DNA of 64,000 nt, from assembly GCF_014202975.1 (NCBI RefSeq), contig NZ_JACHHZ010000005.1:124001-188000 (forward strand), given 5' to 3'. Shown in pieces: positions 1 to 64,000 of the stretch. The position numbers and the translations under genes were made by a program. How positions within the stretch are numbered: the stretch's first letter is position 1; every line of letters begins with the position of its first letter. The notes beneath the pieces were generated by a model. That model had not been told where the DNA came from. It saw only the letters and a program-made list of their open reading frames with translations, and did no database searches. Origin of the DNA: Povalibacter uvarum (lineage in GTDB: Bacteria > Pseudomonadota > Gammaproteobacteria > Steroidobacterales > Steroidobacteraceae).

Positions 1-776
1 ACGGTTCCGCCACTGCGGGAAATGGTGGTGGAGGCGGTCGCGGTGGTGATGGTGGAAGCGGGGATGGCGCGAGCGGCGCAGGCGGAAATGGCGCCGGCGC
101 AGTCGGCGACACTGGCGCAGCATCACTCAATGGCGGCAATGATGCCGGCGGCGGCGCAGGTGGCAACGCGAACGCGGACGGCAACGGTGGCAACGCACGC
201 ACTCGGGGTGAAGGCGCAGATACTGCGACGGGTGGCGGCAGTGCGAGCACCGGTGGCACGAGCACAGGTGGTGCAGGCACTAGTGGAGCGAGCACGGGCG
301 GTGCCGGAACGGCAACGGGCGGAACGGCCACAGGCACGGGTGGCGCAAGCGGCGCCGTGACGAGTACGGCAGGCGCGGGCGGTGCAGGCGGTGCAGGTGG
401 CGAAGGCGGTGCAGCCACGAATGGTGATGCGAGCAACGGCGACTCGTCGACATCCGCGACGAACGGCAGCGCCACCGCAGGCGATGGTGCTGTTGGTGCG
501 ACAGGCGGCAACGGCGGTGACGGCGCAGGCGGAACGGGCGGCGTCGGCAATGGTGGCGAAGGCAACGGCGGCGTCGGCAACGGCGCAACCGGTGGAACGG
601 GCGGCAACGGCGGAACGATCACCGTCGACGCTGGCACGTTCGATCTGTCCGCGAACATGACTGGTACGGCGCAATCCGCGGCAGGCGTGCTCGTGGTCAG
701 CAACAACAGCGGCTTCGGTTCGCTGGTGCAGCAGGCCGTGACAGTGCAGGCGAACCTGAATCTCGGTGCTCCGTAA
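1..776 (+). CDS. Gly-rich repeat secreted protein, 3' part (putative amyloid/surface substrate)
   Basis: The reading frame is open from the window edge (codons in frame from base 3) to the stop at 774-776, so the start and any leader are outside. The visible part, about 257 residues, is dominated by Gly, Ala, Asn, Ser and Thr in short irregular GNGG, GTGG and GAGG units. It ends in a non-repetitive tail of about 45 residues that contains VVSNNSGFGSLVQQ and closes with NLNLGAP. The tail shares an Asn/Gln-rich beta-like motif with the small proteins at 897 and 1948. It is followed in the same direction by a C39 peptidase and an outer-membrane channel, so I infer that it is the major exported substrate. 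No enzyme domain is seen. The Gly-rich composition recalls mycobacterial PE_PGRS proteins, but nothing else supports kinship with them. Confidence 0.75.
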   Translation, partial: GSATAGNGGGGGRGGDGGSGDGASGAGGNGAGAVGDTGAASLNGGNDAGGGAGGNANADGNGGNARTRGEGADTATGGGSASTGGTSTGGAGTSGASTGGAGTATGGTATGTGGASGAVTSTAGAGGAGGAGGEGGAATNGDASNGDSSTSATNGSATAGDGAVGATGGNGGDGAGGTGGVGNGGEGNGGVGNGATGGTGGNGGTITVDAGTFDLSANMTGTAQSAAGVLVVSNNSGFGSLVQQAVTVQANLNLGAP

Positions 777-800
777 CGGGCGTCGACATTCGGAACCGTC

Positions 801-835
801 CTGTCCGGGCGGCGGGGAGATCGTCGTCCGGACAG
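801..835 (+). other. Inverted repeat downstream of the Gly-rich gene
   Basis: Eight bases, CTGTCCGG at 801-808, are repeated in inverted form at 828-835 with a 19-base spacer, 25 bases after the stop codon. No T-run follows, so it is not a classical intrinsic terminator. It may protect the 3' end of the upstream mRNA or attenuate read-through. Confidence 0.4.
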
Positions 836-848
836 CCTGCAGTGTTGC

Positions 849-879
849 GCGCATGACGGTCGCACAGGCCGTCATGCGC
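849..879 (+). other. Strong hairpin just before the next ribosome binding site
   Basis: A perfect 11-base stem (GCGCATGACGG at 849-859 with its complement at 869-879) closes a 9-base loop. It lies 17 bases before the start codon at 897, immediately ahead of the GAGGAG ribosome binding site. There is no T-run. By analogy with other surface-fibre operons it could set a ratio between the abundant repeat protein and the downstream genes. That role is inference. Confidence 0.5.
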
Positions 880-896
880 CGAGTGAGGAGGCGCCC

Positions 897-1262
897 ATGC
901 GTGAGGCTCACCTGTCTTCGGTATTGCTGTTCGCGCTGGCATGGCCAGCGTTGGCCACAGAGCCCGTTCAATCCGTGTCCGTGTCGGAAAACGTCGAGGC
1001 CGCCGATTCGTTCGGCGAGGCATTGTCGTCATCGACGCTCGAATCCCTGCGTGGCGGCGATCAGGACATCGTCGACAACGTGATTCACATCACTGGCGAA
1101 GTCACTGACAACAGCGCCACCAACGTCGCCACCGGTCACAACTCGATCAACGAAGGTTCGTTCGCGAACGCGAGCGGCCTCACGACGGTCGTGCAGAACA
1201 CCGGCGCCAATGTGCTCATCCAGAGCGCGACCATCCTCAACATCCAGTTCGTGGATCCATGA
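897..1262 (+). CDS. Small secreted protein with Sec signal and double-glycine site
   Basis: A 121-residue protein with a good GAGGAG ribosome binding site. Residues 1-20 form a Sec signal peptide ending ALA. A second processing site follows: LSSSTLESLRGG at residues 43-54 has Leu at -12, -7 and -4 and Gly-Gly at -2 and -1, exactly the pattern of double-glycine leaders cut by C39 peptidases. The predicted mature part (55-121) is short, rich in Asn, Thr and Ser, and ends in a beta-like motif, VVQNTGANVLIQ. The stop overlaps the start of the C39 peptidase gene (ATGA), so the two are translationally coupled. It is likely a minor or nucleating subunit of an exported fibre, comparable to FapB. The leader fit is directly visible; the fibre role is inferred. 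Confidence 0.8.
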   Translation: MREAHLSSVLLFALAWPALATEPVQSVSVSENVEAADSFGEALSSSTLESLRGGDQDIVDNVIHITGEVTDNSATNVATGHNSINEGSFANASGLTTVVQNTGANVLIQSATILNIQFVDP

Positions 1263-1948
1263 TCCGGACGACAATGATCCGAAGCGTGCTTGCGATGGGA
1301 CTCTGGATCGCTGCCGCCGCGCACGGCGGCAGCCTGGACGTGCACGCGCCACAGGACGGCGCCTATACGGTCCGCGTCACGAGCCTGCGCGAAGCAAGGT
1401 TCGCCACGACGATGCGGCAGAAGTACGACTTCAGCTGCGGCTCGGCGGCGCTCGCGACCCTGCTGACATATCACTACGGCCAGCCGGTCAGCGAGCAGGA
1501 AGTCTTCGCGCAGATGTACTCCGCAGGCGATCGCCCGAAGATCAGCAAGCAGGGCTTCTCGCTGCTCGACATGAAGCGCTACCTCACTGCGCACGGCTAC
1601 CAGGCGGATGGATTCGAGCAACCTGTCGAGCGGCTCTCACAGGAAGGCCTGCCGGCAATCGTGCTGTTGAGCGAGCGGGGCTATCGACATTTCGTTGTCG
1701 TGAAAGGCTTGCAGCGCGGACGTGTGCTGCTCGGCGATCCGGCGATGGGAACGCGCGCGATGTCCATCGATCGGTTCCACAGTCTGTGGGTCAACCGGAT
1801 CCTTTTCGTGATCCACAACAGGCGCGACCTCGCGAAGTTCAACGTAGCCCGCGACTGGCGCATCGCGCCGTCAGCGCCCCTGGAGCTCGCGATCGATCGG
1901 GAGGATCGCTTCGATACGCTGCCGATCCGGCATCCGGGGAGCTTGTGA
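1259..1948 (+). CDS. Periplasmic C39-family cysteine peptidase (FapD-like)
   Basis: A 229-residue stand-alone C39 peptidase domain without transporter or ATPase. The N-terminus is a signal peptide (the hydrophobic core follows the second Met, residue 6, which is an alternative start). The catalytic set is complete: Gln54 lies six residues before Cys60 in KYDFSCGS, His144 is in GYRHFVVV, and Asp160 is in LGDP, 16 residues after the His. The spacing matches that known for ComA/LahT-type peptidases. FapD in the Pseudomonas Fap system is a periplasmic protein of this type. The gene overlaps both neighbours by start-stop codons, and both neighbours encode proteins with double-glycine sites, which makes them the obvious substrates. 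It is expected to act in the periplasm. Confidence 0.88.
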   Translation: MIRTTMIRSVLAMGLWIAAAAHGGSLDVHAPQDGAYTVRVTSLREARFATTMRQKYDFSCGSAALATLLTYHYGQPVSEQEVFAQMYSAGDRPKISKQGFSLLDMKRYLTAHGYQADGFEQPVERLSQEGLPAIVLLSERGYRHFVVVKGLQRGRVLLGDPAMGTRAMSIDRFHSLWVNRILFVIHNRRDLAKFNVARDWRIAPSAPLELAIDREDRFDTLPIRHPGSL

Positions 1949-2412
1949 TGAGAGCGCTCCTTGCGACTCTCCTGTGCTGGAACCTGGCGCTCGCCGATCC
2001 GCTCGCCTGGCAGCCGCTGGAAACGGAGCAGCTCGATGAACTGCGCGGCGGCTTCGATACCGGCGAACTGCACGCGTCGTTCGGCATCGAGCGTGCGACG
2101 TATGTGAACGGCGAGCTGGTTGCCAGGATCAGCGTCGAGATCCCCGACATCGCCGCGATGACGCCGGAACAGGCGTCGGCGCTCGACCAGGCGATGAACA
2201 GCATCGTCCTGATCCAGAACGGGCCGAACAACAGCTTCGATACCAGCGACGTCGCGGCCGGAACCACTGTCATTCAGAACACGCTCAACGATCAGCACAT
2301 CGTCACGCTCACGACGATGTCGGCGGACGCGAACACGCTGGCGCACTTCCAGGGACTCAACGTCAACGAATCGCTGCAGCAGGCGCTCAACCGGGGTGTC
2401 GGCGGGCGATAG
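1948..2412 (+). CDS. Second secreted protein with double-glycine site
   Basis: A 154-residue protein. Its ATG overlaps the stop of the peptidase gene (TGATG at 1946-1950), which decides the start although the frame is open further upstream. Residues 1-16 form a Sec signal ending ALA. LETEQLDELRGG at residues 24-35 again gives Leu at -12, -7 and -4 followed by Gly-Gly. The mature part (36-154) holds two related Asn/Gln motifs, VLIQNGPNNSF and VIQNTLNDQH, resembling those of the other two putative substrates. It is likely an exported subunit or chaperone-like accessory of the fibre. No known domain is recognised beyond this. Confidence 0.78.
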   Translation: MRALLATLLCWNLALADPLAWQPLETEQLDELRGGFDTGELHASFGIERATYVNGELVARISVEIPDIAAMTPEQASALDQAMNSIVLIQNGPNNSFDTSDVAAGTTVIQNTLNDQHIVTLTTMSADANTLAHFQGLNVNESLQQALNRGVGGR

Positions 2413-2424
2413 ATCGGAGGAGTT

Positions 2425-3741
2425 GTGAAGGACATCCATCCGCGGCTGCAACGACGCAGCTCGATGATTGCCGTCGCCGTGCTGGCGGCCGTGTCCCTGC
2501 CGGCGCTCGCTGCTCCTCCGGATCGGTTGGAGGAATTGCGACGCCAGCTGGCTGAACAGAGCGCAAGGCTGGATCAGCTTCGCGATCAGTTGAGCGAGCA
2601 GGAAGCCACGATCGCGTCGCTACGCGATGCCCTGGACGAGGAAGTGCTCGACCAGCAACGCGGTGGAACTGCGACGGGAACGGATCAGTTCGTCGCCGCC
2701 GCCGAGCCGCAGATCAAAGCACAGTCGGTCGATGACATCACGTCGCCGCCAAAACCCGTCGGCGAGGCGCCGAAGCCGCAAACGCGTGCGCCCGAGGTCG
2801 CGCAGATCTTCGCGGAGCCGACGGTTCTCACCCAGAGCGGCAAGTTCGTCCTCGAGCCTTCGGTGCAGACTTCGTACTGGGCCAGCGATCGCGTATCGCT
2901 CATCGGCTACAGCGTCATCCCGGCGATCCTGATCGGCCTCGTCGATGTGCGCCGCGTGAAGACCACCAACGCCGTCGGAGCGCTGACTGCGCGCTATGGA
3001 TTCGGCAATCGCTTCGAGTTCGAGGTTCGCGCGCCGTACGTGTACACGTCCGTGGATACAGTGAGTCGCGAGATCCTGACCGGCAGTGCGTTCGACAATG
3101 TGTTCAATGCCGAAGGTCACGGTCTCGGTGATGTCGATGCGACGATGCGCTTCCAGCTCAATCGCGGTGACTACAGCAAGCCGTTCTGGATCGGGTGGCT
3201 GCGCTATCGCTGGCATACCGGCACGGATCCGTTCGAAGTCGTCACCGATTGCGTCACCCGATGCATCGGGAACACGACGGGTACCGGATTGCCGCTGGAA
3301 CTGCCGACGGGTTCGGGCTTCAATGCCGCGCAGGCGGGAGTCACCTGGCTCTACGCGTCCGATCCGGCCGTGTTCTTCGGTGGGTTCAGCTATCTCCACA
3401 ACTTCCCTCGCGACAATCTCACGCGAACATTGCTGGTCGGCGAGGAGGAGCCGCTCGGAGAAATCGCGCCTGGCGATATCTTCGGATTCAACGTAGGCAT
3501 GGGTCTGGCGCTGAACGAGAAGGCGTCGTTCAGCATCGGCTACGACCAGAGCCTCATCGACAAGACACAGCAGAACGGCGTCGATGTGCCCGGTGCTGTG
3601 CGAACGACACTGGGCACGCTTTCCCTCGGCGTCTCGTATCGCTACAACCCGACCTCGACGCTGAATCTTTCGCTCGGCGTCGGCGTGACACGGGATACGC
3701 CCGACGTAGCCTTCACCATCCGGACGCCGCTGACGTTCTGA
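2425..3741 (+). CDS. Outer-membrane channel with N-terminal coiled coil (FapF-like)
   Basis: A 438-residue protein with a GTG start behind GGAGG (2416-2420), 12 bases after the previous gene. A signal peptide ends near residue 29. Residues 33-75 are a heptad-patterned coiled coil (LEELRRQL, LDQLRDQL), followed by a Gly/Pro/Thr linker. From about residue 130 alternating beta strands run to a C-terminal Phe, as in outer-membrane barrels. This layout (periplasmic coiled coil plus barrel) is that of FapF, the trimeric channel of Fap amyloid export. A weak double-glycine-like site, LDEEVLDQQRGG, ends at residue 81. It is the last gene of the locus and the likely exit pore for the proteins encoded upstream. 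Confidence 0.75.
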   Translation: MKDIHPRLQRRSSMIAVAVLAAVSLPALAAPPDRLEELRRQLAEQSARLDQLRDQLSEQEATIASLRDALDEEVLDQQRGGTATGTDQFVAAAEPQIKAQSVDDITSPPKPVGEAPKPQTRAPEVAQIFAEPTVLTQSGKFVLEPSVQTSYWASDRVSLIGYSVIPAILIGLVDVRRVKTTNAVGALTARYGFGNRFEFEVRAPYVYTSVDTVSREILTGSAFDNVFNAEGHGLGDVDATMRFQLNRGDYSKPFWIGWLRYRWHTGTDPFEVVTDCVTRCIGNTTGTGLPLELPTGSGFNAAQAGVTWLYASDPAVFFGGFSYLHNFPRDNLTRTLLVGEEEPLGEIAPGDIFGFNVGMGLALNEKASFSIGYDQSLIDKTQQNGVDVPGAVRTTLGTLSLGVSYRYNPTSTLNLSLGVGVTRDTPDVAFTIRTPLTF

Positions 3742-3825
3742 GAATCAACGCGGCGCTGTCGCTGTCCGTGACATTGGGCCATGATGCTGCCGCGTCCGAT
3801 CCGGACGCGCTGTCCGGTGCTAGCG

Positions 3826-4566
3826 ATGTTCGTGGATGATGAATCGGTGCTGTCGCGCGTCGTTCCTGGCCCCGATCGTGTCGTGTCGTACGGGGCGTCG
3901 CCTGATCAGATCGCCGACGTTCGCTTTGGAAGCGAAGGTGCCGGGCATCGCCCGCTCGTCGTAGTCATTCACGGCGGCTTCTGGCGTCCTGCGTACGACC
4001 GCGTTCACACCGGACCGATGGCGATCGCAATAGCCGCAGCGGGCTGGACTGTGGCCAGTCTCGAGTATCGGCGTCATCCGGGTGATCCGGATGCGATGCT
4101 GGCGGATATCGCCGCCTCAGTTGCGAAGTTGCCCGCACTCATATCGCGTCACAACGGCTCAGTCCTTCTCGTAGGGCACTCAGCAGGCGGACATCTTGCG
4201 TTGTGGGCTGCGGCGCGTCTCGATGATGCGGGCTTGCGCGGAAGCGTCGCGCTTGCTCCGGTTGCCGATCTGCAGCGGGCCGATGCACTCCATCTCAGCA
4301 ACGACGCAGTGCGTGCGTTTCTTGGGGCCGACCCCGTGATGCGAGTTGATGTGGATCCCGCGAGGATGAGCGCGCCGCGGGTCCCAGTCACGATCATTCA
4401 GGGACTCCAGGACGACACTGTTCCGGTGAGCGTGACCGAAGCGTACGCAGAGCGTCATCCGAAAGTGCGCGTGGTTCGACTCGAGCAGTGCGGGCACTAC
4501 GCGCTCATCGATCCGCTGTCGGTGCATTGGGGCAGGGTGGTGGAAGAGATCAGGAGGATCGGCTGA
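3826..4566 (+). CDS. Alpha/beta-hydrolase (esterase/peptidase-like)
   Basis: A 246-residue cytoplasmic alpha/beta-hydrolase. The oxyanion motif HGGFW starts at residue 49. The nucleophile is Ser119 in VGHSAGGHL, the acid is probably in QGLQDDTVP, and the His is in CGHYALID. This is the BD-FAE/kynurenine formamidase-like small hydrolase pattern; the substrate is unknown. The frame opens at 3781, but the family-like N-terminus begins at the internal ATG at 3826, which I chose. Neither start has a convincing ribosome binding site. It follows the Fap-like locus by 84 bases, and nothing links its function to that locus. Confidence 0.8.
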   Translation: MFVDDESVLSRVVPGPDRVVSYGASPDQIADVRFGSEGAGHRPLVVVIHGGFWRPAYDRVHTGPMAIAIAAAGWTVASLEYRRHPGDPDAMLADIAASVAKLPALISRHNGSVLLVGHSAGGHLALWAAARLDDAGLRGSVALAPVADLQRADALHLSNDAVRAFLGADPVMRVDVDPARMSAPRVPVTIIQGLQDDTVPVSVTEAYAERHPKVRVVRLEQCGHYALIDPLSVHWGRVVEEIRRIG

Positions 4567-4569
4567 ATC

Positions 4570-4641
4570 GCCGTCACTCCCGCGAAAGCGGGAGTCCATC
4601 CGGATCACCAGGATGGATCCCGCCTGCGCGGGGATGACCGG
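4570..4641. repeat. REP-like palindromic repeat (paired units)
   Basis: Two inverted copies of a short palindromic unit (GTCACTCCCGCGAAAGCGGG type and its partner CCCGCCTGCGCGGGGATGAC) separated by a short spacer containing ATCCATCC and GGATGGATCC. The same family recurs at 37312, 42170 and 63786, always between genes. Such dispersed elements are common in proteobacterial genomes and can act as transcript-end hairpins. Confidence 0.75.
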
Positions 4642-4732
4642 CCTGTCGGCCGCTCACTTGCCCTCCATGCGTACGTTCATCTCCGCACACGTGCGGTAGA
4701 TTGCTCCGCAGCATTCGCGGAGTCGCGCAATC

Positions 4733-5329
4733 ATGAACAAGCTTCTCGGTTTCGTTCGTACCACTCTCATCGGCGGCGTGCTGTATCTCGTGCCGATCGT
4801 CCTGCTGATGCTCATTCTGGGCAAGGCCTTCGGCGTGGCGCATCGAATCGTTCCCGCGTTCTCGGGCGTGATCGACAAGCTGCAACTGGGCCATCTGCTG
4901 ACGCCTCAGGTCTTCGCGGTCCTGCTGGTCGTCGTCTTCTGTTTCGCCGCCGGCCTGTTCTCTCGCACGGTGCTGGCGCGGGAGATCGGTGCCTTTCTGG
5001 ATGCGAAGGTGCTGATCAACGTTCCCGGTTATGGTTTCTTTCGCAGCATGGGAGGCGGCAGCGGCGGCATCGAATCCTTTGCGCAGCAGCCGGTCATCGT
5101 GTCCATCGAGGACGAAGCCTGGCAGATCGCATTCGTCGTCGAGAAGCTGGGTGATTCGAGGATTGCGGTGTTCGTTCCCGGCGTACCGGAAGTGCGGTCG
5201 GGCTCGCTCTACTTCCTTGCGCCGGATCGCGTCAGACCGCTGAACATATCATCGGCCGCGGCATTCCAGGTCCTGCGCCGGATGGGCGTTGGTTCGGACG
5301 AACTGCTGCGAACAGCATTGAAGGGATGA
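4733..5329 (+). CDS. DUF502 family membrane protein
   Basis: A 198-residue protein with two N-terminal membrane segments (about residues 9-31 and 55-78) and a soluble C-terminal domain carrying the DUF502 signature (VFVPGVPEVRSGSLYFLAP, then LNISSAAAFQVLRRMGVG). DUF502 proteins are inner-membrane proteins of poorly known function. A hairpin (CTCCGC 4704-4709 with GCGGAG 4717-4722) covers the only plausible ribosome binding site, GGAG at 4719-4722, ten bases before the ATG. The gene meets the next, opposing gene tail to tail with one base between. Confidence 0.85.
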   Translation: MNKLLGFVRTTLIGGVLYLVPIVLLMLILGKAFGVAHRIVPAFSGVIDKLQLGHLLTPQVFAVLLVVVFCFAAGLFSRTVLAREIGAFLDAKVLINVPGYGFFRSMGGGSGGIESFAQQPVIVSIEDEAWQIAFVVEKLGDSRIAVFVPGVPEVRSGSLYFLAPDRVRPLNISSAAAFQVLRRMGVGSDELLRTALKG

Positions 5330-5330
5330 A

Positions 5331-6389
5331 TCATCCCGTAGGAATCGTCAGCAGCGGCAGTGCACGGTCGGAGTCGGTGTCCGACAGCGTGAACAACAGC
5401 ATGACCAGCGCAAAGGCGCGCTTCGATCGCAGATCGCGGTCGTCGACCCAGAACCAGAGGTTGCGATACTGAACGGCAATGTAGGAATCCGCGGGCTCTT
5501 CAGTTCCTGAATGAATACGGAAGCTGCCCTCGCGCACGGGTTCTTCGAGCGATGCACCTGGAAGAGCGCGCCCCTCGCGCACGTGTTCCGCCGGCACTTC
5601 GACGTGCTGGGCCATCGATGACATCACGTGCATGAGCGCACGCGTGTGCACGGCTACCTCACGATCGTTGGAGGCGAGGCCGCCGAACGTCAACGTGAAC
5701 TCGCTCGCTTCCTGCGACAGGCCCAACAACGTCCGAAGTTCGCGAATATCCGCCAGTGTCTCCGCCGCGGTATCAGGTGCGCGGAAGACGATGATCGTCG
5801 ATGTCTGGCCGCCCGGACCGCGGCGAAGCTGCAGTCCCACCGAGCCGGTCACCTGAATTTTCCGCATCAGTTGCGTTACGCGAACGAACCTTGGGTCGGG
5901 TTCTTCGCGTCCGCCTGGTGTGGTCTCGGAGTTGCGCAATCCGTTGATGGCTGCAAGGCCGTGCGAGAGCATCACGTCCGCGGGCCAGCCCGATTGAATC
6001 GCGAAGAACATCGCATCGGGGGGAATGGGCATGATCAGTCCACTGATGAACTTGTTGCCCGTCATCGGCAGGTACGTGATCGTCGGGCGATCGGTGAAGC
6101 GCCCGGAACCGCCCAGCGTTGCGCTGTTGCCCTGCACGGCCCTGCTGCTGGAAACCTGGCCGCCGACCGTCATCGCGGTTTCGAGCGTGTAGCCGCTCAC
6201 GATCTGGCCGACATCGACGAAGACAGGAGGATCGAGATAGCGAAGCTTCACGATGTTCAGCAGATTCTGTCGCTTCCACGACTCGGTGATCGCTTCGCTG
6301 TAGTCGAGGCGATCGCGCGGGACGGTCGTGGGGCCGATGGAGGCGCAGCCAGCCAGAAGAAGCAGGGCAACGGGCGCAATTTGTTTCAT
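5331..6389 (-). CDS. Lipoprotein of unknown function
   Basis: A 352-residue protein with a lipoprotein signal peptide (MKQIAPVALLLLAGC, Cys15). The frame opens at 6488, but the signal sequence decides the start at 6389. The mature part contains LLNIVKLRYLDPPVFVDVGQ near the N-terminus, a Ser/Gly-rich segment, and a C-terminal half with alternating helices and strands. I recall similar uncharacterised lipoproteins in other proteobacteria but know of no function. It is divergent from the lipase gene at 6536 across about 145 bases that should hold both promoters. Anchoring in the outer membrane is likely because Ala and not Asp follows the Cys. Confidence 0.7.
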   Translation of the reverse strand: MKQIAPVALLLLAGCASIGPTTVPRDRLDYSEAITESWKRQNLLNIVKLRYLDPPVFVDVGQIVSGYTLETAMTVGGQVSSSRAVQGNSATLGGSGRFTDRPTITYLPMTGNKFISGLIMPIPPDAMFFAIQSGWPADVMLSHGLAAINGLRNSETTPGGREEPDPRFVRVTQLMRKIQVTGSVGLQLRRGPGGQTSTIIVFRAPDTAAETLADIRELRTLLGLSQEASEFTLTFGGLASNDREVAVHTRALMHVMSSMAQHVEVPAEHVREGRALPGASLEEPVREGSFRIHSGTEEPADSYIAVQYRNLWFWVDDRDLRSKRAFALVMLLFTLSDTDSDRALPLLTIPTG

Positions 6390-6535
6390 GGCGACATCGC
6401 AAGGCGGTGACGGGCATTGTGCGTGCCCGGCGTGTGCATGGGATAAGGACAAAGGGCAGATCCGGGCCGCGCTGCCCTTACTACGCATCCCGTCATGTCG
6501 CAGTGCACGGAATACTCGGCACCGTCGCCATCACG

Positions 6536-7843
6536 ATGACAACGAACGTGAAACTACAAGCCATCCGCGGGCGGTCGTCAGTCTTCCTCGTATTCTTTCT
6601 GCTGCTCGCGGGTCCCCTGTCGGGTTGCATGTTCAGGACGTTGAAGGAGCAGCAGGCCCAACTCGACCAGCTCTGCCTGATTTCAGGAACCATCGCCGGT
6701 AGCACTGCACAGGACGATCCGCGCGTGGTGGTGCTCGTCGGCATGATCGGTAACTCGCCGAGGCTGATCGATCACTTCGTTTCGGAGGGGGATGGCACCT
6801 GGCTCATGGCGGCGCAGCCGGGGCTGTATCAGTTGGCTGCCTTCGAGGATCGCAGCCGCGATCTCATTTACCAGCCCGGAGAGCCGCTCCTGAATCGTGA
6901 GGCCACACAACAGGTGCAATGCGCGGCTGGCGGCAGAGTCGCCGACATCGCATTGCGGATTCCCTCGGCGGGGAGCCAGGCGTACGGGCACGACGTGGAC
7001 ATCACGCAGCTCGTGGCCAGGTCGAACGACCAGCAGTTCGAAGTCAGTATCGCTTCCGTCACCGCTGCCGGCGCCATGGCGACGCTCGATGACGACCGAT
7101 TCTCCGACGAGCGGGTGAAATCCGGCATGTGGGCGCCGTTCGATTTCCTCGTCAACGCGGGCCCGGGCATTTACTTTCTGGAGCCGTACGATGCGAAACG
7201 CATCCCGGTGCTGTTCGTCCATGGCATCAGCGGATCGCCCCGAAATTTCCGCTATCTCATCGAGCATCTGGACCGCACACGATTTCAGCCGTGGGTCTAT
7301 TACTACCCGTCGGGTGCGCGACTGCCGAGGGTTGCTGACCACCTGACACAAACGCTGCTGCAGCTCGAAGTGCGCTACCGAGTGCCGAAAGTGCTCGTCG
7401 TGGCGCACAGCATGGGTGGCCTGGTATCGAGGGGCTTCTTGCTACGACATCAAAAGAGCAGCGCTGCTGCGAGTCCATTGTTCATCACGCTGTCGACGCC
7501 CTGGGGCGGTCATAGCGCCGCGCAGAAGGGCGTCGACTACGCACCCACGGTGGTTCGTTCCTGGTACGACATGGCGCCATCCAGCGACTATCTGCGCACA
7601 CTGTTCGACGATGGCACGCCCGTGCAGGTGCAAGGGACCGAGCATCATCTGCTCTTCTCGTTCAAGAAGGACGGTAGCTCCAGCGAGTCGGACGATGGCG
7701 TCGTGACAGTGGCCAGCCAGCTGCGCCCGGAAGCTCAGTCGCAGGCCCACTCGCTTTACGGCTTCAATGACACGCACACGGGCATTCTGGAGGATCCGGC
7801 GGTCTCGGCCCTCCTCAACAAGTTGCTCGCCGAAGCGCGCTGA
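6536..7843 (+). CDS. Lipoprotein alpha/beta-hydrolase (lipase/PGAP1-like)
   Basis: A 435-residue protein. The start is chosen at the ATG giving a lipoprotein signal with the lipobox LSGC (Cys31); the frame itself opens at 6407. The N-terminal half (about residues 35-215) is a beta-rich domain of unknown role. The C-terminal half is an alpha/beta-hydrolase: IPVLFVHGISGSP gives the oxyanion region, VVAHSMGGLVSRG the nucleophile Ser, LSTPWGG a typical lipase/PGAP1 element, and a late Asp and His (DDGVV, DTHTG) complete the triad. It is expected to be an envelope esterase or lipase. It converges on the META gene with six bases between. Confidence 0.82.
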   Translation: MTTNVKLQAIRGRSSVFLVFFLLLAGPLSGCMFRTLKEQQAQLDQLCLISGTIAGSTAQDDPRVVVLVGMIGNSPRLIDHFVSEGDGTWLMAAQPGLYQLAAFEDRSRDLIYQPGEPLLNREATQQVQCAAGGRVADIALRIPSAGSQAYGHDVDITQLVARSNDQQFEVSIASVTAAGAMATLDDDRFSDERVKSGMWAPFDFLVNAGPGIYFLEPYDAKRIPVLFVHGISGSPRNFRYLIEHLDRTRFQPWVYYYPSGARLPRVADHLTQTLLQLEVRYRVPKVLVVAHSMGGLVSRGFLLRHQKSSAAASPLFITLSTPWGGHSAAQKGVDYAPTVVRSWYDMAPSSDYLRTLFDDGTPVQVQGTEHHLLFSFKKDGSSSESDDGVVTVASQLRPEAQSQAHSLYGFNDTHTGILEDPAVSALLNKLLAEAR

Positions 7844-7849
7844 ACGGCG

Positions 7850-8278
7850 CTATTTCTTTGCTTCGAAAGTCGCAACCGACTGACCGGCGGCGTCCAGCAG
7901 TTGCAGCGTCTCTCCGTCGACGCGCCAGTTCGTCACTTTCTTGAACGCGGCGTGCAGTGCCTGTTCCTGGTCCATGCCGTGCGGGCAGGCCATCATCGTG
8001 CTCGCCATCTGGCCCAGCGTAAGCTTGCTGCCGTCCAGCGTGTAACTGCCGCCAAGACGATTGCAGCCACCGGAGCCGACGACACGCTTCTCCGCGGCCA
8101 GGAACTGCAGATAGGGGGCTTTCTCGGGGCTCGTCGCAGTGGCGGGTTGCCCGCCCAGCCGGGTGAGCTTCCACTGCGGGCCTTCCAGCGGTTCATTGGT
8201 CACCGCGGCGGGCGAGGACGCGCAACCGATCATCCCGAACATGAGCGCAGTGACGAACGATGCCGGCAATGTCTTCAT
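7850..8278 (-). CDS. META domain lipoprotein (HslJ-like)
   Basis: A 142-residue protein with a lipoprotein signal (GMIGCASS, Cys about 19) and one META domain. The domain shows the typical WKL opening, the central GSGGCNRLGGSYTLDG, and the MASTMMACP element. HslJ-type META proteins are envelope proteins linked to heat or antibiotic stress in E. coli, but their biochemical role is unknown. It lies 60 bases downstream of the cation antiporter gene on the same strand and may be read from the large cluster upstream. Confidence 0.85.
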   Translation of the reverse strand: MKTLPASFVTALMFGMIGCASSPAAVTNEPLEGPQWKLTRLGGQPATATSPEKAPYLQFLAAEKRVVGSGGCNRLGGSYTLDGSKLTLGQMASTMMACPHGMDQEQALHAAFKKVTNWRVDGETLQLLDAAGQSVATFEAKK

Positions 8279-8338
8279 CGCAATCTCCTTCTGTCGCGAG
8301 CAGCGGAGCTTACGCCTGCCCGGCGCGACGGCGAAGGG

Positions 8339-9418
8339 TTAGATCACCGGCATGAAATAGAACATCATCGCGATGATCAGATAGACGGTGATGAGTTGCG
8401 CCCCCTTGAACCAGTTCGTCTGACCGTCGCCGCAAACGACTGTGCCGATCAGTACGCCGAGGAAGAGCGATCCCACTTCCGCGCGCGAGAAGGATAGTTC
8501 GAGCGGTTCGGGAGCAATGAAGTAGCTCGCGAATACGAGCAGCGGCGCGACGAACAATGCGATCTGGATCGAGCTGCCGAGCGCAATGCCGACGGAGAGA
8601 TCGACCTTGTTCTTCGCGCCCATCGCGATCGCGGAACCGCTCTCGGCAGCGCCGCCGACGACGGCGAGGAACACGATACCGATGAAGATCTGCGACATGC
8701 CGAGTGCCTGACCCGTGCCCTCGGCGGCGCCCACCAGAACTTCGCTCATCCATGCGGCCAGGACAGACGCACCCACCAGGCTGCCAATTGCACGCGGCAT
8801 GCTCCACGTCGCCTCGCCGTGATGATGTGCTTCGCCCGTGGCGCCATCCGCGCTCGCAAATGCGGCTGGATGGGTCTTGAGCGAGAAGAAAAGATACATC
8901 ACGTACGCGAAGAGCAGGACGCCGGCGATACCGAGGTTGAGCATCTGTTCCTGACGCATCGTCCCTTCCGGCGCGAAATAGCGACTGAACGCGCTGGGAA
9001 CCGCGAGGCTCATCGCTGCCAGCAGCATCATCGTGCTGTATGTCCGCGAAGCCCGGGCGTTGTAGACCTGATCGCGGAACTTCACACCGCCGATCAGGAA
9101 GGAGACGCCGAGTGCGAGCAGGAGATTTGCGAGGATCGCGCCGATGATCGAGGCGCGGACCATGTCGACGTACCCTGCCTTCAGCGCGACGAGCGCGATG
9201 ATGAGCTCCGGCGCGTTGCCGAACGTCGCGTTGAGCAGTCCGCCCACTGCGTCGCCGGTGCGCGCTGCGACTTGTTCCGTCGAGCGCACGATCAGCGCTG
9301 CGATGGGCAGGATCGCGATTGCGGCGGAGAAGAATACTGTCGGGTCGGGCGAGCCTGAGTGTTCCAGGATGAGCGTGATCGGGATGAAAACGAGCAGCCA
9401 GTTGATGGAGAACTTCAT
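8339..9418 (-). CDS. cax: Calcium/proton antiporter (CAX/CaCA family)
   Basis: A 359-residue membrane protein of the usual length for bacterial Ca2+/H+ exchangers, with about eleven hydrophobic segments. Both family repeats are visible: GNAPELIIALVALKAG in the first half and GGAAESGSAIAMGAKNK in the second, each with the Glu that binds the cation. A His-rich stretch (GEAHHHGE) lies in the central loop. It exchanges Ca2+ for protons across the inner membrane. It is the last member of the decarboxylase cluster, starting five bases after the AI-2E gene, which suggests a role in ion balance during pH stress. Confidence 0.88.
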   Translation of the reverse strand: MKFSINWLLVFIPITLILEHSGSPDPTVFFSAAIAILPIAALIVRSTEQVAARTGDAVGGLLNATFGNAPELIIALVALKAGYVDMVRASIIGAILANLLLALGVSFLIGGVKFRDQVYNARASRTYSTMMLLAAMSLAVPSAFSRYFAPEGTMRQEQMLNLGIAGVLLFAYVMYLFFSLKTHPAAFASADGATGEAHHHGEATWSMPRAIGSLVGASVLAAWMSEVLVGAAEGTGQALGMSQIFIGIVFLAVVGGAAESGSAIAMGAKNKVDLSVGIALGSSIQIALFVAPLLVFASYFIAPEPLELSFSRAEVGSLFLGVLIGTVVCGDGQTNWFKGAQLITVYLIIAMMFYFMPVI

Positions 9419-9423
9419 GATCT

Positions 9424-10485
9424 TCAGACCTCGGCGGAGCCTTCAGCGATCCAGGCTTTTGTCAGTGTGTAGGTCGCAGCGAGAATGACGGGTCCGACGA
9501 ACAGGCCGAGCACCCCGAATCCGATCAGGCCGCCGATGACACCGGCGATGATCAGCAGCATCGGCAACTGGACACCGCGACGGATGAGCAACGGACGAAG
9601 CACGTTGTCGAGTGCAATGACAGGAAGGCTCCAGATCAGGAGCGCGGTCGCCCATCCCGTCTGGCCGGTCCAGAACAGCCATCCGATGGCGGGAAGCAGG
9701 ATGGGCATCGGGCCGAGCTGCGCGACGCCCAGTACGAAAATGACGGCTGTGAGGATCGCGGCATGCGGGATGCCGCTCGCCCATAACCCGATGCCCGACA
9801 GTGTCGATTGCACGAGCGCGGTCACGATTACGCCCAGCGCCACGCTGCGTACGGCTTGACCCGCGAGCGTCACCGTTGCCTCGCCGCGTTCTCCCCCGAG
9901 CCTGCGGCCGAAGTCGAGCACGCCGCGCGCTGCCGTCTCGCCTTGCGCGTAAAGGATCGCGACGAGGATGACGATGAAGAGGATCTGGATGATGGTCATT
10001 CCTATGCCGCCCGTTGCGGACATCGCCCAGGTGCCGGCGGATCGCATGTAGGGGCGGATCGCTTCGACGACAGCGTCCGTGCCGCCGGCAGCAAGCGCTT
10101 GCCACTGCTCAGCGATCTTCTCGCCGACGATCGGGATACCAGAGACCCAGGACGGTGGCGGTCCGAGGCCCTGCGCCAGGAAGTCGCGGATGATCGCTGG
10201 GCTGCTCTGGATCGCATCGAGCAGGGAAATGACGACGAGACAGAAGGGCGTAATGAACACAGCCGACACGATGACGGTCATGATCACGACCGCCAGCTTG
10301 CGGCGATTGCCCGTGTGCCTCTCGAACCACAGCAGCACAGGCCAGGTCGCAACGACGATCGTTGTCGCCCAGATGAGCGCGCCGAGGAACGGCAGCATCG
10401 TCCAGAGACTGCCCGCGAGGAGCAGGCAGATCACGAGCACCGCCAGCACTATGCGCGTGATGTCGTGTGACGAATGCGAACTCAT
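9424..10485 (-). CDS. AI-2E family transporter (YdiK-like)
   Basis: A 353-residue membrane protein with the family layout: two N-terminal membrane segments, an amphipathic region (about residues 90-140), and a C-terminal bundle with the conserved VLGVAQLGPMPILLPAIGWL and the final FVGPVILA. Members have been assigned to autoinducer-2 export or to Na+/H+ exchange, so the transported species cannot be read from sequence. In a pH-stress cluster a cation/proton role is the more natural reading. The start codon overlaps the stop of the K+ channel gene (ATGA). Confidence 0.85.
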   Translation of the reverse strand: MSSHSSHDITRIVLAVLVICLLLAGSLWTMLPFLGALIWATTIVVATWPVLLWFERHTGNRRKLAVVIMTVIVSAVFITPFCLVVISLLDAIQSSPAIIRDFLAQGLGPPPSWVSGIPIVGEKIAEQWQALAAGGTDAVVEAIRPYMRSAGTWAMSATGGIGMTIIQILFIVILVAILYAQGETAARGVLDFGRRLGGERGEATVTLAGQAVRSVALGVIVTALVQSTLSGIGLWASGIPHAAILTAVIFVLGVAQLGPMPILLPAIGWLFWTGQTGWATALLIWSLPVIALDNVLRPLLIRRGVQLPMLLIIAGVIGGLIGFGVLGLFVGPVILAATYTLTKAWIAEGSAEV

Positions 10486-11183
10486 GAGACGGCCCCGTTC
10501 TGGTGATTGCCGCGTCCTACCGGATACACGCCGACCAGTCTCGCGATCAGGATGGCGAGGAAGAGTTGCCCGATCACTGCTTCGAGAACCGACGCGACCT
10601 TGGCGATGCGCGCGATCGGAACGATGTCGCCGAAGCCGGTCGTCGTCAGCGTCGAGAAGCTGAAGTAGACGAGATCAGTGAGATCGAGGGCGCCTGCGCT
10701 GCCACGGATCAAGTAGGCGTCGGGCACCATCCGGTCGACAATGGCGTAGAGAAAGCACCACAGAACTCCCAGCAGCAGGAAGCATGCAGCGGCTCCCCAC
10801 AGTCGATCGGAGTCCATGACCTCGCGGTCGAAGACATATCGCATGAGAAAGGCGATCGCCGCCGCGTACATCGCTGCGTTCATGCGCAGCGCGACATCGA
10901 AGTAGTTGCTGTCGTCGGTCGTAAACGATAGCCATCTCAACAGCATGGCCGGCGCCGCGAGCAGCACGATGATGATGAACGACCCGGTCGAACGGCCGAC
11001 AGCGGCGACGGCGGAGACAATGATGAAGATGTTGATCGCGTTGCGGACCAGGACGCCATGAGGGGAATCGTCGATGAACGGAGCGGCTGCGATGAACGCC
11101 AGCAGGGAAATGAAGAGGTAGAAGCACCGCTGCAGGAACAGGCGGCCGAGGGTATTGCGCGTGAGGTCGATCGACAGCTTCAC
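10482..11183 (-). CDS. Two-TM-pore potassium channel protein
   Basis: A 233-residue protein with a GTG start overlapping the stop of the outer-membrane factor gene (GTGA at 11180-11183). The frame runs far upstream, but that part is a shadow of the neighbouring gene. About six hydrophobic segments are present. The last two flank the pore loop with the selectivity filter TTTGFGDI, close to the K+ channel consensus TxGYGD/TxGFGD. No RCK domain follows, so it lacks the usual ligand-gating module. It would conduct K+ across the inner membrane and may offset charge movement created by proton-consuming antiport. Confidence 0.85.
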   Translation of the reverse strand: MKLSIDLTRNTLGRLFLQRCFYLFISLLAFIAAAPFIDDSPHGVLVRNAINIFIIVSAVAAVGRSTGSFIIIVLLAAPAMLLRWLSFTTDDSNYFDVALRMNAAMYAAAIAFLMRYVFDREVMDSDRLWGAAACFLLLGVLWCFLYAIVDRMVPDAYLIRGSAGALDLTDLVYFSFSTLTTTGFGDIVPIARIAKVASVLEAVIGQLFLAILIARLVGVYPVGRGNHQNGAVS

Positions 11184-12628
11184 GGACGTGCTTCGGCCTG
11201 GCGCTGCGGTGTCTCGAAGCTGCCGCCCAGAGCCAGGTGCAGATTGACGCGCTGCGCGAGCTCCTCCGTTCGCACGTTGAGCAGCGCGAGCTTCGCGTTC
11301 TGTACGCCGAGGTTCTGCTGCTCGACGCTGCGACGATCGATGCGGCCGATCTTGAAGCGTTCCTGCACGAGGCCCATCGTTCGCGTCTGTTCGTCCAGCG
11401 ATTGGGTCAGAAGTGACACGCGCGTAGCGAGCGAAGCGCTGGCGGCGAGTGCGTTCTCGACTTCGCTGAGGGCGCGAAGCGCGATACGTGCGTAGTCGGC
11501 GATCGCTTCTTTCTGTTCGAGCGTGCGGATCTCGACGTTCGCATTGAGGGCTCCACCTTGGTAGAGCGGAGCCACCAGGCGGGCGCCGGCGCCCCCGGTT
11601 GGATTCTCGAAGTCTTCCTTGAGCTGCAGAATTTCGCTGTCGATCGCACCGAAATTCAGGTTGAGCGACAGCTTGGGCAGCCGCGCCGCCTTGGCTTCGC
11701 CGATCCGGTTGAAGGCAGCCGCCACTCGACGTTCCGCAGCGATAACGTCCGGTCGGCGTTCGAGCATCTGCAACGGCATCCCGACAGGAACAGCGCCGGG
11801 CATGGCGATGAGATCCGGGCGAGCCGCGATCTCCGCAGCAGGATAGCGACCGATGAGCACTTCCAATGCGCGCAGCGCCTGGCCACGGGCGAACTCCAGT
11901 TGCTGGTGCGTGTCTTCGAGATCGCGTGCACTTGCGCGGGCGAGCGCGGTGTCGGTTTCCGTGCCGGCACCTACGCGCTCGCGATCCTCTGCGAGGGTCG
12001 TCAACTGTTGCGCGGATTTCACCATCTCCGCCGCGATGTCCGCGCGTTGCCCTAGTTGAGTGGCGGTGAACCAGGCCTTCGCCGTCGAAGCGGCGAGCGA
12101 CTGGCGTGCGAACTCGAAATCGGATTGCGCGGATGCGTAGGTTTCCCGGGCAGCGTTGCGCTGGTAGCGAACACGACCCCACAGGTCCAGTTCCCACGAC
12201 GCGGCGATCATGATCCCCTGCAGTGCCGACGTCGGATCGCCGCCACCGCCGGACTTCATTCCTCCCGTGCCCGCGATGCCCAGCCAGGGCTTGAGGCTGG
12301 CTTGTGCGATGACGAGATACTGTCCCGCCTGCTCGACTCGCGCCGCGGCGATGCGCAGATCGGGATTGTTGTTCAGCGCTTCGCGCACGAGCGCATCGAG
12401 CTGAGTGTCCTGGAACGAGCTCAACCAGTTGTCCTGCACCGCTTCGGCCGACATTGCACCGGCTTTCCACGGATGTTCGACGGTAACGTTGCCGAGTGCC
12501 TGCTTCCGGATCTCCTCCGGTGCGGGCGGTGGCGTCGTGCTGCAACTTGCACAGGTCAGCGCGACCGCTGCATACACCGTGTGTATGAGCGGCCGACGAA
12601 GTCGGGCGTCAGGCGATTCTCGAGTCAC
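11180..12628 (-). CDS. Outer-membrane efflux factor (TolC/NodT type lipoprotein)
   Basis: A 482-residue protein with the two OEP repeats of TolC-like channels: long heptad helices (TQLDALVREALNNNPDLRIA, then LEVLIGRYPA) and the duplicated second half ending LHLALGG. The GTG start at 12628 follows AGGGTGA. A signal sequence leads to CASCS, a weak lipobox, so lipid attachment is uncertain. It forms the outer-membrane exit duct of tripartite systems. Here it follows an HlyD-type adaptor by 16 bases but has no RND, MFS or ABC pump next to it. Confidence 0.88.
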   Translation of the reverse strand: MTRESPDARLRRPLIHTVYAAVALTCASCSTTPPPAPEEIRKQALGNVTVEHPWKAGAMSAEAVQDNWLSSFQDTQLDALVREALNNNPDLRIAAARVEQAGQYLVIAQASLKPWLGIAGTGGMKSGGGGDPTSALQGIMIAASWELDLWGRVRYQRNAARETYASAQSDFEFARQSLAASTAKAWFTATQLGQRADIAAEMVKSAQQLTTLAEDRERVGAGTETDTALARASARDLEDTHQQLEFARGQALRALEVLIGRYPAAEIAARPDLIAMPGAVPVGMPLQMLERRPDVIAAERRVAAAFNRIGEAKAARLPKLSLNLNFGAIDSEILQLKEDFENPTGGAGARLVAPLYQGGALNANVEIRTLEQKEAIADYARIALRALSEVENALAASASLATRVSLLTQSLDEQTRTMGLVQERFKIGRIDRRSVEQQNLGVQNAKLALLNVRTEELAQRVNLHLALGGSFETPQRQAEARP

Positions 12629-12644
12629 GGGTCACCCTTCGCGT

Positions 12645-13826
12645 TTAGTGGAGTTTGAGGATCAGCCAGTCGAGCTTCGCGCCGACGCGGATGATCACTT
12701 TGCGAATGATGTGGATCGGTGCGCCGCTGTCGGTGTAGACGGCGGCATTGCCGATGGCGCCAGAAGCGAGGAACAGCTCCTTGTCGTGGCGATCGGCCAG
12801 CAGGCGCACTGCCAGACTGTTTCGCGGAATCGGCGCCACGCCCGAAGCTGTGTTGACGCCGCCGATCGGCAGCTGACCCTGCGCCGTCGCCCACATGATC
12901 GAATCGACCTTGCACTTGATGATCCGGCCCGGATACATCTTGAGCGCGATCTCCGCCTCCTGGCCCGGCTTGATCTTGCGGACTTCGTTCTGGTTGAAGA
13001 TCGCCATAATCCACTGCTCGTCCTCGACGAAAGTCATCGCGGGAACCATCGGGAGCGGCACGGCCATCGCACCAGGACGAAGCGCGAGCGAAACGACAGT
13101 GCCGTTAGCCGGTGCGCGAGATGTCGATTGATCGAGTCGCCACTGGGCATCCGCCAGCTGCGACTGGGTCTGCAGAATCTTCGCCTTCACGTTGGCGATC
13201 TCATCCTGTTCGCCGGCTGGGGTCTTCGCCGCGAGCTTTTCGCGGACCTGTCCCTCGGTTGCGCTCGCGGAGGCGAGCTGTGCCTTCAGGCTGAGCACGT
13301 CGTTCTGTGCCTGCTCATAATCGAACTGGCTCCCGGCGCCTGTTCTCGCCAATTCCCGCAACTGCGTTTCGCGAACCTGAGCGAGTTTCAGTTGCGATGC
13401 CACGGAGTCCTTGGTACCGCGGGCAGTCAGGAGTTGCTGCCCGAGACCGCGCTGATTGGCATTGGCCGTCACGAGCTGTGCGTCCAGCTGCGCAAGCTGC
13501 GCGTTGAGTGATTTGACTTCGAGCTCGAACGGCGTCGGGTCGATCTGAAAGAGCACATCGCCCTTCTTGATCGGACGGTTCGGCTCGATCGGCACGTCCG
13601 TGACGAGACCGTTGACGCGCGGATTGATCGTGACGACGTAATTCACGACACGAACGTCCGCCGACGAAGGCGCTACGATGTTCAGCAGCAGGATCAGCAG
13701 CGTGATGCCGATGATCGGCAGCGTGATCACGATCACCTGGCTCACAGTGTTCCACGGCAGCCACTTGTACTTGAAGAAGATCAGCCAGACGAAGAAGGAA
13801 TAGATTCCCAGCAGGAGAATTTCCAT
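12645..13826 (-). CDS. yiaV: HlyD/EmrA-type membrane fusion protein (YiaV-like)
   Basis: A 393-residue adaptor. It has one or two N-terminal membrane segments (residues 3-22 and 30-52), a lipoyl/barrel-sandwich half around RVNGLVTDVPIEPN, a long coiled-coil hairpin (about residues 115-215), and the second lipoyl half with ANGTVVSLALRPG. E. coli pairs YiaV (this family) with the DUF3302 protein YiaW, the same order as here. It bridges the inner membrane to the outer-membrane factor encoded next. The gap to the preceding stop is a single base. Confidence 0.86.
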   Translation of the reverse strand: MEILLLGIYSFFVWLIFFKYKWLPWNTVSQVIVITLPIIGITLLILLLNIVAPSSADVRVVNYVVTINPRVNGLVTDVPIEPNRPIKKGDVLFQIDPTPFELEVKSLNAQLAQLDAQLVTANANQRGLGQQLLTARGTKDSVASQLKLAQVRETQLRELARTGAGSQFDYEQAQNDVLSLKAQLASASATEGQVREKLAAKTPAGEQDEIANVKAKILQTQSQLADAQWRLDQSTSRAPANGTVVSLALRPGAMAVPLPMVPAMTFVEDEQWIMAIFNQNEVRKIKPGQEAEIALKMYPGRIIKCKVDSIMWATAQGQLPIGGVNTASGVAPIPRNSLAVRLLADRHDKELFLASGAIGNAAVYTDSGAPIHIIRKVIIRVGAKLDWLILKLH

Positions 13827-13827
13827 G

Positions 13828-14247
13828 TCAGTTCTCCTCTCGCAGGGATTCGGGGGCCTCGGCCTGGGGGATCAGCGTGTCTTCGGCGGCTCCTGGCGGC
13901 ACTTCGACATCTCTGCCATAAGCCATCTTGTAGAGCACGGGCTTCGAATAGGCCCACAGCCACGCGAGCGGCCAGAGCAGACCGCCGAAGAACAGCGAAA
14001 GCAAGCAAAGGGTCTTGATCGCGGGTGCCTGCGGATGATGACGCTTCTCCGCGATCTTCTCCGGCAGGATGTGCACCAGCCAGAACACCGTGATGGCGAC
14101 GGCCGGTGCGATGAACAGCACGATCCATGCGAGCACATTGGCGACCGCATCCAGCGTGTCTCCTGTAAAGAGCGAAGCATGCGCGGCGGCAGGGACGGCG
14201 AGCGTCCCCGTTGCGACGGCGATACGCAGCAGACGTGAATTCATCAT
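13828..14247 (-). CDS. yiaW: DUF3302 inner-membrane protein (YiaW-like)
   Basis: A 139-residue protein with a signal-like N-terminus and two membrane segments (about residues 34-60 and 80-103). The DUF3302 core is seen around LAWIVLFIAPAVAITVFWLV and the basic ILPEKIAEKRHHPQAP. Family members sit next to HlyD adaptors, as here. The function is unknown; because no pump is present, it is a candidate inner-membrane partner of the adaptor. It starts 12 bases after the porin gene. Confidence 0.85.
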   Translation of the reverse strand: MMNSRLLRIAVATGTLAVPAAAHASLFTGDTLDAVANVLAWIVLFIAPAVAITVFWLVHILPEKIAEKRHHPQAPAIKTLCLLSLFFGGLLWPLAWLWAYSKPVLYKMAYGRDVEVPPGAAEDTLIPQAEAPESLREEN

Positions 14248-14259
14248 TGTTCTCGCATG

Positions 14260-15594
14260 TCAGTAGCTGTAGGCAACGAAGATCATTCCGTAGATGAAGG
14301 TGTCGGATCGTCCTGACGACTGCTCGACGGCGTCACCCGGCTCGGCGACAGCCGCAATGAAGCTGAACGTGAAGTTGTCGTTGTAGGCCCAGTCCATGTA
14401 CCAGTCGAGTTCCGTCGCGACGTCATCCGAAGTGACACCGGCGGAAGCGGCGTTGTCGAGCTGGAAGTCGAACAGCATCAGACCCATCGAGATCGCGTCG
14501 TTCGGCTTCACGTGGAGCCGCAGCTGATGCGAGATCAGGTTGGAGTTCGAGAGGAAGTACTCACCCGCGATTTCGCCCTGCCACCAGGTGCCCCAGTCGT
14601 AGAAGCCCGTGTACAGACCATCGAAGGACTCGTCCTTGGCCGTGTTCGGGTCGTCGCCTTCGAAGTAGGCGTAGCGATAGGACAGCTTGGGTTTCCACGA
14701 GCTCTCGAACTGGTAGGCAACCAGAGCGTTGTAGGCGGTCGAATCGCGCAGGTCACCGTTGTCTTCCTGCGCGTACTCGAGCTCGAAGGACAAGGCCTTC
14801 ATCGAAGGGAAGGGAGCGGTGAACGCGCGCAGGTTATAGACGTCGAGACCGTCGCGTGCTGGCGCGCGGCTCGGATCCGCCGACCACTGCATGTACGTCG
14901 CACCCAGCGTCGTGTCTTCGCCGATGCTGTACTCGTAATTCAATCCCCACAACGAAGCGTCGGTTCGCGAGCCGGGGATTTCGTCGCGTTCGAGATAGAA
15001 CGCCTCGAGCCGGTTGTTGCCCGGTGTGAAGCGCCCAATCGCAGCGAAGCCGAATGCCTGACGAGCGTTCGTCCAGTAACCGCCGCGGGAACCGCCTTCC
15101 GAGGCACCGTCGTACAGCAGCATGCCGTGTCCGAGCCGATAGCGTGTGCGGCCCAGCGTTAGATCGATATCACCGGACTTCCAGCCGAGGTAGGCATCTT
15201 CGATCTGGAACGACGATGCATCGTCGCCGACGATCTGCGCTCCAGCACCGTAGGTTCGTTCGCCGACTGCGGTGAGCGAGCCGTAGATCTCGGAGGAGTC
15301 GCTCATCTTGTACGAGCCCTTGATGCCACCCTTGAGCGACCCCTCGAACCAGTTGTCGCTCAGATCTCCGGAAGGCTCGCCGTCGCGCGGATTGGCGTAG
15401 TACGAGTTGCCGAAACCGAAGGAGCCCCAGGTCGCGCTGAAAACGGGTTCCCAATCGATACCCGGCGGGAAACCTGGAGGCGGGGCAGACGGTGCCTCTT
15501 CCGCGGCGACAGCAGACTGTGCGACGACCGCCAGCAACGCAGCCGCGATGGCGTGGCGTGTACGACGGGCGAGAGTCGGATCGGACGGCTTCAT
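14260..15594 (-). CDS. Outer-membrane porin (alginate-export/AlgE-like)
   Basis: A 444-residue protein with a signal peptide ending near residue 30 (VAAEEAPS) and a Pro-rich linker. It then has a run of amphipathic strands with many Asp, Tyr and Trp and closes with an aromatic C-terminus (VAYSY) typical of barrels. Segments such as LTLGRTRYRLGHGMLLYDGA recall the alginate-export porin family. AAGGAGACTT precedes the ATG. Lying 13 bases after adiC, it may let basic amino acids or polyamines pass the outer membrane. That substrate is inferred from context only. Confidence 0.75.
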   Translation of the reverse strand: MKPSDPTLARRTRHAIAAALLAVVAQSAVAAEEAPSAPPPGFPPGIDWEPVFSATWGSFGFGNSYYANPRDGEPSGDLSDNWFEGSLKGGIKGSYKMSDSSEIYGSLTAVGERTYGAGAQIVGDDASSFQIEDAYLGWKSGDIDLTLGRTRYRLGHGMLLYDGASEGGSRGGYWTNARQAFGFAAIGRFTPGNNRLEAFYLERDEIPGSRTDASLWGLNYEYSIGEDTTLGATYMQWSADPSRAPARDGLDVYNLRAFTAPFPSMKALSFELEYAQEDNGDLRDSTAYNALVAYQFESSWKPKLSYRYAYFEGDDPNTAKDESFDGLYTGFYDWGTWWQGEIAGEYFLSNSNLISHQLRLHVKPNDAISMGLMLFDFQLDNAASAGVTSDDVATELDWYMDWAYNDNFTFSFIAAVAEPGDAVEQSSGRSDTFIYGMIFVAYSY

Positions 15595-15607
15595 TTCTCA
15601 AGTCTCC

Positions 15608-16984
15608 TTAGTGTGCGGCACCCGGAACGGCGCTCGCGTGTGGCGTCTCGATGACAGCGGCACGTTGCGCTTTGCGCTGTGCCGCTTCCTCCATGGAGCG
15701 AATGAAATAGGGGTACAGCGGTACGCTGATCAGCAATGCGACCATCGCGCGCACGACAGTCTTCGGTTCGCCGCCGATGATGACCCACAGGCAATAGATC
15801 ACCGCGACGATTGCGATGTACTTGTAAGTGCGGAACGTCGCCGCGGGCAGCTTGTGATCGTGAATGACCTTCACGACGGCCACCGCGGAGTAGACATAGG
15901 GAACGATGACGAGAACGACCGCCAGGTCGACGATGTGAGTGAACTGATCGGCGATGGTTGGCGACATCGTTGCAAACAGCACGATCGTCATCAGCACGGC
16001 GACGATGATGAGCCCGTGGCCGGGAACGCCATTCGTGTTGAGCCGCGCGAACACTTTGGGAAACATGCCGTCGTCGGCGGCTGCCTTTGCTGACTGCCCG
16101 ACGAGCAGCATCCAGCCGCCCAGCGAGCCGACGGACTTCAGCACGGCACACACGCTGATGATGACGGCACCCGATGTGCCGATCGCAAGCCGCGCCGCTT
16201 CGGCGAACGGGGCATGCGACGTGCGCAGCTCTTCGTTCGGCAGGATTCCCATGATGACCGACGAACTGAGAACGTAGATCACCGCGGCGAGCGCGAGGCC
16301 GATGAGCGTGGCCAGCGGGATGTTGCGCTTCGGGTTTTCGATGACGCCCGCGGAGACCGCCGCGCTTTCGATGCCCATGTAGGCCCACAGCGCCATCGAA
16401 GCCGCTCGCGAGATCGCTTCCCCGTTCGATTCGCCGCTGACATTCCAGCCCGAAAGGAACGTCGTCGTGTCGAACCAGAACCAGCCGAAGAAGGCGATGG
16501 CGAGAATCGGAATGAGCGCCAGCGCCATCGTCCATGCTTCGAGTGCGCCAACGACGCGAGGCCCAAGGATGTTGGCGAATGTGAGCAGCCAGATGAGCAG
16601 CGCCGTCGCGATAACGCTGGCAGGAGGCTCGGTGATCGCCGGAATCAGTTCCGCCAGATAGCCGATGGCCGCCACTGCGATCGCGATGTTGCCGATCCAG
16701 TTGCCGAACCAGTACACGTAGTTCGTCTGAAAGCCCGCATACGGTCCGAGGAAGTCGCGCGCATACGCATACGGGCCGCCTTCCTGCGGATTCAGCTCGC
16801 CGAGTTTCGCGAAGGTAAGGCCGAGCGCGGCGACACCCGCGGTTGCAATGAGCCAGCCGAAGATCGCAATGCCGCCGACGTGCGCAAGATTGACCGGCAG
16901 CAGGAAGACTCCTGTGCCGATCATGTTGCCGGCCACCAGCATGGTGGCCTGCGTTAGCGACATCTTGCGACCGGCTGTACTCAT
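15608..16984 (-). CDS. adiC: Arginine:agmatine antiporter
   Basis: A 458-residue APC-family transporter with 12 membrane segments. The start at 16984 overlaps the decarboxylase stop (ATGA); the frame opens slightly earlier. Close agreement with E. coli AdiC is seen at GNMIGTGVFLLPVNLA in TM1, GGIAIFGWLI, and GGPYAYARDFLGPYAG. It continues through FGWFWFDTTTFLSGWNVSG, ESAAVSAGVIENPKRNIP in TM6 and LGGWMLLVGQSAKAAADDG. AdiC imports arginine and exports agmatine, completing a proton-consuming cycle with AdiA. Coupling to the adiA gene directly upstream supports the call. Lysine/cadaverine exchange cannot be excluded. Confidence 0.88.
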   Translation of the reverse strand: MSTAGRKMSLTQATMLVAGNMIGTGVFLLPVNLAHVGGIAIFGWLIATAGVAALGLTFAKLGELNPQEGGPYAYARDFLGPYAGFQTNYVYWFGNWIGNIAIAVAAIGYLAELIPAITEPPASVIATALLIWLLTFANILGPRVVGALEAWTMALALIPILAIAFFGWFWFDTTTFLSGWNVSGESNGEAISRAASMALWAYMGIESAAVSAGVIENPKRNIPLATLIGLALAAVIYVLSSSVIMGILPNEELRTSHAPFAEAARLAIGTSGAVIISVCAVLKSVGSLGGWMLLVGQSAKAAADDGMFPKVFARLNTNGVPGHGLIIVAVLMTIVLFATMSPTIADQFTHIVDLAVVLVIVPYVYSAVAVVKVIHDHKLPAATFRTYKYIAIVAVIYCLWVIIGGEPKTVVRAMVALLISVPLYPYFIRSMEEAAQRKAQRAAVIETPHASAVPGAAH

Positions 16985-19287
16985 GCAGTGCCGCTCTTCA
17001 GGCACTGGACGTAGTACACACCGTCGCGATTCTCCACGCCGTGAGTGTCGTGGCCGAAGCCCGGGAAGCGTTTGTCCCAGGCCGCGAGCGCGCGCAGGTA
17101 GCCGAGATACGGTCCGTCTTCCGGTCCCGTCGACTCACCCGGCATGAGCATGGGAATACCTGGCGGATATGGTACGACGCTCGTCGCCAGAATCCGGTCC
17201 GCCAGCTTGTCGAGCGGAACGTGCTCGATCTCGTCACGCACCAGGTACTGGAACGCAGCATTCGGTGTCAGCACCGGCGTCGGAAGCGTCGAGAACGCTT
17301 CGGCGAGCCAGTGTGTCTGCCGCGACTCGCGCAACTGCGCGAACATCTGGTCGGCGAGGTCACGCAAGCCCATGCCGCCATACACATCGGGATAGTCCGA
17401 CGTCAGGTGCGGAAGCACCACAGCCAGCGACGTGTTGTTGTCGTAGTCACGCTTGAAGTCGAGGAGCGCATTCAGCAGCGTTCCCCACTTGCCCTTGGTG
17501 ATGCCGATGGAGAACAGCACCAGGATCGTGAAGTCCGTGGTCTTCTCGACCTCGACGCCGCGGTAGTGCAGGTACGCCGTGACGAGATTGGCCGGGATAC
17601 CCTTCTTGTCGAGGCCGCCCTTGTCGAGCACGCCGGGAGTGACGATCGACACCTTGATCGGGTCGAGCATGCAGTAGCCATCTTCGAGATCGCCGAAGCC
17701 GTGCCACGTTTCCTTCGGATGGAGCACCCAGCAGTTCGGATCGGCGGCGAGAACCTCCGGCGGTGCATCCTCGAAGCGCACCTTCTTCGCGGACTTGCGG
17801 CTGCCGACGCGGACCGTGTCGGGGTTCCATGTCTTGAAGAACCATTGCTTCTTGCGCGCGAACTCGCGGTTCACGCGGCCGATGGTCTGGCGGAAAGAGA
17901 CAGCTTCCTGGATCGATTCCGTGGTCAGCGTCGGACCGCCGGGACCGTCCATCATCGAGGCGGTGATGTCGTTGGAGACGATGATCGGGTACAGCGGCGA
18001 AGTCGACGCATGCAGCATGTACGACTCGTTGAACCGCGAATGCGGGATCGGGCTGCGGCCATCGCGAATGTGCAGGAAGGACGCCTGCGACAGCGCCGCC
18101 AGCAACTTGTGCGTCGAATGCGTCGCGAAGATCGTCGGTCCCTTGTGATCCTTCGGGTCGCCGTGCATCGCATGCCGTTCGCGGTACAGCGGGTTGAACC
18201 GGGCGTACGCGTACCAGGCTTCGTCGAAGTGAATGCGATCGACGCTCGGATCGAGCAGTTCCTCGACGCGCCGCGCGTTGTAGCAGAGACCGTCATACGT
18301 CGAGTTCGTGACGATGGAGTGCACCGCGCGGGTCGCGATGCCGCTCGTCACGAGGGGATTGGACTTGATCGCCGCCTTGATCGCGTTCTTGTCGAGGCGG
18401 TTCGGCGGGATGGGCCCGATGATTCCGTAGCGATTGCGCAGCGGCACCAGGTAAGTCGGGATGGCGCCCGTCATGACCAGGCTGTGTTCGATGGACTTGT
18501 GACAGTTGCGATCGCAGAGCGCGATCTGATCGCGGGCCACGGCGGCCATGAAGATCACACGATTCGACATCGACGTGCCGTTCGTGACTGAGTAGGTGCG
18601 ATCCGCGCCGAAGACGCGGGCGGCATACTTTTCGTGCTCGCCGATCGGTCCGGTGTGATCGAGCAGCGAGCCGAGACTGCCGACGCTGATCGACAGGTCC
18701 GATCGCAGCATGTTCTCGCCGAAATAGTCGAAGAAGATCCGGCCCACGGGCGACTTGAGGAACGCCGTTCCACCCGTATGGCCCGGCGTATGCCACGAGT
18801 ATTCGTACTCCTGGCTGAACTTCATCAGTGCAGCCGCGAGCGGAGGCAGCATGATCTCGAGATAGCGACGGATCGCCGCGGCGACGCGCCCGCCGACGAA
18901 CGCCGCAGTGTCTTCGAGCGTCCAGATGTACTCGTCCACCATCTCCATGATCTCCACGGGGATCGCGGAGGCTTCGCCGCGCTCTGCCATGAGGAAGATG
19001 GGTATCTTGTCGTTGCGCGAGCGGACAAATTGCAGCAGCGCTTTCGCGCGAGCGTGGTTCTTGTCGTCACCCAGCGTCCAGTCGAGCAGCACGGCATGAA
19101 TAGCCGTGTCAGCCGTGATGACCGCCGTACCGTCTTCAGCGGAGTTCGCTTCGATGACTTCGATGCTTCGCCCCTGCAGTTCCTGCACCAACGCCCGCGC
19201 GGCCCGGCCCTCCGCCGTCGGTGCGCCGAGTTCGTCATCGACGATGAGGGCGCGCATGCTCAGTCGCTTGATACTTCTCTGGATCAT
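16981..19287 (-). CDS. adiA: Arginine decarboxylase, biodegradative AdiA type (copy 2)
   Basis: A 768-residue fold-type I PLP decarboxylase. An N-terminal wing domain with a receiver-like fold (MRALIVDDELG, residues 11-21) precedes the PLP core. The PLP Lys is Lys394 in ATHSTHKLLAALSQ, with HFDEAW and the His-rich NCHKSIEH around the cofactor. The C-terminal domain carries CWVLHPKETWHGF and PYPPGIPMLMPGE. These match AdiA better than LdcI. AAGGAG eight bases before the ATG supports the start. It removes CO2 from arginine, consuming a proton. It is clearly paralogous to the gene at 24003 but diverged, so the two copies may differ in substrate or pH optimum. Confidence 0.88.
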   Translation of the reverse strand: MIQRSIKRLSMRALIVDDELGAPTAEGRAARALVQELQGRSIEVIEANSAEDGTAVITADTAIHAVLLDWTLGDDKNHARAKALLQFVRSRNDKIPIFLMAERGEASAIPVEIMEMVDEYIWTLEDTAAFVGGRVAAAIRRYLEIMLPPLAAALMKFSQEYEYSWHTPGHTGGTAFLKSPVGRIFFDYFGENMLRSDLSISVGSLGSLLDHTGPIGEHEKYAARVFGADRTYSVTNGTSMSNRVIFMAAVARDQIALCDRNCHKSIEHSLVMTGAIPTYLVPLRNRYGIIGPIPPNRLDKNAIKAAIKSNPLVTSGIATRAVHSIVTNSTYDGLCYNARRVEELLDPSVDRIHFDEAWYAYARFNPLYRERHAMHGDPKDHKGPTIFATHSTHKLLAALSQASFLHIRDGRSPIPHSRFNESYMLHASTSPLYPIIVSNDITASMMDGPGGPTLTTESIQEAVSFRQTIGRVNREFARKKQWFFKTWNPDTVRVGSRKSAKKVRFEDAPPEVLAADPNCWVLHPKETWHGFGDLEDGYCMLDPIKVSIVTPGVLDKGGLDKKGIPANLVTAYLHYRGVEVEKTTDFTILVLFSIGITKGKWGTLLNALLDFKRDYDNNTSLAVVLPHLTSDYPDVYGGMGLRDLADQMFAQLRESRQTHWLAEAFSTLPTPVLTPNAAFQYLVRDEIEHVPLDKLADRILATSVVPYPPGIPMLMPGESTGPEDGPYLGYLRALAAWDKRFPGFGHDTHGVENRDGVYYVQCLKSGTA

Positions 19288-19316
19288 GATCCTGACTCCT
19301 TGGCTCTACGTCGCGC

Positions 19317-20246
19317 TCACAGCGGCAATGCGTTCCACTGGAAGAAGGTTCTGACGGCCGCGCTCGGCGGGCCGAACGACTTCTGGTACAGCGCGTCGAT
19401 CTCGCCGGTGCTGTACAGCAGGCTCAGGGCACGATCGACCAGCAGGCGCAGGTCTTCGTCACCGCGACTCAAGGCGATGCCATAGAGTTCATGCGTGAAC
19501 ATGCGATCCACGATGGTGAGATCCTTGAACGCGGACGGGTCCATGGCGCCGAGAACAGCGGAACGTTCGCCGAAGAGCACGTCGACCTTGCGATCGCGAA
19601 GCTGCTCGAGGCCCGTCTTGTAGTCGGGCACCGGTACGAGCTGTGCGCCGATCTGGAGAACGGCGATCTTTCCGATCGCCCACGCCTGTGTGGCGCTGCC
19701 GCTCACGACGCCAACGCGGGTGTCCTTCAAGGTCTTCACTGCTGGTGAGCCGCGCCAGACGGGTTTTGGAGGTTGCGCTTCCGCGAGTGCGGTCTTCAGG
19801 GCCGCCGGTGCGTCGTTGCGAAGTACGGCGCGGGCTCCGCCCGGAAACACGGGAAGGGAATAGGACACTTCTTTGCGACGACCGACGGTGATCGCCGTCG
19901 GCGTGCACAGCGCATCGACGCTGCCCTGGGCCACGGCAGCCAGTGCACTGTCGGGTTGGATCGGAACCCATTCGACCGTGAGAGTTGCGATGCCGAGTTC
20001 GCCTTTGACGTGGTCCGCGATCTTCTGGCACAGCGTCGCGCCGTACCCTTCGACCGTCGAACCGTTCACGTAAGTGAAAGGGCGGACATCGGCGAAGTAG
20101 CCGAACTTGATCTGGCCCGTCTCGCGGATTCGATCGAGCGCCGCAGCGTGCACGGTGGAGATTGCAGCGAGCGAGAGTGCGCCGACAGCAGCGCTGACCC
20201 GGATGATGCTGCGCAGCCGATCACAGCGGGAAGTATTGGTGCTCAT
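19317..20246 (-). CDS. Orphan periplasmic amino-acid-binding protein (SBP family 3)
   Basis: A 309-residue protein with a signal peptide ending AHA-A near residue 35. The bacterial extracellular solute-binding family 3 pattern follows (IKFGYFADVRPFTYVN, GYGATLCQKIADHV, WVPIQPDSALAAVAQGSVDALC, then VGVVSGSATQAWAI). Such proteins bind polar or basic amino acids for ABC importers, yet no permease or ATPase gene is nearby. It sits between potE and adiA copy 2, in the same orientation with short gaps. It could capture substrate for an importer encoded elsewhere or serve as a sensor or buffer. Confidence 0.85.
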   Translation of the reverse strand: MSTNTSRCDRLRSIIRVSAAVGALSLAAISTVHAAALDRIRETGQIKFGYFADVRPFTYVNGSTVEGYGATLCQKIADHVKGELGIATLTVEWVPIQPDSALAAVAQGSVDALCTPTAITVGRRKEVSYSLPVFPGGARAVLRNDAPAALKTALAEAQPPKPVWRGSPAVKTLKDTRVGVVSGSATQAWAIGKIAVLQIGAQLVPVPDYKTGLEQLRDRKVDVLFGERSAVLGAMDPSAFKDLTIVDRMFTHELYGIALSRGDEDLRLLVDRALSLLYSTGEIDALYQKSFGPPSAAVRTFFQWNALPL

Positions 20247-20264
20247 GGTTGTTCTCCTTGGACC

Positions 20265-21608
20265 TTATGCCGCTGCCTTGTGAGCCGAGGATGTCGACGC
20301 CGCCGCGGGAGCCGTGAAGCGTGGCGCCAGGAATCCCCAGATGATGTAAGTGAGAGCGAGCACCAGCGCGCCACCCATGACGGCTTCCATGCCCGAGGCG
20401 TAGATCGCGAAGGTGCTGTACGCCATGGCGACGACTGCTATGAAGACGTTTCGTTTGTAGACGCCGTCACTGACATTCGCGCCCTTCATCATGACGATGA
20501 GCGCGGACAGCGAGACGATGTAGGGAATGACGTTCGTGACGACGGCCAGGTTGACGAGCGCGCTGAACTGCTCGCTCAGCGTCGGCGAGATCGTCATCAG
20601 CGCGAGGCCCGTCTGCACGAAGCCGAGTACGATCATTCCCTTGATCGGCGCGCCCATCGAGTTTGTCTGGGTGAAGAAGGCCGGGAACATGCGGCCTTCG
20701 GCGGCCGACTTGCCGGTCTGCGCGATCGTGAATTGCCAGCCGAGCAGCGAACCAAGGCAGGCGAGCACGGCGAGCGCCATGATGATCGAGCCCACCGTCG
20801 GGCTGAACATCTTCGCGTAGGCGAGACCGAACGGACCGGTCGAGTTCGCGAGCTCGGCGTTGGGCACGATGCCCTGGATCACCGTCGTCGAAAGAATGTA
20901 GATGACGGCTGCGCCGAGCGTTCCGAACATGCAGGCGAGCGGCACGTTCTTCTTCGGATTCTCGACCGCCGATGAGTTCTGGGCGGCGGATTCCATGCCG
21001 AGGAAGGCCCACAGTGTGAGCGAAATGCTCGACCCCATGCCTTGCGCCAGCGACAGGCCTTGCGGATTCCACGCCGCGGCGAAGGTGTCCTTGCTGAACC
21101 AGAACCAGCCGATGATGCAGAGGGCGCCCACCGGGATGATGACGCCCCATACCGTCACCGATCCGATCTTGCCCGTGACGCTCGGCCCGCCAAAGTTGGC
21201 GAAGGTCGTGAGCCACAGCAGCACGATCACCGTGACGCACGTCGTTATCGGCGTTGCCGACAGCCCGGGGAAGAACGAGGCGAGGTAACCCACTGCCGAG
21301 ATCGCAATCGCCACGTTGCCGATTGCGAGCGACAGGAAGTAGAGGAAGAACACCTGGAAGTAGCCGTCCTTCCCGTAGGCGTCTTCCGCGTAGGCGGCCA
21401 TGCCGCCGCTTCTGTCATTGAAAAGGCCTGCCTGCGCGAAGCCGTAGGCAATGGCCATCGATCCGAGCGCCGTCACGATCCACGACAGCAGGGAGATTGC
21501 CCCGACCTGCGCCATGTTCGTAGGCAACATGATGATGCCCGAGCCCATCATGTTCACCGCGACGATGAACGTGAGCTGCATCAGATTCATCTTCTTCTGT
21601 TCTTTCAT
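20265..21608 (-). CDS. potE: Putrescine-ornithine antiporter
   Basis: A 447-residue APC transporter with 12 membrane segments. Agreement with E. coli PotE is extensive: VNMMGSGIIMLPTNMAQVG in TM1, WGVIIPVGALCIIGWFWFS, TLWAFLGMESA and VENPKKNVPLA in TM6. It continues with GIVPNAELANST, SLLGWQFTIAQTGKSAAEG and NLAVVTNVIPYI. PotE exchanges ornithine for putrescine across the inner membrane. It lies 34 bases after the ornithine decarboxylase gene, the same pairing as speF-potE in enterobacteria. Confidence 0.9.
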   Translation of the reverse strand: MKEQKKMNLMQLTFIVAVNMMGSGIIMLPTNMAQVGAISLLSWIVTALGSMAIAYGFAQAGLFNDRSGGMAAYAEDAYGKDGYFQVFFLYFLSLAIGNVAIAISAVGYLASFFPGLSATPITTCVTVIVLLWLTTFANFGGPSVTGKIGSVTVWGVIIPVGALCIIGWFWFSKDTFAAAWNPQGLSLAQGMGSSISLTLWAFLGMESAAQNSSAVENPKKNVPLACMFGTLGAAVIYILSTTVIQGIVPNAELANSTGPFGLAYAKMFSPTVGSIIMALAVLACLGSLLGWQFTIAQTGKSAAEGRMFPAFFTQTNSMGAPIKGMIVLGFVQTGLALMTISPTLSEQFSALVNLAVVTNVIPYIVSLSALIVMMKGANVSDGVYKRNVFIAVVAMAYSTFAIYASGMEAVMGGALVLALTYIIWGFLAPRFTAPAAASTSSAHKAAA

Positions 21609-21642
21609 GACCCCGTCCTCCTAATGGACCGTTTCCTGCCAG

Positions 21643-24006
21643 TCATTCCCGAACCGCATAGGTGTGAAACTTGATTCGTCCGTTCACGATTTCCTGGTAC
21701 ACCCCCTGGACTTCGTAGTTGAAGCCAGGAAACCGGTTGAACGATTCTTCGAACGTAAGGAAGTAGTCGAGCATCGGCTTTGCCCGCGCGTCCCAGCGTT
21801 CGCCGGGAACGATGACGCCGATGCCGGGCGGATAGATGAGTGCGAGCGTCGCGGCGACGCGGCCGGTGATCTCGGAGAGCGGCACATAGTCGACTTCGTT
21901 CGCGACGAGCGCCTCGTAGGCATCCTTCGAGGGCATCGCAAGTTCCGGGAAGCTGCTGGCGCGGAAGCACAAGCCCTGCAGCTCCTTCACTTTCGCTTTG
22001 CGATAGAAGTCGTGCATCTCGTTGCAGATGCGGCGAATCGAGTAGCCCGCGTAACGCTCGCGATTCTGTGAGTACAGCGTCGGCAGCACGTCGCCGAGCG
22101 GCGCATCCGCATCCCACAGTGTCTTGAACTTCACGAGCTTCGCGATCAGCGAATTGAGCTTGCTTTCGTCTTCCGCCGGCGTCATCAGGAACAGAATGCT
22201 GTTCAGATCGCATTTCTCGGGGACGATGCGCTGCTCACGCAGGTAGTTCGCCAGTACCGTGGCGGGCACGCCCCAGTCGAGGTACTCGCCCGTCTTGCGA
22301 TCGATGCCGGGCGTCAGCAGGGCGAGCTTGTTGGGATCGACCATCGCGTAGCCGTCGCTGTAGCCGCGATAGCCATGCCAGGTCGCCTTGGGCTCGAAGA
22401 CCCAGCACTGCTGTTCATGCTTTAGCACTTCGGTCGGCAGGTCTTCCCAGCGAACGTTCGCGGCATCTTTCGCGAAGCGAGACCCGCGAATGCTCACGAC
22501 ATCGGGGACGAAGGGATCGAAGAACCACTTCTCCTGCGCATCACGGCCCGCATTGGCGTAGTGGTGACCGAATTCGCGCAGCTTCTTGCGCGCCTCGATG
22601 CCGATCTCGATGCAGCGGTCCCAGAGCATTTCACCGGCTTTGCCTTCGTGAACCTTCGCGTTGACGTCGAGCGAGGCGAACAGCGGGTAGAATGGCGAAG
22701 TCGACGCGTTGATCAGGAATGCTTCGTTGAACCGTTTGTGCTCGATGAAGCGGCGCTGGCCCTTGATGTGATCGTCGCGCTTGTGGATCTGCGACGCCTG
22801 CGAGAATCCCGCACCCTGCTTGTGCACGGACTGCGTGGAGAACAGGCCCGGCATGTCCGGACCGAGTTTCTCGATCCGCATCGGGCTGTGGTCCGCGAAC
22901 AGCGGATGAAACGCGTTGTAGCCGATCCAGGCTTCGTCCCACAGCACGTAGTCGCAGAGATGACCGATCTTCTCCATGACCTTTCGGACGTTGTAGATCG
23001 TCCCGTCATAGGTCGCGAGCTGGATGCAGGCGATCCGGAATGGTCGCTCGGCCTTGTGCCGCTCCGGGTCCTTCACGAGCGGATGGTTACGAATCTGCTC
23101 GCGCAGGTACTTCTCGTCCCACGCATCCCAGTCGACTGCGCCGATCATCCCGAAGGAGTTGCGCGCCGTCGGCAGGAAGATCGGGATCGCTCCCGCCTGC
23201 ACGAGAGCGCCCTGGTGCATCGACTTGTGATTGTTGCGATCGAACAGGACCAGGTCGCCGCGGCGCAGTGCGGAACCGGTGACGATCTTGTTCGAGGTCG
23301 AAGTGCCGTTCAGGACGAAGTAGGTGCGGTCAGCACCGAACACTTTCGCCGCATGACGCTGCGCTTCGACGGCCGCGCCGACGTGAATGAGCAGGTCGCC
23401 CAGCTCGACGTCGGCGTTGCACAGATCGTTGCGGAAGATCTCTTCGCCGAAGTGCTTGTAGAGGAGCTGTCCCGCCGGCGACTTGCGATAGAACTGGCCG
23501 CCCTGGTGGCCGGGGCAGGCGAACGCGACATTGGCCGCCGCGTCGTACGCCATCATGCCGCCGAAGAAGGGCGGCAGCAGGCTGCGACCGTAGTCGGTCA
23601 GGCTGGCGAGAATCTGCTTTGCGTAGAACGACGGCGTCTGCTGACCGAGATAGATGAAGCCGTCGACTTCGCCGAACCAGCCGGAAACGGCGACATCCGC
23701 GATTCGTCGCGAATCGGCCAGCGCCCAGATCGGCGTGCGGAAGCCGATGTTGCGAACCGCCTGGCCCAGTTTGCGTGCCCGTTCGCGCCTGTCGCCATCC
23801 ACTGCAAGGATGTAGGCGCCGACATCGGCGTCTTCGTCGACATCGCGCTCGAATCGATCGCTGATCTCGATCTCATAGCGATCAGCAGCGATCAGATCGA
23901 GCAGCGCGCGCACTTCCGTGTCGTCGCCGTCCACGAGCGCGACGACCTTCAGCAGCTTGCAGAAGGGAATGGGAATCTTGGGAATGCTGGCGCTGTACTC
24001 CATCAT
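21643..24006 (-). CDS. speF: Ornithine decarboxylase (SpeC/SpeF type)
   Basis: A 787-residue fold-type I PLP decarboxylase. The PLP Lys is Lys396 in TQSVHKQGAGFSQ, the version with SVHKQ found in SpeC and SpeF. Other shared stretches are ASTSPFYPLFASLDVNAK, HEGKAGEMLW, GVPATVLANYLREQ and IVPEKCDLNSILFLMTPAE. It is longer than E. coli SpeC or SpeF (711-732) through an extended N-terminal wing domain. Ornithine is converted to putrescine and CO2 with uptake of a proton. The start overlaps the preceding adiA stop (ATGA), and potE follows, so the inducible SpeF role is more likely than the biosynthetic SpeC role. Confidence 0.88.
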   Translation of the reverse strand: MMEYSASIPKIPIPFCKLLKVVALVDGDDTEVRALLDLIAADRYEIEISDRFERDVDEDADVGAYILAVDGDRRERARKLGQAVRNIGFRTPIWALADSRRIADVAVSGWFGEVDGFIYLGQQTPSFYAKQILASLTDYGRSLLPPFFGGMMAYDAAANVAFACPGHQGGQFYRKSPAGQLLYKHFGEEIFRNDLCNADVELGDLLIHVGAAVEAQRHAAKVFGADRTYFVLNGTSTSNKIVTGSALRRGDLVLFDRNNHKSMHQGALVQAGAIPIFLPTARNSFGMIGAVDWDAWDEKYLREQIRNHPLVKDPERHKAERPFRIACIQLATYDGTIYNVRKVMEKIGHLCDYVLWDEAWIGYNAFHPLFADHSPMRIEKLGPDMPGLFSTQSVHKQGAGFSQASQIHKRDDHIKGQRRFIEHKRFNEAFLINASTSPFYPLFASLDVNAKVHEGKAGEMLWDRCIEIGIEARKKLREFGHHYANAGRDAQEKWFFDPFVPDVVSIRGSRFAKDAANVRWEDLPTEVLKHEQQCWVFEPKATWHGYRGYSDGYAMVDPNKLALLTPGIDRKTGEYLDWGVPATVLANYLREQRIVPEKCDLNSILFLMTPAEDESKLNSLIAKLVKFKTLWDADAPLGDVLPTLYSQNRERYAGYSIRRICNEMHDFYRKAKVKELQGLCFRASSFPELAMPSKDAYEALVANEVDYVPLSEITGRVAATLALIYPPGIGVIVPGERWDARAKPMLDYFLTFEESFNRFPGFNYEVQGVYQEIVNGRIKFHTYAVRE

Positions 24007-26321
24007 GGCTGTGTCCCCGTCAGGCAGTAGATCTGGTACGTGCCGTTGTGCTCTTCAGCACCTTCGACTTCCTTCGCGAAACCGGGGAAGCGATGGCCGA
24101 ACTCCTGCAGTGCCTTCAGGTAAGTGATCCATGGGCCGTCGGCGGCGCCGATGTTCTCGCCGGGCATGACGATCGGAATGCCCGGCGGATAGGGGATGAC
24201 GCCGACGGCGACGACGCGATTCGCCAGTTCATTGAGCGGAACCTTTTCCGCCGCACCGCTCATCAACTGCTGGAATGCGCGACGCGGCGGCATGATCGGT
24301 GTCGGCAGCGTTGCGTATGCTTGCGCCTGCCAGTGACCCTGCTGGCTCTTGCGCAGGTGCTCCCACATCTGATTTCCCAGATCGCGCAAGCCCATGCCGC
24401 GATAGCGATCCGGTGCATTGGCGACGAGCGATGGAATCACTTCCGACAGCGGTGCGTTGCGGTCGTAGTCGGCCTTGAAGTCGAGCAGCGTGTTGAGCAG
24501 CGTGCCCCACTTGCCCTTGGTGATGCCCATCGAGAACAGGAACAGCACCATGTGATCGGTCGTGCGCGAGGGCACGATGCCGTGACGGCCGAGATAGGCC
24601 GTGACGATGTCAGCCGGAATGCCGTGCTCGGCGAGCTTGCCGTCCTGCTGCATGCCCGGGCACACGATGCCGAACTTGATCGGATCGAGCATGCACCAGC
24701 CGTCCGGCAGGCCGTCGAAGCCGTGCCAGCTCTCACCGGGATGCAGGATCCAGCAGTTCGGATCGGTGCTGAGCAGTTCGGCGGGCGCTTCGTGGAAGGG
24801 AATGCGCTTGCCGGTCTTCGGATCGGTGATCTCCTCGGCGTTCCATGACGCGAAGAACCAGTCGTTCTTGTTCTTCTTCAGGAATTCCTGGCGGACGCGC
24901 GATACCGCGAGCCGGCAGGCGACTGCTTCGTTGATCACTTCCTGCGTGAGCGTTTCGCCAGCAGGGCCATCCATCATCGCGGCGGCGACGTCGTTCGATG
25001 CGATCAGCGCGTAGAGCGGTGAGGTGCTGGCCTGTGAGCAGTAGGCCTCGTTGAACCGGCCGTGGTCGATCGCGCCGCGTCCATCGCGAATATGGATGTA
25101 CGACGTCTGCGAGAGCGCAGCGAGGAGTTTGTGCGTCGAGTGCGTCGCGAAGACGGTCGGACCGTCCTTCGCGTGCGACGAAGGTTCGTCGCGCATGGCG
25201 AAGCGGTTCTTGTACATCGGATTGAAGCGCGCGTAGCCGTACCACGCTTCATCGAAATGAATCCGGTCGACGCTCTTCTCGAGCTGCGCCTGCACGGCGT
25301 CGGCCTTGTAGCACATGCCGTCGTACGTGCAGTTCGTCAGCACCGAGTAGACGGGTTTCTTGCTCGCAGCAGTCTTCGCCAGCGGATTCGCGGCGATCGC
25401 CGCGCCGATCGCTTCCGGCGACAGTCCCTGGGGCGGAATCGGACCGATGATCCCGTAGCGATTGCGCGTCGGGCTCAGGAAGACCGGAATGCCGCCTGTG
25501 AGTGCCAGTCCCTGTTCGATCGACTTGTGGCAGTTGCGATCACACAGCGCGATCTCGTTGTCGCCGACACAGGCCGACATGATCGTGCGGTTCGAAGCCG
25601 ATGTGCCGTTGAGGACGGAGTACGAACGATCGGCACCGAAGATGCGTGCGATGTTGCGTTCGCTTTCGCCGACCGGACCGGAATGGCCAAGCATCGACCC
25701 GAGCGCGCCGCGCTCGATGCCCATGTCGGTGCGGAAAAGGTTCTCGCCATAGAAATCGAAGAACAGCCGTCCGACCGGCGATTTCAGGAACGCCACGCCG
25801 CCCTGGTGGCCTGGCGCGGCCCATGAGTACTCGCGTTCGCGGTCGTAGCGGGCGAGGGCAGCAGCGTAGGGAGGCAGCAGTGTCTCGAGGTATCGCTCGA
25901 TCGCCGCGAGGACGCGGCCGCCGATGAACTTCGCCGTGTCCTCGAGAATCCAGACGAACTCGTCGGCGAGCGTCGCGATCTCGACGCTGACGGAATCCGC
26001 GAGCTTGCGACTTGCCAGCAGAAAGATCGGCATCTTGACGTTGCGCGCACGCACTGTGCGCAGCAGCTCTGTCGCCTGCGTCAGCTCGGCACGATCCTGA
26101 GGCCAGTGCAGCAGCAGGCAATCGATGCTCGCGTCGGAGACGACGATGGAAAGGCCGTCGTCGAAGGAACTGGCCTCGATGACTTCGATGCTGCGGTTCT
26201 GGAGTTCCGTGGCGAGTGTCCGGATGCTGCGCGTCGCTGCGCATTCCGCGGACGCAAGGCCGCTGTCGACGATCAGGGCCTGTCTCAGCATCGGGGTGGT
26301 ATTGCCGCTACGTAGCATCAT
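24003..26321 (-). CDS. adiA: Arginine decarboxylase, biodegradative AdiA type (copy 1)
   Basis: A 772-residue decarboxylase with wing domain (QALIVDSG near residue 15), PLP core and C-terminal domain. The PLP Lys is Lys398 in ATHSTHKLLAALSQ. Recalled AdiA stretches match closely: YIHIRDGRGAI, SPLYALIASNDVA, CWILHPGESWHGF, YLGRHGIVPSRTTDH, and LFSMGITKGKWGTLLNTL. Two ATGs in tandem follow GGAGG by seven bases. It is closer to E. coli AdiA than copy 2. It converts arginine to agmatine in the cytoplasm. It is the first large gene of the cluster and is translationally coupled to speF. Confidence 0.9.
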   Translation of the reverse strand: MMLRSGNTTPMLRQALIVDSGLASAECAATRSIRTLATELQNRSIEVIEASSFDDGLSIVVSDASIDCLLLHWPQDRAELTQATELLRTVRARNVKMPIFLLASRKLADSVSVEIATLADEFVWILEDTAKFIGGRVLAAIERYLETLLPPYAAALARYDREREYSWAAPGHQGGVAFLKSPVGRLFFDFYGENLFRTDMGIERGALGSMLGHSGPVGESERNIARIFGADRSYSVLNGTSASNRTIMSACVGDNEIALCDRNCHKSIEQGLALTGGIPVFLSPTRNRYGIIGPIPPQGLSPEAIGAAIAANPLAKTAASKKPVYSVLTNCTYDGMCYKADAVQAQLEKSVDRIHFDEAWYGYARFNPMYKNRFAMRDEPSSHAKDGPTVFATHSTHKLLAALSQTSYIHIRDGRGAIDHGRFNEAYCSQASTSPLYALIASNDVAAAMMDGPAGETLTQEVINEAVACRLAVSRVRQEFLKKNKNDWFFASWNAEEITDPKTGKRIPFHEAPAELLSTDPNCWILHPGESWHGFDGLPDGWCMLDPIKFGIVCPGMQQDGKLAEHGIPADIVTAYLGRHGIVPSRTTDHMVLFLFSMGITKGKWGTLLNTLLDFKADYDRNAPLSEVIPSLVANAPDRYRGMGLRDLGNQMWEHLRKSQQGHWQAQAYATLPTPIMPPRRAFQQLMSGAAEKVPLNELANRVVAVGVIPYPPGIPIVMPGENIGAADGPWITYLKALQEFGHRFPGFAKEVEGAEEHNGTYQIYCLTGTQP

Positions 26322-26348
26322 GGTGCGTCCTCCTTCGTGACCGCAGCA

Positions 26349-26660
26349 TCAGCGCGTCGGTCCGTGATCCGAGATGTAGCGGAGCAGTTCGCCTTCGACA
26401 CGCAGGCGCAGCGCGCTGAATTCGCGGCGCATGGCGTCGTCCGAAGGCGCGTCAGTGAGCCGCTCGATCACTTCCGTGCAGGCGGCGTACTCCTCGCACA
26501 ACTCCCGGAACGTCTCGTCCCTTTCGAGCAACTGCAGCGACACCGATTGCAGATGCGGGAACCGGGCGACGAGCAGCAGCGCGTAACGACGGATCCGGAG
26601 AGCGTCGTCCGGATCGATCGGCATGCGCGGAGGCTTGTGGCCGGATCGGGGCATTTGCAT
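26349..26660 (-). CDS. Small helical protein at the head of the decarboxylase cluster
   Basis: About 103 residues if started at the ATG at 26660; an ATG at 26624 is also possible, and the frame is open to 26702. The product is almost wholly helical and charged, with a central Leu-rich helix (LQSVSLQLLERDETFREL) and a second helix toward the end (EFSALRLRVEGELLRYI). I recognise no domain. It precedes adiA copy 1 by 27 bases in the same orientation, so it is probably co-transcribed and may be a regulator or partner of the decarboxylases. The 150 bases upstream (26661-26813) should hold the promoter, but I see no clear -35/-10 pair there. Confidence 0.6.
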   Translation of the reverse strand: MQMPRSGHKPPRMPIDPDDALRIRRYALLLVARFPHLQSVSLQLLERDETFRELCEEYAACTEVIERLTDAPSDDAMRREFSALRLRVEGELLRYISDHGPTR

Positions 26661-26813
26661 GGGTGACCTGCAGCGCAGCGATGATTCGCGGTGCCACCCC
26701 ATGCCGGTAGTAACAGCGGGTTAGTTACGGTTTCATACGCCGGCACCGGACGCACGCGATCCGCATCCGGCATGGCGACGTGCTGCGGGAAGCTAAAGGG
26801 AGACCGCGAAAGG

Positions 26814-28418
26814 TCAGGTCAGTACGAGGCCGGCCTTGCGAAGGCCGAAATCGATGCATTCGCGCAAGGCTGGCGCCTTGATGTAGTACTGGATCATGGT
26901 TCGCCCGTGTGCGGGGAACTGCGGTTTCGAGAGCAGCAGCTCAGCGACGTGTCCCTGCGCTTCTTCCGTCCGCCCGAGATGACCGAGGCAGCAGGCCATC
27001 ATGAGATCGCGCCAGAAGAAGCCCGGATCGCGATACTCGAGCGCCGCGCGATGAGCGCCTTCGAAGTCGCCGCGCCGCAGCTGATCCGCCCAGAGCCCGT
27101 GATAGACCTGCGGCGAGCAGTAGGGGTTGCGTTGCATCGTTTCGCGCATGAGCGCGACACCGTGATCCCACTCGCCCGAGAGCGCCAGCAACCAGCCAAT
27201 GACTTCGCGGCAAACCAGTGAATCGGGATTTAGTTGCAGCACCTGATGCAGCTCTTCCCGCGCCGCCTCGATCTCGCCCTTGGCGAGCAGCGCCGTTGCG
27301 AGAACGCTGCGTGCACGCGTACCGCCCGGGTCCAGCATGACAGCACGAGAAGCATGGTCGATCGCCTTCTCGACAGGCGTATACAGCGGCGAGAGCTGGA
27401 ACGTGTGATTCAGCACGAACAGCCGGGCGAGATACGTCCATCCCGCCGCCAGTTGCGGAGCGCGCGCCGTGAGCGAGCGAACGGCCTGGATGGTCGGGAC
27501 GAGCTCATCGACCTGGCGCGAGAAGAGAAAACGGTAGGCGCGTGCGATCGGACCGAAACTATCGGCGGCCTCACCGCTGCGATGCACCGGATCGGTGGCC
27601 AGAACCCGGGCAATGGCGCCGTTCTCGCAGCCGAGCCGGGCCGCCATGACTCGTGCCATATCGCCGAGACCGCAGGACCAGCGGGAAGGATGTGGGGTGC
27701 AGCGATGTTCATCGCTCCAGACCTGCTGTCCGCTATGACGATCGATCAGTCGGGCCGACATGATTCTCTCGTCGTTCATGCAACGCAGGGTGCCGCGAAA
27801 TTCGAAGCGGATCGATGCCTGCTGCCGCGCATCCATGTGATGCATCGAGCTTTGTCGAACGACGTGGACATCGTCGTAGCGGCACAGCTCCATGGCGAAC
27901 TCGTCCTTCAGATGAGCCGCGATTGCCTCGTCGGCCGGGTCCGTCACGAACGGGTGGATGAGCACGGTGGGCCATTCGGTCACATCGGGCCGGCACGCCG
28001 TTTCGACGAGATCCGGCAACGGATCGGCTGTGCGCGTCATAGTCGTGAAGACTGGCGCATAGCACCCCTTGGGCAGCTGGATGCAGACGTCCCGCAAGTC
28101 ACCGGTCAGGAGGTAGTAGCGCTCGAGCGATCGACGCAGCCGCCCTGCCTGGACGCGAACGATCGGGTCGAGCACGGCATCGAAATCGGTCCCGCGACCG
28201 AACACCTGCATGGCGATCGTCGTCTGATTCAACGCCTTGCTGCGGCCGGCGAGCGTTTCATCGATGACGAAGCGGAGGAACTGCCGCGAGCGGACGGACG
28301 CATCGAAATGCGCGCTCTTCAGCAGCGCCTCCAGGTGTTGCCGAACCTGCTGTTGCAGCATCGATCCTTCTCGCTCGACGATGCCTTGGTCAGCGCGGTT
28401 GTTCTGGGCGAGGAACAT
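26814..28418 (-). CDS. Winged-helix-like N-terminal domain plus TPR protein
   Basis: A 534-residue protein. The start at 28418 (ATG one base after the upstream stop) gives a family-like N-terminus; the frame runs on upstream as a shadow. Residues about 15-110 resemble the N-terminal module of many TPR or cyclase-linked regulators (SRQFLRFVIDETLAG, then DPIVRVQAGRLRRSLERYY and IQLPKGCYAPVF). The middle part (about 130-290) resembles a nucleotide-hydrolase-free domain often found between them. The C-terminal third contains TPR-like repeats (ARSVLATALLAKGEIEAARE, then GDFEGAHRAALEYRDPG). It is a candidate transcriptional regulator of the adjacent decarboxylase cluster. This is inferred from position and domain type. 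Confidence 0.7.
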   Translation of the reverse strand: MFLAQNNRADQGIVEREGSMLQQQVRQHLEALLKSAHFDASVRSRQFLRFVIDETLAGRSKALNQTTIAMQVFGRGTDFDAVLDPIVRVQAGRLRRSLERYYLLTGDLRDVCIQLPKGCYAPVFTTMTRTADPLPDLVETACRPDVTEWPTVLIHPFVTDPADEAIAAHLKDEFAMELCRYDDVHVVRQSSMHHMDARQQASIRFEFRGTLRCMNDERIMSARLIDRHSGQQVWSDEHRCTPHPSRWSCGLGDMARVMAARLGCENGAIARVLATDPVHRSGEAADSFGPIARAYRFLFSRQVDELVPTIQAVRSLTARAPQLAAGWTYLARLFVLNHTFQLSPLYTPVEKAIDHASRAVMLDPGGTRARSVLATALLAKGEIEAAREELHQVLQLNPDSLVCREVIGWLLALSGEWDHGVALMRETMQRNPYCSPQVYHGLWADQLRRGDFEGAHRAALEYRDPGFFWRDLMMACCLGHLGRTEEAQGHVAELLLSKPQFPAHGRTMIQYYIKAPALRECIDFGLRKAGLVLT

Positions 28419-28419
28419 T

Positions 28420-29160
28420 TCAGCCTCCCAGCGCGATCGCGGCGAGCACCAGCGCGGTGCCACAAAGCAGGAAGATCGTTCCGACGAGCCAGGGCTTGCT
28501 CTCCGTGTGGCGAGCCCACGACGCACCGACGATGAAGAGCAACGCCAGCAACACTGCGTTTGAAACGCGCAGCGCGAGCCTCGCATCGTCGATGAGCAGG
28601 AACGGCAACGCGGCAGGAAGACTCGTCAGCACGACCAGCACGAAGCTGGTGAATGCGCCGAGCCAGTCCGCCTTTGTAATCCGCGACGCCTGTGGCGGCC
28701 GTGCTGCAACATTCGCCGCAACGCGCCGATACAGGTCGTTGCGTTCGACCGGCGTGAGCACGTCGCCCACGAGCGGTTCGAGTTCATCGGCGACGAGCGC
28801 AGCGGCGTTGGCTTGATCCGTCTCCCTGATCGCGCGTCCCAGTCTCCGCAATCGTCCGCGATCGAACAACTGCCCCATGAGGTAGAGGGCGGCATCGATG
28901 ATGCCCCAGGCGATGTTGCAGCCGAGGACGGCGATGAGCAGTTGCCGGGCGCCTTCCCGGCCTTCGTCCTCGATGATGAGACCGGCGCTCAGCGTGAACG
29001 TCAGCGTCATGATGAGGCCGAACAGGATCTCCGCGAGACTGGTCGAAGGATCGAGGTAGCGATGCATCAGGTCCGTGTGCGGACGCGGTGCAGCACCTGA
29101 CAGCTGCCCTGCGGGAGCAGCATCGACAAAGTGATCGCCGAGCGTTTGCTTGATGCTCAT
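28420..29160 (-). CDS. VIT-type membrane protein (CCC1-related)
   Basis: A 246-residue protein with five hydrophobic segments: two near residues 40-90 (FGLIMTLTFTLSAGLII, LLIAVLGCNIAWGIIDAALY) and three in the last third. The first pair resembles VIT1/CCC1 iron or manganese transporters, where the first helices carry the metal-binding Asp and Met. A loop of about 80 residues with heptads separates them. The metal residues are not clearly conserved, so transport activity is uncertain. It is followed after one base by the TPR regulator gene, to which it is probably coupled. Confidence 0.65.
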   Translation of the reverse strand: MSIKQTLGDHFVDAAPAGQLSGAAPRPHTDLMHRYLDPSTSLAEILFGLIMTLTFTLSAGLIIEDEGREGARQLLIAVLGCNIAWGIIDAALYLMGQLFDRGRLRRLGRAIRETDQANAAALVADELEPLVGDVLTPVERNDLYRRVAANVAARPPQASRITKADWLGAFTSFVLVVLTSLPAALPFLLIDDARLALRVSNAVLLALLFIVGASWARHTESKPWLVGTIFLLCGTALVLAAIALGG

Positions 29161-29483
29161 CCGTGCCAGCCCGAGGGAGAAGATTAATGGTCCGCTGCGC
29201 TGACAGCGGCGACCGCGATATCGTCACGTTGCGGGTGACCCAACCCTATCGCCCGGCCCGTGGAGCTGACATACGCAGATCAGCCTAGCACCTTGGGGAA
29301 GGATTGCTTTTGCCCCCACGACCGTGTTCGCTGCACTGCGCTTGGGCGTTCCTTCATCGCATTCAAGTTGCGACATCAACAGCACACCAGAACTGTGCAG
29401 TGCGACAGGCATAGGGGTAAGACTCTATGGCCGTTTCTTCGCATTGGAGGAAGCTCGCGTCGGAAGTCACGAGGGGAGGGCGT
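29161..29483. other. Divergent intergenic region, 323 bases
   Basis: This lies between the VIT-type gene (minus) and the small plus-strand gene. It holds no credible coding frame. A short inverted repeat, GTCAC at 29223-29227 and GTGAC at 29235-29239, is seen. Promoters for both sides must lie here, but no -35/-10 pair stands out. Confidence 0.5.
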
Positions 29484-29801
29484 ATGGCTAAGAGCGACTT
29501 CGGCCACGTCTGGCACGAAAAACAGCTCAACACCGTGGACGACGAGATCGCGCGGCTGGCGGCCATATGCGACATCCGCATGCTGGATCCGGGAGTGATC
29601 GAGCGCGTCATCAACGGCGACGACAGCGTCTGCGGTCGCTCCAACGAGAAAGCGTTCAAGCAGCTGCGCAGTCTCGTGGGATTGCATTACTCATTGACCG
29701 CAGACAGCATCCAGGCGATCGGTCCGGAGGAGTCGCGAAAGATCCTCGATCGGATCCGCGAGCGGATCGGCCAGCGTTACGACATCGGCGGAGAGCAATA
29801 G
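29484..29801 (+). CDS. Small hypothetical helical protein
   Basis: A 105-residue soluble protein. The start at 29484 is chosen because GGGAGGG precedes it by a few bases; the frame opens at 29427. The content is predominantly helical, with an N-terminal MAKSDFGHVWHEKQLNTVDD and a C-terminal ESRKILDRIRERIGQRYDIG. There is no membrane segment and no recognised domain. It stands alone, with divergent and convergent neighbours, and nothing in the context suggests a role. Confidence 0.6.
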   Translation: MAKSDFGHVWHEKQLNTVDDEIARLAAICDIRMLDPGVIERVINGDDSVCGRSNEKAFKQLRSLVGLHYSLTADSIQAIGPEESRKILDRIRERIGQRYDIGGEQ

Positions 29802-29852
29802 CGGGGGCAGCCGATCATCCACGGCGGACGCCGTGGACGATCGCAATGCGCT

Positions 29853-30254
29853 TCAGGCTTTGACTTTGCACTGACCGAAAATCACGTAGGAGCCCTCGCG
29901 ATCGACGATGGCGATCGCCAGGCGACCCGTCGTGCGGTGAATCGTCGCGGACCACGCGAACTCCAGGCTCGTTCCCTGCATCACCAGCGACTTCGTGTTG
30001 TTGCTGAAGCTCTGGATCGGCAGTTCGGCGTTGCGGTAGGGCGTCTTGACCTGCATCTTCTGGACGTCGAAATAGAGATTCACGTCCCGGCCCGCCTCCG
30101 GCTTGAGCGGCTTGCAGGTTTTTTCCGTAGGCAGGCAGTCGTGACCGCTCTGCGGCGCGCAGACCAGCGGCTTTTTGCCGTCGTAGTCCTCAGCAGCATG
30201 TACGGCGGATGCCGCAAGCAGCACGGCCGTCAACAGGCAGATCTTCTTCATCAT
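29853..30254 (-). CDS. Small exported hypothetical protein
   Basis: A 133-residue protein with a clear signal peptide (MMKKICLLTAVLLAASAVHA, cut before AEDYDG). The mature part, about 112 residues, has four Cys (CAPQSGHDCLPTEKTC and a C-terminal GQCKVKA), suggesting disulfides in the periplasm. The rest is beta-rich (EFAWSATIHRTTGRLAIAIV). No family is recognised. It is transcribed alone, facing the gene at 29484. Confidence 0.7.
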   Translation of the reverse strand: MMKKICLLTAVLLAASAVHAAEDYDGKKPLVCAPQSGHDCLPTEKTCKPLKPEAGRDVNLYFDVQKMQVKTPYRNAELPIQSFSNNTKSLVMQGTSLEFAWSATIHRTTGRLAIAIVDREGSYVIFGQCKVKA

Positions 30255-30333
30255 CGTCTCCCTTGCGTGTGGATAGCACCCGGGACGCGTTATACGGTCC
30301 GCGCATCGCCAGCACGCTCCGCACTTTTACGCA

Positions 30334-31764
30334 TTACTTGGGCTGCAGTGCCTGCAGCTCGCTGTCCGACCAGCCGCCGCCCAATGCCCGGTACAGATCG
30401 ATGTAGGACTGCAACTGAGAGAGCCTCGCGCGTGCGAGATCGATCTGTGCAGCGAACAACTGGCGCTCGCCATCCAGGACTTCGATATAGCTGATCACGC
30501 CGGCGCGATAGCGCATGCGCTGCAGACGAAGCGTTTCGGCGGCGGCACCAGTGCGGACTTCATTCTGTGCGATGACTTCCCGGACCTGGTCCGTCGCGAC
30601 CAGCGTGTCAGCGACTTCGCGCAATGCCTGCAACACACCGGAGCGGTAAGCGAATTCGGCTTGTCGTTGCACAGCCCGTGCCGCCGCGACATTCGCGTTG
30701 CCACGGCCGGACTGAAAGATGGGCATATCAGCACTCGGCCCCACCGCGAAGAGGCTCTGGGCGGGCTCGTCGCCGTCGAGCAGGCGCGATAACTGGGGAC
30801 TGATGATGCCGAAGAATGAGGTCAGACCGATCGACAGGTGTGGGAAGCGGCTGGCCTGAGCGACGCCTACTTGCGCGGTCGCCGCATGCAGTTGCTGCTC
30901 GAGGAGCCGCACGTCCGGCCGTCGCTCGAGGAGCTGCGCGGGCAGGCCGACGGGAATGTCGGGCGGAACGATGATGAACGTCGGCGGCTGGCTTCGTTGC
31001 ACTTCGTCCGGAGGATTCCCGAGGAGGAACTGCAGGAAATTCTCGATCTGCGCCCGCTGCTGCAGGGCCAGCGGCAGCTGCGCCCGCGTCGTGGCCAGCT
31101 GTCCTATGGCTTGCTGCTCTTCGGCACCGGAAGCGACACCGTTGCGAAGCAGGGATTGCACCAACGCGAGAGATTCCTCCTGGGTACGGATCGTGTCGCG
31201 AATGATCTGGATCTCCGCATCGATCTCGCGAAGCTGGAACCACGTAGTCGCAACCGCTGCGACGAGAGAGCTCATCACCGCTCGTGCGTTGTCCTCGGAT
31301 GCCATGAGCTGCGCACGCGCCGCTTCGTTGGAGCGTCGGATCCTGCCGAAGAGATCGAGCTCCCAGGTGAGCGACAGGCCGCCGGAGTAGGACGCATCTT
31401 CGGTGCTCGCCGGGTTCGGACTCGTCGACACGGTGGCACGGATGTCGGGACCGAAGGCGCTGCGGGCGACGCGTTGCTGCGCGCGAAACTCCTCGACACG
31501 CGCGACCGCACTGAGCAGGTCGAGATTGCTCGACAGCGCCACGCGGATCGCCGCCGCGAGCTCCGGATCGCCAAACATCCGCGCCCACGCGACATCGGCG
31601 ATGGACTTCTCGGTTTGCACTTCAGGCGCGGCACGATACTGGTCGGGCGGCTTGACTGACTCGGGCCGCTCATAGTCCGGACCGATCGCGCAGCCGGCCA
31701 ACGCCCCCGCAACTACGAGCATTCTGGCCAGCAGCCAGCCGCCAGTTCGCAGTCGCCTCTTCAC
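30334..31764 (-). CDS. RND outer-membrane factor lipoprotein (NodT/OprM type)
   Basis: A 476-residue protein with lipobox LAGC (Cys about 25) followed by AIGPDYERPE, the standard opening of NodT/OprM outer-membrane factors. Both OEP repeats are present (LDLLSAVARVEEFRAQQ, WELDLFGRIRRSNEAARAQL, LPAQLLERRPDVRLLEQQL, YIEVLDGERQLFAAQIDLA). It forms the outer-membrane duct of the efflux pump encoded just upstream. The start codon overlaps the pump stop (ATGA at 31761-31764). Confidence 0.93.
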   Translation of the reverse strand: MKRRLRTGGWLLARMLVVAGALAGCAIGPDYERPESVKPPDQYRAAPEVQTEKSIADVAWARMFGDPELAAAIRVALSSNLDLLSAVARVEEFRAQQRVARSAFGPDIRATVSTSPNPASTEDASYSGGLSLTWELDLFGRIRRSNEAARAQLMASEDNARAVMSSLVAAVATTWFQLREIDAEIQIIRDTIRTQEESLALVQSLLRNGVASGAEEQQAIGQLATTRAQLPLALQQRAQIENFLQFLLGNPPDEVQRSQPPTFIIVPPDIPVGLPAQLLERRPDVRLLEQQLHAATAQVGVAQASRFPHLSIGLTSFFGIISPQLSRLLDGDEPAQSLFAVGPSADMPIFQSGRGNANVAAARAVQRQAEFAYRSGVLQALREVADTLVATDQVREVIAQNEVRTGAAAETLRLQRMRYRAGVISYIEVLDGERQLFAAQIDLARARLSQLQSYIDLYRALGGGWSDSELQALQPK

Positions 31765-34700
31765 GGCTTCGCCTCCACCGCAACCGGCGCCTTCGGCTCG
31801 CCACCGAACTTCTCAGCCAGTCCCTGGATCATCACGTAAAAGCCCGGCACCGCAAGCGATGTGAGGAGTGTCGCGGCGATCATGCCGCCGAACACTGCGA
31901 TACCGACGGAGTGCTTCGACGCAGCGCCGGCCCCCGATGCAATCGCAAGCGGCACCACGCCAAGAATGAACGCGAAGGAGGTCATGAGGATCGGCCGCAG
32001 TCGCAACCGCGCTGCTTCGAGCGCCGACTCGATCAGCGGCTTGCCGGCCTCGCGATTCAGCTTCGCGAACTCGACGATCAGGATCGCGTTCTTGGCCGAC
32101 AGGCCGATCAGCGTGACGAGGCCGATCTGTCCGTACACGTTGAACGCAATGCCGCCGAGCTTCAGCGCGAACAGCGCGCCCATGAATCCGAAGGGCGTCG
32201 CGAGCAGCACGGCGAACGGCACTGCCCAGCTTTCATAGAGCGCCGCGAGGAAGAGGAACACGACGACGATCGACAAGGCCATCACGAGAACGGCCGTGTT
32301 GCCAGCTTCTTTCTCCTGCAAGCTCTGGCCTGTCCATTCGATGTCGTAGTCGGCCGGCAGCGTCGTTTCGGCGAGGCGTTCGATCGCACCGATTGCCTGT
32401 CCGGAGCTGGCGCCGGGAGCGGGCGTGCCGCTCAGCGCGGCTGTGCGGTAGAGGTTGTAGCGCTGCATGAATCGGGCGCCGGTCGACGGAGTCGGCGAGA
32501 CCACTGCGTCCAGCGGCACCATGTCACCCTGGCCGTTGCGCACGAACAGTTGCGCGATGTCCCGAACTTCCTTACGGAACTCCGTGTCCGCCTGGATCGT
32601 GACCTTGTAGTTGCGACCGAACGCGGTGAACTCGTTCACCTGGTAGCCACCCATGAAGGTCTGCAGTGTCGTGAAGACATCGTTCACGGGAACACCGAGC
32701 TTCTTCACCTTCTCGCGATCGACACTGAGACGATAGTTGGGCGTCGTCGCGGAGAAGGTCGTCGTGATGCGACCGATCGCGGGATCCTGCTGTGCCGCTG
32801 CGATGAACTGCTGCGTGACCTGCGCCAGTTCCTGTGGCGTCTGATTGCCCCGGGCTTCGAGCATCGCTGAGAAGCCTGACACAGCGCCGAATCCCGGCAG
32901 CGCCGGCGGATTGAACGCGAAGATCACGGCTTCGGGAATGTGCTGCGTCTTCATCATCAGCGCCTGCAGGATTGCCAGCGCATGCTGATCGCGTGCCTTG
33001 CGCTCCTCCCACGGTTTGAGCCGGACGATGACGAGCGCGCAGTTCGATGCTGCCGTGCCGGAGATGAGATCGAACCCCGCAACACCGGTGACAGCGTCGA
33101 CGCCAGGATGCGCCTGCACGATCTCTTCGACCGCGTCGAGCACGCTCAGCGTGCGCTGCTGTGCGGCCGCATCCGGCAGGATGACCTGCATGAAGACCGC
33201 GCCTTTGTCTTCGTCGGGAACGAAGCCCGTTGGCGTGATCTTGAGGAGGCCGAGGATCGCCACGATGACGACGCCCAGTGTGATGACGACCAGCGTGATG
33301 CGGCGCGCCCCCATGCCGGCGGCTTGTCCATAGCGATCGTTCAGCCGGTCGAACCCGCGATTGAAGCGATGAAAGAACTTCCGGATCGGCCCCTTCGGTT
33401 CGGCGTGCGGGTCATGTTCCTGTGGTTTCAACAGCATCGAACAGAGAGCGGGCGTCAGGGTCAGCGCCACGAGCGCGGAGAAGAGCGTCGCTACTGCAAT
33501 CGTCAGCGCGAACTGCTTGTAGAGCTGTCCCGTCACGCCGGGAATGAATGCCATCGGCACGAAAACAGCCGCGAGCACCAGCGCGATCGCGACAACCGGG
33601 CCTTGCACTTCGCTCATGGCCTTGCGGGTGGCTTCGAGCGGCGTCAGCTTGTGCGCGTGCATGTTCTGCTCGACGGCTTCGACGACCACGATGGCGTCAT
33701 CGACCACGATGCCGATCGCGAGCACCATGCCGAACAGCGACAGTGTATTGATCGAGAAGCCGAGGGCCTGATAGGCGGCGAATGTCGCGATCAGTGACAC
33801 CGGCACGGCCAGCATCGGAATGAGCGTCGCACGCCAGCTCTGCAGGAACAGATAGACGACGATGAGGACGAGGATCAGTGCTTCGACGAAGGTATGGATC
33901 ACTTCCTCGATCGATGCTGACACGAACTCCGAGGTGTCGTACATGATCTTGTAGTCCATGCCCGCCGGGAACGACCGCTTCAGCGCGTCGAGCTCGTTTC
34001 GTACGAGCTCGGCCGTCTGCATCGCGTTCGCGCCCGGTGCGAGTGATACGGCCATCATGACGGCCGCCTGTCCACGGAATCGAGTCCGGAAGTTGTAATC
34101 CTTGCCGCCCAATTCGACGCGACCCACATCGCGTACCCGGATGAACGAGCCGTCTGGCCTCGAGCCGACGATGATGTCGGCGAACTCGCCCGGATCGACG
34201 AGGCGCCCGCGCACACGCAACGAATACTGGAAGCTCTGGTCCTTGTCGGCGGGCGGCTGTCCCACCTGTCCGGCCGGCGCCTGGACATTCTGTTCCTGAA
34301 TTGCCCGGGCGACGTCACTCGCCGTAAGCCGCAGGCTCGCCATGCGATCCGGTCGCAACCACACACGCATGCCGTACTCGGAGCCGAAGACCTGCACATC
34401 GCCGATGCCGGTCACGCGCTTGATCGGATCGACGACGTAGACGTAGGCGTAGTTGTTGACGAACAGCGCATCGAGCGACGGATCGGTCGCCGTCAGCATC
34501 AGATACATCAGCGTATCGGGCGATTGCTTGCGAACGGTCACGCCCGCATTGATGACTTCCTGCGGCAGCGTTGCTGTCGCCTGCGACACGCGGTTCTGAA
34601 CTTCGACTGCAGCCAGATCGGGATCGCGCTCGAGCGCGAACGTGACCGTGAGGCTCGCGCTGCCGTCGTCGCCGCTCACGCCGTTGATGTACAGCATGTC

Positions 34701-34919
34701 CGTGACGCCGTTGATCTGGCGATCGAGCGGCGAGGTGACCGCGTCCTCCACGACATCGGAGCTTGCGCCGATGTAACCGGCTTTCACCTGCACCGTCGGC
34801 AGCGCGATCTCCGGAAACTCGCCGACCGGCAGGGTGATCAGCGACAGCGTCCCGACCAGCACCAGGAACAGCGAGATGACGATGGCGAAGACCGGCCGAT
34901 CGATGAAGAAGCGGGACAT
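31761..34919 (-). CDS. RND multidrug efflux permease (HAE1/AcrB-like)
   Basis: A 1052-residue inner-membrane pump of full family length with 12 membrane segments and two large periplasmic loops. It opens MSRFFIDRPVFAIVISLFLV, shows the TM4 proton-relay Asp pair in GIVVDDAIVVVEAVEQN, and has FVPMAFIPGVTGQLYKQFA and the late GLSAKNAILIVEFAKL with the TM10 Lys. These are HAE1 (multidrug) rather than heavy-metal signatures. It uses the proton gradient to export drugs or other amphiphiles with the adaptor at 35028 and the duct at 30334. The three genes form one minus-strand operon, interrupted only by the heptamer repeat at 34930. Confidence 0.95.
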   Translation of the reverse strand: MSRFFIDRPVFAIVISLFLVLVGTLSLITLPVGEFPEIALPTVQVKAGYIGASSDVVEDAVTSPLDRQINGVTDMLYINGVSGDDGSASLTVTFALERDPDLAAVEVQNRVSQATATLPQEVINAGVTVRKQSPDTLMYLMLTATDPSLDALFVNNYAYVYVVDPIKRVTGIGDVQVFGSEYGMRVWLRPDRMASLRLTASDVARAIQEQNVQAPAGQVGQPPADKDQSFQYSLRVRGRLVDPGEFADIIVGSRPDGSFIRVRDVGRVELGGKDYNFRTRFRGQAAVMMAVSLAPGANAMQTAELVRNELDALKRSFPAGMDYKIMYDTSEFVSASIEEVIHTFVEALILVLIVVYLFLQSWRATLIPMLAVPVSLIATFAAYQALGFSINTLSLFGMVLAIGIVVDDAIVVVEAVEQNMHAHKLTPLEATRKAMSEVQGPVVAIALVLAAVFVPMAFIPGVTGQLYKQFALTIAVATLFSALVALTLTPALCSMLLKPQEHDPHAEPKGPIRKFFHRFNRGFDRLNDRYGQAAGMGARRITLVVITLGVVIVAILGLLKITPTGFVPDEDKGAVFMQVILPDAAAQQRTLSVLDAVEEIVQAHPGVDAVTGVAGFDLISGTAASNCALVIVRLKPWEERKARDQHALAILQALMMKTQHIPEAVIFAFNPPALPGFGAVSGFSAMLEARGNQTPQELAQVTQQFIAAAQQDPAIGRITTTFSATTPNYRLSVDREKVKKLGVPVNDVFTTLQTFMGGYQVNEFTAFGRNYKVTIQADTEFRKEVRDIAQLFVRNGQGDMVPLDAVVSPTPSTGARFMQRYNLYRTAALSGTPAPGASSGQAIGAIERLAETTLPADYDIEWTGQSLQEKEAGNTAVLVMALSIVVVFLFLAALYESWAVPFAVLLATPFGFMGALFALKLGGIAFNVYGQIGLVTLIGLSAKNAILIVEFAKLNREAGKPLIESALEAARLRLRPILMTSFAFILGVVPLAIASGAGAASKHSVGIAVFGGMIAATLLTSLAVPGFYVMIQGLAEKFGGEPKAPVAVEAKP

Positions 34920-34929
34920 GGTAGGAGGA

Positions 34930-35037
34930 GCGGTTAGCGGTTGGCGGTTGGCGGTTGGTTCGGAATGCGGAAGGAGCGTGCGTGTCCGGGCGCGCAGCGC
35001 TGCTGGCTAACCGCTAACCGCCAACCGCTAACCGCTG
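34930..35037. repeat. Inverted arrays of a 7-base telomere-like repeat
   Basis: The left arm (34931-34958) has four tandem heptamers alternating CGGTTAG and CGGTTGG. The right arm (35005-35037) carries the complementary array of CTAACCG and CCAACCG units. The arms are separated by about 46 bases and can pair into a long hairpin. The right arm overlaps the last codons and stop of the adaptor gene (stop at 35028-35030), so the repeat supplies its C-terminus. It lies within the RND operon between adaptor and pump. Confidence 0.75.
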
Positions 35038-36179
35038 CTCTGTTCATTCAGCTGGTCCGCTGTGATCAACGTCACTTTGAGCGGGGAGCCGGGGCGTGCC
35101 TTCTGAACGCCTTCGACGACGACGCGGTCGCCGGGTTTCAGGCCCTGGTCGACGATCCACTGGGTGCCGAGTCGGGGGCCGAGCTGGACTGGGCGCATCT
35201 CGGCCTTGTCGCCTTCGCCGACGACGATGACGAAGTAGCGGCCGAGTTGCTGCTGCACGGAGCGATCGGGAATCAGGATGGCGTTCGCGCGTTGTTCGGC
35301 TCTGACGCGAATGCGGGCGAACAGGCCGGGGATGAGGACGTGATCCGGATTGGGGAATTCGGCGCGCAGCGCGAACGTCCCGGTCGTGGGGTCGAGCGCG
35401 TTCGCGATGAAGTTGATCTGTCCGGGATTCGGGTAGAGCGTGCCGTCGCTCAGATGCAGCTGCACTTCCCGGAAAGCAGAATCGGGTGCGGGGCGGGCAG
35501 GGCCGAAGCGCTTGCGATACTCCAGCACCTCGGTCTCGCTGACATTGAAATAGACCCACGCCGGATCGTCGCGATAGAGCGAGACGAGCTGGGTGACTCC
35601 GGCCGAGATGAGTGCGCCCTCGAAGACCTTGGCATCGCCGATGCGGCCGGTGAACGGTGCGCGAATCGTCGCGAAGTCGACGCCGAGCTCCGCTTCTTCG
35701 ATCGAAGCGCGTGTTGCGTTCACTTGTGCGCGAGCCTGCTTGGCAGCCGCGACGGCGGAGTCGTAGACCTGTCGGCTGATCGCGTTCTCCGCGAGCAACG
35801 GTGCGTAGCGATTCACATCCTGTTCGGCACGCGCAAGGTTTGCTTCGGCAGCGGCAAGTTGAGCCTGCGCGTTCGCGACCTGGGCGCGGTACTCGCGGGC
35901 ATCGATGGAGAACAAGGGCTGGTTTTCCTTGACCAGCGCGCCGTCGACGAACAGCTTCTTCATCAGCACGCCATTCACGCGCGCGCGCAGGTCGACTTCC
36001 TGCGACCCGCGAACTTCGCCAATCCGGTCTGCATAGAGCTCGGTCGGACCGGACTGGACGGCGATCGCTTTGACTTCGGCTGCAGGCATCTCGCCCTGTG
36101 CAGATTTTTTTCCGCACGCCGCGAGGCCGCTTGCGGTGACGCAAGCAGTCAGAACCAGCCAGCCGTATCGGGAGCGCAT
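35028..36179 (-). CDS. RND efflux periplasmic adaptor (AcrA-like lipoprotein)
   Basis: A 383-residue membrane fusion protein with lipobox LAAC (Cys22, followed by GKKS). The order is usual: beta-barrel/lipoyl half (RIGEVRGSQEVDLRARVNGV, LFVDGALVKENQPLFSID), helical hairpin (about residues 95-165), and second lipoyl half (IRAPFTGRIGDAKVFEGALI). The membrane-proximal part (LGPRLGTQWIVDQGLKPGD) follows. It bridges the AcrB-like pump and the NodT-type duct. It is first in the operon, and its promoter should lie in 36180-36406, opposite dinB. The last residues fall inside the heptamer repeat. Confidence 0.92.
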   Translation of the reverse strand: MRSRYGWLVLTACVTASGLAACGKKSAQGEMPAAEVKAIAVQSGPTELYADRIGEVRGSQEVDLRARVNGVLMKKLFVDGALVKENQPLFSIDAREYRAQVANAQAQLAAAEANLARAEQDVNRYAPLLAENAISRQVYDSAVAAAKQARAQVNATRASIEEAELGVDFATIRAPFTGRIGDAKVFEGALISAGVTQLVSLYRDDPAWVYFNVSETEVLEYRKRFGPARPAPDSAFREVQLHLSDGTLYPNPGQINFIANALDPTTGTFALRAEFPNPDHVLIPGLFARIRVRAEQRANAILIPDRSVQQQLGRYFVIVVGEGDKAEMRPVQLGPRLGTQWIVDQGLKPGDRVVVEGVQKARPGSPLKVTLITADQLNEQSSG

Positions 36180-36406
36180 GAAAAAGCATTCTCCGCGTCC
36201 GGTCGGGGAATGCGATAAGGGCTAGGGGCAGTCCTGCGCAGCACGAATTTGCAAGCGATTTGCGCCGTGATCGGCCATCGTGCGTGGTGGACCCGGCGTC
36301 GATTCCCCGGACTCTGTCCGATTCGGGCCGCTCAGTTTCCTGGACCGCGGTTCTTCGGCTGCCTCGCCTGGCGTATCCTTGGCTGCCGTTCTCCATCGAG
36401 CCGGCC

Positions 36407-36919
36407 ATGAATGTCACGTTGAGCGCGCTCGCGGCGTTTCCCGATCAGCTCGCCGCCCACTTCGCCGCGATCCCGTCCGATCTTCGTCACTGGACGCCTC
36501 CGGCCTGGGAGGGCATTCCCAGTGAACGTCTGACCCCGATCGAACAGCTCTGTCACGTCCGCGACATCGAAGTCGAGGGCTACCACGTTCGTTTCCAGCG
36601 CACGTTGCAGGAAGACAATCCGCTGCTTCCCAGCATCGACACGGATGCGTATGCACGCGATCGCGCGTACGGAAAATCCGAGCCGGAGGTTGTGATCGCG
36701 TCGATCCGCGCTGCGCGGGCAAAGACGCTCAGCCTGATCACGGGTCTCACCGAATCACAACTTGATCGCACTGCCGTCTTTGAAGGCTACGGCCCACTCA
36801 CCCTGCGCAGCCTGATTCATTATCTGTGCAGTCACGATCAGCAGCATCTTGCGGGATTGCAGTGGCTGCTGGGAAAGATGCATGCGAAAGCGTCCACCTC
36901 ATCACAGGTTGCTCCATGA
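36407..36919 (+). CDS. DinB-like metal-binding four-helix protein
   Basis: A 170-residue protein started at the ATG at 36407, where the family-like N-terminus begins; the frame opens at 36260. The DinB fold is indicated by four helices with His at metal-ligand positions: PIEQLCHVRDIE in helix 2 and the C-terminal CSHDQQHLAGLQWLLGK with two His three apart. DinB proteins include thiol transferases (bacillithiol or mycothiol) and uncharacterised stress proteins. Which thiol might be used is unknown. The stop overlaps the next start (ATGA), coupling it to ridA. Confidence 0.82.
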   Translation: MNVTLSALAAFPDQLAAHFAAIPSDLRHWTPPAWEGIPSERLTPIEQLCHVRDIEVEGYHVRFQRTLQEDNPLLPSIDTDAYARDRAYGKSEPEVVIASIRAARAKTLSLITGLTESQLDRTAVFEGYGPLTLRSLIHYLCSHDQQHLAGLQWLLGKMHAKASTSSQVAP

Positions 36920-37299
36920 CCCGCCAACTCATCTCCTCCGGCTCCACCTTCGAAGCCGAGATCGGCTATTCGCGTGCTGTCGTCGATGGCGACTGGGTGT
37001 TCGTCTCGGGGACCACGGGATTCGACTACTCGACCATGACGATTCAGCCCGGGATTCTCGAACAGACCGAGCAATGCATGCAGAACATCGAGCACGCATT
37101 GAAGCAGGCGGGCTCGGGTCTGCACGATATCGTTCGTGTGATCTACGTCGTCCCGGTGGCGAGCGAGTTCGAGCAGTGCTGGCCGGTGCTGCGGAAGTAC
37201 TTCGGCGAGGTGCGGCCGGCGGCGATGATGATTTCAGCGGGGCTCGCGGACCCGAGAATGAAAATCGAGATTCAAGTGACGGCGAAAAAGCAGGGCTAG
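36916..37299 (+). CDS. RidA family protein
   Basis: A 127-residue protein of the usual length for the RidA/YjgF family, with GYSRAVVDGDWVFVSGTTG, the central helix EQTEQCMQNIEHALKQAG, and the C-terminal VRPAAMMISAGLADPRMKIE. The conserved Arg and Glu of deaminating RidA proteins appear as R in DPRMKIEIQV and the following Glu. It probably hydrolyses reactive enamine/imine intermediates. The start overlaps the dinB stop. It is followed by a REP-like element. Confidence 0.88.
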   Translation: MTRQLISSGSTFEAEIGYSRAVVDGDWVFVSGTTGFDYSTMTIQPGILEQTEQCMQNIEHALKQAGSGLHDIVRVIYVVPVASEFEQCWPVLRKYFGEVRPAAMMISAGLADPRMKIEIQVTAKKQG

Positions 37300-37311
37300 T
37301 CCCGCGATCGC

Positions 37312-37340
37312 CGTCATCCCCGCGAACGCGGGGATCGATC
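37312..37340. repeat. REP-like palindromic repeat (single unit)
   Basis: One unit, GTCATCCCCGCGAACGCGGG and continuing into GATCGATC, of the family also seen at 4570, 42170 and 63786. It lies between the convergent ridA gene and the barrel gene and may act as a bidirectional transcript end. Confidence 0.7.
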
Positions 37341-37370
37341 TGCTTCCATCCGGTAACCGGGCGCCGGCCC

Positions 37371-38318
37371 TCACTGCCAGCTGCCGGGTCTGAAGTTGAC
37401 GCGAATGGTGGCATACGCGTCCGTACCAAGATCGGAATTCGGCCCTTCCCAGTCGCTGCCGGAGAAAGTGAAGCCGCGGAAGCCTGCGACGCCGACTTCG
37501 GCGCCGAGCCAGAGAAATTTCCAGATCCGGCGCTCGGCACTGATGCCGAGGTTCCATGCACCAAAGCTCAATTGGGCTTTTCGCGGCGAGCCGTCGTCAT
37601 CGATCTCTACGGACCATGACGCGTCGGAAGGGGAGACCCCGAAGCGGAAGAGCCAGTCGGTATTGGGCGCATAGAGAATCGCAGGCCACGGCATGATCGC
37701 GCTGACGGTCCAGTGCTGGTTCACTGTCCAGGTCAGTCCGACATACGGTGTGTAGAACTCTTCGCGCGGCGCGACGTCCGCGAAGAAGCCGAAGAGCCAC
37801 GCGAAGCGATCGGTCTGCAGCCAGCGCGCGAACACGCCGCCCATGTACTCCCAGTACCAGCCATCGCCCTCGCTGCTGTGACCGAGCGGCGCAACGAACG
37901 CAGCGACTTGCCAATCGGGGCTCGTCTGTCGTGCCCAGCCGACCGGGATAGCGACGCTGAATACTTCCTTGTCGCTGCCGTTCGAGAGATCGAAGCGCGT
38001 CCAGTTCATCCATTGTCCGATCACGACGGCGTCGCGACGGCCGATGAGGAAGGGAAGGAACGTGGCTTCGGAAACGGATTGCTGTTCGAACGTCAGCTCG
38101 CCGGGTTCACCGGAAGGCAGCAGGAATCGGCTCTCGTCGTAGAACGTCGCGCTCGCCCACGCGAACGGAATGAAGGGGATGTCGCTGCGGGCGCGATTGA
38201 ACACGAAGTCGCTCTCGGCGAATCGCTTCGCGGCATCGTCGAGTGTTCCCGCGATTGCGCCCGCCGACGAAAGAATCAGTAGCCCCGCGGTTGGCAAGAT
38301 GCTGCTATGCATCAGCAT
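37371..38318 (-). CDS. Outer-membrane beta-barrel protein of unknown function
   Basis: A 315-residue protein with a signal peptide (ATG at 38318 or 38312; the latter overlaps the psiE stop). The body is a set of aromatic-rich amphipathic strands (WQVAAFVAPLGHSS, GWYWEYMGGVFARWLQ, EEFYTPYVGLTWTVNQHW, YATIRVNFRPGSW), as in barrel proteins of the DUF6268 kind. No enzyme motif is seen. It is coupled to psiE upstream, so both may serve envelope adaptation. Confidence 0.65.
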   Translation of the reverse strand: MLMHSSILPTAGLLILSSAGAIAGTLDDAAKRFAESDFVFNRARSDIPFIPFAWASATFYDESRFLLPSGEPGELTFEQQSVSEATFLPFLIGRRDAVVIGQWMNWTRFDLSNGSDKEVFSVAIPVGWARQTSPDWQVAAFVAPLGHSSEGDGWYWEYMGGVFARWLQTDRFAWLFGFFADVAPREEFYTPYVGLTWTVNQHWTVSAIMPWPAILYAPNTDWLFRFGVSPSDASWSVEIDDDGSPRKAQLSFGAWNLGISAERRIWKFLWLGAEVGVAGFRGFTFSGSDWEGPNSDLGTDAYATIRVNFRPGSWQ

Positions 38319-38794
38319 CGGCTATCGGGCCCAGGCCTCTCGTTCGAGGACCGCTTGACGAGGTAGTAGCCCCCGGTCAGCGCGATCACCAGTACGCCGA
38401 TACCCACCAGCGTCATGCCGTCCAGACGCTCGAAGTCGAGCAGGATGATGTGGCGGCCCACCGCGATGACCGCGACGACGAGGATGATCTCGAGCCGGAT
38501 GCGGTGCTCGTTGAAGTAGCTGCGCAGCGTGTCCAGCAGTTCGAGGCCCAGCAGCACCAGCAGCACGCCGCCGAACGCCCGCTGCAGGATGCGCTGCAGG
38601 TCCCCCACTGTGATCACTTCGGGAATCGTCGGATGGCCGAAGCCGAAGATCCCGCTGCGGATCCCCAGGTAGATCAGCTTGAGGAGCTCGAACACGGCAA
38701 TCGCGATCATGAGCATCAGGACGAGCTGCATCGTCACGATGATCACGGTCTCGAACGCCGTACTGAGCTTCTGGATCGGGCGCGGTGACTCCAT
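38312..38794 (-). CDS. PsiE-like phosphate-starvation-inducible membrane protein
   Basis: A 160-residue protein started at 38794; the frame opens at 39001 but the upstream part is not family-like. Four membrane segments are present, with the PsiE pattern FETVIIVTMQLVLMLMIAIA, the loop GDLQRILQRAFGGVLLVLLG, and LEIILVVAVIAVGRHIILLD. PsiE is induced by phosphate starvation in E. coli, and its function is unknown. Its stop overlaps the start of the barrel gene. Confidence 0.82.
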   Translation of the reverse strand: MESPRPIQKLSTAFETVIIVTMQLVLMLMIAIAVFELLKLIYLGIRSGIFGFGHPTIPEVITVGDLQRILQRAFGGVLLVLLGLELLDTLRSYFNEHRIRLEIILVVAVIAVGRHIILLDFERLDGMTLVGIGVLVIALTGGYYLVKRSSNERPGPDSRC

Positions 38795-39083
38795 GAGCAA
38801 CTCGTACCTGCGCTGGTTTCTGCCGGAAATGACGCGATGCAGACTTGCATGAACCGCGCCGCACGCGATCTGCATGCACCGCGAGAAGCCCACGGTTTCT
38901 GCCGATATTCCACGCGCGCGTCGCAGCGTAAATAGGTAACAGGGGCACGCAGACGGGCCCCAAGTTCGCATTGCGTGTTCGGCATCAGCGGACGAAAACA
39001 TGGCCTTACGCGGGGAACTGCATTAGTCGAACGCGTCGGATCCAATCGCAACAATAGTGACCTCGAGAGCAGGAGAAGGATTT

Positions 39084-39683
39084 ATGCGCAGACCCATTCT
39101 GGTATTCGGCGGAGCGGCCATCTCTCTGATGGCAGCTACTGCGCTCGCACAAACGAGCGTCGATCGTTCGTTCACGACAACGGCGAAGAACTGCGAAGGC
39201 GTCAACTGGTCGGCAGAAGCGCTCAAGGCCTATCCGAGCATCGCGTCTGCCTGCCAGGGCGTCGAAGTGCGTGACGGCAAGACCTATGTGAAGTTCTCCG
39301 GCCGCGTCGAACGCAACATCAATCGCGGCGAGCAGCTCGCTATCAACTTCAGAGAAGGCGACACGATGACGCTGACGCCGCCCGCCAACACGCAGCTGTT
39401 CGTGAACGGCAAGCAGACCCCGGTTGCCGACCTGCAGCGCGGTGATCAGCTGAACTTCTACGTGCCGGAAGATCGATTCGTCGCTCAGGTTGCACAGGAC
39501 GACACGCCGCAGACCCAGTACGTGATCGTGCCGATCGTGTATCGCGAAATCATTCGTGAGCCCTCGCAGCAGGCTGCCTCTCTGCCCCACACGGCAGGCG
39601 ATGTGCCGCTGTTCGCGCTCGGTGGCTTCATGCTCCTCGGCATGGGCGCTGGCCTCACGATCGTCAGACTGCGCAAGCGCTGA
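39084..39683 (+). CDS. Exported protein with LPHTA sorting signal
   Basis: A 199-residue protein with an AGGAGAAGG ribosome binding site. A signal peptide (residues 1-22) ends ALA-Q. The mature part has a Cys pair (NCEGVNW and SACQGVEV), beta-rich stretches (GKTYVKFSGRVERNINRGEQ) and a repeated P/V-rich piece. The last 33 residues are a complete cell-wall sorting signal: LPHTAG at 167-172, a hydrophobic span of about 20 residues, then the basic tail RLRKR. LPxTA is the form cut by class D sortases. A class D-like sortase is encoded 2.6 kb downstream on the other strand. The body has no recognised family, and the attachment target in a Gram-negative envelope is unknown. Confidence 0.82.
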   Translation: MRRPILVFGGAAISLMAATALAQTSVDRSFTTTAKNCEGVNWSAEALKAYPSIASACQGVEVRDGKTYVKFSGRVERNINRGEQLAINFREGDTMTLTPPANTQLFVNGKQTPVADLQRGDQLNFYVPEDRFVAQVAQDDTPQTQYVIVPIVYREIIREPSQQAASLPHTAGDVPLFALGGFMLLGMGAGLTIVRLRKR

Positions 39684-39710
39684 TCGCGGCAGAGTCTGAA
39701 AAGTAGACAG

Positions 39711-39739
39711 GTGCCCTCCTCTGCTGGAGAGGAGGGCAC
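39711..39739 (+). terminator. Strong hairpin after the LPHTA gene
   Basis: A perfect 12-base stem (GTGCCCTCCTCT at 39711-39722 and its complement at 39728-39739) closes a 5-base loop, 28 bases after the stop codon. No T-run follows, so it is terminator-like but may rather be an mRNA 3'-end stabiliser. Confidence 0.6.
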
Positions 39740-39894
39740 GACGAGTTCGACCTCTTCCAGCAGACGACCTCAGCGAATCCTTCACCTCGGGTGAAGGCGC
39801 ACAAAAAACACGTTCGGTCCCTCCAAGCCACTCCGACACGACAGGCGGGACGCGCCGGATTCGTCTGGCGACGAGATCGCGCAGGGAGCTGACC

Positions 39895-42162
39895 ATGAAA
39901 TCCGATGACCGGTTGCGGCTTCTCCATCGCGCCGTAGTCTTTGTTGCGGCCAGCGTATTGGTGTCGATGCCAGCGCTTTGCGCGGACACGACGCAGGCGT
40001 CGAAAGGCAGGCCTCGCGTTGGACTCGTGCTTGCGGGAGGCGGTGCGAAGGGCGGCGCGCACGTCGGTGTGCTGAAAGTCATGGAAGAACTGCACGTTCC
40101 CGTCGACTGCATTGCCGGCACCAGTATGGGAGCACTGATCGGCGGCGGTTACGCATCCGGCATCCCGGCAGCGGGACTGGAAGAGTTCGTCAGCGGCATC
40201 GACTGGAAAGCAGTCGTAGGCAACCAGGGCACGCGCGAGCTCGAGCCCATCGAACAGAAGCGCGCGGGAGCGACGTACAGCAACGATTTCGAGCTGGGGA
40301 TCACGAAGGAGGGCATCGTCTCCCCGGGCGGCCTCGTCAACACCAGCAACATCGATGACCTGCTGCGCACCTACGTGGCCAGTGCGCGTCTCGAGTCGAG
40401 CTTCGACGAACTGCCGATCCCCTATCGCGCGATCGCAACCGACATGGTCCAGAGCCGGATGGTCGTGCTCGATCGGGGCGACCTGGCGACGGCGATGCGC
40501 GCCAGCATGGCGATTCCCGGCGCATTCGCGCCGGTGCAGATCGATCAGATGATCCTGTCCGACGGCGGTCTCGTGCGGAACATTCCGGTCGATGTGGCTC
40601 GTGATCTGTGTGCCGATGTCGTTATCGTCGTGAATCTCGTCGAGCCGCCGGCGGATCCGAAGCGCTTGCGCAGCGCGACCCAGCTGCTGAGCCGCACGAT
40701 GGACGTGATGATCGAGGCCAACGAGAACCTGCAGCTTGCGTCGCTGCGCCCAGGCGATGTCCGGGTGGACGTGTACATGGGTGACATCACGACAGCGGAT
40801 TTCGAGCGTGTGCCAGACACTATTCCGCTGGGTGAGGCCGCCGCGCGCGCGATGGCCGCTGATCTCTCGAAGTATGCGGTGCCGCAGCCCCAGTACACGG
40901 CGTGGCGGCAGGCTGTCACGACGTCGCAGCACATCGAGGCGAAGCTTGCAGACGTGCGCTACGAAGGGCTCAAATTCGTCAATCCTGAGTACCTCAAGAC
41001 TACCGGACTGGTCGAACCCGGTGACACCATCAACACGTCGGTGATCAGTCGCGAAGCCCAGCGCATGGCTGCGTTGCAGGACCTGGACTCCGTCGGTTAT
41101 CGGCTCGACGGCGATCCGGCACAACCGACGCTCACCTGGTTGCCGCGCGAGAAGAGCTGGGGCCCAAACTATTTGAAGGCCGATCTCGGGGTGTATTCCT
41201 CCGTCGACGGCGATCTGACGTTCACGATCTACGGCCGGCACGTTCGCACCTGGCTCAACAGTCTCGGCGCGGAATGGCGCAACGAACTGCAGGTCGGCGG
41301 TGAAACCCTCATCGCGACGAGCTGGTTCCAGCCGCTCGACGCCGCGCATCGATTCTTCGTCGAGCCGAAAGTTCTGTACTCGCTGGCGACCGAGGATGTG
41401 TTCCGGGACGACGAACGCATCGCGCGGTACAACTTCCAGGACTTTGCTGGCATCCTCAACACGGGCGTGAATCTCGGCCGCTATGCCCAGGCCCGTGTCG
41501 GCTACATCTACGATTCGAGAGATGTGAAGGTCGACATCGGATCGGAGCTGATGCCCGAGAGCAGCCCGGTCGATGCGGGCTTCACCGCAGCGCTCGAGTA
41601 CGACAGCCGCGACACAGGATTCAGTCCACAACACGGCATGGCGGCCGCGCTCGAATACATCCACATGGAGGATTCGCTCGGCGGCGACCGGAACTGGGAA
41701 CGCGCCGAGATGGGCCTGGGCGTCGCGCTGCCGTTCCGCAAAGACATCTGGTGGGTGACGGTCGCTGGCGGCTCCGATCTGAAAGGAAATCTGCCGGCGG
41801 ATCGAGCCTTCGCGCTCGGCGGACCGGGAAGCTTTCCCGGTCTCGAACTGGGTGAGTTGCGTGTAGGCGGCTACTGGACAGCCGGCACGAGCTACCTGTG
41901 GAACGTGAAGGATCTCATGTCGATTCGCAATCTCGCGCTGTACGCAGGCGTACGTGTCGCTGGCGGCGCTGTTTACGATCGCATCGACGACGGCAGGTCG
42001 GGTGACATCTACGGTGGATCGATCTTCCTCACGGGTCGTACTTTCTTCGGACCGCTGACGATTGGTGTCGGCGCGACGACGACCGACTCATGGAGCGCGT
42101 GGCTGAGCATCGGCCGGCCGGTCGGGCATGGGACGATTCTGGAGCGGGGTATCTTCCGGTGA
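39895..42162 (+). CDS. Patatin-like phospholipase with Omp85-type barrel (PlpD/T5d-like)
   Basis: A 755-residue protein with a signal peptide ending near residue 30 (ALCADTT). Residues 40-310 form a patatin domain: oxyanion GGGAKGG at 48-54, nucleophile Ser77 in GTSMG, and Asp223 in SDGGLVRN, so the catalytic dyad is complete. A POTRA-like segment (about 345-420, VRYEGLKFVNPEYLKTTG) and a C-terminal BamA-like 16-strand barrel (GPGSFPGLELGELRVGG is the LRGF-like element) follow. This layout is that of PlpD, a type Vd secreted phospholipase. It lies between a sortase substrate and the sortase; a functional link is not shown. Confidence 0.88.
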   Translation: MKSDDRLRLLHRAVVFVAASVLVSMPALCADTTQASKGRPRVGLVLAGGGAKGGAHVGVLKVMEELHVPVDCIAGTSMGALIGGGYASGIPAAGLEEFVSGIDWKAVVGNQGTRELEPIEQKRAGATYSNDFELGITKEGIVSPGGLVNTSNIDDLLRTYVASARLESSFDELPIPYRAIATDMVQSRMVVLDRGDLATAMRASMAIPGAFAPVQIDQMILSDGGLVRNIPVDVARDLCADVVIVVNLVEPPADPKRLRSATQLLSRTMDVMIEANENLQLASLRPGDVRVDVYMGDITTADFERVPDTIPLGEAAARAMAADLSKYAVPQPQYTAWRQAVTTSQHIEAKLADVRYEGLKFVNPEYLKTTGLVEPGDTINTSVISREAQRMAALQDLDSVGYRLDGDPAQPTLTWLPREKSWGPNYLKADLGVYSSVDGDLTFTIYGRHVRTWLNSLGAEWRNELQVGGETLIATSWFQPLDAAHRFFVEPKVLYSLATEDVFRDDERIARYNFQDFAGILNTGVNLGRYAQARVGYIYDSRDVKVDIGSELMPESSPVDAGFTAALEYDSRDTGFSPQHGMAAALEYIHMEDSLGGDRNWERAEMGLGVALPFRKDIWWVTVAGGSDLKGNLPADRAFALGGPGSFPGLELGELRVGGYWTAGTSYLWNVKDLMSIRNLALYAGVRVAGGAVYDRIDDGRSGDIYGGSIFLTGRTFFGPLTIGVGATTTDSWSAWLSIGRPVGHGTILERGIFR

Positions 42163-42169
42163 TGCCCCC

Positions 42170-42267
42170 GTCATTCCCGCGCACGCGGGAATCCATCTGA
42201 ATCAAGGCATGGATTCCCGCCTGCGCGGGAATGACGGGGATGCAGTCCCGCTTTCGCGGGAGTGACG
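42170..42267. repeat. REP-like palindromic repeat (three units)
   Basis: Unit A at 42170-42195 and unit B at 42210-42235 are inverted copies (GTCATTCCCGCGCACGCGGG and partner), together forming a longer palindrome. A third, shorter unit lies at 42245-42267 (GTCCCGCTTTCGCGGGAGTG). The array fills the space between the convergent patatin and sortase genes. Confidence 0.8.
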
Positions 42268-42273
42268 CCATCT

Positions 42274-42969
42274 TCAGTTCTTCGCCCCTCGCGCGAAGCT
42301 CTCATCATCCAGCCGCGCATGCACGATATAGCGCTTCGGTGCTGAGCCGACGAAGTAGAACGGATAGCACGTGACCAACGTCATGGTGCCTGTCGTCGTC
42401 GGGTTCAGCACGCTCACGTCGTCCGGCGTGACGATCGAGATATTGCTGACGCGATAGCGCTTCGTCGCCGTCACAGTGTCGAGGAACATCGTGTCGCCGA
42501 CCTGGATGTCCTTCAGCGGGCGGAAAAATCCATCGCGATGCGCGGCCACGCCGATGTTGCCGGTCTGGCTGTCGACTGTCGCGGTGCCTTCGATATGCCC
42601 CGCGCCGCGATTCAGAATGAAATCGCTCGTGCCGCGGTAGACGGGCACTTCGAGTTTCAGGTTGGGGATGCGGAGCACGGCCTGCGGCGTGGCCTGCTTC
42701 GTCAGCGCGTCGTTGTACTCGGCGATCCGCTTCTTGTCCCAGGTCGTCGTGTCCGGCTGGGTGGTCGAGAGACTTCGGATCGAGGTATCGGCGGCCGACG
42801 CAACCGCGGATTGCTTCAGCGCCGCCCCATGCTCAGCGCGGGCGCGGTTCAGTGCTTCGACACCATCTTCACTCGCTTGTGCCGACCACGTACGCACACC
42901 GGCATACGTGGCGAGCAACAGCACACCACCGGTCCAGGCTGCGATCTCGAGGAATCGGTGAAGCGGCAT
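42274..42969 (-). CDS. Class D-like sortase (transpeptidase)
   Basis: About 231 residues with the ATG at 42969; a TTG at 43020 is an alternative, and the ribosome binding site is weak at both. One N-terminal membrane anchor (residues 10-26) precedes a linker and the sortase beta barrel. The catalytic triad is complete: His144 in AAHRDGFF, Cys201 in LVTCYPF, and Arg213 in PKRYIVHA. The TLVTC and short spacing to RY fit class D. It should cut LPxT(A/G) signals and join the product to an amine in the cell envelope. The only sorting signal I found in the window is in the gene at 39084. Sortases are uncommon in Gram-negatives. Confidence 0.88.
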   Translation of the reverse strand: MPLHRFLEIAAWTGGVLLLATYAGVRTWSAQASEDGVEALNRARAEHGAALKQSAVASAADTSIRSLSTTQPDTTTWDKKRIAEYNDALTKQATPQAVLRIPNLKLEVPVYRGTSDFILNRGAGHIEGTATVDSQTGNIGVAAHRDGFFRPLKDIQVGDTMFLDTVTATKRYRVSNISIVTPDDVSVLNPTTTGTMTLVTCYPFYFVGSAPKRYIVHARLDDESFARGAKN

Positions 42970-43059
42970 CAGGAAATGACGAGTGACCGACGACGAATGG
43001 GAATGATGCGCTTGCGGCAATCACCCGTCACCTGTCACTCGTCACGATCCTGGTTGCGT

Positions 43060-43734
43060 TCAATACCTATAAACGATGCCGATCTTGAACTGGTCGAGAT
43101 CCGGCGTGCCGCTGGCCTCGCTCAGATCGATCCAGTGCTTCTCGTAAGAAGCCCGAAGCGAGTAGCCGGGCCCGAGGTCCCAGCGCAAGCCGAGGCCCAG
43201 GTCATACGTGAAGCCATCGACGCTGCGCGTGTCCTGCACGCTGCCGCAGACATAGCCCCACCACGGATCCCACCAGCAGACGTTCTGCGGGCGACCCTCC
43301 GGAATGTTGGTATCGATGAAGCTCCAGCCGATGCCAGCTTTCACGAACGGCGTAATGTCGCCGCTGCTGAAGTTGTACACGACGGCGGCCCGAGGGGTGA
43401 ACGCTTCGTAGCTGCCGGTGACGCCGATTCGCTGCAACGGAACCGGGGGCGTCGTGTTGCTGTACGTCTGCAGCGTCGCGTCATAGTCGACGTCGTTCCA
43501 GTCGAGCGCGAACTGCAGTTCGAGATTGTCGTTGAAGCGATAGCCGAAGTTGATCGTAAGGCCGAAATCGTCGTCGAGGGATGCCGATGAACCGCCCTCG
43601 AAGTCGACGTCCTGACTCAGTTGATAAAGAATGTCGGCGCCGAATTCCCAGCCGGTGCCCCGATCGGCGCTGGCCGTCGTCCATGCCAGCAGGCCCGCGA
43701 AGAGCGCTGCGGCGGTTGATACTGCTCGTTTCAT
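43060..43734 (-). CDS. Outer-membrane barrel protein (OmpW/OmpA-barrel-like)
   Basis: A 224-residue protein with a signal peptide ending ASA-D near residue 23. The eight-strand small-barrel pattern includes GLTINFGYRFNDNLELQFAL, YEAFTPRAAVVYNFSSGDIT and the aromatic terminus IGIVYRY. A Trp/Cys-rich loop (VCWWDPWWGYVCG) with a probable disulfide is unusual. OmpW-type proteins pass small hydrophobic molecules; the role here is open. Confidence 0.75.
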   Translation of the reverse strand: MKRAVSTAAALFAGLLAWTTASADRGTGWEFGADILYQLSQDVDFEGGSSASLDDDFGLTINFGYRFNDNLELQFALDWNDVDYDATLQTYSNTTPPVPLQRIGVTGSYEAFTPRAAVVYNFSSGDITPFVKAGIGWSFIDTNIPEGRPQNVCWWDPWWGYVCGSVQDTRSVDGFTYDLGLGLRWDLGPGYSLRASYEKHWIDLSEASGTPDLDQFKIGIVYRY

Positions 43735-43798
43735 GATGGCTCCTTGAACTTCACCAATCGATGCAACCGACAGCTCGCCGGCCGCTCCTCATTCGTCC

Positions 43799-44479
43799 TC
43801 AACCCGTCTTGCCTCGCGATGCATCCAGCGCGTTCTTCAGCAGTTCGGCCCAGCGGCGAATCTCGCGGCGGGCATCTGCACTGTTCGTCACTGAGTCGGT
43901 CCACGTCCATTGACCGCCACTGCCGAGGTCCTCCCTGCGATCGTATGCCCGGCTCAGCAGCGTGCCGGTGACGGAGTCATGCAGTTCCGCGATGAGCGTC
44001 ATCTCGCCGGCGCTCGTCGTGTAGGTCTTGACGCGAGCAGCTGTCTGCATCGATACGTCCGGTGCATTGATGTAGAGATTGACGATCGCCGCTTGCACTT
44101 CGAGCACGTCCTTGGCCGGCTCGCTGACCACCTGATAACCGCCCTTCTCCTGCAGCACCTGTCGGAAGACGTCGTCGAAAGCCTTCGCGAGGTCCTTCTT
44201 GATCTTGTCTCGGTCCGGCTCGTTCATGCGGTACAGCGCGGAGTCGTCTTCCGGTTTCCAGTTCTTGCTGAACTCGACGGCGATCGGCCGCAGCAGGATC
44301 TTGTCGTAGCTGGCGAGATTGGCGCCCGGCCTGTTGTAGACGGCATCGACTCCCTTCACGTTGGCTTTGACGAGTCCTTCGTGCGTCGACATGTCATCGA
44401 TGGGCGATTGCTGGGTCGTCGCGCAACCGCTCAACGCTGCGGCTGCGGCAATCGCGTACAGGAGGGAGCGGCAATGCAT
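43799..44479 (-). CDS. DUF3313 family lipoprotein
   Basis: A 226-residue protein with lipobox LSGC (Cys about 19). The start at 44479 is set by GGAGAAG four bases upstream; the frame opens at 44746. The DUF3313 pattern is recognised in YDKILLRPIAVEFSKNWKPE, KKDLAKAFDDVFRQVL, VLEVQAAIVNLYINAPDV and the C-terminal RREIRRWAELLKNALD. Family members are envelope lipoproteins of unknown function. Confidence 0.8.
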   Translation of the reverse strand: MHCRSLLYAIAAAAALSGCATTQQSPIDDMSTHEGLVKANVKGVDAVYNRPGANLASYDKILLRPIAVEFSKNWKPEDDSALYRMNEPDRDKIKKDLAKAFDDVFRQVLQEKGGYQVVSEPAKDVLEVQAAIVNLYINAPDVSMQTAARVKTYTTSAGEMTLIAELHDSVTGTLLSRAYDRREDLGSGGQWTWTDSVTNSADARREIRRWAELLKNALDASRGKTG

Positions 44480-44604
44480 GATTCTTCTCCGGGCTGAGTG
44501 TTTCCTGTGAGTGCATGTTGCAGCGACGCAGCGTTCAAGACACTCCGTAATAAGGGCAGACGCAATGGCTGATTGTGCGCGTGGCGACGACGCCACGCCG
44601 CCGG

Positions 44605-45429
44605 TCAGAAAGCGCCTGTGATGAACAGCAACGGTCCGCCGTACTCGAAGCGCAGCGTGCCGTTGAAGTGCTCCTTGTCGACATCGAGGCTCGTCGTGAA
44701 CTTGTTGTAGCCGACACCGACGCCGAAGTTCCTGATCGGCATCCACGTGAAGCTGATCTTGTAGTCCTGCAGATCCCCGTCGTATTCGTCGAATTCCAGC
44801 GCGAAGAACTGGGCCTGCGCGTCGAAATAAAAGTGATCGCTCAATGCCCAGACGCCGCGAAATCCAATGACGGGGAGCGGGCCGTCGCCATCCGCCTTCG
44901 CGTCGCGATCGATGCCGCCGGCCCCCTGGTTGCTCGACGCCTCAGCGAGGAGGCGCGCGCCGATGCTCAGATTGTGCAGGCCGATCGTTCCGGAGAGCTC
45001 GAAGTTGTCGCGCTTCATGAAGGAATATTCATACGCGAGCTCGAAGATGGTCACGTCGAAACTGACCTTGACGAAGGCATTGAGGGGAAACGTTTCGTCG
45101 CCGAACTCGATCTCCCGCTCGATGTTGCGGGACGAGCTGGAGCTGCTGTCGAAGTACATGAAGCGCAGCTTGTGGCGATCCAGGAACCGCCAGTAGCCGT
45201 CGATCCGGAAGCGATCCTGGCTGTCGAGGCCGAGTTCGTCCTCCAGGTTCACTTGCGTACCGAGATCCTGGTTATTGGCATCGAGGCGGATCGTCGTGTC
45301 CGTATCGAGGAAGAATACGCCGAGGTTGGCCTCGAACTTCCGGTCGAGCGGCCAGAGCGGATCGGCACTGGCCACCGAAGACAGCAGCAACATCGACGAT
45401 GCGATGCAGAGCGAAGCGATCTTGTTCAT
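44605..45429 (-). CDS. Outer-membrane beta-barrel protein
   Basis: A 274-residue protein with a signal peptide ending ASA-D (residue 22). Alternating strands rich in Asp, Phe and Tyr include FEANLGVFFLDTDTTIRLDA, HKLRFMYFDSSSSSSRNIE and FELAYEYSFMKRDNFELSG. It closes on LLFITGAF with a terminal Phe, the usual barrel-insertion signal. No substrate can be inferred. It is preceded on the same strand by the 808-residue protein with 29 bases between and probably shares its transcript. Confidence 0.72.
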   Translation of the reverse strand: MNKIASLCIASSMLLLSSVASADPLWPLDRKFEANLGVFFLDTDTTIRLDANNQDLGTQVNLEDELGLDSQDRFRIDGYWRFLDRHKLRFMYFDSSSSSSRNIEREIEFGDETFPLNAFVKVSFDVTIFELAYEYSFMKRDNFELSGTIGLHNLSIGARLLAEASSNQGAGGIDRDAKADGDGPLPVIGFRGVWALSDHFYFDAQAQFFALEFDEYDGDLQDYKISFTWMPIRNFGVGVGYNKFTTSLDVDKEHFNGTLRFEYGGPLLFITGAF

Positions 45430-45458
45430 GGTAGCAACTCCTTGTTCACGAGATTCTT

Positions 45459-47885
45459 TCAGCGCCTTCGGCCGCCGTACGATCGATGCATCGATCTGCT
45501 CGCGCCACGGTTGTACTCGTAGCGCTGACCGCCGGTGTTTCGTGTGTAGCGATCGTGGTTGAGGTCACGGGTCTGGGTCTGGGATGGTTTCGGCTGCGGC
45601 CGGTCGGTGTTGACGGACTCCCAGCCATTGTCCGTGTGCTTCCAGACATTCCCGTCGTGGCCGGCGTAGACATTGCCGCCGACATCGATGACACCGCCCT
45701 GGTCGCCCTTGATGCCGCGCACACCGGTCGCTTCACCAGTGTTCTTGTTGTAGACGACGGCCTTTCCGGCCGAGACGCTGTCACCTGTGTAGATGTTGCC
45801 CGCCGTGCCGCCTGCACCGACCACTGTTCTTCCACCGGGACCTGTAGCAGCCCCCCGTCCACCAGTTGCGTAGTTGCCGGTGTAGACGTTGTGGACTGCG
45901 CCGCGTTGTCCTGCTGCGAGCACGCCCGTGCTCGAGTTGTAGGACATGCCTACGCGGCTTGCCCACTGATTGCCTGTCCATGCGTTGTAGCCGCCGGAAA
46001 CACGAGAGACGCTGGCGACATCACCCCATCGCGAATACATGTTGCCGGTCGTTGCAGCCCAACCGCCGGGACCCCACGCGGCGGCGCCACGCGGTCCGAC
46101 GGCAGCACCCCAATACGGAGCGGGATAGATCGGATACATCGGCGGACCCCAGCCCCATCCCCAACCATAGGGACCCCACCACGGATAAGCGCCCCAGCCC
46201 CAACCGACTGCAACTGTTGCCGCGCCCCACGCCCAACCAAAGCCGAAGCCGACGGTCCATCCGGTCCAGGGCGTGTAGCGAAGTGCAACACCGAAGCCAT
46301 ACGTGACAGGTGGCCCGTACCAGTAGGTGCCGATCCACGGCGTGTAGTAGTAGCCGGTTCCGTACACGACGACGTGCGTGACCGGGTCGATGCACTGACC
46401 CTGGTAACCCGGCGTGTAGCCGACATACACCGTGTCATCGACGACGTCGTACACCTTCACGTACGTGACGTAGTGAAGCGGAGAGCTCGGCGGAATCTTG
46501 TAGATCTCGGCGGGAACCGAGGTTGCGACCGTCCATGGCCCTTGCAGCGAACGCGATTCGAACCACACGCCGTTCTCGACGGCGTAGTAGCTGTTCGGAT
46601 TCACCATGATGATCGGCATCGCAGTGTTCACGACGTACTGCAGGCTCGTGCCGTAGATCGCGACGAGTTGCGGTTCGCCGTCGAACTGCGGCGGCGTCAT
46701 CTTCGCTTCGGCCTTCTTGACCGCGGCTGTCGAAGGAATCGACGCTGCGATAGCTGCTTCTTTCGCCTGCGTCGTCCGGGCGACGGAGGCCTTCACGTTC
46801 TCTTTCGGGTTGTCGTCCGGAATTTTCGCGAAGTCCTTCGCGAGCAGGTCGGACGAGATGTATTCCCACGGGCCCTTGATGTCCGGTGCGCGGAACCAGC
46901 GGCCGGAGATGAGCACGTACGTCTTCTGATCGCCGAGCAACTTGAAGACGTGTCCGGTCGTGTTCTCGACGAACAGCAGCTGCGTGCCGGGAATCGGCAC
47001 CCACTTCGCCGCGCCGTCGGTGACGAGCAGTTCCGTGGGCTCGGTCGCGATGACGATTTTCGGGATCGTTCCCTTGAGCAGCGACGGTGCCGGTTGTTCC
47101 GGATCGGATTGGCCGGTGAGCAGATCCACCTGGCGTGAGGCGATGGCCTGATCCTTGATCTGCTTGAGATCGGAGGGTGGATTCAGGTCCGCGGTCCAGT
47201 TGCCCTGCAGCGAGCTGGCGATCATCCATCCGTCGAAGACATGCAGGTAGTGATTGCCGCTCCGAGCCTTGACCAGCAGCGGTCGCGTATTGATGACCCG
47301 CTCGTACGAGGTCCCCGGGATCGATCGGTAGGCCGGCTGACCGTCGATGTAGACGAGTAGCGCCGGTTGCTCGGAGAAGATGATTTTCGGCGGAGCGTTG
47401 CGGATCGGTGTGTTCGACACCGACTTCTCGGTCTGCACGATGTGCAGGTTCGCCTCGAGCCGGTCGAGTGCAATCGTGCGCGAACGATTCTTCGCATCGT
47501 CTTCCAGCACCTTCACCCAGCCGGCGCTCTTGCTTTGCGCGCTGGGGAACTCGGCCTTCGTGATGTCGTAACCGTCGAGCGTGACGATGCGCTCGGCCTT
47601 GTCCACGAGCGTTCGGGCGGTCACATGAATCACACCGTAGGTGGAGGTCGCGTTTTCCTTGTCGCCTTCCTTCACCGACACGGCAGCGCGCGCTTTCAGA
47701 TGGTAGCCGTCCCAGGAATCGAGCTGCGGCTGATACACGGTGAGCGCCGTGCTGCCTTCCTTCACTTCATACGGCCAGGGCGTTTCAACGTCAGGCGCCT
47801 CGTCCGCCGGCGCCTCGGCCGCGGACGCGACCGAGGCCGTTGCGCACAGCACAATCAGCAGGAGATATCTGAGTGACGAGACCAT
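45459..47885 (-). CDS. Large exported protein with Gly/Trp/Tyr-rich region
   Basis: An 808-residue protein started at the ATG at 47885, which gives a signal peptide ending ASA-A. The first 490 residues contain repeated beta units of the form IYxTxxPxLLxxxG with GPWTVATSVP-like ends (IIFSEQPALLVYIDGQP, IVIATEPTELLVTDGA, LVAIYGTSLQYVVNTAMP). Residues about 500-620 are extremely rich in Gly, Trp, Tyr and Pro (GWAWGAATVAVGWGWGAYPW). The last part has repeats built on NVYTG and GNIYTGD and ends in a basic RRR tail. I recall similar uncharacterised proteobacterial proteins, sometimes labelled carbohydrate-binding. It is likely periplasmic or surface-exposed; the function is unknown. Confidence 0.7.
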   Translation of the reverse strand: MVSSLRYLLLIVLCATASVASAAEAPADEAPDVETPWPYEVKEGSTALTVYQPQLDSWDGYHLKARAAVSVKEGDKENATSTYGVIHVTARTLVDKAERIVTLDGYDITKAEFPSAQSKSAGWVKVLEDDAKNRSRTIALDRLEANLHIVQTEKSVSNTPIRNAPPKIIFSEQPALLVYIDGQPAYRSIPGTSYERVINTRPLLVKARSGNHYLHVFDGWMIASSLQGNWTADLNPPSDLKQIKDQAIASRQVDLLTGQSDPEQPAPSLLKGTIPKIVIATEPTELLVTDGAAKWVPIPGTQLLFVENTTGHVFKLLGDQKTYVLISGRWFRAPDIKGPWEYISSDLLAKDFAKIPDDNPKENVKASVARTTQAKEAAIAASIPSTAAVKKAEAKMTPPQFDGEPQLVAIYGTSLQYVVNTAMPIIMVNPNSYYAVENGVWFESRSLQGPWTVATSVPAEIYKIPPSSPLHYVTYVKVYDVVDDTVYVGYTPGYQGQCIDPVTHVVVYGTGYYYTPWIGTYWYGPPVTYGFGVALRYTPWTGWTVGFGFGWAWGAATVAVGWGWGAYPWWGPYGWGWGWGPPMYPIYPAPYWGAAVGPRGAAAWGPGGWAATTGNMYSRWGDVASVSRVSGGYNAWTGNQWASRVGMSYNSSTGVLAAGQRGAVHNVYTGNYATGGRGAATGPGGRTVVGAGGTAGNIYTGDSVSAGKAVVYNKNTGEATGVRGIKGDQGGVIDVGGNVYAGHDGNVWKHTDNGWESVNTDRPQPKPSQTQTRDLNHDRYTRNTGGQRYEYNRGASRSMHRSYGGRRR

Positions 47886-47983
47886 GGGTATCACTGCGAC
47901 CGTGAGAGCGGACGGATACCCGTCATGCTGCAACGCTGTCGCAGGTTAGGCAGTACGTAGGAGGGGCAAGCGTCCACGACGGC

Positions 47984-48358
47984 TCAATGTTGTCGCTCGA
48001 TCGCCTGGTGGATGGCCGCAAGGATGTCGACACCGGCGTCCGTCTTGCGGAAGAACGCGGCACATCCGGCCGCTATCGCTTCGGTGCGCACCTGCGGATC
48101 GTCGTGGGCCGTGATGTAGATGAACGGAGTGCGGACCTGGCATGCGGCGAGCCGGCGATGCAGTTCGAGGCCTGACATGCCGCCGAGCTGCACGTCGACG
48201 AGCAGGCAATCGAAATCCACGCGCAAGCGGTCGTCGAGGAAATCCTCGGCCGACAAATAGGCGACCGGATGCAATCCGGCGCTCTGCAGCAATCGGCTGA
48301 GCGACCGGCACATGCTTTCATCGTCATCGATGACGGCTACATAGGATCGTGCAGGCAC
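47984..48358 (-). CDS. Single-domain response regulator (receiver only)
   Basis: A 124-residue receiver domain with no output domain. The acidic pair is in VIDDDES, the phospho-acceptor is Asp55 in LLVDVQLGGMSG, the Thr is in YITAHDD, and the Lys is in FFRKTDAG. FixJ-type features are seen around SAEDFLDD. It probably acts by phosphotransfer or protein contact, possibly with the FixJ-like pair at 52416-54886. No cognate kinase is adjacent. Confidence 0.85.
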   Translation of the reverse strand: MPARSYVAVIDDDESMCRSLSRLLQSAGLHPVAYLSAEDFLDDRLRVDFDCLLVDVQLGGMSGLELHRRLAACQVRTPFIYITAHDDPQVRTEAIAAGCAAFFRKTDAGVDILAAIHQAIERQH

Positions 48359-48435
48359 CCGTTGGCCCTCCTGATCCGACTTCGACAGTCCCTGCCGGCT
48401 CTACGGCCGGCGAATGGACTGGCCAGCGAAGTGGA

Positions 48436-49539
48436 TCATCTTGTGTTCTGTCGTTCCCATGCGCGGACCCGAAGTCTCGCCGCATCGAACAGGCGCTCGT
48501 AATTCCCACGACGGACCGCGAAGCTGGCCTGCGGAGTCAGCTGCGCGAAGATCTCGTCCCAGAGATGGAAGACTCTCAGCTGCGCCGCCTGGTCGGCGGG
48601 CGCGACGTTGTCAGTGCCGAACAGGAAGCGGTCGGGGTGCTGCTCGAGCAGCTTTGCTGTACCTCGCTTCGTCTCGTCGGAGCGGATGGCGTACTTCGCG
48701 ACCTCATCCCACGAGATATCGAAGTACAGGTGTTTGAGCGCCGGGTCGTCGAGAAGTCGCGTGACGATCTCGAGCTGGTTGGGCGCACGCTCGCCGCTGC
48801 CGGCGACAGCTTGTGATTGAACCGGATGCACGACGCGTCCCAGCCCCATGTGAGCCCAGATGATCGTCGTCTTGGGATGTCGCTTCACGACCTCGATGGC
48901 CTGGCGCAGGTAGACCGGTTCCTGGTTGGCCTTTGCGAACGGCATGTCGATGTCGCAGTGGAGGATCACGACGAGGCCCACTTCGCCGGCGAACTCGAGG
49001 ATGCGGTCCAGTGCGGGATTGGTGAGGCTTGCAACTTCGCCCGCCACTTTGCCCGACACGAATTCCTTGTGGATCGAGAACTCGCCGATGCCGGAGAACA
49101 CGCCAGGGAAGGTTTGCAGCACTCGCCGGATGTGATCGGCGGCGTACATATCCGCTGGATTGAACCCGGTGATCATCGGATCGAGCCGACGCTGCTGTTC
49201 AGGCTTCAGCGACTTGTACGCCATCGCGATGAAGGCGTCGGTAAACGAGTAGTAGTAGAGCGGCGCGTCCGACTGCAGGTAGTAGGTGGGCGCGAAGTCC
49301 CCGGAATTCTCATGAGACCAGGTCTGCTGCAGCGGAATGCCGAACAACGTCGAGCGATCGATCCTGTCGCCCATGATCTTCATGAAGTCCTGGATACTCG
49401 TCCCTTCCTGCACGTAGTTGGTGAGATGGAAGTGCGAATCGTTGAACAGGTAGGAGTCGCGCCTCTCCGCCGCGTGCGCGTACTGCATGAACAGCAGTGC
49501 GGACGCGGCGGCGAAGCAGTTTGATCGGACGTTCGACAC
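48436..49539 (-). CDS. Exported amidohydrolase-fold protein
   Basis: A 367-residue protein with a GTG start 12 bases after the glutaminase gene. A signal peptide ends AHA-A near residue 24. The TIM-barrel amidohydrolase_2 pattern is recognised by the metal-binding HFHL (DSHFHLTNYV), a later His in VVILHCDIDMPF, IIWAHMGLGR and FLFGTDNVAP with the Asp. It should be a periplasmic metal-dependent hydrolase or lyase; the substrate is unknown. The pair with the exported glutaminase suggests amide or lactone breakdown in the periplasm. Confidence 0.8.
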   Translation of the reverse strand: MSNVRSNCFAAASALLFMQYAHAAERRDSYLFNDSHFHLTNYVQEGTSIQDFMKIMGDRIDRSTLFGIPLQQTWSHENSGDFAPTYYLQSDAPLYYYSFTDAFIAMAYKSLKPEQQRRLDPMITGFNPADMYAADHIRRVLQTFPGVFSGIGEFSIHKEFVSGKVAGEVASLTNPALDRILEFAGEVGLVVILHCDIDMPFAKANQEPVYLRQAIEVVKRHPKTTIIWAHMGLGRVVHPVQSQAVAGSGERAPNQLEIVTRLLDDPALKHLYFDISWDEVAKYAIRSDETKRGTAKLLEQHPDRFLFGTDNVAPADQAAQLRVFHLWDEIFAQLTPQASFAVRRGNYERLFDAARLRVRAWERQNTR

Positions 49540-49551
49540 GGGTGTCAGTGC

Positions 49552-50595
49552 CTACTTGCCTTTCGTCTTCGCGGCGTACGGGTTGCCGCCCAATGCATTC
49601 GAGACGGCCTCGATCGCGAGCTGGGCACGGACGCTGTTGCCGGCCTCATCGAGCGGCGGCGAGATCACGGCGATACCGAACTTTCCGGGCGACACGGCGA
49701 TGATGCCGCCGCCGACGCCGCTCTTGGCCGGCAAGCCGGTGCGATAGAGCCACTTGCCTGAATCGTCATAGAGGCCAGCCGTCGCCATGACAGCGAGTAC
49801 CCCGGGCACGTTGTCCGACTTCATCACCTGCTTGCCCGAGACAGGATTCTTGCCGGCGTTCGCGAGCGTGCCCGCCATGACGGCGAGATCTTTTGCGTTC
49901 ACGCTGATCGCGCACTGCTCGGTGTAGATGTCGGTCGCCTGGCTGGGGTTGTCCTTGATGAAGCCGTACGCGTACATCAATGCGCCGATCGCCTGGTTGC
50001 GCTGATTGGTCGCGGCTTCGGAATCGAACACTTCCTTGTTGACGGCGAGCGGGCGGCCGGCGAAGTCGGAATGGAAATCCAGGATGCGCTTCCACACTGC
50101 ATCGCGGCTTCCCCCTTGCACCATGCTCGTTGCGGTGATCGCGCCGGGATTCACGAGCGGATTGATCTCGGGTCCGCCCAGCGACTTCTGTGCAAATTCG
50201 ATCGAGACGATCGAGTTGAAGCGCATGCCGGTCGCATCGACGCCGATGCGCTTGAGAATGGAATCGGTTCCCTGGTCCTCGATGACGCGCGCCATCGTGA
50301 ACACTTTGGAGATCGACTGGATCGAGACCTCGGATTTCACGTCACCAGCGGTGTAGACCTTGCCGTCGGGCGTGACGAGCGCGATGCCGAAGATCTTCGA
50401 GTCGACTTTCGCGAGCGCGGGAATGTAGTCCGCGTTCGCGCCGTCCTTCACATCCTTGAACTTTGCGTGCGCCGCATTGAGCGCCGCCTGGATGTCGCTG
50501 GTCGATTGTGCCTGCGCAGTCGACACCGAAAGGAAGGCGAGAGCTGTCAGCACCGACAGACCCATACGCACCACGTAACGATCAGGCGAGCTCAT
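49552..50595 (-). CDS. glsA: Exported glutaminase
   Basis: A 347-residue protein: a signal peptide (cut after AQA, about residue 29) and a full serine-dependent beta-lactamase-like glutaminase domain. Signatures are FGIALVTPDGKVYTAGDV, the catalytic SISK in SIQSISKVF, PLVNPGAITATSM, the EQCAISVNAKDLAVMAGTLA stretch, and GLPAKSGVGGGIIAVSPGKF. GGAGG precedes the ATG. It hydrolyses glutamine to glutamate and ammonia, here apparently in the periplasm; most GlsA enzymes are cytoplasmic. Glutaminase supports acid resistance in E. coli, which may relate to the decarboxylase cluster. Confidence 0.9.
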   Translation of the reverse strand: MSSPDRYVVRMGLSVLTALAFLSVSTAQAQSTSDIQAALNAAHAKFKDVKDGANADYIPALAKVDSKIFGIALVTPDGKVYTAGDVKSEVSIQSISKVFTMARVIEDQGTDSILKRIGVDATGMRFNSIVSIEFAQKSLGGPEINPLVNPGAITATSMVQGGSRDAVWKRILDFHSDFAGRPLAVNKEVFDSEAATNQRNQAIGALMYAYGFIKDNPSQATDIYTEQCAISVNAKDLAVMAGTLANAGKNPVSGKQVMKSDNVPGVLAVMATAGLYDDSGKWLYRTGLPAKSGVGGGIIAVSPGKFGIAVISPPLDEAGNSVRAQLAIEAVSNALGGNPYAAKTKGK

Positions 50596-50786
50596 TTCAG
50601 TTCCTCCGAAGGGGTGAGTTCAGTCTCGGGACACAGAGCAGGCAGTGCGTGCAGCGACGCATGCGACTCAAGCGGATGCGCGCGAAAGCGGTGCAGAGAA
50701 AGATCGAAAAGGACACTAGCGCACCGTCGACCTGTCAGTACTGCCTCAAGGGGAAGGATCGGCACACGGAATACCGCTACGAACTT

Positions 50787-52286
50787 TCAGAAGTTCAGTT
50801 CGAAGTTCATGTGGTAAACGTTGCCGTTGCCGCCGACTGGATAGGGCACGGCCGTGTAGCCGACGGGAGAGTTGTCGAGCTGGATCCATTCGCCGTTGAG
50901 GCGAATTCCGCGCATGCGCTGAGGGAAGTAATTGAAACCTGCGCGAATCTCGGATCCGTCTCCGTAGTCTCCGTAAATGCCGGAGGCTCCGGCGTAGACC
51001 TGCAGCAGTCTCGGCATCAGCATCGCCGAGACCTGGACCTGGAAGCCGTCGTCGGTGATGTCGTCGATCACGGAGACGCCGGGGCCGCGGTAGTCGCTCA
51101 GCTTCCGCCGGTACACCTCCGCTTCCACCGAGTAGCCGCGGTACTTGAAGCCCGCATCGAGCGAGGCCATCTCGTAAGCCACCTGGTCGACTATGATCCC
51201 GGGTCCGAACAGGCCGGGCGTGAAGATCACGTTGCCATCGGTCAGGCGGATCTGGCTGTTTTCGATGGTGTCGGTCCCTGGCTGCGACTGACGATCTTCC
51301 GTGCTGCTCGTGAAGTGGATGCCGACGCGCGTCGCGAGCTGCTCGTGTCCTTCGAAATCACCGAAGGCGCCCAGCGGTCCGAACTCGTGCGTCGTCGGCA
51401 TCCAGTTCAACATCACCGACCACGTGTCGACGTTGTTGTCGAGCTGCGAGGCGCTGATGCCGAGCGTGCTCAGATTGTTGGCGAGCATCGCCATGTAGTT
51501 CAGGCCTGGCGCGAACTGACCCTTCAGCCAGACACCGGTCGTATAGGAGCCGCGGAAGAACTCATCGGCGATGAGTCGATCGTCGACGCCGAGCCAGTAG
51601 GGAAACTGACCTTCTGTACTGCGAACGCTGGGCAGCGAAGTGATACCGGCACCGATTGTCACGTAGCTGTTGGCGACATAGCTGAGATTGCCCGCGCCGA
51701 CGACTTGAGCCGGATCGCCTTGCGCCGTGTTCGCTGACCATACGTACAAGTAGTAGCGCCACTTCGGATCGAGGAACCATCCGGAGAAGGGCAGGAAGAA
51801 TTTGTTGAGCTGGAAGTCTTCGCGCTGGACGACGTTCTTCACGTTGCCGAAGGAGTCCGTGTAGGTTGGATCAAGTCCTTTCTGATTCAGATAGCGCGCG
51901 TAGGAGAATAGGCGCATGTAGATCTGCGCCTTGTCGCTCTCGTAGATCTTGAAACCCCCATTCGGAATGTACTCAGGTCCGCCTGATTCGGCCGCGGGCT
52001 TGATGTCATCAGGTGTCGGGCTCGCCGCCGGTGCTGGCGTGCTTGCAACGGCGGCAGCAGGAGGAGCAGGCGCTGTCGAAGGAGTCGCGCCGGCTGGCGC
52101 GGGCGTTGCGGATTGACTCTTGAGAAGCCGTTCGAGCTCCGCGATGCGCGCGCCCTGATCGCGAATCAGCTTCTCGAGTTCCTGCTGTCGCCGCGCCATC
52201 GCTTCCATGTCGACCGCTGGCGCCTGCGCATTGGCGAGCAGCGGGAGTGCTGCGAGAGCGATTCCGGCGATCGATTGCTTCTTCAC
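50787..52286 (-). CDS. Porin with N-terminal coiled coil (OprP/OprO-like)
   Basis: A 499-residue protein taken from the GTG at 52286, which gives the signal peptide VKKQSIAGIALAALPLLANA; the frame opens with an ATG at 52319. Residues about 30-65 form a coiled coil (QQELEKLIRDQGARIAELER), followed by a Pro/Ala linker and a porin barrel. The barrel shows FLPFSGWFLDPKWRYYLYVW, GVDDRLIADEFFRGSYTTG and a C-terminal VYHMNFELNF. The layout fits phosphate-selective-type trimeric porins. It is divergent from nothing; the FixJ-type pair upstream on the same strand may control it. Confidence 0.78.
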   Translation of the reverse strand: MKKQSIAGIALAALPLLANAQAPAVDMEAMARRQQELEKLIRDQGARIAELERLLKSQSATPAPAGATPSTAPAPPAAAVASTPAPAASPTPDDIKPAAESGGPEYIPNGGFKIYESDKAQIYMRLFSYARYLNQKGLDPTYTDSFGNVKNVVQREDFQLNKFFLPFSGWFLDPKWRYYLYVWSANTAQGDPAQVVGAGNLSYVANSYVTIGAGITSLPSVRSTEGQFPYWLGVDDRLIADEFFRGSYTTGVWLKGQFAPGLNYMAMLANNLSTLGISASQLDNNVDTWSVMLNWMPTTHEFGPLGAFGDFEGHEQLATRVGIHFTSSTEDRQSQPGTDTIENSQIRLTDGNVIFTPGLFGPGIIVDQVAYEMASLDAGFKYRGYSVEAEVYRRKLSDYRGPGVSVIDDITDDGFQVQVSAMLMPRLLQVYAGASGIYGDYGDGSEIRAGFNYFPQRMRGIRLNGEWIQLDNSPVGYTAVPYPVGGNGNVYHMNFELNF

Positions 52287-52415
52287 GGCGACACCTCGCG
52301 TTTCGGTCGGCGTCGTCATGCGCGAAGGGGCACACGCGCCGCGTCAATCGCCGACGCTAACGGGGAGCCCTCGAAACGTGCCACTACCTCTAAGGACAGG
52401 TGCGTTACCTGTAAC

Positions 52416-53051
52416 TCACGCAGTGAGAGTGGGTTCGTTGCCGAAGAGTCCGATCTCCTTGCTCAGCGTCGCGAGTTGTGCCGACGAGTGGACGCCGACC
52501 TTGCGTGTGATCGCTGTGCGATGAAGTTTTACTGTCCGCTCATTGATGCTCAGTGCTGCCGCAATCTCCTTGTTCATGCGGCCGACCACGACGTGCTGCA
52601 GGACTTCCAGCTCGCGCGGTGTCAGTCGACCGAAGCGCTGGTCGAGATCGCGCAATCGTCCGCGCCTCTCGAACTCCTGATCGCCGCGCTCGAGCGCCAC
52701 GCGAATCGACCTCATCAGTTCTTCCTTCGGTGCTCGCTTTTCGAGGAAGTCGATGGCGCCGTGACGCATGGCGCGGACGCTTGCCGGAATGTCGCCATAT
52801 CCGGTGAGAAACAGGATCGGCATCGGCGCCGGCGCCGCAGCGAGTCGCTCCTGCAGTTCGAAGCCGGTCATTCCGGGCATCTCGAGATCCGCCACGACGC
52901 AACCGCGCGATGCAGGCCCGAGCGATCCAAGCAGTGCCGTGGCCGAGATGAAGGCACGTGTCTCGAGTCCTTCGAGCCGCAACAGCCGCGACAGTGCGTT
53001 CAGGAAGGATTCGTCGTCGTCGACGAGGTGCACCCGGGGGGATTCGTTCAT
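52416..53051 (-). CDS. FixJ/NarL-type response regulator
   Basis: A 211-residue protein: receiver domain (VHLVDDDESF, phospho-acceptor Asp55 in VVADLEMPGMTGFE, Thr in FLTGYGD, Lys in FLEKRAP) and a C-terminal LuxR-type helix-turn-helix (LTPRELEVLQHVVVGRMNKE, IAAALSINERTVKLHRTAI). It controls transcription after phosphorylation by the kinase whose stop overlaps its start (ATGA at 53048-53051). Confidence 0.93.
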   Translation of the reverse strand: MNESPRVHLVDDDESFLNALSRLLRLEGLETRAFISATALLGSLGPASRGCVVADLEMPGMTGFELQERLAAAPAPMPILFLTGYGDIPASVRAMRHGAIDFLEKRAPKEELMRSIRVALERGDQEFERRGRLRDLDQRFGRLTPRELEVLQHVVVGRMNKEIAAALSINERTVKLHRTAITRKVGVHSSAQLATLSKEIGLFGNEPTLTA

Positions 53052-54886
53052 GACGCTGAGCCTTGAAGGGTGGGTAAAGTGAGCCGGAAGATCGCGCCGC
53101 CGTCGACGTCGTTCTCCGCCCAGAGGCGACCACCATGGGCCTCGACAATGGTGCGTGAGACCGAAAGCCCCATGCCCATGCCATTTGCCTTGGTGGTGTA
53201 GAAGGGTTCGAAGATGCGCGGCAGTCTGTCGGCAGCAATGCCCGTTCCTGAATCGACGACTGCGATCTCGACGGAGGTGTCTTCGACGTTACGCGCCGCG
53301 ACGGTGATACGGCGTCGTGAACTGGCGGACTCATTGATGGCGTCCATGCCATTGAGGATCAGATTGATGAGCACCTGCGAGAGATGCACTCGATCGCCGG
53401 CAACCATCGGCAAGGCATCGCCAGCACAGCATTCGAGTGCTACGTGCCTTGCGGCCGCATCCGCGCGCAACAGCGTGTTCGCATCCTTGACCAGCGTTTC
53501 GACGGAGAGCGGCGAGAACTGCATCTGCCGGCGTTTGAGCAGCGCACGGAGACGTTCGATCACATCGCCGGCGCGTTGGTCGTCTTTGAGGATGTCGGCA
53601 ACGATGGCGCGCAGCTCCACCAGATCCGGGGAAGGTGTGGACAGCAGCATCTCCGCGGCTTCGGCATTTCGCAGGATAGCGCCCAGCGGCTGACTCAGTT
53701 CATGAGCGAGAGCCGAAGCGAGCTGACCCAGCATCGTGACGCGCCCCGCGTGCGTCAGTTCGCGGCGCAGTTCCTCGGCTTCCTCCTGGGTCTGCTTCTG
53801 TTCCGACACATCTCTGATGACCCCGCGAATCATGGTGAGCCGGCCGTGCGGATCCACAACGACATCGCCATGTGAAGCCAGCCAGCGCGTCGCGGACTGC
53901 GGTGTGCAGACACGGAACTGAACCTGAAACCGTGCGCGCGTACCTATGGACGAGATGAGCGCTTCCCGGACGCGAGGGAAATCCTCCCGGTGAATTCTCC
54001 CGGCCACGCTGTCGACATCGATCTGTTCATCCGGTTCGAAGCCGAACAGGCCGCGGGATCGCTGCGTGGCCCAGAACTGCAGCGTCCTCGCATCCCAGAC
54101 CCCGAGGCCTAGTCCCGCGGCGTTGGCAGCGAGCTCCAGACGATTCTGGCTTTCCAGCAGTTCGGCGGCCAATCGTCCCGCTCGCAGGGTGTCGCGCGTC
54201 ATTTCATAGGCCATCGCGACAAGTGAGATCAGGAAGGGTGGGGTGATCAGCATCGGCATGACGGCGATGCCCCAGATCACCAGCTGTGTGGATACGGTCG
54301 CGAGGACGAGGAAGAGAAGAATGCCGCCACCGACGAAGAGCGCTCGTCGCCGCGCATCCTTTGTCCTCTGGCGCCACAGGGTGATCGCCGCATCGAGGAC
54401 GAAGATCGCGAGGAGAGCGCTGGCCAGTGTCGCAAGCCATTGCCAGTGACTGACGACCCCCTGACCGACGACGGTGATCTCCTCGCCCAGAAAATGCATC
54501 CGTGCGACGCTCGTGATGCTGTCGAAGTTGAAGTTCAGAGGCGACGAGAAGTTGGCGATGACGATGGCAGTGCGGATGCCGATGATCGTCCACATCAGCC
54601 AGCGACGCCCGGCGCCGAGATAAAGGCGGACGAACACGACGATAGCGACAATGTGAAAGAAAAGCGGCAGGTGGCACCAGCGGGCCCACTCGCCCCATTC
54701 CTCGGGCGACTGCGAGACCATCATTCCGAGTTCGGTGATACCGATGCCGGAGAGGGACAGCGCGACGACGGCAAGTGCGAGATTGGACCAGGCCTGGCGA
54801 TTCAGTAGCCACACGGTTGCGTGCACGATGCCCAGCAGCAACGCAGCTGCTGCAGCGCCCGACCAGAGTATCGTGACGTAACTCAT
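53048..54886 (-). CDS. Membrane sensor histidine kinase (7TM, PAS, HisKA, HATPase)
   Basis: A 612-residue kinase. About seven membrane segments span residues 5-225, then a PAS domain with PAC motif (about 245-370), and a FixL-type dimerisation helix with His395 in ASALAHELSQPLGAIL. The ATP-binding domain shows N in INLILNGMDAI, G1 in VVDSGTGIA and GMGMGLSVSRTIVEAHGG. The signal may be sensed in or near the membrane. It is co-transcribed with the regulator gene at 52416. The 230 bases upstream (54887-55119) should hold the promoter; I see no other gene there. Confidence 0.92.
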   Translation of the reverse strand: MSYVTILWSGAAAAALLLGIVHATVWLLNRQAWSNLALAVVALSLSGIGITELGMMVSQSPEEWGEWARWCHLPLFFHIVAIVVFVRLYLGAGRRWLMWTIIGIRTAIVIANFSSPLNFNFDSITSVARMHFLGEEITVVGQGVVSHWQWLATLASALLAIFVLDAAITLWRQRTKDARRRALFVGGGILLFLVLATVSTQLVIWGIAVMPMLITPPFLISLVAMAYEMTRDTLRAGRLAAELLESQNRLELAANAAGLGLGVWDARTLQFWATQRSRGLFGFEPDEQIDVDSVAGRIHREDFPRVREALISSIGTRARFQVQFRVCTPQSATRWLASHGDVVVDPHGRLTMIRGVIRDVSEQKQTQEEAEELRRELTHAGRVTMLGQLASALAHELSQPLGAILRNAEAAEMLLSTPSPDLVELRAIVADILKDDQRAGDVIERLRALLKRRQMQFSPLSVETLVKDANTLLRADAAARHVALECCAGDALPMVAGDRVHLSQVLINLILNGMDAINESASSRRRITVAARNVEDTSVEIAVVDSGTGIAADRLPRIFEPFYTTKANGMGMGLSVSRTIVEAHGGRLWAENDVDGGAIFRLTLPTLQGSAS

Positions 54887-55119
54887 ACCTGAGCAATGCG
54901 ACCGGACCGGCGATTGAACCTGCCGACCCGCTCGCGGACTTCCCCGTTTGTGTGTTCGATCCTCCCGGGCGCGTGCGTCACGCCTCAGGGATCTGATCCC
55001 GCTTTGTTCGGCACCATAGTACGCGCTGCATCATGACAGGTGCAGTAGCGATTGAACGCAGGGATTCTTGCCGGAATGTCTTTCTGGAAGCGCGGAAGTA
55101 GCGCTTCGACGCAGTGACT

Positions 55120-56769
55120 TCAGAAAGCCATGACCAGCGTTCCGATGATGGTCATGATGATGCTGGAGAACGCATAGGTGCCTGTGTACCCAAGAGCCGG
55201 CGCCGAGCTTTTCGCTTCCGCAATCAGCAGGCTGAGGGCGGGACCGCTGGTCATGGCGCCCGTCAATGCACCCATCAGGAGCACAGGCGGCAGCTTGAGG
55301 ACGTGGCGACCGAACAGGTAGCCGCAGAGAACGGGTATTGAAACGACAGCGAGGGCGGCAACGACGAGCCAGGGGCCTGCCTCGCGCAGCGTCTCGACGA
55401 CCTGACTGCCGGATTGCAGTCCTACGCCGCAGATGAAGATCAGCAGCCCGAATTCCATCAGTATCCATCGGGCAGCCTCGGGAAACTTGCCAGTGCTCGG
55501 ACGCAGGTTGTTCAACCAGCCGACCAGCACGCCCGAGGCAAGGAGGCCGCCAGCAGTCCCGAGGCCGATCGGCGTTCCGGCGACTGTGATCGCGAGCAGT
55601 CCGATGGCAGTACCGAACGCAATACCGAAGGCGAACGTGGTCATGTCCGTCTCCATGGCTTCAGCTTCCAGCGGTCCGACGAGAGCGGGAAGGGCAGCGA
55701 GGGCGCGGTTCGATCCAACGACGGTGAGCACATCTCCGCGTTGCAGGACCACTTCGGGCGACAACGGCAGACTGAGAGCATCGCGGCGCAGACCGGTGAC
55801 GAGAATTCCATGTCCGCGCGCGAGATTGAGATTCCCCAGCGGCCGGCTCACGGCGCTGCCTTGCGTGACGATGACCTGTCTCGCGTCGGCTGAAAGCTCG
55901 ACATCCGACGCGACTGAAATCTCCTCGCCGAGCTGACTGATGCCACGCTGGAAAAGCGTCGCGTCGCCGACAACGTAGATCTCGTCACCGTGCTGCAGGC
56001 GTTCTTCAGGCGTGATCGGCAGCCATTGCTGCGAACGTCGCAGGTGAGCAATCGAAAAGCCGTCCCAGAAGCGCCGGGCAAGTTCAGTCGCCGATTGTCT
56101 GCACAGCTCATCGTTCGTAACGCGATAGCCGCGAGCCTGTATCTGAACTGGCTGCGTGCGGCTCCCGCCGTCCATCGCCGCGGCCGCGGTTGGAAGATCG
56201 ACGCCTGCAATTCGAGGCATCAACCGGACTGCGACGATGATTCCCAGCATGCCGACGATGTAGGTGATGGCGTAGGTCGTGCCGATCGTGGCGATCACCC
56301 GATCGGAATCGCTGCCGGCGGGAAGCGTGGCAATCCCGGAGCGAACTGCCTCCTGAGCCGCAGCCAGCATTGGCGTCGTAGTGAGCGAACCGGACAGCAA
56401 TCCTGCAGTTCCGCCCGGAGGCATCGCGAGCAGGCTTCCGGCGATCAGCGCAGTGATGAGGCCGATTGCACACACGACGACCGACAGCGCGAGATAGCGC
56501 CAGCCGTTGGCCTTCAGCGCCTCGATGAACCGGGGTCCTGCCTGATAGCCGACGGAAAAGATGAAGAGGGCAAAGCCCACTGCCTGTGCAGCAGGCGAAA
56601 TGCGAAATCCCTGGCTTCCGAGGAACAGTGATACGAGCAGCGTCCCGGCCACTGCGCCCAGCTCGACGCCTACGACCCGGACGCGCGCGAGCAGACAGCC
56701 GAAGCCGATCGTGAGGAACAGCGCGATGACCGGCTGATCACGCAGGAACGCGAGTACGGATTCAGCCAT
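55120..56769 (-). CDS. AspT/YidE-type transporter with two TrkA-C domains
   Basis: A 549-residue inner-membrane protein. Ten hydrophobic segments are split into two halves (about residues 10-185 and 385-549), each with the AspT signature (GFALFIFSVGYQAGPRFIEA, and FGLLIFICGVGLQSGSQVVE). Two TrkA-C/RCK_C domains (about 205-375) lie between. The family includes the aspartate:alanine exchanger AspT and E. coli YidE/YbjL. Substrates of most members are unknown. Aspartate/alanine exchange is itself a proton-consuming cycle, but no aspartate decarboxylase is nearby. Confidence 0.86.
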   Translation of the reverse strand: MAESVLAFLRDQPVIALFLTIGFGCLLARVRVVGVELGAVAGTLLVSLFLGSQGFRISPAAQAVGFALFIFSVGYQAGPRFIEALKANGWRYLALSVVVCAIGLITALIAGSLLAMPPGGTAGLLSGSLTTTPMLAAAQEAVRSGIATLPAGSDSDRVIATIGTTYAITYIVGMLGIIVAVRLMPRIAGVDLPTAAAAMDGGSRTQPVQIQARGYRVTNDELCRQSATELARRFWDGFSIAHLRRSQQWLPITPEERLQHGDEIYVVGDATLFQRGISQLGEEISVASDVELSADARQVIVTQGSAVSRPLGNLNLARGHGILVTGLRRDALSLPLSPEVVLQRGDVLTVVGSNRALAALPALVGPLEAEAMETDMTTFAFGIAFGTAIGLLAITVAGTPIGLGTAGGLLASGVLVGWLNNLRPSTGKFPEAARWILMEFGLLIFICGVGLQSGSQVVETLREAGPWLVVAALAVVSIPVLCGYLFGRHVLKLPPVLLMGALTGAMTSGPALSLLIAEAKSSAPALGYTGTYAFSSIIMTIIGTLVMAF

Positions 56770-56830
56770 CGCGGAATCTCTTGCGAGGAAGCGCCACGCA
56801 ACGAGACCGCTGCGTGACGCGACTCTACGA

Positions 56831-57382
56831 CTACTTCGCCGGCTCCACGCTCACGGCCAGAGCCTGCGTATAGGTGATGTCTACCTGATCACCCTTCTTC
56901 AGGCCCGCGATGAACTTCTGTGCTTCCGGCTTTTTCACGGCGACTGTGTGAGTGCCGTTCTCGTTCGTGAAGGTGACGGTGTTCGCCTTCTTGTCGACTG
57001 ACTCGATGACTGCCACCGAATTGACCGTGGTGCCGACAAGTCCAGCAGGCTTCTGTCCCTCAGGCGCACGCGCCGCGGCTCCAGCGGCCTGTACATCCGT
57101 CGGAGCCGGATCATCCTTCTTGCGGATCTGTGCGGCGAGGCCTTCGTAGTAGCGAACGACAATCTTGTCGCCCGCCTTGACCTGCGCGAGGTTGCGGACA
57201 TCAGGGGCGACCTGGACTGTTTCTGTGGCGCCGTTGTCGGCCTTCAGCGTGACCACGCGCGTCGCCTGGTCGATCGAAACCACCGTAGCGGACAGCGTCT
57301 CGGTGTTCTCGACGGTGAGCGGATCGGGGGACGCATAAGCGGTCGCGGCGAGAAATGAGGCAAGGACAATGAGTGATCGCAT
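56831..57382 (-). CDS. Periplasmic protein with repeated beta domain
   Basis: A 183-residue protein started at 57382, which gives a signal peptide (MRSLIVLASFLAATAYA). Two similar beta units follow: ETLSATVVSIDQATRVVTLK with VKAGDKIVVRYYEGLA, and SVAVIESVDKKANTVTFT with LKKGDQVDITYTQALA. The duplicated VxxIDxxxxxVTL and KxGDxVxxxYxxxLA pattern suggests two OB-like or barrel repeats. The function is unknown. It is a single gene between the transporter and the Bat operon. Confidence 0.72.
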   Translation of the reverse strand: MRSLIVLASFLAATAYASPDPLTVENTETLSATVVSIDQATRVVTLKADNGATETVQVAPDVRNLAQVKAGDKIVVRYYEGLAAQIRKKDDPAPTDVQAAGAAARAPEGQKPAGLVGTTVNSVAVIESVDKKANTVTFTNENGTHTVAVKKPEAQKFIAGLKKGDQVDITYTQALAVSVEPAK

Positions 57383-57481
57383 GACCGGGGCTCCGTTGAA
57401 GTGCTGATTGTGAAGTCCAAGGCAACGGCGGCGATGTTGCTCCGCCCGTTGCCGGAAGGCAGTACGTACCAACGCACAACG

Positions 57482-58840
57482 TCAGGGATTCAGAACCGGG
57501 AGCCGCGTCCCCGCGCCATGTTGCTGCGCATCGTGAAGCGACGCGCGGCGCTTGCGCTGTAGCTGGTCAGCCACGGCCTGCGCGGAGCGGGATTCGTGCA
57601 GACCGGATTGCCCATAGTACTCATCGAGCAGGCCGGAGCAGGCTCGCGAGAAGGGATCTTCGTTAGCGGTACTTGTCGCCCGTGCGGCGCTTGCAGGTGA
57701 GTCCGCTGGCAGCCGATCCAGCCAGCGATACAGCGCGGAGGGGATGGCCTTCGACTGTCCTGCGTCGAGCGCGGACTGAAGGTCCTTGAAAGCATGGTGC
57801 TCGGATTGCAGATACGCCGCCCGGCGCCGCCGCTCCCAGAGCAGCCACGAACGAAACAATCGAACGACGTATGGGCGCAGCCACAGCAGGATGACGATCA
57901 GAGCGATGGTCGCGGCGCAGTAGATCAGCAGCTGTCGCCAATCGATCGATCTCTCTGGAACAGGCGCTGGTGGCTCTGCTGGGACCGAGAATGGCGGCGG
58001 AGGCTGGGGTGCGGCAATCGCATGCGCATGCAAGGCAGGCACCTGCGCAGTTTCGCTCTGCTTCGTGTCGAGATCCCACCATCGAACCTCGACGGCAGGC
58101 AGATCGAAATCACCCGGCCGCTGCACCACGTAGTTGACGGCGAACGTGCGTGTGCCTCGAACGGGTTGATCCGGCGCGGCATCGGCGAGCACAGGTGAAC
58201 TTGGGTAGGACTTCAGCCCCTCGGTCTCGCCGAGCTGGACGTCTGGAATGAACATCGCAGGCGTTCCGGTCGCAACCAACGTGACGGTCCGCGTGAATGC
58301 ATCGCCGACCTTCAGCGTCGCGGGATCCACGTCCGTCGTTTGCGTCATTCGAAGGTCGTGCGTAACGAAGGCTCCCTCTGCGCCTTCTGGTACAGATACG
58401 TTCAGTGTGAATGCCTTGGTTCGTGACGACGCGGCCTGCATCTGCGGCCCGATCTTCGTTGCAACCTCGAAGACAGGAACGGCGAGGTCAGTGGCGACGA
58501 TCGGCGTGATCGTGTACTTGCGTCCGATGCCGGGCCAACTCGCGCCGTTCACGTCCGTGCTGATGTGCGACGGCCTTTCATCCGACAGCGTGACGATGGC
58601 TCCCGGAACGCTCAGCGCGGGGAGATCGATCGCACTCGTGAAGAAGAGCGATGTGTAGGTGTCGACGTATAGCGTCGCCGGCTGTCCGATGGCAACGGTC
58701 GCCGGCTCGAGGCGGGTCCGGACCAGCAGGGACGACGCATCCGCCGCGAACGCTGACACATATATATGTGTCAGCAGGACCGCGACGGTGAGGCTCGCCA
58801 TCGTCCGGCGGATCAAGCGCGGTGCGGACCGGCACCTCAT
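57482..58840 (-). CDS. batD: BatD-like protein
   Basis: A 452-residue protein with a signal peptide (first about 32 residues). It has an extracytoplasmic beta-rich region with oxygen-tolerance/BatD signatures (LEPATVAIGQPATLYVD, and YVVQRPGDFDLPAVEVRWWD), a Pro-rich linker, one membrane segment (about 305-325) and a cytoplasmic C-terminal part. The start overlaps the batC-like stop (ATGA). Bat proteins form a membrane complex linked to stress tolerance in Bacteroides and Leptospira; the mechanism is unclear. Codons for the signal peptide contain the perfect palindrome at 58752-58775. Confidence 0.8.
   Translation of the reverse strand: MRCRSAPRLIRRTMASLTVAVLLTHIYVSAFAADASSLLVRTRLEPATVAIGQPATLYVDTYTSLFFTSAIDLPALSVPGAIVTLSDERPSHISTDVNGASWPGIGRKYTITPIVATDLAVPVFEVATKIGPQMQAASSRTKAFTLNVSVPEGAEGAFVTHDLRMTQTTDVDPATLKVGDAFTRTVTLVATGTPAMFIPDVQLGETEGLKSYPSSPVLADAAPDQPVRGTRTFAVNYVVQRPGDFDLPAVEVRWWDLDTKQSETAQVPALHAHAIAAPQPPPPFSVPAEPPAPVPERSIDWRQLLIYCAATIALIVILLWLRPYVVRLFRSWLLWERRRRAAYLQSEHHAFKDLQSALDAGQSKAIPSALYRWLDRLPADSPASAARATSTANEDPFSRACSGLLDEYYGQSGLHESRSAQAVADQLQRKRRASLHDAQQHGAGTRLPVLNP
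58752..58775. other. Perfect 24-bp palindrome inside batD
   Basis: GCTGACACATAT and its exact reverse complement abut at 58752-58775, with no spacer, in the codons for the batD signal peptide. The AT-rich centre (TATATATA) stands out in GC-rich coding DNA. It could be an operator or form a cruciform or mRNA hairpin near the 5' end of batD. Confidence 0.7.
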
Positions 58841-59436
58841 TTCGTGGCCTCCGCTTCGATCTCGAACTTATGACGCAGAAAATCCGCCGGCGACACCTGC
58901 AGATTCTTCATCCACAGATCCGCCGTCTGTTTGCGGATCATCCCGGCCGACATCGTCTTTTCCTTCCCCCGCTTGCCCTTCTCGTCGAACTTCACCTGGT
59001 CCGGCGGCAGGTCGGGAGCCTCCTCATCGCTCTCTTCGTCGGGCTTTGGAATCAGCGCCGCAACGAGCCCACGGTTGTTCTTCGCTTCGGGGAATTCGCT
59101 GCGCGACTGGAGCGCGTTGTCGTACGACTTCACTGCCGCTTCGTACTTGTGCATGCGCGCCTGCGCATTGCCTTGCATGAAGTAGCCGTCGGCAGTGTCG
59201 AGTTTCGAGAACTCGGCAAGCGCGTTTGCGTAGTCACCGGCGCGATACAGCGCAGTGCCCTTCCATTGCGGATCGGTGAACCGTTGCGCCGCCGTCTTGT
59301 AGTCGCCACGTTCGAAGTACCACCGCCCCTGTTGATCGCGCGTGGCGAACAGGTCGATGAGATCAGCCGGGTACGCAGCGGCGCTCGCGAGAACGAGAGA
59401 AAAAGCTGCCACTACTTGGGAGATCAAGCGGCCCAT
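58837..59436 (-). CDS. batC: TPR protein of the Bat operon (BatC-like)
   Basis: About 199 residues from the ATG at 59436 (59448 is also possible; both overlap the batB-like gene). A signal peptide ends near residue 24 (AYPADL). TPR units cover about 38-110 (GRWYFERGDYKTAAQRF, ALYRAGDYANALAEF, KYEAAVKSYDNAL). A charged linker (DEESDEEAPDLPP) and a C-terminal helix follow. TPR proteins of Bat operons are thought to be scaffolds for the VWA partners. The stop overlaps batD. Confidence 0.8.
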   Translation of the reverse strand: MGRLISQVVAAFSLVLASAAAYPADLIDLFATRDQQGRWYFERGDYKTAAQRFTDPQWKGTALYRAGDYANALAEFSKLDTADGYFMQGNAQARMHKYEAAVKSYDNALQSRSEFPEAKNNRGLVAALIPKPDEESDEEAPDLPPDQVKFDEKGKRGKEKTMSAGMIRKQTADLWMKNLQVSPADFLRHKFEIEAEATK

Positions 59437-60413
59437 CGCACGACCCATCCACGCCGAAACCAGAGTGCCGCCAGCAGCGCGATCGGAAAGCACAGGTAGT
59501 AGCCGAACTCCTTCCAGCGCATCGTTCCGCTGCTCGCTTCGACGATCCGCAGATGATGCTGGGCGCGTCGTTGCACCCATTCGATGTCGGCGTCATCGAG
59601 TGTGAGGCTTGCGACAGGGATGTCTGCCGCAGAAGCGAGTTGCTCCAGACTGTCCTTGTCCATCGCGGCGCGCAGCGGCCGGCCATTCTCATCCGTCTGG
59701 ATATTGCCATCCGGATCGCGAAGCGGTCCGCCGTCGACCGTGCCGACGGTCAGCAGCAAAGCCTGCTGATTGCCGGACGAGAAAGCCCTGAAGGCATCGA
59801 TCTGCTTCGTGTCGAAGCCGTCGGTGATGAACAGCACCGTACCCACAGTCTGTTCCTTGGCGAGAAGTTCACCGGCGATGCGCAGCGCTGCAGCAGCATC
59901 GCGGCCGGCTTTCGGCATCAGGGAACTCTGAAGCGCCGGAAGGTATAGATCCATCAATGCGGCATCCTCGGCCGGTGGCAGCACGAGATGAGCAGAGCCC
60001 GAGTAGACCACCAATCCTGTACGCGATCCTTTGCGGAGTTTCAGCAGGTCCTGGACTTTCTGCTTCGCTCGTTCGAGCCGCGAGGGCGGGGCGTCGATTG
60101 CATTCATCGAGGGTGAAAGGTCGAGCGCAACGATCATCGGCGCAAGGTCCTGTCCGAACGGCGGCGGCTCGCGCTCCCACGTCGGTCCTGCTACCGCGAG
60201 ACCGCTCAACGCCATTGCGATCGCGATCGAGTCGATAGGGCGCAAACCCAGGGCCGGCTTCGGATTCACGAGGAGATGCTTCAACAGGCGTTCGTCGACG
60301 AGGTTTCTCCAGGGGCCGAACGCGTCGAAGCGACGTCGCCACAGCCAGCTGATCGCCACGGCCATCGGGATCAGCAGCAGCCACCACGGCCGCAGAAAAT
60401 GGAAGGCCGTCAT
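59424..60413 (-). CDS. batB: VWA-domain membrane protein (BatB-like)
   Basis: A 329-residue protein with two N-terminal membrane segments, a VWA domain (about 85-270) and a C-terminal membrane helix (YYLCFPIALLAALWF). The metal-ion site opens with VALDLSPSMNAID (DxSxS intact), and ITDGFDTK gives the later Asp. It should bind a protein partner through a divalent metal in the periplasm. The start overlaps the batA-like stop (ATGA). Confidence 0.88.
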   Translation of the reverse strand: MTAFHFLRPWWLLLIPMAVAISWLWRRRFDAFGPWRNLVDERLLKHLLVNPKPALGLRPIDSIAIAMALSGLAVAGPTWEREPPPFGQDLAPMIVALDLSPSMNAIDAPPSRLERAKQKVQDLLKLRKGSRTGLVVYSGSAHLVLPPAEDAALMDLYLPALQSSLMPKAGRDAAAALRIAGELLAKEQTVGTVLFITDGFDTKQIDAFRAFSSGNQQALLLTVGTVDGGPLRDPDGNIQTDENGRPLRAAMDKDSLEQLASAADIPVASLTLDDADIEWVQRRAQHHLRIVEASSGTMRWKEFGYYLCFPIALLAALWFRRGWVVRWAA

Positions 60414-61417
60414 TGCGACACCGCTGCCGGTGGCGCCGATGGTCGACGGATCAAGGCAGCAAGCATCGCGATCGCGTGATAGATCGCAAGCAGCACTGCG
60501 GCAGCGCCGAGTGGCCAGTAGTAGAGCGCGATCTTCGGTCTGAACTCCGTACGCTGGACTTTGATCGGCGTGATCTGGTCGATCGTTCCGTAGATGCGTT
60601 CGAGTCCGCGACGATCCTCGGCACGGAAGCTCTGACCCTGTGTCTCGCCACTGAAGCGCTCCAGTGCTTTCAGATCGACCTTGCTCTCGCCGCTGGCGTT
60701 CGGATCGCCGATGCCGATCGTGTGAATCACGACACGATGGTCGGCTGCGACGCGGGCCGCGTCGTCCGGCGGCACGCGGCTCGCCGTGTCGTTGCCGTCG
60801 GTGAGCAGGACTAGCACCTTGTCCTGAGCCGTCGAGCCTTCCGTCATCTTCACGGCGACCCCAATGGCGTCACCGATCGCGGTCTGAGGACCGGCCATGC
60901 CGATGCGTACTTCGTCGAGCAGCAGCAGGACCGTGGCGTGATCGAGTGTGAGCGGCGACTGTGGAAACGCGCCCTGACCGAAGACGATCAAGCCGATGCG
61001 ATCTCCTTCGCGCCTGGCGATGAACTGCCGCACGACGGATTTCACGGCGGTGAGTCGATCAATGGGTTTGCCGTCGGGGCCTTTGAAATCGCGCGCTTCC
61101 ATCGACTGCGAAATGTCGATCGCGAGCATGAGATCGCGAGACGACTGCGTTCGTACGAGAGGAGGTTCCAGCCACTGCGGGCTTGCTAGTGCGGTGACGA
61201 CGAGAATCCAGGATAGGGGTCCCAGGATTTTCTGCGCCCAGTTCGACCTCTGCACGACGGCGCCGGAAGACGGTTCTAGATTCAGTTTCTGCGCGACCTG
61301 CTCGAAGAAAGGTACGCGCAACGCAGGTGTCGTCTCCTTGAACGGCGGCAGCAGCCACCACAGGATCAGTGGCAGCGGCAGCAGCGCGAAGGCCCAGAGA
61401 AAATCAAACGTGAGCAT
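60410..61417 (-). CDS. batA: VWA-domain membrane protein (BatA-like)
   Basis: A 335-residue protein: N-terminal membrane segments (FDFLWAFALLPLPLILWWLL), a VWA domain with intact DxSxS (LAIDISQSMEARD), the metal-site Thr/Asp region (AIGDAIG, LLTDGNDT), and a C-terminal membrane helix. It pairs with the BatB-like protein. The start lies 14 bases inside the DUF4381 gene. Confidence 0.9.
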   Translation of the reverse strand: MLTFDFLWAFALLPLPLILWWLLPPFKETTPALRVPFFEQVAQKLNLEPSSGAVVQRSNWAQKILGPLSWILVVTALASPQWLEPPLVRTQSSRDLMLAIDISQSMEARDFKGPDGKPIDRLTAVKSVVRQFIARREGDRIGLIVFGQGAFPQSPLTLDHATVLLLLDEVRIGMAGPQTAIGDAIGVAVKMTEGSTAQDKVLVLLTDGNDTASRVPPDDAARVAADHRVVIHTIGIGDPNASGESKVDLKALERFSGETQGQSFRAEDRRGLERIYGTIDQITPIKVQRTEFRPKIALYYWPLGAAAVLLAIYHAIAMLAALIRRPSAPPAAVSQ

Positions 61418-61922
61418 GGTCTTCGCCGCTCAGTGCGCGTCGTGTGTCGTGGCGACGAATCCAGCGGCGCGACAGATCGATCAGTGACCGCAGCTCTTCC
61501 GTCGAGATATCCGCGGGCAGCGAAGTGGCATAGGCGATGCGGGGCAGGAGCTGGCCCGGGCCTTTCTCGAATTGATCGCCGCCGAGACTGCGATCCAGAA
61601 AGCGGAGCCACTCCTCGCCCGTCAGAGATGCAACCGCGGAGCGTGACGCTGCGGCAATCGCTGTCCGCTTGAGCAGCGCCGGCAAAGCAGCATGCGACGA
61701 TTCCGCTTCGATGCGAGCGAGCTCAGCGAGGGCCTCGCGGCGATAGGCGTTCGCCCGCCGATGCCGGGCGACTTTCCAGCCTATATATATGAGTGCCAGG
61801 AGGACGACCCCACCAACCACCGCCCAGCCGGCGGTCTGCGGGAAATAGGGAACGACGGGCGGCTCGGCGATTTCCTGCAGGTTTGCGAGTGGATCGCCGG
61901 CGTAGTGCTGCTCGGCTGCCAT
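61404..61922 (-). CDS. DUF4381 family protein
   Basis: A 172-residue protein with one membrane segment (about 33-52, GWAVVGGVVLLALIYIGWKV) and the DUF4381 pattern: an N-terminal LANLQEIAEPPVVPYFPQT, then a cytoplasmic helical part (YRREALAELARIEAE, LTGEEWLRFLDRSLGG). DUF4381 genes stand between DUF58 and batA in many proteobacterial Bat operons, as here. It follows the DUF58 stop after one base. Confidence 0.88.
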   Translation of the reverse strand: MAAEQHYAGDPLANLQEIAEPPVVPYFPQTAGWAVVGGVVLLALIYIGWKVARHRRANAYRREALAELARIEAESSHAALPALLKRTAIAAASRSAVASLTGEEWLRFLDRSLGGDQFEKGPGQLLPRIAYATSLPADISTEELRSLIDLSRRWIRRHDTRRALSGEDHAHV

Positions 61923-61923
61923 C

Positions 61924-62898
61924 TCACGCCCTCGCTGCCGTCGGGACAGCGATGTGCCCCAGCTGCCGACTCAGCTGATCGCGAACTGACTCAGCGGTCG
62001 TGAACGCGAGCATGGGGACGCCGCTATGACGCAACAGCTCGGCGACGGTCTTGAGCCGCGCATTGAAGAGATCACTGAGCGGCTCATGCACCGTGCGCGC
62101 ATTCAGATCGAGCTCGACTTGTAGCTCACCCTGGCTGACGACGACGCGCCCGGAGCCGGGGAGTTTCTGCGCAAGCGGATCGAAGACAAGCGCCGCTACG
62201 ATATCGTTGTGGGCGGCGATATTCCGCAGCAGTCGCAGCGTTCTGTCGTCGGCGTGGGCGAAGTCGCTGGCAATGCAGACGAGGCAGTCGTGAAACGCGA
62301 GCCGCAGTACTTCCTCGAGAGCGCGATTCAGCGTCGCGGTCGGCTCAACCGGTGCGCTGCCCGCCGTCAGCGACTGATTGAAGCGCGAGATCACGCCGAA
62401 GATCTGATGCAGCCGATTGCGGCTGCGATGCGGCTTCACATGCTCGATGTCCGTGTCGTTGAATACGACGGCACCGACGCGATCACCTCCCCGGAACGCC
62501 ATCCACGCCCCGATGCTCGCGAACTCGGCCGCGACGACGGACTTCAGCGAGCGCTGCGATCCGAAGAACATCGACATGCTCTGATCGACGACGAGGAAGG
62601 CTGGCCGGTCCTTTTCTTCCGTGTACGCGCGCACATGCGGCTCACCCGTGCGCAGGGTCACATGCCAGTCGATCGTGCGGATGTCGTCGCCGGGAAGGTA
62701 GTGCCGGATCTCCTCAAAATTGAGGCCGCGTCCGCGCACGCGCGAGCTGTGCTGACCGGCCAGAATGCTGCGATGTTTCTGTCGCGGCAGGAACGTCAGG
62801 TCGCGCGCCAGTAGTTCTAGCCGCATGAGGTGCTGCACGTCGACATACGCGATGCCGATGTCGGCTGCATCGACCGGGCTGCGGGCAAGCTGGGGCAC
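61924..62898 (-). CDS. DUF58 family protein (Bat operon)
   Basis: About 324 residues from the GTG at 62898 (VPQLARSPVD); an ATG at 62961 is an alternative, and the frame extends further without family likeness. The DUF58 signature is clear: HSSRVRGRGLNFEEIRHYLP and GDDIRTIDWHVTLRTGEPHV. A VWA-like fold with MFFGSQRSLK and a C-terminal helical region follow. The protein is cytoplasmic and is the first gene of the Bat operon. A MoxR-type AAA ATPase normally precedes it, but here the upstream neighbour is a divergent HD-domain gene. Confidence 0.87.
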   Translation of the reverse strand: MPQLARSPVDAADIGIAYVDVQHLMRLELLARDLTFLPRQKHRSILAGQHSSRVRGRGLNFEEIRHYLPGDDIRTIDWHVTLRTGEPHVRAYTEEKDRPAFLVVDQSMSMFFGSQRSLKSVVAAEFASIGAWMAFRGGDRVGAVVFNDTDIEHVKPHRSRNRLHQIFGVISRFNQSLTAGSAPVEPTATLNRALEEVLRLAFHDCLVCIASDFAHADDRTLRLLRNIAAHNDIVAALVFDPLAQKLPGSGRVVVSQGELQVELDLNARTVHEPLSDLFNARLKTVAELLRHSGVPMLAFTTAESVRDQLSRQLGHIAVPTAARA

Positions 62899-63072
62899 TT
62901 GGGCTCTCGTTTGAGGGAAGCTCCGAACGTACGACCAGCGGTCCGCCGTGACTATCCGCATAAGGGGAAGAGCTGGCGGAATCGGGCCGCTGTGATGCGG
63001 TTGTCGGCGGCGCGGACGAATGGAAAAGCGCGTAGAGTGGCGCGCTCCATCCGTAGAACGGGAGCAGCGCTC

Positions 63073-63783
63073 TTGTCGAACAGAACCCTCGCCAGTCTCG
63101 GTCAGGCGGTGCTCGCGATAGCCGCTCTCACCGTGTCGACAACGGTCGTGCAAGCCGCCGAACCCGCGACACCGGTTATCGAGAAAACTGGCGATTGGCG
63201 GGCAGCGGTGCGGCGCTTCGCTGAGGTGAATCTCAAGCATCCAGCGTGGGGCGTCTCGCATTCGGCGCGCGACTATGATCTGGCGAAAGCGCTCGCCAAA
63301 GAGGATGGCGTAACGCTCGATGACGATGTGTTGTACGCCGCTGCGTATCTGCACGACGTGGCCGCGTTTGCACCGTTCCGCAAGCAGAATGTGGATCACC
63401 AGGATGAAGCCGCGGACATCGTAGGCTCATTGCTCGACGGCACTGGGTTCCCGATGGCAAAGATCGATGCGGTTCGAGGCGCCATCCGCACGCACATGTT
63501 CGAACGCGATCCTGCGGGACCCGAAGCGATCTACCTGCATGACGCCGATGCGCTCGACTGGCTGGGCGCGATTGGCGTCGCGCGGATTTTCGCGCTCGTC
63601 GATCCAAACGGCGGCGCGCCCGACGGTCCAGCGGTCGTGAAGCGACTGGAAGCGAACCTGGAGAAAGTCCCGCCGCGAGTCATCTCGAAGGCAGGCAAGG
63701 CACGCACGCCCGAACTCGCCCGGGAACTCGAGCAGTTTCTCAAGAATCTCAAAGCCCAATCGTCCGACTACCGAACGCTCTGA
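63073..63783 (+). CDS. Exported HD-domain protein
   Basis: About 236 residues from the TTG at 63073, preceded by GGGAG and giving a signal peptide (LASLGQAVLAIAALTVSTT, cut after QAA); an ATG at 62995 is the alternative. The HD phosphohydrolase pattern is seen: SHSARDYDLAKAL (His), AAYLHDVAAF (HD pair), RGAIRTHMFERD (His) and YLHDADALDWLG (Asp). Metal-dependent phosphatase or nucleotidase activity is likely. Export would be uncommon for this family, and an unrecognised start could change that. Confidence 0.78.
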   Translation: MSNRTLASLGQAVLAIAALTVSTTVVQAAEPATPVIEKTGDWRAAVRRFAEVNLKHPAWGVSHSARDYDLAKALAKEDGVTLDDDVLYAAAYLHDVAAFAPFRKQNVDHQDEAADIVGSLLDGTGFPMAKIDAVRGAIRTHMFERDPAGPEAIYLHDADALDWLGAIGVARIFALVDPNGGAPDGPAVVKRLEANLEKVPPRVISKAGKARTPELARELEQFLKNLKAQSSDYRTL

Positions 63784-63785
63784 AT

Positions 63786-63838
63786 CCGCGCGAAAGCGGG
63801 AACCCCTCCGTCATTCCCGCGAAGGCGGGAATCCATCC
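63786..63838. repeat. REP-like palindromic repeat (partial plus full unit)
   Basis: A degenerate unit (CGCGCGAAAGCGGGAACC) precedes a full unit at 63810-63838 (GTCATTCCCGCGAAGGCGGG, then AATCCATCC). It lies directly after the HD gene stop and belongs to the same family as the elements at 4570, 37312 and 42170. Confidence 0.72.
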
Positions 63839-64000
63839 TGCGCTGGCTCGCCGCTCATCGCTCGCAGCCGAGAGATTCCCCCACCGTCGCCGCGCGCTGG
63901 CCCTCCGAGAATCCAGTACATCCCATCCTCCTGGACGTCTCGGGCTTTTTATCATATAAATAAGCTCTATCTGTTCAATGAAGCATTCCGGGGGATCGCG
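63839..64000. other. Window-edge intergenic stretch with AT-rich segment
   Basis: No coding frame is supported here. A sharply AT-rich run at about 63946-63972 (TTTTTATCATATAAATAAG) is unlike the surrounding DNA and could be a promoter for a gene beyond the window edge. Confidence 0.35.

Follow-up and report, generated by a model that had tools for sequence, protein, structure and literature searches.

The closest described relatives of the locus analysed here are the Fap system of Pseudomonas (fapABCDEF), the Fil 'putative pilus' (NCBIfam FilA, FilB and FilC) and the peptidase-containing ABC transporters LahT, PCAT1 and ComA. The accessible text of a 2025 review (PMC12822426) describes Fap as an evolutionarily fixed system in which three repeats are nearly universal. 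The substrate of the C39 peptidase FapD was called undetermined in a 2018 review, and FapE had already been suspected of being that substrate (Rouse 2017 and the 2025 review, in their accessible portions). According to the available part of Rouse 2017, secretion requires the FapD cysteine. Peptides were found by mass spectrometry throughout FapA-D, and the N-terminal part of FapE was missing, leaving a gap of ~70 residues. The same text raises cleavage of the FapF linker as an alternative, as well as a possible FapF targeting sequence at the N-terminus of FapE.

The window is a stretch of 64,000 nucleotides from Povalibacter uvarum, and the locus occupies its first 3741 positions on the + strand. 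Five open reading frames run in one direction, at the positions given in the preliminary description, and encode a repeat protein, GG1, a C39 peptidase, GG2 and a coiled-coil barrel. The secreted repeat protein, rich in Gly/Ala/Ser/Thr/Asn, is cut by the window edge, so that only the 3' part of its gene (1..776) lies inside. The full gene (L002:6463-7776) starts 537 bases before the window, and its 437-aa product has an N-terminus resembling a signal peptide, confirming a Gly-rich repeat protein at the locus. GG1 (897..1262, 121 aa) is a small secreted protein directly upstream of the peptidase. Its gene overlaps that of the peptidase (1259..1948, 229 aa) by 4 bases, and the latter overlaps the GG2 gene (1948..2412) by 1 base, so that two overlaps couple three genes. 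GG2, a small secreted protein of 154 aa, fills the interval between peptidase and barrel, which is the place of FapE. The barrel gene (2425..3741, 438 aa) has a GTG start. A scan for promoters and terminators gave nothing above shuffled sequence.

At least 585 relatives of the locus were confirmed, and gene-set counts refer to the 80 nearest named loci. GG1, C39, GG2 and the barrel occur together in 75 of these 80; four of the others lack the barrel and one lacks both GG1 and the barrel. A repeat-protein gene, chosen by its C-terminal pattern, is present upstream of GG1 in 75/79 loci. The nearest named relatives thus mostly keep the gene combination, rather than lacking it. One strain that has the locus is Cupriavidus metallidurans CH34, on a megaplasmid.

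The peptidase is a stand-alone protein that contains a C39 domain only, without an ABC transporter domain. It matches Pfam PF03412 with an E-value of 3e-20, above the Pfam cut-off, and its closest solved relatives are double-glycine proteases (6mpz, E 5.9e-12). Gln54, Cys60, His144 and Asp160, which we take to be the catalytic residues of the C39 peptidase, are unchanged in all 17 of the 17 relatives compared. Together with a signal-like start, judged by eye, these data bear out the earlier assignment of an exported C39 enzyme with a full residue set. The match to the NCBIfam FapD model is strong (E 1.8e-41), although its 141.9 bits are under the equivalog cut-off of 330 bits. The FilB model is matched at E 6.4e-39 (134 bits, under the cut-off of 475).

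The barrel protein behaves similarly. It matches the NCBIfam FapF model with an E-value of 5.9e-42 over model columns 7-420 of 420, with 143.9 bits under the equivalog cut-off of 700; the FilC model gives E 4.6e-11 (42.7 bits, under the cut-off of 630). When its profile was compared with the sequences in the PDB, FapF was found at 1.8e-59 and the next chain at 0.11. In the fold search the top 18 hits were all FapF chains, with target TM scores of 0.80-0.86. The N-terminal coiled coil is seen as a predicted long helix at residues 32-79 (2518..2661). Two other identities were considered and rejected. The phenol-degradation porin family PF13557 (E 0.013) is under its cut-off and weaker than FapF, and the COG4313 channel 4rl8 (E 3.1e-12) is also weaker. 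Profile and fold thus both agree best with FapF and not with an unrelated porin family. The kinship of the barrel and the peptidase to FapF and FapD is, in our estimate, practically certain.

GG1 and GG2 each carry a double-glycine leader behind the Sec signal, with a hydrophobic residue at -12, Leu at -7 and Gly-Gly at -2/-1. The leader occupies 1023..1058 in GG1 (LSSSTLESLRGG, positions -12 to -1) and 2017..2052 in GG2 (LETEQLDELRGG, also -12 to -1), both assigned from aligned counts. The AF2 model of GG1 has a helix at residues 45-51, in a weak model with a mean pLDDT of 61.5. In GG2 the Leu, the Arg and both Gly residues are each present in 80/80 sequences; in GG1 the Leu is present in 79/79 and Gly-Gly in 75/79. 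At -12, 80/80 GG2 and all 73 GG1 examined have L, I, V, M or A. The only invariant columns of a 37-row GG2 alignment are RGG and Gln-Asn. The deeper GG1 members (set 1) have variable leader ends (RAK, SGR, RGM, RGT and others), and the one at locus L065 shows no leader. Comparison of the GG1 and GG2 profiles with solved structures gave no match at E 10.

The pattern L...[RS]GG after a signal-like start is found in 67/73 GG1 and 52/65 GG2, against 6/668 other signal-bearing frames of at least 90 aa from the same loci, where signals were found by a home-made heuristic and the controls include frames that are possibly not genes. A strict form, which restricts -4 to L, I, V or M, retains 42/73 GG1, 30/65 GG2 and 3/668 controls, and a broad form also catches 44/668 controls. 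The double-glycine motif noticed originally is thus far above chance. The published C39 leader consensus, LSX2ELX2IXGG in the accessible text of PMC3897388, is satisfied by both proteins at -12, -7, -2 and -1. Position -4 agrees in part (L, I, V, M or A in 62/80 GG2 and 43/73 GG1). Positions -8 and -11 mostly do not agree: in most cases Arg, Thr, Gln or Ala replaces the consensus Glu at -8, and -11 is Ser in 35/80 GG2. It is likely that the leader is the site of the C39 peptidase.

The same register is present in FapE. It was found in 39/39 FapE examined, with L, I, V, M or A at -12 in every one and Arg or Lys at -1, and [LM]..LRG[RK][FY] occurs in 23/23 FapE genes that score above NCBI's own cut-off. 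A GG2-FapE profile match (E 6.6e-5, 31 columns) is made up of the leader and ~16 further residues. A plain FapE homology of GG2 is not supported: nothing of the likeness remains without the leader, and the score of 17.8 observed there lies within the range of column-shuffled profiles (mean 19, values up to 135), which makes that comparison uninformative. In addition, the NCBIfam FapE model matches none of 37 GG2. The FapE site with Arg/Lys at -1 is, as far as sequence can indicate, the likeliest FapD site and a specific candidate. The consensus calls for Gly at the position that Arg or Lys takes in FapE, so cutting may be displaced by one residue or may not happen at this site. The FapE gap of ~70 residues in the accessible text of Rouse 2017 exceeds the length of the leader. 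FapE itself was a known suspect, and the new element is a site at the level of residues. The Gly-Gly kept in the sister branch makes the altered FapE form readable and gives a testable residue-level prediction. No paper attributing a leader to FapE turned up in a search of the open-licence PMC literature. Among the Fap papers listed there, Rouse 2017 alone contains the word 'leader', and uses it twice, once for an OmpA leader and once in the title of a reference.

The motif could instead be a tag for docking at, or export by, the coiled coil or barrel of FapF, with C39 cutting elsewhere, for example in the barrel linker. The Arg/Lys at -1 of all 39 FapE and the variable -1 of deep GG1 would suit such a tag, as would the FapF linker cleavage and targeting sequence mentioned above from the available part of Rouse 2017. 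This is unlikely, however. The register fits the C39 consensus (PMC3897388, accessible text) at -12, -7 and -2, and the motif is common to otherwise unlike proteins whose shared partner enzyme is C39. Furthermore, 4 of 7 Fil-like loci have the same register ending in Ala-Gly (8/13 nearby signal-bearing frames; control 1/668).

The repeat protein varies in overall length among relatives, and its C-terminal 60 aa (594..773, beginning AQSAAGVLVVSNNSGFGSLVQQAVTVQANL) are 52-68% identical to those of 25 named relatives and match the C-terminus of GG1 in profile comparison. A profile HMM built from 40 canonical FapB/C units placed GG1 proteins at 22 of the top 25 ranks among 7765 frames, with individual scores that are not significant (best E 0.6). 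Of 51 GG1 proteins, one matches FapC (2e-4) and one FapB (4e-4). The Fap subunit models match neither GG1 nor the repeat protein of the window, of which the 257 aa inside the window were searched. Three imperfect repeats of the FapB/FapC kind were not seen in the GG1 family or the repeat-protein C-termini, where one unit at most is seen. At the family level there is probably one diverged Fap-type repeat in GG1, placed at 1131..1250, and one at the C-terminus of many repeat proteins. The statement that the substrates lack obvious FapC-type repeats consequently needs correction: such repeats are probably not entirely absent from the families, though the window's own copies match no Fap subunit model.

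The locus might be an ordinary fap operon that has merely drifted, the repeat protein and GG1 being FapB and FapC, and GG2 being FapE. The gene order X-Y-D-E-F matches B-C-D-E-F, the peptidase and barrel are homologous to FapD and FapF, and GG1 has its one Fap-like unit. This reading is nevertheless improbable. Trees of C39 and of the barrel, made by a quick method with SH-aLRT support only, without an outgroup and without the short C39 of locus L082, divide this branch from canonical Fap with support of 94-99, and in each tree the Fil-like rows lie outside the branch. The NCBIfam FapB, FapC and FapE models miss the window's proteins yet match canonical controls (the control FapA is matched by no NCBIfam model). 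There is one unit here, whereas three are nearly universal in Fap (PMC12822426, accessible text), and one genome, G129, has both kinds of locus. Since the curated cut-offs for FapD and FapF are missed and no FapB, FapC or FapE model matches, the locus is, by these sequence comparisons, a sister branch of the known Fap kind and not a fap operon. The preliminary description of a Fap-like but rearranged export locus agrees with this. Its suggestion of a distinct class was right in that both trees give the locus its own branch, but 'class' is too strong a word.

Export of a bacteriocin or signal peptide, with GG1 and GG2 as double-glycine peptides matured by the adjoining C39, is very improbable and was rejected because there is no ABC transporter: the peptidase is a lone protein with a signal-like start, the substrates have such starts too, the partner is a FapF-like barrel, and the putative mature parts (~67 aa in GG1 and ~119 aa in GG2) are not short peptides.

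The explanation that we consider likely as a whole is that the locus belongs to a separate, Fap-related branch and serves the export of surface fibres. Judging from the signal-like starts of all five proteins, Sec would deliver them to the periplasm or outer membrane. The periplasmic FapD-like C39 would recognise the second leader of GG1 and GG2 and cut there. By analogy with FapF, removal of the leader would license GG1, GG2 and with them the bulk repeat protein for passage through the barrel. Outside, in the least certain step, the repeat protein, through its conserved C-terminal unit, and GG1, through its related one, may adopt a cross-beta structure in a Fap-like fibre or surface coat. Amyloid formation by these proteins is favoured by a narrow margin. 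The Gly-rich repeat protein would be a likelier bulk subunit than GG1 or GG2, which are probably minor, leader-bearing components, with GG2 in FapE's place. In the canonical system the same site in FapE, with Arg or Lys at -1, would be cut by FapD.

Peptidase-containing ABC transporters resemble the locus in C39 homology and in the double-glycine leader consensus. Their C39 domain is in the cytosol within the transporter (Rouse 2017, accessible text), whereas the peptidase here stands alone and its substrates have signal-like starts. Fil shares the C39 and barrel pair and, in the Fil-like loci mentioned, the register with Ala-Gly, but its barrel match is weaker, both FilB and FilC fall under their cut-offs, and its substrates are different. 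It is slightly more probable than the opposite that Fap, Fil and the present branch all derive from one general export route, consisting of Sec, a second double-glycine-type leader, its removal by periplasmic C39 and a FapF-type barrel. In that case the FapD site would be ELxxLRG-[R/K] of FapE and plain Gly-Gly would be nearer the ancestral form. The greatest likeness is to Fap of Pseudomonas, with its exported C39 peptidase, coiled coil and barrel, similar gene order, Fap-type repeat unit and, in the FapE place, a small secreted protein whose leader has the same register. The 2025 conclusion of a fixed system with three repeats, as given in the accessible text, is qualified by the existence beside Fap of a related group whose subunit composition differs. 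This group has as its likely bulk protein a long Gly/Ala/Ser/Thr/Asn-rich repeat that carries a single unit at its C-terminus, and the leader in this group ends in Gly-Gly, whereas that of FapE ends in Gly-Arg/Lys.

The gene for the Gly-rich repeat protein straddles the start of the window; complete, it encodes 437 amino acids with a signal-like start (L002:6463-7776, L002 being the genomic locus that holds the window's genes). Downstream of it lie the genes for GG1 (897-1262), the C39 peptidase (1259-1948), GG2 (1948-2412) and the coiled-coil barrel (2425-3741); GG1 and GG2 are small secreted proteins. The alpha/beta hydrolase and DUF502-like genes that follow the five-gene set are seemingly unrelated. 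Upstream of the repeat gene, on the same strand and before the window, is a gene for a multihaem cytochrome c plus TPR protein (L002 3675-6056), apparently unrelated as well.

The barrel and the peptidase are kin to those of Fap. In the comparison that the preliminary description had proposed, the match of the barrel to the NCBIfam FapF model spans the entire protein (E 5.9e-42, with 143.9 bits, below the cut-off of 700) and the 1259 product matches FapD (E 1.8e-41; 141.9 bits, below the cut-off of 330). The peptidase also matches FilB of the putative pilus system Fil (E 6.4e-39; 134 bits, cut-off 475). Among solved structures, FapF was the sole significant match to a profile of 18 barrels (1.8e-59, the next being 0.11). 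The AF2 model of the barrel consists of a helix (residues 32-79) and a barrel (mean pLDDT 76.9, pTM 0.63), and a fold search with it returned FapF chains as all of the best 18 matches, followed by COG4313. A profile of 17 peptidases matched double-glycine proteases in the PDB.

C39 matches at E 1e-3 were found in 24 of 118 relatives and reached at least 79 bits in six, the window's genome among them; within its own genus, two of 14 genomes (G000 and G002) had such a match. The FapF model matched in 69 of 369 genomes of the class (E 1e-3), many matches being confined to the coiled coil or another part. A first set of 41 loci comprised the window's, five from the C39 search and 35 of the listed FapF-model places. 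These were selected by a C39 or barrel match; a barrel is present in 41/41 and C39 in 40/41, and the locus lacking C39 is at a contig end. The set was sorted into the window's branch (17, with C39), canonical Fap (16, L079-L094) and a remainder termed Fil-like (7). In two loci, L091 and L094, over 6 kb separate C39 from the barrel. Both are of canonical type (L091 8909-16783, L094 1579-9437), with a distance of about 6 kb between fapF and fapD/fapE, and on reading the genes in this interval appear to encode a glycosyltransferase and other membrane proteins.

Trees were calculated by a quick method with SH-aLRT support and without an outgroup. The window's branch forms one side of a split both for C39 (37 rows, support 94) and for the barrel (38 rows, support 99). 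Canonical Fap is likewise split off (15 rows, support 95, and 16 rows, support 99, respectively). The Fil-like rows are few and long, and their placement is unsure. Loci L070 and L087 come from one genome, G129, which has both kinds, canonical fap and the window's branch; therefore the two are not simple replacements for each other.

The second set was obtained by scanning GTDB species genomes with the alignment of 17 peptidases, which gave at least 595 stretches, at least 585 of them confirmed. It is biased to the window's branch because the 80 used are the nearest of these, and it overlaps the first, at least one locus (L122) seemingly coming from G129. The genera include Lysobacter, Pseudoxanthomonas, Dyella, Luteibacter, Rhodanobacter, Cupriavidus, Paraburkholderia, Burkholderia, Variovorax, Massilia and Dechloromonas. 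The conserved gene combination anticipated earlier was found: with HMMs trained on the first set, GG1, C39, GG2 and barrel occur together in 75 of these nearest 80 loci, the others having GG1, C39 and GG2 (4/80) or C39 and GG2 (1/80). C39 is flanked directly by GG1 upstream and GG2 downstream; the barrel is at times several kilobases away or on the opposite strand. Directly upstream of GG1 in 75/79 loci is the end of a Gly/Ala/Ser/Thr/Asn-rich protein of 143-1105 aa, some clipped by contig ends, chosen by a C-terminal pattern that was set after examples were viewed and had no control. Its final 60 residues are 52-68% identical between the window and 25 named relatives. Cupriavidus metallidurans CH34 has the complete gene set on a megaplasmid. 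GG2 matches (E 1e-3) occurred in 10 of 299 sampled genomes of the phylum.

The leader, a double-glycine-type motif behind the signal peptide, is present in both small proteins. In aligned GG2 of the second set, Leu at -7, Arg at -3 and Gly at -2 and -1 are each found in 80/80, and 75 have Phe at +1. In GG1, Leu stands at -7 in 79/79 and Gly-Gly is found in 75/79, with alignment gaps closed by eye; the other four have SGK (two), HAG and RGA. For -12 and -4 the GG1 counts cover the 73 of 79 with L...[RS]GG. All 80 GG2 and all 73 of these GG1 have L, I, V, M or A at -12. Beyond -12, -7, -2 and -1, the consensus given in part of a published account, LSX2ELX2IXGG (PMC3897388), is only partly followed: one of the same five residues occupies -4 in 62/80 GG2 and 43/73 GG1, Ser stands at -11 in 35/80 GG2, and most have Arg, Thr, Gln or Ala at -8, Glu in the consensus. 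A strict pattern was found in 42/73 GG1, 30/65 GG2 and 3/668 controls (other signal-bearing ORFs of at least 90 aa from the same loci, some possibly not genes), and a broad one in 69/73, 51/65 and 44/668. In the first set, RGG is retained on reading in 17/17 GG2 and in five GG1, the other GG1 having RGR, RGM, RAK, SGR, RGT, RAM, RGQ and similar; in GG1 of L065 a leader was looked for and none seen. The AF2 model of GG1 is weak, but its highest-confidence ten-residue block (41-50) falls on a short helix (45-51), the leader. At L060 9471-10682, on reading, a long coiled-coil-like stretch precedes the leader in a frame ending in GG2, a fusion or a frame effect.

An HMM of 40 FapB/C repeat units from canonical loci was searched against 7765 ORFs of the second set, 79 GG1 among them. 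GG1 took ranks one to eight and 22 of the 25 top places, with best single E-values not below 0.6. The reverse HMM, from GG1, matched other large ORFs of the first set, mostly repeat proteins, about ten at E 1e-20 to 8e-5; one protein in FapB's place gave 3.7e-4 and the window's own repeat protein 1.1 only. Against 18,950 NCBIfam models (E 0.01), 51 GG1 matched FapC (2e-4) and FapB (4e-4) alone, one member each; as a yardstick, 37 GG2 gave four unrelated single matches (0.002-0.008). The C-termini of the repeat proteins did not match the Fap models. Profile alignment of GG1 with these C-termini gave a probability of 87 (E 4e-6). Three repeats are nearly always present in Fap operons, according to a passage of a 2025 review (PMC12822426).

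The leader register is also present in FapE. The motif [LIVM]..[LIVMQ]RG[RK][FY] occurs in an ORF adjoining C39 in 16/16 canonical loci, and the two of these ORFs checked against NCBI's FapE model both match. In one genus, probably Pseudomonas, FapE is above the cut-off in 21/25 genomes, and all 23 such genes have the motif about 30-34 residues past the start; Aeromonas caviae has it likewise. In all 39 FapE, -12 is hydrophobic, -7 is Leu/Met, -2 is Gly and -1 is Arg/Lys; Glu stands at -8 in 31 of them. Possible FapA, short secreted proteins (L080 3863-4198, L079 14266-14580, L093 13478-13846), have leader-like motifs, ELSSMRG, ELHEISG and ALAGIRA, less regular than FapE's.

Within 60 residues of the signal, [LIVM]....[LM]..[LIVM].[GA]G occurs in 8/13 nearby signal-bearing ORFs of Fil-like loci (4/7 loci), as Ala-Gly in all eight, and in 1/668 controls. 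Beside one Fil-like C39 and barrel (L095 5730-6977) lie the genes of three small secreted proteins next to one another, each about 95 aa long and with M..[IV][TS]AG behind the signal. A FilA-like protein (L097 284-1762), with a DUF6160 (PF19657) match in its N-terminal region, has the post-signal motif MDESAMSDVSGQAG, which may be another leader form.

The results establish the kinship of barrel and peptidase, the conserved gene set and the leader register, in FapE too; the further steps are inferred: the proteins would be exported via Sec, cleavage would take place at the leader, the barrel may be gated, and fibres may form. Passages of Rouse 2017 (PMC5557850) report that FapC secretion requires FapD's cysteine, that FapE is found in cells without its N-terminal part and that no processing of FapA was observed; FapD's target is there termed unclear, with FapE favoured. 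In the 2025 review (PMC12822426), one passage has FapD thought to process FapE and FapF. Part of a 2018 review (PMC6173800) notes fapD-fapF pairs in five more phyla, with substrates unnamed there. We conclude that the window's locus represents a branch that is sister to Fap and has subunits of its own; more widely, the analysis provides a precise candidate for the site of FapD.
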